A stretch of DNA of 32,366 bases from Alphaproteobacteria bacterium (lineage in GTDB: Bacteria; Pseudomonadota; Alphaproteobacteria; UBA828): the NCBI GenBank assembly GCA_016869195.1, contig VGET01000009.1:1-32366 (forward strand), in the 5' to 3' direction. A model generated the notes under the pieces. The model ran no database searches and was not told the DNA's origin. It saw only the letters and a program-made list of their open reading frames with translations. This document shows positions 1 to 32,366 of this stretch, piece by piece. The first letter of the stretch is position 1; each line of letters begins with the position of its first letter. Position numbers and translations under genes: made by a program.

Positions 1-707
1 TGCTCTAGAACGGCCGCGCCGGCGGGGTCGCGCTCGATCGGCCCGCCGCGCATGTCGGGCGGTGTGTAGACGTCAAGCATGGAGGTGCCGGCCGGCGCCC
101 GGCCATTGGCAAAGTTCTGCCGATAGTCGGAGAGCCCGCTCGCGTCCGCCCGCGTCGCGACGCCGACCGCTGCCGAACGCGATGCGCCGGCGCCAACCAC
201 GAGCCGTTCGTCAGCGCCTGTGCTGAGCCCGAGCGCGGCCGTCGCAGCAGCGGCTTGGGCGGTGTCGTTGGCGACTTCAAAGCCCTGTCTTGGTAGTTGG
301 GCGAAGAGTGTCTTCAGCAATTGTAGCTCTCGGGCCGAGTCAGCGGCGGGAGGGCCCTCGGCGTCGGCGGGCGGAGGCGGCTCATCGGTCGGCGCTTCGG
401 CCACGATCGCGTTCGGATCGGGCAGCCGCTCGCGCATCGTCCTGAGCTCGCTCAACGCTTCGCCAAGCTCGTGCTTGATCGCCTCATTGGCGCTGGTCAG
501 AGTTGTGAGCTGGGTCGAGAGCCGGCGCGAGCGGCGCAAGCTCGTTACGCCCTGGTGCATCATGCCCGAGAGCAGCAACAGGGCGCCGCCGGCGAACATG
601 GCAAGGTCTTGGCCCACCGCGGGCACCAGGCGCGGCAGCGCGAAGGCGAGTGCGATGCTCCCGCCGAGATAGATCGTCACGATCAGGCAGTGAATCAGGA
701 AGGTCAT
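1..707 (-). CDS. N-terminal part of a membrane-anchored protein with two predicted TM helices (possible EAL/c-di-GMP phosphodiesterase; C-terminus lies beyond the window edge)
   Basis: Missing from the ORF track because it runs off the edge. Reverse frame from ATG at 707: MTFLIHCLIVTIYLGGSIALAFALPRLVPAVGQDLAMFAGGALLLLSGMMHQGVTSLRRSRRLSTQLTTL... with a Pro/Ala-rich linker, still open at base 1 (...MRGGPIERDPAGAAVLE). The EAL assignment is by resemblance of N-terminal architecture only. Confidence 0.6.
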   Translation of the reverse strand, partial: MTFLIHCLIVTIYLGGSIALAFALPRLVPAVGQDLAMFAGGALLLLSGMMHQGVTSLRRSRRLSTQLTTLTSANEAIKHELGEALSELRTMRERLPDPNAIVAEAPTDEPPPPADAEGPPAADSARELQLLKTLFAQLPRQGFEVANDTAQAAAATAALGLSTGADERLVVGAGASRSAAVGVATRADASGLSDYRQNFANGRAPAGTSMLDVYTPPDMRGGPIERDPAGAAVLE

Positions 708-802
708 GGCGTGCGCTGATGCCTTGCCGGGGCTTTGATGGATGCTGGTCGGAATCGATTTAAGTATGGTTAAGCGAGCGCTTCAGGAACGGAGGTAGGG
801 AT

Positions 803-1978
803 ATGACCGGCCCGTGGCGGCGTCTTGTGCCTACTGCGTTGACCCTTTTGGTTGGCCTGGCCGTTCTTGGACCACCCCAGCGCGCGGCCGCGATTGACCC
901 GGATCCAATGGATGAGCCGATCGACGAAACGGCGCTTGAAACCAGTCTGGCTGAGCTGAGGCTGCCGCCCGGCTTCCACATTTCGTTGGTGACCGGACGG
1001 GTGCCGAAAGCGCGCTCCCTCGCCGTTGGGGCGAGGGGCACGATCTATGCCGGCACGCGCCAGGACGGCACGGTGTATGAGGTGATCGATCAGGATGGCG
1101 ATTGGCGGGCAGATAAGGTCAATCGCTTGGTCGAGGGCCTGTTTTCTCCCAATGGCGTGGCGTTTCGCGACGGTGCGCTCTACATCGCCGAAATTCACCG
1201 GCTCTCGAAGATCGAGAACGTCGAGGCGCGAGCGGGCGATGAGCGAGTCGAGCCCGCGACTGTGGCTGAGGCGTTCCCGCTCAAGCAGCATCATGGCTGG
1301 AAGTTCATTCGCTTTGGGCCCGACGGGAAGCTCTATGTGCCGGTCGGCGCGCCCTGCAATGTCTGCGCGCTCGAGGATCCCTACGGCACGATTCAACGCA
1401 TCAATCCCGATGGTACAGGGCTCGAAGTGGTGGCCAGGGGCGTGCGCAATTCAGTGGGCTTTGACTTCGATCCCGCGACCGGCGAGATCTGGTTCACCGA
1501 CAATGGGCGCGACCGCATGGGCGACGACATCCCGGCCGATGAGCTGAACCACGCCCCCACTGCCGGCCTCGATTTCGGTTTTCCGCGCTGCCATGGCGGT
1601 GATGTGATCGATCCGCGGTTTGGTGCGCCCGGCGATTGCGAACGCGTGGTTCCGCCGGCCCAGAAGCTCGGGCCCCACGTGGCCGCACTCGGCATGCGCT
1701 TTTATGGCGGCACGATGTTTCCGCCCGAGTACCGTGAGCAGATCTTCATCGCGGAACATGGCTCGTGGGATCGCACCACGCCGATCGGCTATCGCATTTC
1801 GATCGTCCGCCGCGATGCCGGTGGCAAGCCAATCAGCTACGACACCTTCATCGACGGCTGGCTTGCCAATGACGGGCCGTGGGGACGCCCGGTCGATCTC
1901 GAAATCCTGCCGGACGGCTCGATGTTGATTTCCGACGATCTGGCCGGGGCCATCTACCGCGTCACGTACGAGCCCTGA
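803..1978 (+). CDS. PQQ-dependent sugar/sorbosone dehydrogenase family protein (beta-propeller, secreted)
   Basis: 391 aa with N-terminal signal-like segment; LRLPPGFHISLVTGRVPKARSLAVG, GLFSPNGVAFRDGALYIAE, FGPDGKLYVPVGAPCN, FDFDPATGEIWFTDNGRDRMGDDIPADELN, FIAEHGSWDRTTPIGYRI motifs. Confidence 0.88.
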   Translation: MTGPWRRLVPTALTLLVGLAVLGPPQRAAAIDPDPMDEPIDETALETSLAELRLPPGFHISLVTGRVPKARSLAVGARGTIYAGTRQDGTVYEVIDQDGDWRADKVNRLVEGLFSPNGVAFRDGALYIAEIHRLSKIENVEARAGDERVEPATVAEAFPLKQHHGWKFIRFGPDGKLYVPVGAPCNVCALEDPYGTIQRINPDGTGLEVVARGVRNSVGFDFDPATGEIWFTDNGRDRMGDDIPADELNHAPTAGLDFGFPRCHGGDVIDPRFGAPGDCERVVPPAQKLGPHVAALGMRFYGGTMFPPEYREQIFIAEHGSWDRTTPIGYRISIVRRDAGGKPISYDTFIDGWLANDGPWGRPVDLEILPDGSMLISDDLAGAIYRVTYEP

Positions 1979-2047
1979 GGCGCTTTGCCACGCCCTCGCG
2001 GTTTCGCTATCGTGGCCGGTGGACGGCGATAGGAAGGGGCAGAGTCG

Positions 2048-3070
2048 TTGAGGATTTGGGCATCACTCGCGATTCTGCTCGGGCTTACAGCGGCCATCGT
2101 CCTGATCATTTGGCAGGGCGCCGGCGAGGTGGGCGACGCCATCGCAGCTGCGGGCTGGGGCATCGCGCTCGTCATCGTGGTGCGCCTGATTCCAATTCTT
2201 GCGGACGGCTGTCTCTGGGGCCTGCTGTTTCCCACCGGAGAGCGCCCGCGACTGAAACTGCTGCTGTGGACCCGCTGGGTCGGTGAGGCGGTCAATACGC
2301 TCTTGCCTGGACTCCAGATGGGCGGCGCGCTCGTGCGTACCCGCTTGCTCGTCGTCAAGGGCGTGCCCGGGCGGTTTGCCGGCGCGAGCGTGGTGGTCGA
2401 TCTGACGCTGAGCACGCTCACCCAGCTTCTGTTTACGCTCATCGGCCTCGGCTTTCTGGTCGCCCATCACGGCGACAGCGGCATTGCGCGGGGAGCGGCG
2501 ATCGGCGTCGCGGTCGGTCTCGCCTTGCTTGGCGGATTTTACGTGTCGCAACGGCGCGGGCTTTTTCGCGGACTCGCGAGCCTGTTCTCGCGCGTCGCCA
2601 AGGGGCGCGCTTGGGTCGCGACCGTCGGCGGCGCGGAGTCGCTCGATGCCACGATTCGGGCGGTCTATCAGCAACGTTGGGCGGTCTTCGGCAATGCGAC
2701 CGGCCAACTTGCAGCGTGGATCGTTGGCGCGGCCGAGGTGTGGCTCACGCTCTATTTCATGGGTTACCAGGTCAGCATCGGGGATGCGCTGCTGCTCGAG
2801 AGCCTCGTGCTCGCGGTGCGCGCGGCGGCGTTCATCGTCCCCGGCGCATTCGGCGTGCAGGAGGGGGCGCTCATGCTGCTTGGCGCCCTGATCGGCCTGC
2901 CGACCGAGGTGGCGCTCGGGCTCTCGCTCGTCAAGCGCGTGCGCGAGATCGTGCTCGGCGTGCCGGCGCTGCTCGTCTGGCAGGTGGTCGAGGGTCAGCG
3001 CATCTTCACGCGCGCGCCGCGACCATCGGTAACAATCGATGATGGAGCGCCGCCGCCCGAGCAACGCTGA
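2048..3070 (+). CDS. Lysylphosphatidylglycerol synthase TM-domain / HpnL-like flippase family membrane protein
   Basis: 340 aa polytopic protein; TRWVGEAVNTLLPGLQMGGALVRTRLL and FIVPGAFGVQEGALMLLGALIGLPTEVALGLSLVKRVREIVLGVPAL motifs; TTG start at 2048. Confidence 0.8.
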   Translation: MRIWASLAILLGLTAAIVLIIWQGAGEVGDAIAAAGWGIALVIVVRLIPILADGCLWGLLFPTGERPRLKLLLWTRWVGEAVNTLLPGLQMGGALVRTRLLVVKGVPGRFAGASVVVDLTLSTLTQLLFTLIGLGFLVAHHGDSGIARGAAIGVAVGLALLGGFYVSQRRGLFRGLASLFSRVAKGRAWVATVGGAESLDATIRAVYQQRWAVFGNATGQLAAWIVGAAEVWLTLYFMGYQVSIGDALLLESLVLAVRAAAFIVPGAFGVQEGALMLLGALIGLPTEVALGLSLVKRVREIVLGVPALLVWQVVEGQRIFTRAPRPSVTIDDGAPPPEQR

Positions 3071-3093
3071 GGCCGGGCGCTATTTCGCGTGCT

Positions 3094-5844
3094 CTACTCG
3101 GCGGCCTGGGCCTCGATCTTCTCGACGCGCGCTGCGCAGTATTTGAACTCGGGGATCTTGCCGAACGGGTCGAGCGCCGGATTGGTGAGCAGGTTCGCCG
3201 GCGCTTCGGCGTAGCAGAAGGGCACGAACACGACGCCCTCAGGCACGCCGCCGTCCGCCCGCGCCTTGAGCGCGATCGTGCCGCGGCGGGTCTCAACCCG
3301 CACGAAATCGCCCGGTCGGATGCCGCGCCGGGCCATCTCGAGCGGCGCAAGGTGTGCGACCGCCTCCGGCTCTAGCGTGTCGAGCACGCCGGCCCGGCGC
3401 GTGATCGCCCCCGTGTGCCAGTGCTCGAGCTGCCGCCCGGTCGTCAGGATCAGCGGAAAATCGCTGTCCGGCCGTTCATCCGGCGGAATGATGCTTGCCG
3501 GCACGAACTTGCCGCGCCGCGAGGCGGTCGGGAAACCGTCGCGAAAGATAACGTCATTGCCCGGCTTGTCCGGCGCATCGCACGGATAGGTGACGGCGCT
3601 TTCGCGCACCAATCGATCCCAAGTGATGTTATTGAGCGAGGGCATGCAGCGCGTCATCTCGGCGAACACATCGCTCGGGCCCGCATAGCGCCAGTCGAGC
3701 CCCATGCCGAGCGCGAGCGCCTGGATGATCCACCAATCGGGCCTGGCGCCGGCCGGCGGCTCGACCGCCTTGCGGCCGAGCTGCACCTGCCGATTGGTGT
3801 TGGTGACCGTGCCGTCCTTCTCGGGCCAGGCGGTCGCCGGCAGCACGACGTCGGCGAAGAACGCCGTTTCGGTCAGGAAGATCTCCTGCACCACGAGATG
3901 GTCGAGCTTGGCGAGGGCCTCGCGCACATGATGGGCGTTGGGGTCGGACATCGCGGGGTTCTCGCCCATGACATACATCGCCCGAATCTTGCCCTCGTGC
4001 GCGGCATCCATGATCTCGACGACCGTGAGTCCGCGATTGGGGTCGAGCTTGGTGCCCCAGAAGTCCTCATAGAAGGCGCGCGTCTTGGTGTCGGTCACCG
4101 GCTTGTAGTCCGGATAGACCATGGGAATGAGCCCGGCGTCGGATGCGCCCTGCACATTGTTCTGGCCGCGCAAGGGATGCAGGCCCGTGCCCGGGCGGCC
4201 AACCTGGCCCGTCATCAGCGCGAGCGAGATCAGGCAGCGCGCATTGTCCGTGCCATGGATGTGCTGGGAGATGCCCATGCCCCAGAAAATGATCGCGGCC
4301 TCGGCCTTGGCGTAGAGACGTGCGACGGTGCGGAGCGTATCCGCCTCGATGCCGCAGACCGGCGCCATGGCCTCGGGTGTGTAGGCCTTCAGGTGTTCCC
4401 TGATCGCCTCGAACCCCTCGGTGTGGGCCTGGACGTATTGCTGATCGAACAGCCCCTCGGTCACGATGACGTTCATCATCGCGTTGAGCATGGCGACATC
4501 GGCGCCGGGCTTGAACTGCAGCCAATGATCGGCGTGGCGGGCGAGGGGCGAGCCGCGCGGATCGAGCACGATCAGGCTCGCGCCATTCTTCTTCGCGTTC
4601 TTGAGGAAGGTCGCGGCGACCGGGTGGTTGGTGGTCGGCTGCGCGCCGATCACGATGATGACGTCGGAGTGAACCGCCTCGTTGAAGCTGGCGGATACCG
4701 CGGCGGAGCCAACGGTCTCCATCAGCGCGGCAACCGAGGAGGCGTGGCACAGCCGGGTGCAGTGATCGACGTTGTTGGTGCCGAAGCCTGTACGCACCAG
4801 CTTCTGGAACAGATAGGCCTCCTCGTTCGAGCCCTTGGCCGAGCCGAAGCCTGCGAGCGCGCTGCTGCCATGGCGCTCTCGCGTAAGTTTCAAGCCGCTC
4901 GACGCGATTTCGAGCGCTTCCTCCCAAGTGGCTTCGCGGAAATGGGTCCACGGATTGGCCGGATCAATGTCGATCTCCGCATGCTTCGGCACACCCGGCT
5001 TGCGGATCATCGGCTTGGTCAGGCGATGCGCGTGGTTCACATAGTCGAAGCCGAAGCGGCCCTTGACGCACAGGCGCGCCAGGTTGGCCGGTCCCGACTT
5101 GCCGTCAACCTTGACGATGCGGTTGTCCTTCACGCTATAGGTCAACTGGCAGCCGACGCCGCAATAAGGGCAAACCGAATCCACCTGCTTGTCGGGCACG
5201 ATCTTGCCGGCCTGCTTGGCGGGCATCAGCGCGCCAGTCGGGCAGGCCTGCACGCATTCGCCGCACGCAACGCAGGTCGACTGGCCCATCGGGTCATCGA
5301 AATCGAACACGATTTTTGCGTGGGCGCCGCGCCCGGCCATGCCGATGACGTCATTGACCTGCACCTCGCGACAGGCTCGCACGCAGCGGGTGCAGTGAAT
5401 GCAGGCGTCGAGATTGACCGCCATCGCAGGGTGAGACGGATCGGGCGCGGGCGTGCGCTTGGCCGGAAAGCGGCTTTTCAACTGGCCCATGCGCTCGGCC
5501 CAGGCCCAAAGCTCGGACCTCGGATCGTGTGCTGATTCGCGCGGCGGCTGATCCGCCACCAGGAGCTCCATCACCATCGCGCGCGACTTGGCGGCCCGCT
5601 CGGTCGCGGTCTTGACCACCATGCCCTTGGTCGGTTTGCGGATGCACGAGGCGGCGAGCACGCGCTCGCCCTCGATCTCGACCATGCAGACCCGGCAATT
5701 GCCATCGGCCCGGTAGGTCGGCGCCGGGGTGTAGCAGAGGTGGGGAATCTCGACGCCGATGCGCTTGGCCACCTGCCAGATCGTCTCGCCGGGCTCGGCC
5801 GCAACCTCGCGGCCATCGAGCGTGAAGCGGATCGGCTCGCTCAT
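3094..5844 (-). CDS. fdsA: NAD-dependent formate dehydrogenase alpha (molybdopterin) subunit
   Basis: 916 aa; N-terminal 2Fe-2S domain (CYTPAPTYRADGNCRVCMVEIEG), ferredoxin-type clusters, CPYCGVGCQLTY, CTRLCHASSVAAL with Cys at the Mo-ligand position, C-terminal molybdopterin dinucleotide-binding domain. Confidence 0.93.
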   Translation of the reverse strand: MSEPIRFTLDGREVAAEPGETIWQVAKRIGVEIPHLCYTPAPTYRADGNCRVCMVEIEGERVLAASCIRKPTKGMVVKTATERAAKSRAMVMELLVADQPPRESAHDPRSELWAWAERMGQLKSRFPAKRTPAPDPSHPAMAVNLDACIHCTRCVRACREVQVNDVIGMAGRGAHAKIVFDFDDPMGQSTCVACGECVQACPTGALMPAKQAGKIVPDKQVDSVCPYCGVGCQLTYSVKDNRIVKVDGKSGPANLARLCVKGRFGFDYVNHAHRLTKPMIRKPGVPKHAEIDIDPANPWTHFREATWEEALEIASSGLKLTRERHGSSALAGFGSAKGSNEEAYLFQKLVRTGFGTNNVDHCTRLCHASSVAALMETVGSAAVSASFNEAVHSDVIIVIGAQPTTNHPVAATFLKNAKKNGASLIVLDPRGSPLARHADHWLQFKPGADVAMLNAMMNVIVTEGLFDQQYVQAHTEGFEAIREHLKAYTPEAMAPVCGIEADTLRTVARLYAKAEAAIIFWGMGISQHIHGTDNARCLISLALMTGQVGRPGTGLHPLRGQNNVQGASDAGLIPMVYPDYKPVTDTKTRAFYEDFWGTKLDPNRGLTVVEIMDAAHEGKIRAMYVMGENPAMSDPNAHHVREALAKLDHLVVQEIFLTETAFFADVVLPATAWPEKDGTVTNTNRQVQLGRKAVEPPAGARPDWWIIQALALGMGLDWRYAGPSDVFAEMTRCMPSLNNITWDRLVRESAVTYPCDAPDKPGNDVIFRDGFPTASRRGKFVPASIIPPDERPDSDFPLILTTGRQLEHWHTGAITRRAGVLDTLEPEAVAHLAPLEMARRGIRPGDFVRVETRRGTIALKARADGGVPEGVVFVPFCYAEAPANLLTNPALDPFGKIPEFKYCAARVEKIEAQAAE

Positions 5845-7553
5845 GCGACCTCCGAACGAAAATGCTTGAGGACCATCAAGAGAGGATTGGGCGCGGCCTG
5901 TCCTAGACCGCAGATCGAGGCATCCATCATCGCCTTGCTCAGCTCATCGAGCAGCGGGATGTCCCACTTTCCTGCTTCCATCAGCTTGACGGCCTTTTCC
6001 GTGCCGACCCGGCACGGCGTGCACTGGCCACACGATTCATCCTCGAAGAAGCGCATCAGATTGAGCGCGACCGCGCGCATGTCGTCCTTGTCTGACAGCA
6101 CGATCACCGCGGCCGAGCCGATGAAGCAGCCATGCGGGTTGAGCGTGTCGAAGTCGAGCGGGATGTCGGCCATCGATGCGGGCAGGATGCCGCCTGAGGC
6201 GCCGCCCGGCAAATAGCCCTTGAAGGTGTGGCCCTCGGCCATGCCGTCACAATATTCGTCGATCAGCTGGCGCATGGTGATGCCGGCGGGCGCGAGCTTC
6301 ATGCCGGGCTCCTTGACCCGCCCCGACACTGAAAACGAGCGCAGGCCCTTTCGGCCATTGCGCCCCTGGCCGGAGAACCACTCGGGGCCGCGTTCGACAA
6401 TGTCGCGCACCCAATAGAGCGATTCGACGTTGTTGATCAGCGTCGGCCGACCGAACAGGCCGACCTGCGAGGGGAAGGGCGGCTTGTGCCGCGGCTCGCC
6501 GCGGCGGCCCTCGATGCTCTCCAGCATTGCGGACTCCTCGCCGCAGATATAGGCGCCGGCCCCGCGGCGCAGATGGATGCGCGTCTTCGCGGTCAATCCG
6601 GCCTGATCGAGCTTCGCGATTTCCGCGAGCAGCACTTCGCGCACGCCCGGATACTCATCGCGCAGATAGAAATAGACGTCGGCGGCCTCGACCACCCAGG
6701 CCGCGATCAACATGCCTTCGAGCGTGCGGTGCGGATCGGTCTCGAGGTAGACGCGATCTTTGAACGTGCCGGGCTCGCCCTCATCGGCGTTTACCGCCAT
6801 CAGGCGAGGCGCCGGTTCCTGCCGCACGAAGCGCCATTTGCGGCCGGTGGGAAAACCGGCACCGCCTAGACCACGCAGCCCGCTGCCCTCCATGAGCTTG
6901 ATGATGTCCTCCACCGCGCGCTCGCCAGACAGGCAGGCCCGATAGAGTCGATAGCCGCCGTTCTTCACATACTCATCGAGGCCGATATGCGCCGGCACGT
7001 TGGGCGCGTGGCTCGGGGCACGCACCGCCGCCATGACATTCTCTACGCTGGCATGCTCGACATGGCGATGGCCCACCTCGGCGATCGGCGCCTTGTCGCA
7101 GCGCCCCATGCAGGGCGCGCGGACGACGCGGATATTTGGCGAGAGCTTGCCCTTCAGCGCCGTCAACAACGCCGCCGCGCCCGCCATTTCGCAAGAGAGG
7201 GAATCGCAAACACGGATGGTGAGAGCCGGGGGCGGCTCCTCGTCTTCCATCACGACATCGAAGTGGGCGTAGAACGTCGCGGTCTCGTAGACCTCGGCCA
7301 TGGAGAGCTTCATCTCTTCGGCAAGGGCGGCAAGGTGCCTGGCCGAGAGGTGGTGATAGCGATCCTGGATCAGGTGGAGGTGCTCGATCAGCAAATCGGC
7401 CCGCCGCGGCCGATCACCCAGGAGGGCACGCACCTCCGACAACGCCGTCGGGTCGGTCTGGCGGCCCTTCAGCGTTGAGCGCGCGGCGCCACGGCCGCTG
7501 CCAGGATGTTTGTGCCGCTTCGGCGTCGAAGGGGTCTTGTCCGAGCCCGACAT
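5841..7553 (-). CDS. NAD-dependent formate dehydrogenase fused gamma-beta subunit (NuoE-like + NuoF-like)
   Basis: ORF 5841..7631, likely start at MSGSDKTPSTPKRH (7553). NuoE-like 2Fe-2S motif (RVCDSLSCEM...APCMGRCDKAP) followed by NuoF core (GLRGLGGAGFPTGRKWRF, NADEGEPGTFKDR, GAGAYICGEESAMLESIEG, CGQCTPCRVGTEK). ATGA overlap with the alpha subunit. Confidence 0.92.
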   Translation of the reverse strand: MSGSDKTPSTPKRHKHPGSGRGAARSTLKGRQTDPTALSEVRALLGDRPRRADLLIEHLHLIQDRYHHLSARHLAALAEEMKLSMAEVYETATFYAHFDVVMEDEEPPPALTIRVCDSLSCEMAGAAALLTALKGKLSPNIRVVRAPCMGRCDKAPIAEVGHRHVEHASVENVMAAVRAPSHAPNVPAHIGLDEYVKNGGYRLYRACLSGERAVEDIIKLMEGSGLRGLGGAGFPTGRKWRFVRQEPAPRLMAVNADEGEPGTFKDRVYLETDPHRTLEGMLIAAWVVEAADVYFYLRDEYPGVREVLLAEIAKLDQAGLTAKTRIHLRRGAGAYICGEESAMLESIEGRRGEPRHKPPFPSQVGLFGRPTLINNVESLYWVRDIVERGPEWFSGQGRNGRKGLRSFSVSGRVKEPGMKLAPAGITMRQLIDEYCDGMAEGHTFKGYLPGGASGGILPASMADIPLDFDTLNPHGCFIGSAAVIVLSDKDDMRAVALNLMRFFEDESCGQCTPCRVGTEKAVKLMEAGKWDIPLLDELSKAMMDASICGLGQAAPNPLLMVLKHFRSEVA

Positions 7554-7640
7554 GGTGTCGTCCCGCTTTGTCGATGGGGTGATCATGATCGCAGAGTCTG
7601 GCCGCCCTGTATAATCAGCGTGGCCTATCAATCGATCAGA

Positions 7641-8558
7641 CTATTTGAGCTTCTGCTTCGGCTCAAACAGGTCAACGCCGCGCAGCTCCTTCACGATGTC
7701 GAGCATGGCCTTTGCCGCAGGCATTTTTGGCTCGCGGTCAGCCACGACAAGCCCGACAAGGTGGCTGATCTCAGGCGACACCAGATCGACAATGGCGAGG
7801 CCGGCCGGCAGACCGGGGGCAACCATCAGATGGCGGGGCACGACGCTGGCCCACTGGCCGCTCTGGACATGCAGAATGAGCCCGGTGATTGAGTTGGTCT
7901 CGACCTGTGCTGCAGCCTCGACGCCGGCCGAGCGGAAGGCAGCATCGATGATCCGGCGGTTCTGCATGTCACGGGTGAGCAGACAGAGCGGTTCCGCCGC
8001 CGCGTCCCGCCAGGCGATCTGCTGGCGCTGCGCGACCGGGCTGTCCTTGGACACGAGGAGCGCATAGCGCTCGCGATAGAGCGGCACCGAACGCACCCGC
8101 AATATGGGCTCGTTGTCGAGATAGGTGACGCCAAGATCGAGCTCGAACTCGTCGAGCCCGCGCTGAATGGCATTGGAGCTCGAGACCGTTGCAGTGACGG
8201 TGACGTGGGGGTGGCGACGGCTGAACGGCGCGGTCAGCTTGGCGATCACGGGGAGGGCGGTCGGCACGACCGAGACGCGCAAGTCGCCGTGCAGGCTGCC
8301 GCGCATCTGGCTGAGATCCTGCACCAGGGCGTCGCGGTCGGCCAGAATGCGCTCCGCCCAGGCCAGGACGCGCTGGCCTTCGGGCGTGAAACCCTCAAAT
8401 CTCCTGCCACGTAAGACAATTGGAACCCGAAGCTCATCTTCCAGTTGCTGAACCGCCGTCGACAATGTGGGCTGCGAGACGCGGCACGCAATCGCGGCTC
8501 TACCGAAGTGTTTTTCTTTTGATAATGCAATAAGATATGAGAATTGTCTAAGAAACAT
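7641..8558 (-). CDS. LysR-family transcriptional regulator, likely of the formate dehydrogenase operon
   Basis: 305 aa; N-terminal HTH MFLRQFSYLIALSKEKHFGRAAIACRVSQPTLSTAVQQLEDEL; co-directional and immediately upstream of the fds genes. Confidence 0.92.
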   Translation of the reverse strand: MFLRQFSYLIALSKEKHFGRAAIACRVSQPTLSTAVQQLEDELRVPIVLRGRRFEGFTPEGQRVLAWAERILADRDALVQDLSQMRGSLHGDLRVSVVPTALPVIAKLTAPFSRRHPHVTVTATVSSSNAIQRGLDEFELDLGVTYLDNEPILRVRSVPLYRERYALLVSKDSPVAQRQQIAWRDAAAEPLCLLTRDMQNRRIIDAAFRSAGVEAAAQVETNSITGLILHVQSGQWASVVPRHLMVAPGLPAGLAIVDLVSPEISHLVGLVVADREPKMPAAKAMLDIVKELRGVDLFEPKQKLK

Positions 8559-8567
8559 CGCGAGCCT

Positions 8568-8780
8568 CTATGCCCTCGATCTGGTCGTGAAATGGTTGGA
8601 CTCGTGGTCGGGCGCGTGGGACTGTTCGAGCACGGCGATGGCGCTATCCACGAGTCGCTTGCCCGCGTGCTCGAAGTTGATTGTCACCCGGTTGCCGATC
8701 ACCGATTGAATCTGACCTGAGCCCCAATCGGGTGCGTCCTTCAAGCGGACCCACGCCCCTGGCACGAGTTCGAGTGGCAT
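8568..8780 (-). CDS. DUF3553-like small protein
   Basis: MPLELVPGAWVRLKDAPDWGSGQIQSVIGNRVTINFEHAGKRLVDSAIAVLE matches the recalled DUF3553 pattern; start inferred at 8780 within ORF 8568..8825. Confidence 0.7.
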   Translation of the reverse strand: MPLELVPGAWVRLKDAPDWGSGQIQSVIGNRVTINFEHAGKRLVDSAIAVLEQSHAPDHESNHFTTRSRA

Positions 8781-8944
8781 GGCGTCGACCCTGTCCCAAC
8801 AGCAGCCCGATCGAGGCTTCGTCACAGACTAGCGTGTTTCGTCCCGGAATTCGATGCGTCCTGAGCGCCGCTTCTACGCGCCTTGCCGATGCCTCATCGA
8901 GTTGCTATGAGCACCCAACATCCACCGAATCGGGCCGGGGCAGC

Positions 8945-9603
8945 ATGGCATCCGACGGACTCGACACGGATTTTCGGTTGGTTTCGCTCATGGGCGCCAA
9001 ATTGTGCATGACCTTCTTGGACCAATCAGCGCGCTCAGCATGGTGGCGGAGAGTCTCGAGGACGAGGATCCCGCCATGCTTGATACCTCCCGTCGCATGC
9101 TCCTCGAAAGCGCGGGCAAGGCACTCAACCGCCTGAGCTTCTATCGTGCCGCGGTCGGCCGCGGCACCACCCTCGGCTCAGGCGAGGCGAAGGGCCTGAT
9201 CGAGAAGGTGCTGGCCGAGACCAAGGTCTCTGTGAAGTGGGAGGATTCACTCTCGGCCCAGGCAGGGGAATCCGCGCCGGCGTTGCTGAAGATCGCCATC
9301 AACCTCGGCTATATGGTCGGGCACGCCGTCCATGGCGGCGGCACGCTCACTATTCGGCTCTCGGGCTCCTTGGCGGCGCCCTCGATCAGCGTCAGCGGCA
9401 GCGGACAGCGGCTCGGGTTTGAGGAGAGCGCACGTGTCGCCTTGCTCGCCGGCGCCGATGCCGACCTCAAGGCGATTGCCGGGCTCGACCCGCGGGCTGC
9501 ACAGCCCTATTTCACCGGCCGGCTTGCGGCGGTGCTCGGGCTCAAGGTCTCGGTGCCGACGATCTCGCCTGCCACGATTGAAGTGGTGGCCGCCCGCGCC
9601 TGA
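8945..9603 (+). pseudogene. chpT: ChpT-like histidine phosphotransferase, apparent 1-nt frameshift at the conserved His
   Basis: Frame 2: ATG 8945 MASDGLDTDFRLVSLMGAKLC; frame 1: HDLLGPISALSMVAESLEDED...IEVVAARA to 9603. Together they give the expected KLC-HDLLGPI H-box, split by one missing base at about 9007. Confidence 0.8.
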
Positions 9604-9761
9604 TCGGCAAGCCGCGAGAATCCGGCGCTTTACCGAAATTTAGCCGCTTCCCCCTGATGCTTCGGCGGATTTAGCGCCGCCAACTGCGCGCCATAGCTGG
9701 CCGTTGCTCCGTCCCCGAGGGCGGAGCGCCCCGGTCCGGTTCGGCCGTCGAGGGGAGAGAC

Positions 9762-10634
9762 ATGGACGACCTACTGAGTGAATTTTTGACCGAGAGCGCC
9801 GAAAGCTTGGCAACGCTCGATGTCGAGCTCGTCAAGCTCGAGCAGAACCCGGAACCCAAGCTCATCTCGAGCATTTTCCGCTTGGTTCACACCATCAAGG
9901 GCACCTGCGGCTTCATCGGCCTGCCGCGACTGGAAACGCTGGCGCACTCGGCGGAGAACGTGCTCGGCAAGATCCGCGATGGCAAGTTGCCAGTCAGTTC
10001 TCAGGCGATCTCGCTGATCCTCGCCTCGATCGACCGGATCAAGATGATCCTCTCGGTGATCGAGAAGACTGAGGCCGAGCCGGCGGGAACCGACGCCGAC
10101 CTGATCGAACAATTGAACGCCATGTTCAACGGCGATGCGGTCGCGACCGAGGCCGCCGCGGTTGCAGAGCCGGTTGCCGTCGTCGAGCCGCCGCCGGCGC
10201 TTGAGCCGAAGGCCGAACCCGCTCCGACTGCCGCAACCGCTGCACCCAATGGCAGCACTTATGAACACCTTGGCGGTGCCATCGCGATTGAAGCGACGAT
10301 CGAGCTCTTCTTCGCCAAAGCGATGCACGATGCATCCTTGGCGGCGCATTTTGCCAAGGCCGACATCGCGACCATCAAAAAGCAGCAAATGGCGTATCTG
10401 GCGGGGGCGCTCGGTGGTCCGACCGATTCCATCGCCAGCGCGCCGAATGACCTGCCCATCGGGATTGAAAATCTCGTCATTGGTGGTGAGACGGTCGAAG
10501 TCGATGTCGGCGCTCACCTCGGCGCGCACCTTGCCGAAGCCGACAATACGCTCGACGATTTCCTCGATCGAACGGGCGACCCGTTCCTCGAACGCAATTC
10601 GGTTGTCCTCGGCATTCGAGCCTCCGGCGCCTGA
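9762..10634 (+). CDS. CheA-type Hpt domain protein followed by truncated-haemoglobin-like segment; 3' part (from about 10428) is antisense fliF
   Basis: P1 motif RLVHTIKGTCGFIGLPRLETLAHSAENVLGKIRDG; Pro/Ala linker; YEHLGGAIAIEATIELFFAKAMHDASLAAHFAKADIATIKKQQMAYLAGALGGP resembles group I/II truncated globins. Sequence after GGPTD is the reverse complement of fliF coding sequence. Confidence 0.8.
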   Translation: MDDLLSEFLTESAESLATLDVELVKLEQNPEPKLISSIFRLVHTIKGTCGFIGLPRLETLAHSAENVLGKIRDGKLPVSSQAISLILASIDRIKMILSVIEKTEAEPAGTDADLIEQLNAMFNGDAVATEAAAVAEPVAVVEPPPALEPKAEPAPTAATAAPNGSTYEHLGGAIAIEATIELFFAKAMHDASLAAHFAKADIATIKKQQMAYLAGALGGPTDSIASAPNDLPIGIENLVIGGETVEVDVGAHLGAHLAEADNTLDDFLDRTGDPFLERNSVVLGIRASGA

Positions 10635-11348
10635 AGCGCCGCCGCCATCGCCGCGAGCCAGCAGATTGCCGGCATCGTCGACGATCGCGATGCGGCCGAC
10701 CGCCAGGCCAGGCACGGCGGCGGCGACCAGATTTTGGATGGCGGCGATCTGCTGCCGGTTGAGCTTCGCGGCGCCGCGCAGCTTGAGTGCGATCGACGCG
10801 CTCGGCTCAACTTCACTTCGGCTGAACACCTCGCGCTTCGGCACGACGAGGTGGACGCGTGCGCCGGCCACCGGGCCAAGTGAACCGATGGTGCGGGCCA
10901 GTTCGCCTTCGAGCGCACGCAGCATGTTGACGTTCTGCACCAGGCTGGTCGTGCCGAACGCCTCGCCCTGATCGAAGATCTCGTAGCCGACCGAGCCGCC
11001 GACCGGCAGGCCCTCTTCGGCAAGGCTCATGCGAACGCGAAGAACCTGATCGGCCGGCACCATGATCTGGGTGCCGTCGCCGGCCAGCTGATAGGGCACG
11101 CGTTGCGCATCGAGCTTGGCGACGATCTCGCCGGCGTCCTTCGATGTCAGACCGCCGAAAAGCAGCGCCATGTTCGGCGCCGACATGCGGCCCATCAGAA
11201 AGATGAAGAAGATACCGACGCCAATGATGACCGCGCCCAAGATCACAAGGCGCGTCAATCCAAGCGCGCGGATCGTCTGAGCGAAACTGTTCAATGACTC
11301 GACCCCTGAGAGGAGCCGCGCGCAACCAATCATGGCACGCGCGGGCAC
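10443..11348 (-). pseudogene. fliF: Flagellar MS-ring protein FliF, N-terminal part only (ORF 9771..11348 reads on through antisense of the cheA-like gene)
   Basis: RLVILGAVIIGVGIFFIFLMGRMSAPNMALLFGGL...VNMLRALEGELARTIGSLGPVAGARVHLVVPKREVFSR...ADIDFDRLTTNDEIFNPDGQVIR, then homology stops. The true start may be TTG at 11294. Confidence 0.87.
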
Positions 11349-11430
11349 AAGCCGTCAGGTCAAACGGGATTTCCCCGCTCAACTCCCGGCCATTGTGCGA
11401 AGAGGTCGGTGAAGGAGCAGTTAAGTAAAC

Positions 11431-11460
11431 GGCAGATCTTGCCCACTGCCCGGCAAGATT
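11431..11460. promoter_or_regulatory. Nested inverted repeats in the flgJ-fliF intergenic region
   Basis: GGCAGATCTTGCC (arms GGCA/TGCC) overlapping a perfect 8-bp inverted repeat ATCTTGCC-CACTGCCC-GGCAAGAT. Confidence 0.45.
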
Positions 11461-11486
11461 CTCCTGTCGTTCAAAGATCTATGGAC

Positions 11487-11681
11487 TCAGCGATAGACCT
11501 GTTCGCCCTGACCGCCGCCAAACATCGGGTCGACCTCGATGCCGCTCGACATCGTCTCGAGCATCATCGAGATGAAAAAGCCTTCGAACTCCTCCGCGAC
11601 CTTGCGGGCGCGCAACTCGTTCGCCGAAGGCGTCGCCGGGGCGCTCGAAAGACCTGGGGTGACGGGGGCGGCGGTCGTCAT
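11487..11681 (-). CDS. flgJ: FlgJ-like rod-binding protein, apparently truncated after GEQVYR
   Basis: 64 aa: AEEFEGFFISMMLETMSSGIEVDPMFGGGQGEQVYR then TGA; start overlaps the flgI stop (TGATG). Confidence 0.75.
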   Translation of the reverse strand: MTTAAPVTPGLSSAPATPSANELRARKVAEEFEGFFISMMLETMSSGIEVDPMFGGGQGEQVYR

Positions 11682-12850
11682 CAGAACACCTGGATGTCGG
11701 CGTGCAGGGCGCCGGCCGTCTTGATGGTCTGCAGGATGGTGATGAGATCGCGCGGCCCGATGCCGAGCGCATTCAGGCCGGAGACCAGCTCCTGAATGCT
11801 GATGCCGGCCCGCATGACCGCCAAGCGACGGTCGTTGCTCTCATCAATGGTAATGTTGGAGCGGTCGACCTCGGTGGTCTGCGCGCCCTCCGGCGCGAAG
11901 GCGCCCGGCTGCGACACTTGTGGTGTCTCGGCGATGCGGATGGTGAGGTTGCCGTGGGCGATGGCGACCGTATCGATGCGCACATTCTCGCCCATGACGA
12001 TGACGCCCGAGGTCTCGTCGATCACGACGCGTGCGATCGCGTCCGGCTCGACGGTGATCTGCTCGATCTCGGTCAGAATCTCGGCGGTGCGCGTGCGATA
12101 CCCGTCCGGAATGTTCAGAAGAACCGTGCCCGGGTCGGTTGCATAGGCGGCATTCGCGCCGAGATGCTGATTGATCGCGTCCGCCACGCGCGAGGCCGTC
12201 GTGAAATCGGGGTTGCGCATGGCGATGTGGATGGCACCGAGCTCGCGCAGTTCGAAGCCGAGCTCGCGCTCGATGATCGCGCCGTTCGCGATCCGCGCGC
12301 TGGTCGGCACACCTTTGGTGATCGATGAGCCGGAATCGCCCTTCACCGTGAAGCCGCTCACGGCGAGCTGGCCCTGCGCAACGGCGTAGACCTCACCATC
12401 GGCACCGAGCAGAGGCGTGACCAGGAGAGTCCCGCCCAGGAGATTGGTGGCATCGCCGAGCGCGCTCGCGGTCACGTCGATGCGTGCGCCATGGCGCGCG
12501 AAGGGCGGCAGCGTCGCCGTGACCATCACGGCCGCGACGTTGCGGGTGTTCAGATTGGCATCCCGCGTATTGACGCCGAGCCGCTCGAGCATGCTGACCA
12601 GGCTTTGCTGCGTGAAGGCGGCATTGGCCAGGCGGTCACCAGTGCCGTTCAGGCCGACCACCAGCCCATAGCCGATCAGCAGGTTCTCGCGAACGCCCTC
12701 GAACTCGGCGATGTCCTTGATGCGGGAGCCGGCCTCGGCCTTGGGCGAGGCCAGAAGTGCGATGCCGACGGCAAGCGCGGCCATGGCCCCGAGAGCCACT
12801 GTCCGCCGCGCGAACCAAATCACGATTCCAAGAGACATGTTCCGACCCAA
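11681..12850 (-). CDS. flgI: Flagellar basal-body P-ring protein FlgI
   Basis: 389 aa; RIKDIAEFEGVRENLLIGYGLVVGLNGTGD, NTRNVAAVMVTATLPPFARHGARIDVTASALGDATNLLGGTLLVTPLLGADG, NALGIGPRDLITILQTIKTAGALHADIQVF. Confidence 0.97.
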   Translation of the reverse strand: MGRNMSLGIVIWFARRTVALGAMAALAVGIALLASPKAEAGSRIKDIAEFEGVRENLLIGYGLVVGLNGTGDRLANAAFTQQSLVSMLERLGVNTRDANLNTRNVAAVMVTATLPPFARHGARIDVTASALGDATNLLGGTLLVTPLLGADGEVYAVAQGQLAVSGFTVKGDSGSSITKGVPTSARIANGAIIERELGFELRELGAIHIAMRNPDFTTASRVADAINQHLGANAAYATDPGTVLLNIPDGYRTRTAEILTEIEQITVEPDAIARVVIDETSGVIVMGENVRIDTVAIAHGNLTIRIAETPQVSQPGAFAPEGAQTTEVDRSNITIDESNDRRLAVMRAGISIQELVSGLNALGIGPRDLITILQTIKTAGALHADIQVF

Positions 12851-12975
12851 TATCCACGGACAAGATGCCGCCGGTTCCTATGACGCGAACCTCGTGCCAT
12901 CGGGCGAGACGGATTAAGTCGTTGGAAACGCAGAGATTATTTGGTCGGGGTGCGGGCGGACCGGTGCTCTTTCAT

Positions 12976-12990
12976 CGGCAAACTTTGCCG
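12976..12990. promoter_or_regulatory. Perfect dyad CGGCAAA-C-TTTGCCG in the flgI/fliX divergent intergenic region
   Basis: 7-bp perfect arms with a 1-nt centre, between divergent flagellar genes; resembles flagellar-regulator (FlbD-type) elements as recalled. Confidence 0.45.
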
Positions 12991-13118
12991 CGCGAGGCAG
13001 GACCTGCCCGGCCAGTTGAGGCCGAGCGTCAAGCTTTTGGCTTCACCGCTTGTTAACAGAGGCGACCGATCCTCGGGGCAATGGTGTTGCCGTCTTCACA
13101 GCCCAAGGATTCGCAGCG

Positions 13119-13541
13119 ATGAAGGTCGACGCAGGCGGCCCCGTGCGTGCCGGCGGCGGACCCGGGCTGCGGCGCAATTCCGCCGGCCCGGCCGGGCGCT
13201 TCACCGTGGAGTCTCAGGCTGGTGCGCCGAGCGCGCCCTTGAGCGGCGGGGCACCACTGGCCTCCATGTCGGCACTCCTTGCAGTCCAGGCCGCCGAGGA
13301 CCCGTTGGACTGTCGCTCCCGCGGGCGGAAGTGTGGCGCTTCCCTGCTTGATCGGCTTGAGGAAATCCGCCTCGGTCTGCTCAGCGACGGCATTCCGCGC
13401 CACGCACTTCGCTCGCTGGCGGCGGAGCTCAAGCTCAGCCGGGCCGACTGCGGCGACCCGGCACTCGCGGCGATTCTCGGCGAGATCGAGCTGCGCGCGC
13501 TGGTCGAGCTCGCCAAATATGATGACAGCGCCACCGCATAG
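13119..13541 (+). CDS. fliX: Flagellar assembly protein FliX
   Basis: MKVDAGGPVRAGGGPGLRRNSAG... C-terminal LLDRLEEIRLGLLSDGIPRHALRSLAAELK...DPALAAILGEIELRALVELAKYD; divergent from flgI. Confidence 0.83.
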   Translation: MKVDAGGPVRAGGGPGLRRNSAGPAGRFTVESQAGAPSAPLSGGAPLASMSALLAVQAAEDPLDCRSRGRKCGASLLDRLEEIRLGLLSDGIPRHALRSLAAELKLSRADCGDPALAAILGEIELRALVELAKYDDSATA

Positions 13542-13618
13542 ACGCCGTATATCCATTTGAAATAGCGTCATAAAGATAATTTCGGTCCTTCCCTGTAAAC
13601 ACGCGCACGGCGGTTGCA

Positions 13619-14125
13619 GTGGCGGGGGGCTCTTTCTATACTCCGCGGCCGTCAAATCTGGTGGGACCATTGACCGTGCCGCCACGCAAACCGAAGTCGA
13701 GCTCGTCCAGGTCGGTTCGTCTGCCGAGGAATTATCGGCCGACAGAGAAAGAGCCGTTCATGAACCCGCGCATGCGGGAGTATTTCCGCAAGAAGCTTCT
13801 GGCTTGGCGCAAGGAGCTGTTTGAGGACACGGGCGAAACTCTGCTGAAGCTGAAGAATGAGACCGTGCCCGAGCCCGACATCGCGGATCGGGCCGCCACC
13901 GAGACCGAGCGCTCGGTCGAGCTGCGCACGCGCGACCGTGCCCGCAAGCTGATCTCCAAGATCGATGCGGCGCTCGAGCGGATCGAGGACGGCAGCTACG
14001 GCTTTTGCGAGGAAACCGGCGAGCCGATCGGCATCAAGCGGCTCGAAGCCCGCCCGATCGCGACGCTCTCGATCGAAGCGCAGGAACGTCACGAGCGCCA
14101 CGAGCGCACTCATCGCGACGAATAG
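13619..14125 (+). CDS. dksA: DksA/TraR family RNA polymerase-binding protein (degenerate zinc finger, single Cys)
   Basis: MNPRMREYFRKKLLAWRKELFEDTGETL...LISKIDAALERIEDGSYGFCEETGEPIGIKRLEARPIATLSIEAQERHE; start uncertain (may be internal, about 13676). Confidence 0.92.
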   Translation: MAGGSFYTPRPSNLVGPLTVPPRKPKSSSSRSVRLPRNYRPTEKEPFMNPRMREYFRKKLLAWRKELFEDTGETLLKLKNETVPEPDIADRAATETERSVELRTRDRARKLISKIDAALERIEDGSYGFCEETGEPIGIKRLEARPIATLSIEAQERHERHERTHRDE

Positions 14126-14130
14126 GCGAG

Positions 14131-14162
14131 GCGGCCGCCCCGGGCGAGTATCGGGGCGGCCA
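14131..14162. terminator. Likely bidirectional hairpin between dksA and the fliP remnant
   Basis: Perfect 9-bp inverted repeat GGCCGCCCC-gggcgagtatc-GGGGCGGCC just after the dksA stop, between convergent genes. Confidence 0.6.
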
Positions 14163-14167
14163 GGTCG

Positions 14168-14635
14168 TCAGAACGGATAGATGATGTCGAGCACCTGCTT
14201 CAACATGAACTCGCGGAGTGGCGCAACGGTCCGGTCATAGGCCTGTTCCTCGCTGATCTCCTCGGCGATGAGGGGCGAGATGCCGTCATTGTAGGCGCGC
14301 TCGAGCGTCGGCCCCATGACGAACGCCGTGAGGAACAGCGCGAGACTTACGATGACCGTGTTTGGCGGGGTCTGTTGCAGGCCGAGCGCGCTCCGGAGCA
14401 GCGACAGCACCACGACGATACGGGTGAACGAGGTCACCACCACGAGAATGCCGGGCGCGAGGCTCAAGACCGTGAGGAGCGCGATCAGGCGCAGGATCTG
14501 GCCGGTCGATGAGCCGCTGCCATCGGTCAGATTGAGGCTCAATTCCTGCGCGAGCGAGGGCGAGGCAACTAGCGCAGCGGTGCCAGCCAGCACCGCCGCA
14601 ACTGCGCCCGCGATCAGTCTCGTGCGCCGCCTCAT
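14168..14635 (-). pseudogene. fliP: Flagellar export protein FliP, C-terminally truncated
   Basis: 155 aa: LRLIALLTVLSLAPGILVVVTSFTRIVVVLSLLRSALGLQQTPPNTVIVSLALFLTAFVMGPTLERAYNDGI...APLREFMLKQ then VLDIIYPF*; the C-terminal membrane core is absent. Confidence 0.88.
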
Positions 14636-15036
14636 GAAGCGTCTCCGCTCGGCCGCGCTACGGGGCCAGCCGGCGGTGGCGGCGGTGCGCTCTCGCGTTC
14701 GGCCGCTTCATCGTCTTCGGCGGTTTCCTCATTCAGGGTGCGCGCAAAGCTCGGCCGCTCATCGCCGATGCCGCGTTCGACCACGAAGCCACCGCCATTT
14801 GCCGAGAGCATGACGAGGTGCTCGACACCGTCGCGACGGAGCAGGACGAGGCGGCGGCGTCCATCAACCGCGCAGACTTCAATTACAGCGAGACGGCGAT
14901 TTTTCCTGGGCGTGGCACTGCCGGGTGCGAGACGCTGGGCGATGCCAAAGCGGCGCATCAACCACGCGATCAGCGCGATCAGCCCGATGACGAGGACGAG
15001 CGCGAGCGCGAAGCGAAGATAGGAGTCGAGATCCAT
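14632..15036 (-). CDS. fliO: Flagellar biosynthetic protein FliO
   Basis: 134 aa; single N-terminal TM, RRLAVIEVCAVDGRRRLVLLRRDGVEHLVMLSANGGGFVVE; 4-bp overlap with fliP. Confidence 0.83.
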   Translation of the reverse strand: MDLDSYLRFALALVLVIGLIALIAWLMRRFGIAQRLAPGSATPRKNRRLAVIEVCAVDGRRRLVLLRRDGVEHLVMLSANGGGFVVERGIGDERPSFARTLNEETAEDDEAAERESAPPPPPAGPVARPSGDAS

Positions 15037-15042
15037 CGAGCG

Positions 15043-15366
15043 CTAGGACTTGCTCGGTTGCCGTCCATAGGCCTGCGTGGCCTGGGTGCCGCGCGAGAGA
15101 CCCTTGAGCTGGCGGGCGAGCGCCTCGTGGGCGGCACGCATTTCGCGCTCCAGGCGATCGAGATCCTGATATAGCGCCATCAGTTCGCCCCTGAGCTTCT
15201 GGCCGGTCTGGCGGGGCAGGGCGGCCGTAATCTCGCAGAGCATTTGCACGGCCTGGTCGAGCGCACTGACATCGACCGCATCCCCGCGCGCGAGCGCAGC
15301 CGACAGCGCGTTGAGCTGGCGGGTCACGTCGGCGATCGAGGCGCGGGCATCGGGCAGGGTGCTCAT
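15043..15366 (-). CDS. Small coiled-coil protein in the flagellar operon, function unknown
   Basis: 107 aa ORF packed between fliO and the FlhB-C-like gene with near-overlapping ends. Confidence 0.65.
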   Translation of the reverse strand: MSTLPDARASIADVTRQLNALSAALARGDAVDVSALDQAVQMLCEITAALPRQTGQKLRGELMALYQDLDRLEREMRAAHEALARQLKGLSRGTQATQAYGRQPSKS

Positions 15367-15674
15367 CGGCTGGCGTTGAGCTCCTGCATCTTGCCGTTCT
15401 GGCGGTAGAGGTAGGCGAGGATCTCGGCGACCGCGACGAAGGCCTCGACCGGGATGAAGGCGTCGAGATCGAGCTTGCCAAGGAGCGCGGCGAGGTCCGG
15501 GTCCTCGTGGATCGGCACGCCGTTCTCCCGGGCGAGCGCGAGGATGCGCTCGGCGACGAGGCCTCGACCGGTCGCGGCGACCTTGGGCGCCGGGTCCGCC
15601 TTGCCGTCATAGCGAAGCGCGACCGCTAGGCGCTGATCAGCTTGGCGGTCTGGGGGCGGGTCGGATGGGGTCAT
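15363..15674 (-). CDS. FlhB C-terminal-domain-like protein (EscU/YscU/HrcU family, soluble)
   Basis: RLAVALRYDGKADPAPKVAATGRGLVAERILALARENGVPIHEDPDLAALLGKLDLDAFIPVEAFVAVAEILAYLYR; start chosen at MTPSDPP (15674) within ORF 15363..15722. Confidence 0.82.
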   Translation of the reverse strand: MTPSDPPPDRQADQRLAVALRYDGKADPAPKVAATGRGLVAERILALARENGVPIHEDPDLAALLGKLDLDAFIPVEAFVAVAEILAYLYRQNGKMQELNASR

Positions 15675-15750
15675 CACCGTGCCGGGGTTGGGGTCGCGCT
15701 CCGCGCGACGGCGGGGCGTCACCCCGTGCCGGCATGGTGATTTGTTAACC

Positions 15751-15765
15751 TTAAGATTGGTTTAA
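15751..15765. promoter_or_regulatory. Candidate CtrA-binding site TTAA-N7-TTAA
   Basis: TTAA gattggt TTAA, upstream of the minus-strand flagellar operon (FlhB-C-like, unknown, fliO, fliP). Confidence 0.65.
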
Positions 15766-15893
15766 GAGCCCGGCCCGAACAGCAGGCCCACGGCACTCCA
15801 GACGCGGCGACGTGCGGTCGTCAGTGCGGTGGTGCGCGTTCGATCAATAAGCCTGTTGCGCCGACGAGTTGGCGGGCCTCACGGGCACGATAT

Positions 15894-16361
15894 TCAGTGG
15901 TCGGGGATCTCGGGTTCGACCAGCAGGGCGAGCAGGTTGAGGGATTGCTGCCAGCCGAGATAGCAGGCTTCGGGTGGAATGATCTCGGGCACGCCTTCTT
16001 GTGTGGCCGTCAGCTCGGTCCCGATCACCGCTTTGCGGAGCGTGATCGTGGTCAGCATCTCGCCGGGTAGATTGGGGTCCTCGAATTTGTCGGTGTAGCG
16101 GAGCCGTTCGTGGGGCACGAGCTCGACATAGGTGCCGCCGAAGGCGTGGCTCTTGCCGGTCGTGAAGTTGGTGAATGACATTCGGTAGGTTCCGCCAACC
16201 CGTGCATCCATGTGATGCACCTTGGCAGTGAAGCCGTTGGGCGGCAGCCATTTCACCATCGCGTCCGGATCGATGAACGCGCGATAGACGTGCTCGGGCG
16301 TCGCACTGAGGACGCGATGAAGCCTGATGGTGTTGCCTGCCATGACGGTCACCCCATGCAA
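15894..16361 (-). CDS. SRPBCC/AHSA1 family protein
   Basis: IRLHRVLSATPEHVYRAFIDPDAMVKWLPPNGFTAKVHHMDARVGGTYRMSFTNF typical AHSA1 motif; likely start MAGNTIRL at 16343. Confidence 0.88.
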   Translation of the reverse strand: MHGVTVMAGNTIRLHRVLSATPEHVYRAFIDPDAMVKWLPPNGFTAKVHHMDARVGGTYRMSFTNFTTGKSHAFGGTYVELVPHERLRYTDKFEDPNLPGEMLTTITLRKAVIGTELTATQEGVPEIIPPEACYLGWQQSLNLLALLVEPEIPDH

Positions 16362-16493
16362 GCGGATCGTTGTCCGGTCGCCGGTATCGGATGGTTCTTG
16401 GTTGTTGGCCCGATGGATCGAGCTGCGAACAGAAGGAGGCTCAGCGCTCGTACGATGGTACCGTTGTCCGCTCGGCTGACCCGTTGCGGTCGA

Positions 16494-16751
16494 TCAGGCC
16501 TTCGGCTTCTGGCCGAGGCGGGCGGCGAGGAGGTCGGCGTCGAGGTTGACGCTCGCGAACTCTTCGCCGGCGCGTGCGGCCTCGATGTTCTCGCGCAGGA
16601 TCTTTTCGTGGATTTCCTTCCGGAGCACGGTCGCTTCCGGCGGGAAGGTGAAGCCCAGTTTCACCGCGCGGCCCTTCACCTCGATCACCGTCACCTCGAT
16701 GTTGTCGTTGATGACGATGGTCTGACCGGTCTTCCTGGTGAGATAGAGCAT
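16494..16751 (-). CDS. csrA: Carbon storage regulator CsrA
   Basis: 85 aa MLYLTRKTGQTIVINDNIEVTVIEVKGRAVKLGFTFPPEATVLRKEIHEKI. Confidence 0.95.
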   Translation of the reverse strand: MLYLTRKTGQTIVINDNIEVTVIEVKGRAVKLGFTFPPEATVLRKEIHEKILRENIEAARAGEEFASVNLDADLLAARLGQKPKA

Positions 16752-16866
16752 CTTTGCGGTCTTTCGTCGTGACTACGTGTCAGGCCGAATCCTATCAGGC
16801 TGTGGGGGAATTGGCACGCGCGGCGAAGCGCTTGGAATGACTTGAACGAGGTACCGCCTCGTGCTA

Positions 16867-16881
16867 GAACAAAACACGAAC
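16867..16881 (+). promoter_or_regulatory. LexA (SOS) box, alphaproteobacterial type
   Basis: GAAC-aaaacac-GAAC, exact GAAC-N7-GAAC direct repeat, about 38 bp upstream of imuA. Confidence 0.82.
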
Positions 16882-16918
16882 AAACAAAACTCAGCCACAC
16901 GACAAAAGCCATGCAGCC

Positions 16919-17761
16919 ATGGCAGCGCCACACGTCTCTTCTGTCAGCCCCGTGCGACCCACAGCGCACGGGGAACATAAGGCCTCGTTCGCCGAGCTTC
17001 GCCGCCTGATCCACGCGATCGAGCGTGCAACCCCGTCGGTGGGCGGGGCCGTCGCCGGCCCGGCGGCGGAGCTTGCGGCTCCGCTCGGGCTGGCCGTGCT
17101 CGACCAGGCTCTGCCGGCGGGCGGGCTGGTGCGCGGGGCCTTGCACGAGGTGAGGCCGGCCAACCCGTCCGGGGCGGATGCCGGCGCAAGCGCCGGCTTC
17201 GTGAGCGCGCTCCTGGTGCGCCTGCTGGCGGGGGAAGCGTCGGGGCCGGTGCTCTGGTGTCTCGGCGCGGCGGGGCGGCGCGAGACCGGCCGGCCTTATG
17301 GGCCGGGGCTCGCCGCCTTCGGCCTCGACCCCAATCGCCTGCTGTTCGCCTGGGCGCGCCGCGATGCCGATGTGCTCTGGGCCATGCGCGAGGGCCTTGG
17401 CTGCTCTCAGCTCGCCGCCGTGATCGGCGAGACCGAGGCGATGCCCGACCTCGCCGCGAGCCGCCGCCTCCAACTCGCCGCCGGGGCGAGCGGCGTCACC
17501 GCCATTCTGCTCGGCCGGCGTGCGCTCGGCAGTGAGCCGTCGGCGGCGCTGACGCGCTGGCGCGTTGCGGCCATGGGCAGCGAGCACGTTCCGGGCGAGG
17601 GGGTGGGGCGGCCACGCTGGCAGGTGGCGCTTGAGCGCTGTCGGGGCGGCGTGCCGCACGACTGGGTTTTGGAGTGGCGCGATGAGACGGGTGATTTCGC
17701 TCTGGCTGCCGCGCTTTCCGGCCGATCGGCTGAGCCGGCTCAAGCCCGCCTGGCGGGTTGA
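16919..17761 (+). CDS. imuA: ImuA, SOS mutagenesis RecA-like protein
   Basis: 280 aa; LAVLDQALPAGGLVRGALHEV...VLWCLGAAGRRETGRPYGPGLAAFGLDPNRLLFAWARRDADVLWAMREGL; followed by imuB. Confidence 0.9.
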   Translation: MAAPHVSSVSPVRPTAHGEHKASFAELRRLIHAIERATPSVGGAVAGPAAELAAPLGLAVLDQALPAGGLVRGALHEVRPANPSGADAGASAGFVSALLVRLLAGEASGPVLWCLGAAGRRETGRPYGPGLAAFGLDPNRLLFAWARRDADVLWAMREGLGCSQLAAVIGETEAMPDLAASRRLQLAAGASGVTAILLGRRALGSEPSAALTRWRVAAMGSEHVPGEGVGRPRWQVALERCRGGVPHDWVLEWRDETGDFALAAALSGRSAEPAQARLAG

Positions 17762-19283
17762 GTCACTCGCGCTCGCGGCCGCTGACGGACGCGGCGGGTT
17801 GATCGTCGCGGCGCTCAACCGCGCTGCCGAAGAGGCTGGCGTGCGCCCCGGTCAGACGCTGTCCGATGCCCGCGCGATCATGCCGGCGCTCGCCGTTGAG
17901 CCTGGCGACGCGGCGGCCGATGCGGCCACGCTCGATAGCCTCGCGACCTGGTGCGGCCGCTACACGCCCTGGGTCGCCCTCGATCATGCGGGGCTCGGCG
18001 CGGGGCTCGGCGGTGCCCACGGCCTTTGGCTCGATGTCAGTGGTTGTGCGGCGCTGTTTGGCGGCGAGGCCGCATTGCTCGATGATCTCCAACGCCGGCT
18101 TGCCTCCTTTGGAATCGAGGCGCGCGCGGCGCTTGCCGATACACCGGGCGCGGCCTGGGCAGTCGCGCGCTATGGCCATGCCGGCGTGGGGCTGGCCAAT
18201 AGCAACGCCGGGGTGGTGCCGCCCGGCGGCGCGCGCGCGGCGCTCGCCGGCCTGCCGGTCGCGGCACTTCGCCTCGGGCCGGTCGAGGTCGAGGCGCTCG
18301 ATCGCGTCGGGCTGCGCCGGATCGGTGAGCTCTATGGCATGCCGCGCGGCGCGCTCGCCAAGCGTTTCGGGCCCACGCTCGGGCGGCGGCTCGATCAGGC
18401 GCTTGGTGCCGCGCACGAGCCGCTCTCGCCGAACCGCCCCGTCGCGCCCTATCGGGTGCAGCGGCTCTTCGCCGAGCCGATCGCGGGACCAGAGGCGATC
18501 GAAGCGGTCACGCGCGCGCTGGTCGAGGCCCTGACGGCGAAGCTCGAGGCGGATGGGCGGGGCGCGCGCCGGCTTGAACTCGCGCTCTACCGCGTCGATG
18601 GCACGGTCGGCGAGCTTGCCATCGGGACGAGTCTCGCCGTGCGCGAGCCGCGCCACCTGATGCGCCTGTTCGCCGAGCGGCTCGAGCGCCTGGATGCCGG
18701 CTTCGGCGCGGATGCCATGGTGCTGAGCGCGCCGCTCAGCGATCCTCTGCCGCGGCTTCAGCTCGGGCTCGATCTCGAAGCGAGGCGATCGCACCGTCCC
18801 TGCGCGCCGGAGGATGTCGCGGCGCTCGGCGAGCTGGTCGATCGGCTCAGCAATCGGCTCGGCGCCGCCAATGTCCAGCGCCAGGCGCCACGCCAAAGCC
18901 ACATCCCCGAGCGCGCGGTCGTGTCTGCCGCGCCGCTCGCCCCGGTGGGTGAATGGCCGGCTCAAGGGCGGCGCGAGCGGCCGCTTCGCTTGCTGGCCCC
19001 GCCCGAGCCGATCGAGGTGATCGCGCCGATCCCGGACGATCCGCCGGTGATGTTCCGCTGGCGCCGCGCGGTGCACCGGGTGCGCGCGGCCTCGGGCCCT
19101 GAGCGCCTGGCGCCCGAATGGTGGCGCGCGACCGGCATGGCGGCGGTGGGCGAAGGCGAGGGGCGCTTTCGCGACTATTACCGGGTGGAGGACGAGGCCG
19201 GCCGGCGCTTCTGGCTGTTTCGCCTCGGCGCCTTCCGCCCCGGCTCCTCGCCCGCCTGGTTCATGCATGGGTTATCGGGCTGA
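17682..19283 (+). CDS. imuB: ImuB, Y-family DNA polymerase-like protein
   Basis: MRRVISLWLPRFPADRLSRLKPAW...VAALNRAAEEAGVRPGQTLSDARAIMPAL; C-terminal YYRVEDEAGRRFWLFRLGAF. Start inside ORF 17565..19283, overlapping the imuA end. Confidence 0.93.
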   Translation: MRRVISLWLPRFPADRLSRLKPAWRVESLALAAADGRGGLIVAALNRAAEEAGVRPGQTLSDARAIMPALAVEPGDAAADAATLDSLATWCGRYTPWVALDHAGLGAGLGGAHGLWLDVSGCAALFGGEAALLDDLQRRLASFGIEARAALADTPGAAWAVARYGHAGVGLANSNAGVVPPGGARAALAGLPVAALRLGPVEVEALDRVGLRRIGELYGMPRGALAKRFGPTLGRRLDQALGAAHEPLSPNRPVAPYRVQRLFAEPIAGPEAIEAVTRALVEALTAKLEADGRGARRLELALYRVDGTVGELAIGTSLAVREPRHLMRLFAERLERLDAGFGADAMVLSAPLSDPLPRLQLGLDLEARRSHRPCAPEDVAALGELVDRLSNRLGAANVQRQAPRQSHIPERAVVSAAPLAPVGEWPAQGRRERPLRLLAPPEPIEVIAPIPDDPPVMFRWRRAVHRVRAASGPERLAPEWWRATGMAAVGEGEGRFRDYYRVEDEAGRRFWLFRLGAFRPGSSPAWFMHGLSG

Positions 19284-19286
19284 GAT

Positions 19287-19307
19287 ATGCTATCAATATG
19301 ATTGCAT
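19287..19307. promoter_or_regulatory. Dyad operator candidate of the vapBC module
   Basis: ATGCTATCAATATGATTGCAT, 21-bp dyad (8 of 10 pairs), 3 nt after the imuB stop, just upstream of the antitoxin start; AT-rich island in GC-rich DNA. Confidence 0.6.
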
Positions 19308-19311
19308 TTTG

Positions 19312-19566
19312 ATGGCACAGGAGAACGCCATGGGCAGCATCACCATCCGCAATCTGGACGATACGGTGATCGAGAAGCTGAAAGCGCAGGCCAAGGAGCA
19401 CGAGCGCTCATTGGAAGCCGAGGTGAGAGCGATCCTCACCGAGACTAGCGGCCGATGGTCGCGCGAGCACTTCATCAAGCGGGTACAGGAGATCGCGGCC
19501 ATGACGCCCGACGTGCCGCAGTCCGACAGCACGCAACTCATCCGTGAAGAGCGTGATCGACGATGA
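19312..19566 (+). CDS. vapB: VapB/FitA-like ribbon-helix-helix antitoxin
   Basis: MGSITIRNLDDTVIEKLKAQAKEHERSLEAEVRAIL (start 19312 or 19330); ATGA overlap with the toxin. Confidence 0.88.
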   Translation: MAQENAMGSITIRNLDDTVIEKLKAQAKEHERSLEAEVRAILTETSGRWSREHFIKRVQEIAAMTPDVPQSDSTQLIREERDRR

Positions 19567-19985
19567 GCTTCGTCGTCGACGCGAGCGTCGCGCTCAAATG
19601 GTTCGTGCCCGAGGTTCAGAGCCGGGCCGCGGAGGAACTTCTGCACGTTCAGGCCGAGCTGCATGCACCCGACCTTCTCGTGGTGGAGATCGCGAACGCC
19701 GCATGGAAGAAGGTGCTTCGTCGCGAGATCGATCGCCGCCAAGCCATGTCGATCGCCTTCGTCATCCATCGCGGCGGCCCTCGGCTCTATCCGTCGGAGA
19801 TCTTCATCGAGCGCGCGGCGGAACTCGCGATGACCCTCAATCATTCGGTTTATGACTGCCTCTATCTCGCCTGTGCAGAGAATCTCGGCGCCACGCTCGT
19901 TACGGCCGATGCGCGGCTGCTCAAGATGGTCGCAGACACGGAGCTTGCACGGATGGTGCGACCGCTCAGTGCGTGGCAGGCGTGA
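19563..19985 (+). CDS. vapC: VapC-family PIN-domain toxin
   Basis: 140 aa; MSFVVDASVALKWF, LLVVEIANAAWK, HSVYDCLYLACAE, LVTADARLLK: PIN acidic residues present. Confidence 0.92.
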   Translation: MSFVVDASVALKWFVPEVQSRAAEELLHVQAELHAPDLLVVEIANAAWKKVLRREIDRRQAMSIAFVIHRGGPRLYPSEIFIERAAELAMTLNHSVYDCLYLACAENLGATLVTADARLLKMVADTELARMVRPLSAWQA

Positions 19986-19997
19986 TGGTGGGCAACC

Positions 19998-22900
19998 ATG
20001 ACCCCTTATGCCGAGCTCGCGGTCACCAGTAATTTCAGTTTTCTCCGGGGCGCCTCACACCCCGAGGAGCTGGTGCACACGGCGGCTGCGCTCGGCCATC
20101 GGGCGATCGGGATCGCCGATCGCGACACGCTCGCGGGCGTCGTTCGCGCGCACGTCGCGGCGAAACAGGCCAAGCTCAAGCTCGTCATCGCCGCCAGGCT
20201 CGATCTCTTCGCCGATCCGGCTCAGCCCAGGAATGGACCAGCGTTCGCCGTGCTCTGCCTGCCGACCGATCGGGCCGCCTATGGCCGGCTGTCGAGACTC
20301 CTCACGCTCGGCAAGCGCCGCGCGCCCAAGGCCGAATGCTGGCTCGGCCTCGAGGATCTGATCGCGCATGTCGAGGGCCAGCAGCTCATCCTGCTGCCGC
20401 CGGATGAGCCGGACCAGGCGTTCGCCGAGCGGGTGATGGCGCTCACCGCCGCAGCGCCAGGGCGGGTGCACATCGCGGGTGCACACCTCTATCGCGGCGA
20501 TGATGTGAGGCGCCTGGCCGAGCTTGCCCGCCTCGGCGCGGCGCTTCACGCGCCGATGGTCGCGAGCAATGACGTGCACGCCCATGCTCCGGCGCGCCGG
20601 CCGTTGCAGGACGTGCTCACCTGCATCCGCGAGCACTGCACGATCGACAATGCGGGCTTTCGCCTGTTCGCCAATGCCGAGCGCCACTTGAAGGCACCCG
20701 AGGAGATGGCGCGGCTGTTCCGCCGGCATCCGGAGGCGATCGCGCGCACCGTCGAGATCGCCGAGGCCTGCCGCTTCAGCCTCGATGAGTTGCGCTACGA
20801 ATATCCGGCCGAGCCTGTGCCCGAGGGGCGCACGCCGCAACAGGAGCTGGAGCGCCTGACCGCCGAGGGCGTGAAGACGCGCTATCCCGATGGCGTGCCG
20901 CCGAAGGTTGCAGCGCAGGTGGCGCATGAGCTCGCGCTCATCGGCTCGCTCAACTACGCGCCCTATTTCCTCACCGTGCACGACATCGTGCGCTTCGCAC
21001 GCTCACGCGACATTCTGTGCCAGGGGCGGGGCTCGGCCGCCAACTCGGCCGTGTGCTATTGCCTTGGCATCACCGCGGTCGATCCATCGCGCATGGACCT
21101 TCTGTTCGAGCGCTTCGTCTCGGCCGCGCGCAACGAGCCGCCCGACATCGACGTCGATTTCGAGCATGAGCGGCGCGAGGAGGTGATCCAGTACATCTAC
21201 GAAAAATACGGCCGCGCGCGCGCCGGCATCGCGGCGACCGTGATCTCCTATCGCGGGCGCAGCGCGATCCGCGAGGTCGGCAAGGCCATGGGCCTCTCGG
21301 CCGATGTCGTGGGCGCGCTTGCGAGCCAGCTCTGGGGCTTCAGCCGCGAGGGCGCGAACGATGATCAGGTGAAGGAGCTTGGCCTTGATCCCAATGAGGC
21401 CCGGCTTTCGATGGCGCTCTCGCTCGCGCGCGAGCTGATCGGCTTTCCGCGCCATCTCTCGCAGCATGTCGGTGGTTTTGTGATCACACGCGGGCCCTTG
21501 GACGAGGTCGTGCCGATCATGAACGCGGCGATGGAGGAGCGCACCAATATCGAGTGGGACAAGGACGATCTCGACGCCTTGCACATTCTGAAGATCGACG
21601 TGCTCGGCCTCGGCATGCTGACCTGTATCCGTAAGGGCCTCGCGCTGCTCGCGCAGCATCATGGCGTGAAGATCGGTCTTGCCGAGGTGCCGTCGGAAGA
21701 TCCGGCCGTCTACGAGATGTTGGGACGGGCGGATTCGGTCGGCGTGTTCCAGGTCGAGAGCCGGGCGCAGATGTCCATGCTGCCCAGGCTCAAGCCTAGG
21801 AACTTCTACGATCTCGTGATCGAGGTCGCGATCGTGCGCCCGGGGCCGATCCAGGGCGACATGGTGCATCCTTATCTGCGCCGGCGGAACGGCGAGGAGA
21901 AGGTCGACTTCCCGAAGGAGGAGCTCAAGGCCGTGCTCGGCAAGACGCTCGGCGTGCCGCTCTTCCAGGAACAAGCGATGAAGATCGCGATCGTCGCGGC
22001 CGGCTTCACGCCGGAAGAGGCCGATCAGCTTCGCCGCGCCATGGCGACCTTTCGCAAGACCGGCAAGATCCACGGCTTCAACGAGAAGATGGTCGAGGGC
22101 ATGGTCGCGCGCGGCTATGAGCGCGATTTCGCCGAGCGCTGCTTCCGCCAGATCGAGGGCTTCGGCGAATACGGTTTCCCTGAGTCTCACGCGGCGAGCT
22201 TCGCGCTGCTCGTCTATGTCTCGGCCTGGCTCAAATGTCATTACCCGGCGGCGTTCGCGGCGGCGCTCCTGAACAGCCAGCCGATGGGTTTCTATGCGCC
22301 GGCGCAGATCGTGCGTGATGCACGCGACCACGGCGTCACCGTGCGCGACGTCGATGTCAATGCGAGCGACTGGGATTGCACGTTGGAGCCGGTCGCTGTT
22401 GATTCGGAACGCAGCGATGACCGTCCCGTAGCTCTGAATGGCCCGGTCAAGCCGGGCCATGACGAAAGACGGAGTGGCACCGGCATCACCACACCCCAAA
22501 TCGTCATCCCCCGACTTGATCGGGGGATCCAGGGCAACAACACGGCTGTCGCTCTCCGGCTCGGCCTTCGCGAGATCAAGGGCATGGCGGAGGCCGAGGC
22601 ACTCAAGCTGATGGCCTCGCGCGGGAACGGCTATCGCAGCATCGACGAGGTGCAGGCCCGCGCCGGTGTTTCGCGTCGAACGCTTGAGGCGCTGGCGCGC
22701 GCGGATGCGTTCCGCTCGCTCGCGCTCGCTCGGCGCCAGTCCTTCTGGTCGGTGCGCGCGCTGAGCGATGAGGCGCCGCTGCCGTTGTTCGGCCACGCCT
22801 CTGCGCGCTTTACCTCTCCCCTTGCGGGAGAGGTCGCCGCGGAGCGGCGGGTGAGGGGCCAATCAAATGACGATGATACCCACTCCCCCCTCACCCTCCC

Positions 22901-23525
22901 CTCGCTTCGCGATGGGTCCTTGCCTCTCAAAGGGGGAGAGGGGACCTCGGACGCATCCATCGGTGATCATCCCGCCTCGGCGGAGCCGGCCGTCACCTTG
23001 CCGGCGGCGACGCTCGGTGAAGAGATCATCGATGACTATAAGAGCCTCCGGCTCACGCTTCGGGCGCACCCGCTCGCTTTGTTGCGCGCCTCGCTGGCCA
23101 AGCGTCGCGTCGTGACCTGCGCGGCGCTTGGCGACATGGTGAACGGCAAGCACATCACGGTCGCCGGTCTCGTGCTGGTGCGCCAGCGCCCGGGCACGGC
23201 CAAGGGCGTGATCTTCGCAACCCTTGAGGATGAGACCGGCATCGCCAACATCGTCATCTGGTCGCACGTGTTCGAGCGCTTCCGCCGCATCGTCTTGACC
23301 TCGCGGCTGCTCGCCTGCCGCGGCAAGGTGCAGCGCGAGGGCATCGTCATCCACGTGGTGGCCGAGCAGCTGATCGATCTCTCGTCCGAGCTCGATGGCC
23401 TGGCCGCGCTCGGGCCCAAGGCCGAGCCGCCGCTCGCGCGGGCCGATGAGGTGCGCCGCGGCTCGCCCCCCGACCCGCGCACACGCCGTGCCGGCTACAT
23501 GCCGAAATCGCGGGATTTTCATTAG
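19998..23525 (+). CDS. dnaE2: Error-prone DNA polymerase III alpha (DnaE2) with two in-frame repeat-derived insertions
   Basis: 1175 aa; PHP domain YAELAVTSNFSFLRGASHPEELV, CQGRGSAANSAVCYCLGITAVDP, PPDIDVDFEHERREEVIQYIYEKYGR, C-terminal OB fold VAGLVLVRQRPGTAKGVIFATLEDETG. Confidence 0.96.
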   Translation: MTPYAELAVTSNFSFLRGASHPEELVHTAAALGHRAIGIADRDTLAGVVRAHVAAKQAKLKLVIAARLDLFADPAQPRNGPAFAVLCLPTDRAAYGRLSRLLTLGKRRAPKAECWLGLEDLIAHVEGQQLILLPPDEPDQAFAERVMALTAAAPGRVHIAGAHLYRGDDVRRLAELARLGAALHAPMVASNDVHAHAPARRPLQDVLTCIREHCTIDNAGFRLFANAERHLKAPEEMARLFRRHPEAIARTVEIAEACRFSLDELRYEYPAEPVPEGRTPQQELERLTAEGVKTRYPDGVPPKVAAQVAHELALIGSLNYAPYFLTVHDIVRFARSRDILCQGRGSAANSAVCYCLGITAVDPSRMDLLFERFVSAARNEPPDIDVDFEHERREEVIQYIYEKYGRARAGIAATVISYRGRSAIREVGKAMGLSADVVGALASQLWGFSREGANDDQVKELGLDPNEARLSMALSLARELIGFPRHLSQHVGGFVITRGPLDEVVPIMNAAMEERTNIEWDKDDLDALHILKIDVLGLGMLTCIRKGLALLAQHHGVKIGLAEVPSEDPAVYEMLGRADSVGVFQVESRAQMSMLPRLKPRNFYDLVIEVAIVRPGPIQGDMVHPYLRRRNGEEKVDFPKEELKAVLGKTLGVPLFQEQAMKIAIVAAGFTPEEADQLRRAMATFRKTGKIHGFNEKMVEGMVARGYERDFAERCFRQIEGFGEYGFPESHAASFALLVYVSAWLKCHYPAAFAAALLNSQPMGFYAPAQIVRDARDHGVTVRDVDVNASDWDCTLEPVAVDSERSDDRPVALNGPVKPGHDERRSGTGITTPQIVIPRLDRGIQGNNTAVALRLGLREIKGMAEAEALKLMASRGNGYRSIDEVQARAGVSRRTLEALARADAFRSLALARRQSFWSVRALSDEAPLPLFGHASARFTSPLAGEVAAERRVRGQSNDDDTHSPLTLPSLRDGSLPLKGGEGTSDASIGDHPASAEPAVTLPAATLGEEIIDDYKSLRLTLRAHPLALLRASLAKRRVVTCAALGDMVNGKHITVAGLVLVRQRPGTAKGVIFATLEDETGIANIVIWSHVFERFRRIVLTSRLLACRGKVQREGIVIHVVAEQLIDLSSELDGLAALGPKAEPPLARADEVRRGSPPDPRTRRAGYMPKSRDFH
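22438..22528. repeat. Palindromic repeat element inside dnaE2 (VIPRLDRGIQ type)
   Basis: Two hairpins: ATGGCCCGG-tcaag-CCGGGCCAT (22438-22460) and ATCCCCCG-acttgat-CGGGGGAT (22506-22528); encodes VALNGPVKPGHD...VIPRLDRGIQGN in frame. Confidence 0.85.
22812..22945. repeat. Second palindromic repeat (head-to-head pair, SPLAGEVAAERRVRG type) inside dnaE2
   Basis: cctctccccttgcgggagaggtcgccgcggagcggcgggtgagggg ... cccctcaccctcccctcgcttcgcgatgggtccttgcctctcaaagggggagagggga; encodes TSPLAGEVAAERRVRGQ...SPLTLPSLRDGSLPLKGGEGT. Confidence 0.85.
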
Positions 23526-23532
23526 GAGAAAC

Positions 23533-23562
23533 CCTTCCTCCCGCCTTGAGGCGGGCGGAAGG
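23533..23562. repeat. GC-rich hairpin repeat downstream of dnaE2
   Basis: CCTTCCTCCCGCC-ttga-GGCGGGCGGAAGG (12/13 arm pairs); related to copies at 24187-24221 and 24282-24314. Confidence 0.65.
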
Positions 23563-23658
23563 GAAGGGTAGGAGGGTGGAGACCAACGGCGAAGCCGCGC
23601 TTTCCTGTCAGCGGAACCCCGCTTACGATCGTTCCCACAACAGGGAGGACCACATCCG

Positions 23659-24180
23659 ATGAACGTCGAGAAGAAGATCGCCGCGATGGGGCTCACACTG
23701 CCCGATCTGGAGTTCGAGTACCGGCACGCGCCGTCGAAGGCGAAGTTCCACTCGCATTCGGCCGTCGGCAATGTGCTCTACCTCGCCGGCGCGACGCCCT
23801 CGAAGGACGGCAAGCAATTCATGCCGGGCGTGGTCGGCAAGGACCTCACCGTCGATCAGGCGCGCGAGGCGATGCGCCAGTGCTGTCTGGTCATGCTGGC
23901 GCACGCGAAATACGCGCTTGGCGACCTCGATCGCCTCAATCGTTTCCTGCAAATGGTTGCCTATATCAACTCGGCGCCGGGCTTCGTCGATCAGCCGCCG
24001 ATCACCAATGCGGCGACCGAGCTTCTGGAAGAGCTCTTTGGTGAGGCCGGCCTGTGCGCCCGCGCCTCGATCGGCTGCCAGGGCCTCGCCAACAACCACT
24101 CGGTCGAGATCGTCGCGGTCTGCGAGTTCAAGGGGACGGAAGTGAGGGCGCCGCTGCGGAGAGATGCGTTTCGGAAGTGA
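23659..24180 (+). CDS. RidA family protein
   Basis: 173 aa; LYLAGATPSKDGKQFMPGVVGKDLTVDQAREAMRQCCLVMLAHAKYALGDLDRLNRFLQMVAYINSAPGFVDQP. Confidence 0.9.
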   Translation: MNVEKKIAAMGLTLPDLEFEYRHAPSKAKFHSHSAVGNVLYLAGATPSKDGKQFMPGVVGKDLTVDQAREAMRQCCLVMLAHAKYALGDLDRLNRFLQMVAYINSAPGFVDQPPITNAATELLEELFGEAGLCARASIGCQGLANNHSVEIVAVCEFKGTEVRAPLRRDAFRK

Positions 24181-24186
24181 AATAGA

Positions 24187-24221
24187 AAACCCTTCCTCCC
24201 CTCTCAGGGGAGGAAGGGTTT
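24187..24221. repeat. Perfect 16-bp-arm hairpin downstream of ridA
   Basis: AAACCCTTCCTCCCCT-CTC-AGGGGAGGAAGGGTTT; may double as a terminator. Confidence 0.75.
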
Positions 24222-24281
24222 GGGTTGGTGGGGTAAGCCGAAGCGGCCGCAGGCCGCTAACCTCCCACCCTCCATCCCTAA

Positions 24282-24314
24282 CCCTTCCTCCCGCCCTAGG
24301 GGCAGGAGGAAGGG
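24282..24314. repeat. Related hairpin repeat, inverted copy
   Basis: CCCTTCCTCCcGCCCTAGGGGCaGGAGGAAGGG with adjoining ggagggtggg/gcggcc segments shared, on the opposite strand, with the copy after dnaE2. Confidence 0.65.
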
Positions 24315-24323
24315 CTGGTCACC

Positions 24324-25619
24324 TTACTCCGCCGCCGCCGCGACCTTTCCGCTCTGACGGCGCGCGCCGAGGCGCTTCGCGACCGGCGCCTTGTGATACT
24401 CGCCGTCCTTCATGATCATGATCAGGTTCTCCTTGTCCTGCAGCAGCGTGACGTCCTGCGTCACGTCGCCATCGACGAGAAGAAGATCGGCGAGGTAGCC
24501 GGGCTTCACCTGGCCGACATTCATGTTCATGAGCTCGCCACCCCACTGCGTCGCGGCCTTGAGCGTCTCGAGCGGTGAATAGCCGAACAGATTGACGAAG
24601 TGCTCGAGGTCGCGCGCATTCACGCCGATCGGCGCCCAGGCGAAGCCATAGTCGCCGCCCGGCATCGCGCGGATGCCGCGCTTGCGGATCTCACCGTAGG
24701 TCTTGATCGTGTTCTCGAGCGTGCGCTTGAGGCCCCATTTCTCGACCGTGGCCTCGTCGAAGCCCCAATCCTTCGCCTCATAGGCCGTCGAATAGATGAT
24801 GCCGGCCGCCGGGGCCATGAAGACGTCCTTCTTTTTGGCCTCGAGCATGTCGATCGTTTCTTCGGTCGCGAAATCGGCGTGGTAGATGATCGGAATGCCA
24901 TGCTTCAACGCGGCGCGGACGGCGCGATCGCCGCGCGCATGCGTGGCGACATTGAGGCCGCGCTCCTTGGCGACCCACACGCAGGCCGCGATCTCGTCAT
25001 CGCTATAGGCGAGCGCCTCATTGCCGCAATTGCGCTGGAACTGGTCGCCCGAGATGTTGATCTTGAGCGTGTCGCAGCCTTCGCGGGCGCACAGGCGCGC
25101 GACGCGCAGCATCTCGGTCGTGCCGTCGGCCAGGATGCCGACCGATTCACGATGCAGGTGCAGCAGGCGCTCATCGCCGAGGCCGCCCGTGGAGTTGATC
25201 TCGGGCGAGGCCGCGCGGATGCGGGGGCCGGGGAACTTGCCGGCGTTGATCGTGTCGCGCAGCACCGGCTCGATGCGGATCTTGCTGGTGCCGGCGGCGG
25301 AGAACAGGCTGGTGAAGCCCTGGTCGAGCATGACCTTCGCATGCTCGAGCGCGAGCACCATGTGCTCCTCGGGCGGCAGTTCGCCGATGTTCCAGAGCAT
25401 GGTGCAATTGGTGTAGGTGACGTGCGAGTGCGGCTCCACGAGGCCCGGCATCAGGGTTGCGCCGGCGCCGTCGATCACATCGGCGTCCTCGGCCTCGATC
25501 TGGCCTTTGCCCTTCGCCACTTTGTTGATCATGTTGCCCTGGACGAGCACCTCGCCGGCGAACGACTTCTTGCCGGTACCGTCGAAGATATTGACGTTCT
25601 TGAAGAGCTTGCGACCCAT
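24324..25619 (-). CDS. Amidohydrolase family protein (metal-dependent)
   Basis: MGRKLFKNVNIFDGTGKKSFAGEVLVQGNMI...DGAGATLMPGLVEPHSHVTYTNC...ATHARGDRAVRAALKHG; start 25619 inside ORF 24324..25724. Confidence 0.9.
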   Translation of the reverse strand: MGRKLFKNVNIFDGTGKKSFAGEVLVQGNMINKVAKGKGQIEAEDADVIDGAGATLMPGLVEPHSHVTYTNCTMLWNIGELPPEEHMVLALEHAKVMLDQGFTSLFSAAGTSKIRIEPVLRDTINAGKFPGPRIRAASPEINSTGGLGDERLLHLHRESVGILADGTTEMLRVARLCAREGCDTLKINISGDQFQRNCGNEALAYSDDEIAACVWVAKERGLNVATHARGDRAVRAALKHGIPIIYHADFATEETIDMLEAKKKDVFMAPAAGIIYSTAYEAKDWGFDEATVEKWGLKRTLENTIKTYGEIRKRGIRAMPGGDYGFAWAPIGVNARDLEHFVNLFGYSPLETLKAATQWGGELMNMNVGQVKPGYLADLLLVDGDVTQDVTLLQDKENLIMIMKDGEYHKAPVAKRLGARRQSGKVAAAAE

Positions 25620-25752
25620 GAACAGCCTCCTGGCGGTTGGTCTGAGGGCGCCGCGCCGATTGTTCTTGTCAGATTCGGGCGTGGCGAGTGTATTCAGATT
25701 AGCCGAGGCACCGCCCGATTGCACCTGAATCCGGCCCTGAGGCCGGCTTGGC

Positions 25753-26157
25753 TCAGCCCCCGGGATTGAGTACCGGCGCGCGCGCTGAAACCTTGGCGCG
25801 CAGCGTCTCGGGCACGTCCTTTTCGGGCAGGTCGCCGGTCTTGTGTTTCAGGTATGTCTGAGCGAGGCGAATGAGCGCGGGCGCATCCTCGATCGACAGC
25901 TTGCTGAAGCGAAGGAGTGCCTTGCCGTGGCCCCGGACCGAGGCGTTGCACGGGCTCGGGCAGCCATTGAGACACGCCGTGCCACGCAGGGGAACATGGC
26001 CGCGCACGGCGTCATTGGCAGCCTCGACCGCGTCGTAGAGCGCTTCGCCGGCGGCTTTCTCGCCGGGCGGCACGCGCAGATCGCGCACACAGGTCCGGCA
26101 AATGAACAGTTTCCCCGCGTCCTTCGCCGCCACAGCCTTCGCTCCTTCAAGCTCCAA
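25753..26157 (-). CDS. DUF1636-like Cys-rich predicted metal-binding protein
   Basis: LFICRTCVRDLRVPPGEKAAGEALYDAVEA...VPLRGTACLNGCPSPCNASVRGHGK. Confidence 0.75.
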   Translation of the reverse strand: MELEGAKAVAAKDAGKLFICRTCVRDLRVPPGEKAAGEALYDAVEAANDAVRGHVPLRGTACLNGCPSPCNASVRGHGKALLRFSKLSIEDAPALIRLAQTYLKHKTGDLPEKDVPETLRAKVSARAPVLNPGG

Positions 26158-26228
26158 AACAGCGCGCGACGATAGACAAGCGCGGCCGACGGTGCATCAT
26201 CTTTCGAGCACGGTGGGGGAGGGTTGCT

Positions 26229-27191
26229 ATGGCGACGGTGGTACAGACGGATTTTGCCTGGGCCGACAATGCGATCGAACGCGGCATTATCGAGGGGGCC
26301 GGGCACAAGCTGGTGATCGGGCCCTCGGCCGCCCTGCCGCCGCCCGAGATCGAGATGCTCATTGCCGCAAATAGCCCGAGCGCCATCCTCACCTGCTGGG
26401 CTCGCATCTCCGACAAGGCAATCGCCTCCGCGAAGGACCTCAAGATCGTCGCGCGCTACGGCGTCGGCCTCGACAACATCGATGTGCCGGCCGCCACCGC
26501 GCGCGGTGCCTGGGTCACCAACGTGCCGGACTATTGCGTCGAGGAGGTCTCGGACCACGCGGTCGGCATGATGCTGGCTTGGGTGCGCGGGCTTGTCACC
26601 TTCGACCGTGAGGTGAAGCGCGGCAAATGGGATCCCTCGGGCGCGCGCCTGCGCCGTGCCGCAACCTTGACCGCCGGTGTGCTCGGCATGGGCCGCATCG
26701 GCCGCGCGACCGCGCGCAAGCTCGCCGGCATCGGGGTCGACGTGCTCGGCTATGACATCGCGGTCAAGGGCGGCACGCCGCATGCCGAGATGGTGAGCCT
26801 CGATCGACTGCTGCACGATTCCGACGTGATCGTCGTGCATTTGCCGCTGGACGACGAGACCCGACACTTCGTCGACGACGAGTTCCTGAAGCGGGTGCGG
26901 CCGGGCTCATTCCTGATCAATGTCAGCCGTGGGCCGGTCGTCGACAATGATGCGCTCATCCGCGCGCTCGATAGCGGGCCGTTGGCCGGCGCCGCACTCG
27001 ATGTTGTCGAAGGCGAGCCCAATCCGCCCGCCGCGCTCATTGCGCGCCCGGACGTGATCGCGACGCCGCACGTCGCCTTCTCGTCGGACGAGTCGCTCGC
27101 CGAGCTTCGTCGCCGCGGCGCCGAAGAGGTCGTGCGCGTGCTCTCAGGCCAGGCCCCGCAGAACCCGTGCAACCGGCCGAATGGACGGTAG
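26229..27191 (+). CDS. D-2-hydroxyacid dehydrogenase (CtBP-like)
   Basis: VARYGVGLDNIDVPAATARGAWVTNVPDYCVEEVSDHAVGMML, VLGMGRIGRATARKLAGIGVDVLGYD, PGSFLINVSRGPVVDNDALIRAL. Confidence 0.93.
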   Translation: MATVVQTDFAWADNAIERGIIEGAGHKLVIGPSAALPPPEIEMLIAANSPSAILTCWARISDKAIASAKDLKIVARYGVGLDNIDVPAATARGAWVTNVPDYCVEEVSDHAVGMMLAWVRGLVTFDREVKRGKWDPSGARLRRAATLTAGVLGMGRIGRATARKLAGIGVDVLGYDIAVKGGTPHAEMVSLDRLLHDSDVIVVHLPLDDETRHFVDDEFLKRVRPGSFLINVSRGPVVDNDALIRALDSGPLAGAALDVVEGEPNPPAALIARPDVIATPHVAFSSDESLAELRRRGAEEVVRVLSGQAPQNPCNRPNGR

Positions 27192-27260
27192 CGCGGGATT
27201 CGCTTCGTCTGGTCGCAGTCTTCTCCGCCATCTCGGCGTTCGCTGTCGGCACCTTCGGGT

Positions 27261-27366
27261 CGTCATCCTCTGGCGCGCCGAAGGTGCGAACGGAGGATCC
27301 ATGGTTCCGCGCGCGCGGGACGATGGATTCCACGGTCGGCGCCGACGCCGCCGTGGAATGACGATG
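27261..27366. repeat. Intergenic palindromic repeat between convergent genes
   Basis: cgtcatcctctgg...ggaggatccatgg...atggATTCCACGGtcggcgccgacgccgCCGTGGAATgacgatg: nested inverted repeats of the cgtcat...atgacg alphaproteobacterial type. Confidence 0.75.
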
Positions 27367-27414
27367 AGAGTCGAACAGGTCTCGCGGCGCTACGCGTCCC
27401 GTCGCACCTTCGAG

Positions 27415-29037
27415 CTACTCCGGCTCGCCCCAGGTCCAATCGGCAAACTGGTCGCGCAGCTTGGATTTGAGGAACTTGCCGGCCGGGTTCTTCGGAATCT
27501 CCGGCACGAAGGCGTAGCCGTCGGGTACCCAGAACTTGGCGAACTTGGCGGCGAGGAACTCGCGGAAGGCCTTGGGCTCGGGCGTCGCACCCTCCTTGAG
27601 CACAATGACCGCGAGCGGCCGCTCGTCCCATTTCGGGTGGGCGACCGCGATCACCGTTGCCTCCTTGACCGACGGGTGGCCCATCAGCGCGTTCTCGAGG
27701 TCGACCGAGGAGATCCACTCGCCGCCCGACTTGATCAGGTCTTTGGTGCGGTCGGTGAGCTTCATATAGCCCTCGGGATCAATGGTCGCGACGTCGCCGG
27801 TGATGAACCAACCGTCCGCGGTCCATTTGTCCTTCTGGCTGTCATCCGCAAAATAGCACGCGGCGATGAACGGCCCGCGCACCTGGAGCTCGCCCATGGT
27901 CTTGCCGTCCCACGGCGCGACGCCCTGCTCGTTCACGACGCGCATGTCGACGAACACGTTCGGCATGCCCTGTTTGGCGCGCAGCTCGTAGAGCAAATCG
28001 TCCGATTGCTGCTCGAGCGTGGGTTTCACCCGGCCGACTGTGCCCAAGGGGCTCATCTCGGTCATGCCCCAGGCGTGGATGACCTTGACGCCGTGTTTGT
28101 CGAGCCCGCGGATCAGGCCCTCGGGCGCGGCCGAGCCGCCGACGAAGGTGCGCAGGCCCGGCTGCAGCGCCCAACGGCCGGGCTCCTTGTCGAGCGCATG
28201 CAGGAGGCCGAGCCAGATCGTCGGCACGCCGGCGGCGAAGTTGACCTTCTCGCGCTCCATCAGGTCGAGCAGGCTCAGCGCATCGAGGTGCGGGCCCGGC
28301 AGCACCATCTTGGCGCCATGCATGATGCCGCAGAACGGCAGGCCCCACGAATTGACGTGGAACATCGGCACCACGATCAGCATCGTGTCGCGGCCGGAGA
28401 CGGCGATGGCGTCGGTCTGGCCGGCCACCAGCGTGTGCAGCACGATCGAGCGGTGAGAATAGGCGACGCCCTTGGGCTTGCCGGTCGTGCCCGAGGTGTA
28501 GCACATGCCGGCGGCGTCATTCTCGTTGAGCTCGACCGGTGATGGGGCTTCGGGCGCGTTGCCGAGGAAGGCCTCGTAGTCCTCATAGCCCGGCGGGATC
28601 GGCTTGCCGGTCAGCGACACGACGAACACGCGCTCGGCCTTGAGCTTCGCGCGTACGGGCTCGAGCAGAGGCAGCAGAACGTCGTCGACAAAGATGAAGC
28701 GATCCTCGGCATGGTTCGCGATGTATTCGATGTCGGTCGGGTGCAGCCGGAAGTTGAGCGTGTGGAACACGCCGCCGGCAAGCGGTACGCCGAAATAGCA
28801 TTCGAGATGGGCGTAGGTGTTCCACATCATCGTGCCCACCCGGTCGCCCTTTCTGAGGCCGGCCTTCTGGAGCGCGGCCGCGAGCCTCTGCGCGCGGCGG
28901 GAGAACGCCGCCATCGTGTAGCGATGGAGCGACTTGTCGGACAGGCGGGTGACCACCTCGCGCTGGCCGAACAGCAGCCGATTGCGCTCAAACAGATGAG
29001 CGAGCGTCAGCGGATAGTCCATCATCGTGCCGCGCAC
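27415..29037 (-). CDS. AMP-binding long-chain fatty-acid--CoA ligase
   Basis: MCYTSGTTGKPKGVAYSHRS, HAWGMTEMSPLGTVG, DGWFITGDVATIDPEGYMKLTDRTKDLIKSGGEWISSVDLENAL; likely start MMDYPLTLAHLFERNR. Confidence 0.95.
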   Translation of the reverse strand: MRGTMMDYPLTLAHLFERNRLLFGQREVVTRLSDKSLHRYTMAAFSRRAQRLAAALQKAGLRKGDRVGTMMWNTYAHLECYFGVPLAGGVFHTLNFRLHPTDIEYIANHAEDRFIFVDDVLLPLLEPVRAKLKAERVFVVSLTGKPIPPGYEDYEAFLGNAPEAPSPVELNENDAAGMCYTSGTTGKPKGVAYSHRSIVLHTLVAGQTDAIAVSGRDTMLIVVPMFHVNSWGLPFCGIMHGAKMVLPGPHLDALSLLDLMEREKVNFAAGVPTIWLGLLHALDKEPGRWALQPGLRTFVGGSAAPEGLIRGLDKHGVKVIHAWGMTEMSPLGTVGRVKPTLEQQSDDLLYELRAKQGMPNVFVDMRVVNEQGVAPWDGKTMGELQVRGPFIAACYFADDSQKDKWTADGWFITGDVATIDPEGYMKLTDRTKDLIKSGGEWISSVDLENALMGHPSVKEATVIAVAHPKWDERPLAVIVLKEGATPEPKAFREFLAAKFAKFWVPDGYAFVPEIPKNPAGKFLKSKLRDQFADWTWGEPE

Positions 29038-29185
29038 GGAGATCCCCCTCTTGATCTGCGCCGGCGGAACGCTCGGTGCCGCCCCGCCGCGCGGCGATCA
29101 TGCCCGAGGCGTGGTGGCCAAGTCCACGCACAGCAGCGTGTCACGGGGCTTGCCATGACCGGGGCGGGCCAGGGAGGATGGCGTC

Positions 29186-30061
29186 ATGAGCAGCGCTGAC
29201 AAAATCTACCTCGGCTACACCAAGGACGAGCTCGACGCCCAGTACAACAACCGGCGTCGCTATCCGCAGTTCCTGAGCTATTTCGAGACCTGGACGAAGT
29301 GGAGCGAGGCGACCCGGGCCGCGCTGCCCTGCCGGCTCGATGTGCCCTATGGCCCGACGCCAGCCGAGACACTCGACATCTTTCCCGCCGAAAAGGCCGA
29401 TGCGCCGATCCAGGTGTTCATCCACGGCGGCTATTGGTATTCGCTCGACAAGAGCCATGACAGCTTCGTCGCCGAGGGATTCCGACCGCACGGCATCGCG
29501 ACGGTCGTGATCAACTATGCGCTGGCGCCGACGGTGCGCATGGACGAGATCGCGCGCCAGAACCGCGCGGCACTCGCCTGGGTCTGGCGCAACGCGCGCT
29601 CGTTCGGCGGTGACCCTGCCAGGATCCATGTCTCGGGTCAGTCGGCCGGCGGTCATCTCGCCACTTTGATGCTTGGAACCGACTGGCCGGCTTTTGGCGC
29701 TGATCTGCCGGTCGATCTGGCGAAGAGCGGCTGCTCGATTTCCGGCATCTACGACCTCGAGCCGATCCGGCTTTGCTATCTGAATGACAAGGTCCGCATG
29801 GACGAGGCGGAGGCCCGGCGCAACAGCCCCGTGCATCAGCGCTATCCGGTGCGTGCACCCTTGATGTTCGTGTCGGGCGACATCGAATCGGCGGAGTATG
29901 CGCGTCAGGCCGAGCTGATGGAGAAGCTCTGGCATCGGCTGAACTATCCGAGCGAGATCGTCACGCTCAAGGGCTACAACCACTTCACCATGGCGCATCT
30001 CCTCAAGGAGCCGCCGAGCCGGCTGACCCAGGCGATCGTGCGCATGATGGGCATCACCTAA
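29186..30061 (+). CDS. Alpha/beta hydrolase (carboxylesterase/kynurenine formamidase-like)
   Basis: VFIHGGYWYSLDKSHDSFVAEGF, HVSGQSAGGHLATLMLG, LKGYNHFTMAHLL catalytic motifs. Confidence 0.9.
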   Translation: MSSADKIYLGYTKDELDAQYNNRRRYPQFLSYFETWTKWSEATRAALPCRLDVPYGPTPAETLDIFPAEKADAPIQVFIHGGYWYSLDKSHDSFVAEGFRPHGIATVVINYALAPTVRMDEIARQNRAALAWVWRNARSFGGDPARIHVSGQSAGGHLATLMLGTDWPAFGADLPVDLAKSGCSISGIYDLEPIRLCYLNDKVRMDEAEARRNSPVHQRYPVRAPLMFVSGDIESAEYARQAELMEKLWHRLNYPSEIVTLKGYNHFTMAHLLKEPPSRLTQAIVRMMGIT

Positions 30062-30079
30062 ACATACGGGGACGACACG

Positions 30080-31054
30080 ATGAGGCTGGCTCGCTATGTG
30101 CGCGGCGGCGCGCTTCGGCTTGCGGCGATTGACGACGGTGCGCTGATCGATCTGTTGGAGGCGCTGGGCGAGGGCCGGGGCCTAAGAGCCGCCGAGCGCG
30201 CGAGGCTCGCCGACATGACGGCATTCATTGCCGGCGGCAAGGCGTCGCTTGCCTTGGCGCGCAGGGCCATCAAGGCGAGCGAGGCGAAGGGCAAGGGCCG
30301 CCGGCCGCTCGCGAAAATCAAACTCAAGGCACCGGTCTCGCCCGGCATCGTGCTCTGCAGCGGCGAGAACTACTGGGACCACCGCGAGGAGAAGCCGCAA
30401 GTCACCGCGAAGGAGCCGGAGTTCTTCATCAAGATTCCGATCACCGGCACGATCGGGCCGGGCGAGCCGATTCTGCTCGACCCCATGGTCACCAAAAAAC
30501 TCGATTATGAGACCGAGCTCGCGATCGTGATCGGCAAGCCCGGGCGCCACATCTCGAAGGAAAAGGCGCTCGACCACGTCTTCGGCTACACGATCATGAA
30601 CGATGCGACCGCGCGTGATCGGCAGGTCAAGCTCCGGCCGGACGGCACCGCGGCCTACGCGCTTGGGCCGGGCAAGAACTTTGACACCTGCGCGCCCTTG
30701 GGGCCGATGATCGTGACGCGCGACGAGATTCCCGATCCGCAGTCACTCGCGCTCAAGACCAGAGTCAATGGCGAGCTGCGCCAGAACAACTCGACCGCCA
30801 AGATGATCTGGGGCGTGACCGAGCTGATCCATTTCTTCTCGACCTTCCTCACCCTCCAGCCCGGCTGGGTGATCTCGACCGGTACACCGGGCGGCACGGC
30901 CTGGGGCACGGACAAGGAGCTCGGCGGCCGGTTCTCCAACCGCACGGACATCGTTGCAGCCACGGCCTATCTGAAGCCGGACGATCAGGTCGAGTGCGAG
31001 ATCGAGGGCATCGGGGTGCTCAGGAACCCGGTGGCGCTTTGGCGTGCGAAGTAG
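30080..31054 (+). CDS. Fumarylacetoacetate hydrolase family protein
   Basis: LDYETELAIVIGKPGRHISKEKALDHVFGYTIMNDATARDRQ, GPMIVTRDEIPDPQSLALKTRVNGELRQ, STGTPGGTAWG. Confidence 0.94.
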   Translation: MRLARYVRGGALRLAAIDDGALIDLLEALGEGRGLRAAERARLADMTAFIAGGKASLALARRAIKASEAKGKGRRPLAKIKLKAPVSPGIVLCSGENYWDHREEKPQVTAKEPEFFIKIPITGTIGPGEPILLDPMVTKKLDYETELAIVIGKPGRHISKEKALDHVFGYTIMNDATARDRQVKLRPDGTAAYALGPGKNFDTCAPLGPMIVTRDEIPDPQSLALKTRVNGELRQNNSTAKMIWGVTELIHFFSTFLTLQPGWVISTGTPGGTAWGTDKELGGRFSNRTDIVAATAYLKPDDQVECEIEGIGVLRNPVALWRAK

Positions 31055-31085
31055 GGGGCGGCTCCCGAAAAAATAGTTGCTGGCG

Positions 31086-31116
31086 GATATTGCAATTGAT
31101 AATCGTTCGCAATATC
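31086..31116. promoter_or_regulatory. Candidate Fur/iron-responsive operator
   Basis: ATTGATAATCGTTCGCAAT (31095-31113), nested in a perfect outer dyad GATATTGC-N15-GCAATATC, just upstream of the iron-binding protein gene. Confidence 0.65.
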
Positions 31117-31146
31117 ATTTCTCTCAGCCCTTGATGCCTCGGGAGT

Positions 31147-32205
31147 TTGCCCATGTTTCCGCCTGCCCGTCTTGGAACCGCCGCCTTCGTCACGATGGCC
31201 GTTGGCGTCCTTGCGGCGCTAGGTCTGCCGTCCTCTGCCGTGCGAGCAGCCGACCAGGAGGTCAATGTCTATTCGTTCCGCCAGGAGCAACTGATCCGTC
31301 CGCTGCTCGACGCCTTCACCAAGGAAACCGGGATTGAGGTTCGCCTTGTCAGCGGCAAGGACGATGCATTGCTCGAGCGGCTGAAGGCGGAGGGGGAAAA
31401 TAGCCCTGCCGACATCCTCATGACCGTCGATGCGGGACGGCTCTACCGTGCAGTCGAGGCGGGCTTGTTGCAGCCTGTGACGTCGTCGACTCTCGACGCG
31501 TTGGTGCCGGCGCAATATCGCGAGCCGAGCGGGCTCTGGTATGGCCTGTCGGTACGCGCACGGCCGATCATGGTGGCGAAAGACCGCGTCGCGCCGGACT
31601 CGATCAAAAGCTACACCGACCTCGCCGACCCCAAATGGAAGGGCAAGGTGTGCGTTCGCTCGTCGGGCAGCGTCTACAACCAGTCCATGCTCGATGCGAT
31701 GATCGAGCGTGTCGGCGTGGAAAAGACCGAGGCCTGGGCCGCCGGTCTGGTCGCAAATTTCGCGCGGCCGCCGACGGGTGGCGACCGAGATCAGATCAAG
31801 GGCCTCGCGTCCGGCGAGTGCGATGTCGCGATCTCCAACTCCTATTATCTCGGCCAGATGACGACATCGAGTGATGAGGCGGAAAAAGCGGCGGCAGCGG
31901 CCACGCTCATCGTGTGGCCGGATCAAGATGCTGCCGGCGTCCACGTCAACATCTCGGGCGCCGGCGTGACCAAGAGCGCGAAGAACAAGGAGAACGCGGT
32001 CAAGCTGCTTGAGTTCCTGGCGGGCGACGCGGCTCAGGCGATCTATGCCGGCGACGTCTACGAGTACCCGCTGCGTGAAGGAATCGCGCTGTCCCCGGTG
32101 GTCGCGGCGTGGGGCACGTTCAAGGCGGACACGCTCGATGTGTCGAAGCTCGGCACCCACAATGCCGAAGCCCTGCGCATCGCCGATCGCGTCGGCTGGC
32201 GGTAG
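31147..32205 (+). CDS. Fe(3+) ABC transporter substrate-binding protein
   Basis: VNVYSFRQEQLIRPLLDAFTKETGIEVRLVSGKDDALLERLKAEGENSPADILMTVDAGRLYRAVEAGLLQ...KVCVRSSGSVYNQSMLDAMIE; signal-like N-terminus. Confidence 0.93.
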   Translation: MPMFPPARLGTAAFVTMAVGVLAALGLPSSAVRAADQEVNVYSFRQEQLIRPLLDAFTKETGIEVRLVSGKDDALLERLKAEGENSPADILMTVDAGRLYRAVEAGLLQPVTSSTLDALVPAQYREPSGLWYGLSVRARPIMVAKDRVAPDSIKSYTDLADPKWKGKVCVRSSGSVYNQSMLDAMIERVGVEKTEAWAAGLVANFARPPTGGDRDQIKGLASGECDVAISNSYYLGQMTTSSDEAEKAAAAATLIVWPDQDAAGVHVNISGAGVTKSAKNKENAVKLLEFLAGDAAQAIYAGDVYEYPLREGIALSPVVAAWGTFKADTLDVSKLGTHNAEALRIADRVGWR

Positions 32206-32366
32206 CCCGATGTTTATCTGGCTTGGCCTGAAACCCGCGGTCACGGTCGCCGCGATCCGGCAGCTGCGCAAGGACCTGCTGTCATTTCGGCACAGCCACG
32301 GCGGGAAGCACCCGAGTGTGATGGGCGGCAGCCCGCGAAGATCCAGCGGGCCCACTCTCGTGGCTC

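Follow-up and report, generated by a model that had tools for sequence, protein, structure and literature searches.

A group-1 truncated haemoglobin in the P1–P3 linker of alphaproteobacterial CheA chemotaxis kinases

We describe here a CheA chemotaxis kinase that carries a truncated haemoglobin in the linker between its P1 and P3 domains. By reading the open reading frames (ORFs), this arrangement was verified in 32 genomes from 10 alphaproteobacterial families (codes f1, f39, f61, f88, f92, f96, f103, f105, f114 and f124), and in more than 25 related bacteria the architecture is complete. The count includes the window, the whole stretch of 32,366 nucleotides that was analysed (contig VGET01000009.1), which holds a truncated copy. 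We are therefore practically certain that the architecture is real. As to its function, we lean slightly towards the view that this main chemotaxis kinase, an F5-type CheA, has in its linker globin an intramolecular gas or redox sensor, which would ancestrally have been haem-based and would have become haem-less secondarily in several lineages.

In the window, the 5' third of a cheA gene of the F5-like class lies at positions 9,762 to 10,430 of the plus strand and consists of P1, a linker and half a globin. It was identified by Pfam, by identity to the same-genus genome G001 and by synteny of the left arm, and it lies in the ORF 9,762 to 10,634 (+) of 290 aa. The Hpt or P1 phosphotransfer domain occupies 9,768 to 10,043 (+; PF01627, E 2.4e-17, residues 3-94). 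Its phospho-acceptor His43 is encoded at 9,888-9,890 (+) within the motif VHTIKGTCGF, and H43, K46 and G47 are invariant across 31 CheAs. P1 is followed by a Pro/Ala-rich linker at 10,044 to 10,253 (+), assigned from the sequence, which evolves fast compared with the flanking domains. A group-1 truncated haemoglobin follows at 10,257 to 10,424 (+), of which the N-terminal half is present, from helix A through helix E and as far as the GGP motif; it was recognized by PF01152, PDB matches and a residue table. Directly upstream of cheA, a gene for a ChpT-like histidine phosphotransferase was found at 9,004 to 9,603 (+), based on PF10090 (E 1.4e-16) and synteny.

An initial annotation, made from the letters alone, had proposed an Hpt domain joined to a truncated-haemoglobin-like segment, and the peptide that it quoted was indeed found in frame at its place in this ORF. 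The profile search bears out the proposal. Residues 166-221 of the ORF match the Bac_globin family PF01152 over profile positions 2-59 of 121, with E 8.5e-7 for the whole ORF and E 8.5e-8 for the segment alone, the latter at 32.8 bits against a curated cut-off of 21. Comparison of the 63-residue segment with the PDB returned 29 chains at E <= 1, globins without exception, and the top 19 matches were group-1 truncated haemoglobins and their close kin. The best match was HbN of M. tuberculosis, with E 2e-8 in a 57-residue alignment without gaps. Residues 1-222 of the window CheA are 70% identical to the full CheA of G001. A chance match was thus ruled out by Pfam, the PDB and the relatives. The stretch is not a P2 domain either, since PF01152 scored above its cut-off and P2 models did not match in any Pfam scan. 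A globin of the HemAT or globin-coupled sensor type was also considered and rejected, because the best family was Bac_globin and the position is internal, after P1. Protoglobin (PF11563) gave no match on the window ORF in Pfam and reached at most 24-28 bits in relatives, confined to the shared region.

Compared with GlbN of Synechocystis, the window globin retains both Gly-Gly motifs, PheB9, PheCD1 and GlnE11; position E7 is Ile and B10 is Phe. The initial annotation had rightly read the B10 residue as Phe in place of the usual Tyr, and also that the segment stops before the proximal His: homology ends at 10,424, and the F helix and the proximal His region are missing as the gene is cut before both.

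The globin match ends at 10,424 because the gene is interrupted there, and on the minus strand homology to FliF extends down to 10,440. The ORF thus ends in 60-70 residues that derive from antisense fliF and do not belong to CheA. The junction between the end of cheA homology and the start of antisense fliF homology lies at 10,425 to 10,440, with about 18 kb missing compared with the same-family genome G003. The fliF gene itself, at 10,440 to 11,348 (-), is truncated at codon about 303 (PF01514, E 1.1e-61; PF08345 positions 2-39 of 147). In G003, a run of fliF-fliG-fliH-fliN-flbD-flhA points towards cheA-cheW-cheY-cheB-cheR on a single 21-kb contig; gene names other than cheA and fliF were assigned there by reading ORFs. 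The window matches both ends of this arrangement, and the approximately 18 kb between them are absent. CheA P3, the FliF C-terminus and FlhA were sought in the entire 395-contig assembly and none was present. Since the rest of cheA and fliF as well as flhA are lacking from the assembly, the window copy is either what a real deletion left behind in a lineage losing flagellar genes, or the product of an assembly join. The left arm of the window up to cheA is sound; its order fdsA-fdsB-(LysR)-DUF3553-chpT-cheA is syntenic with several relatives.

The flagellar region of the contig contains a second break besides the one at fliF/cheA. The fliP gene at 14,168-14,635 (-) is cut to about half its length (profile 1-96 of 191) and is followed by unrelated sequence. 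In the same family, cheA is broken by a contig end or a frame break at loci L119, L115, L116 and L122 (genomes G010, G007, G018 and G003), and the break in G003 falls inside the globin itself. Matches of FliF antisense to CheA in relatives proved to be a tblastn artefact, which arises because the FliF ORF reads on through antisense P1.

P3, P4 and P5, absent from the window copy and its genome, are all present in the full-length orthologues. There, the order P1-globin-P3-P4-P5/CheW-(CheW)-receiver was found. Nine single-globin CheAs of about 1000 aa read P1-globin-P3-P4-P5-CheW-receiver (L117, L069, L157, L159, L163, L164, L162, L165 and L168); another, L169, is cut ahead of the second CheW domain and the receiver. 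The features of the F5 class, namely two CheW domains, a receiver and no P2, were seen in relatives such as L069, L117, L157 and L163. E-values for PF01152 in the relatives were as low as 1.3e-35. The alternative that close relatives would show an ordinary P2 or linker region at this place can thus be set aside, as their CheAs carry the globin and P2 models did not match. The linker between P1 and P3 measures 174-243 residues in globin CheAs and mostly 50-140 residues in globin-free CheAs, whose linkers are mostly 85-100 residues shorter. In G003 the gene lies in a cheA-cheW-cheY-cheB-cheR operon, and synteny places chpT next to it. It therefore belongs to a flagellar chemotaxis system.

In two genomes, G001 and G080, a second globin was found inside the CheW-like P5 domain. 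The CheA of G001 (L114, record CAMDDO010000012; also L034) extends over 873 aa to the contig end and comprises P1, globin, P3, P4 and a P5 split by the second globin. PF01152 matched it with 99.4 bits in two stretches, and the P5 globin matched group-1 truncated haemoglobin structures at E 1.7e-29 with the Tyr/Gln/His residues intact. The CheA of G080 (L118; 1200 aa) has globins at the same two positions, plus two CheW domains and a receiver. An AlphaFold model of the L034 CheA, computed with 31 aligned CheAs (mean pLDDT 75.8), contained helical bundles at residues 148-272 and 638-776, both mostly at pLDDT 75-86, and the second bundle sits between two P5 strands (621-626 and 783-790). A model of the linker globin alone reached a pLDDT of 47 from a three-sequence alignment that was too thin, and it was not used. 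When the whole CheA model served as query in a fold search, the best 50 matches were structures of CheA and other kinases and were uninformative on the globin. At the P5 site of the second globin, a globin-free CheA in G053 (L176:1512-4520 (-)) has an acidic insertion of about 100 residues, which suggests that the site is an insertion-tolerant loop.

At least 18 of the 385 sampled Alphaproteobacteria, the window counted, have a globin-CheA among the matches listed. Family f39, which spans 7 genera, has it in 16 of 17 genomes. Two of its members, G771 and G772, each carry the gene on one contig (5.87 and 5.89 Mb) that resembles a finished chromosome, which excludes a binning artefact. No globin was found among the plasmid matches in the CheAs of Azospirillum and other plasmid-borne CheAs. 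As a check outside the Alphaproteobacteria, long frames among the best matches listed were examined in a 399-genome phylum sample; the candidates (L179-L182) turned out to be spurious, each reading through the region upstream of a small globin gene. We hold the chance that the architecture is an artefact, be it chance resemblance, an ordinary P2 region or a chimeric assembly, to be negligible. The window contig does contain a join near 10,430 and a cut fliP, but this join falls after the globin half, and 32 genomes, single-contig chromosomes included, show the order Hpt-globin, with PF01152 E-values down to 1.3e-35.

The globin-CheA is split in two related genomes, G318 (L169:2150-5145 (-), on a 4.15-Mb contig) and G395 (L170:1866-4964 (-)). 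The reading frame is interrupted within or just past the first CheW region, once by a frameshift and once by an in-frame stop; decay or a sequencing error may lie behind this, or the CheA may consist of two parts.

To evaluate the haem pocket, 31 linker globins were aligned. The proximal HisF8 was clear in 19 of them. In 4 others, in which the EF loop is shortened, it was ambiguous, and the remaining 8 have Asn, Lys or Phe at this position. Haem binding is therefore not universal; judged by the residues, many members are likely to bind haem and others have lost the ability. HisF8 was kept in all 12 linker globins with TyrB10 and was clear in only 6 of the 18 with Phe or Val at B10, an association that, since the alignment rows are related, represents few independent events (about three His-less lineages). 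Such a pattern is expected if the pocket residues are kept or lost together. Both P5 globins have the Tyr/Gln/His pocket. The linker globin of G001 has Phe at B10 and a poor distal pocket, with HisF8 kept.

The globin domain is under purifying selection. In pairs within genera and among close relatives, its pN/pS was 0.04-0.26, compared with 0.09-0.69 for the adjoining linkers, which were above the globin in every such pair. The range 0.04-0.26 applies to family f39, and the G318/G395 pair gave 0.07. The globin is intermediate between P1 or P3-P4 and the linkers, and this holds also where HisF8 is lost. The pair of the window and G001 is near saturation, with pN/pS of 0.42 for the globin and 0.22 for P1.

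In a tree of 103 CheAs computed without the globin columns, the presence of the globin needs at least 7 changes, although this tree is compatible with a single origin as well. In a globin tree, the free-standing group-1 truncated haemoglobins closest to GlbN grouped with the globins of chemoreceptors (MCPs), separate from the CheA globins, and a single clade of all CheA globins was not rejected (p-AU 0.295). Given the 7 or more changes on the CheA tree and the single clade still allowed by the globin tree, the data agree both with one ancient gain followed by losses and with several separate gains. An old single acquisition followed by repeated loss would be the simplest reading. Two globin-PAS-MCP receptors of a known kind were seen at L161:4464-7328 (+) and L172:3983-5032 (+), the latter at a contig end with the globin-PAS part only; their globins group with free-standing truncated haemoglobins, apart from those of CheA.

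As far as open-access literature could be searched, a CheA with a built-in globin has not been described before. Berry, Andrianova and Zhulin (2023) surveyed 13,673 CheA sequences (PMC10782961). In the text of that survey, the auxiliary CheA domains are P2, receiver and CheC/CheX, CheA is described as having no sensor domain, and globin or haem is not mentioned. The accessible text of a 2026 review on aerotaxis places globins in receptors only (PMC13401364). Globin-PAS-MCP receptors such as Cc_4972 (Bac_globin-PAS-MCP) are known (PMC6194562), and it is generally accepted that globin-MCP receptors serve oxygen sensing in the pathway to which CheA belongs (PMC13401364, PMC6194562). The open-access literature yielded nothing else that joins truncated or other haemoglobins with CheA.

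Among the closest known systems is the F5-class CheA of Azospirillum, Rhodospirillum centenum and Caulobacter, which shares P1-P3-P4-P5, the second CheW-like domain, the C-terminal receiver and the lack of P2 (PMC10782961). The che operon context is common to both. The globin-CheAs differ by the group-1 truncated globin in the P1-P3 linker, a domain that the survey does not report (PMC10782961), and in two genomes by the second globin within P5. Homology to group-1 truncated haemoglobins such as cyanobacterial GlbN and M. tuberculosis HbN runs along the full 2/2 globin in the relatives and includes the glycine motifs and often TyrB10, GlnE11 and HisF8. These haemoglobins are otherwise free-standing, whereas the CheA globins are fused inside a kinase and some have lost HisF8. 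In globin-coupled aerotaxis receptors (HemAT, Cc_4972, L161) a globin likewise feeds the CheA/CheY pathway, but it is part of the receptor and not of the kinase. A haem globin is also joined to a histidine kinase in the globin-coupled histidine kinases, for example AfGcHK of Anaeromyxobacter, which have the orthodox kinase form, with a sensor-type globin at the N-terminus. In contrast, CheA is receptor-controlled, and its globin is truncated and lies in an internal linker.

The globin occupies the flexible P1-P3 linker, where other CheAs have P2 or a disordered linker. In lineages with TyrB10, GlnE11 and HisF8, it would be a haem protein that takes up O2 or NO as a diatomic ligand or changes its redox state. 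The ligand state could then alter the reach of P1 to the kinase domain P4 or the tightness of its tether, and autophosphorylation and phosphotransfer to CheY and CheB might follow the cytoplasmic gas or redox state in parallel to the chemoreceptors. Direct control by O2, NO or redox is plausible, though several lineages have lost the proximal His. For a sensor function in the haem-competent lineages we consider the arguments about evenly balanced, and we would likewise give an even chance that the internal haem globin of CheA, in some lineages together with a second one in P5, senses O2, NO or redox directly and sets the kinase output of the array. Several points argue against a sensor. Of the 31 linker globins, 8 lack HisF8 and 4 more have a shortened EF loop. 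The P1-P3 linker is unlike the sensor site of canonical sensor kinases, being a tether without an obvious lever on P4. Position B10 is Phe both in the window copy, which is truncated as well, and in the relative from its genus.

Some of the same data would fit a haem-independent docking or spacing module that substitutes for the missing P2, holds CheY or CheB or positions P1, with haem ancestral or irrelevant. The F5-class CheAs indeed have no P2 (PMC10782961), 8 of 31 domains without HisF8 are still under purifying selection (0.04-0.26 in f39; 0.07 for G318/G395), and f39 keeps the globin in 16 of 17 genomes despite a variable pocket. Pure docking would not need the TyrB10-GlnE11-HisF8 set that is intact in several lineages and in both P5 globins, and as a general explanation we regard it as unlikely, though worth keeping in view. 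For lineages without the proximal His, the globin probably is now a haem-less signalling or docking module. HbN, an NO dioxygenase with TyrB10 and GlnE11, is among the closest solved relatives of the window segment, and a protective enzyme at the chemoreceptor array, acting as NO dioxygenase or O2/NO scavenger and not as regulator, might be considered. We find this very improbable: the pocket is lost in many members, and free-standing truncated haemoglobins occur in the same genomes, so that a copy fused to a low-abundance kinase would be a poor scavenger. Slightly less credible still is a selectively neutral passenger in a tolerant linker. The globin occurs patchily among related CheAs, and the best tree calls for no fewer than 7 gains or losses, which would suit it, but the pN/pS is well below 1 and below that of the flanking linkers, and the globin is present across nearly the whole of a family of 7 genera.

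In textbook chemotaxis, sensing is assigned wholly to the receptors. If the sensor reading holds, the CheA globin would be a receptor-independent input that acts on the output of all receptors at once and a simple way of coupling swimming to respiration or nitrosative stress. The chemotaxis kinase itself would be a gas sensor, with the P5 globin at the surface that contacts CheW and the receptors. Genomes in which the globin is kept, lost or duplicated amount to a natural experiment on the installation or decay of a sensor within a kinase. Apart from CheA, a CheW protein with a C-terminal truncated globin was found at L171:3479-4684 (+) on a 4.64-Mb contig of G396 (PF01584, E 3.1e-31; PF01152, E 1.9e-10), a further entry point of a globin into the chemosensory core.
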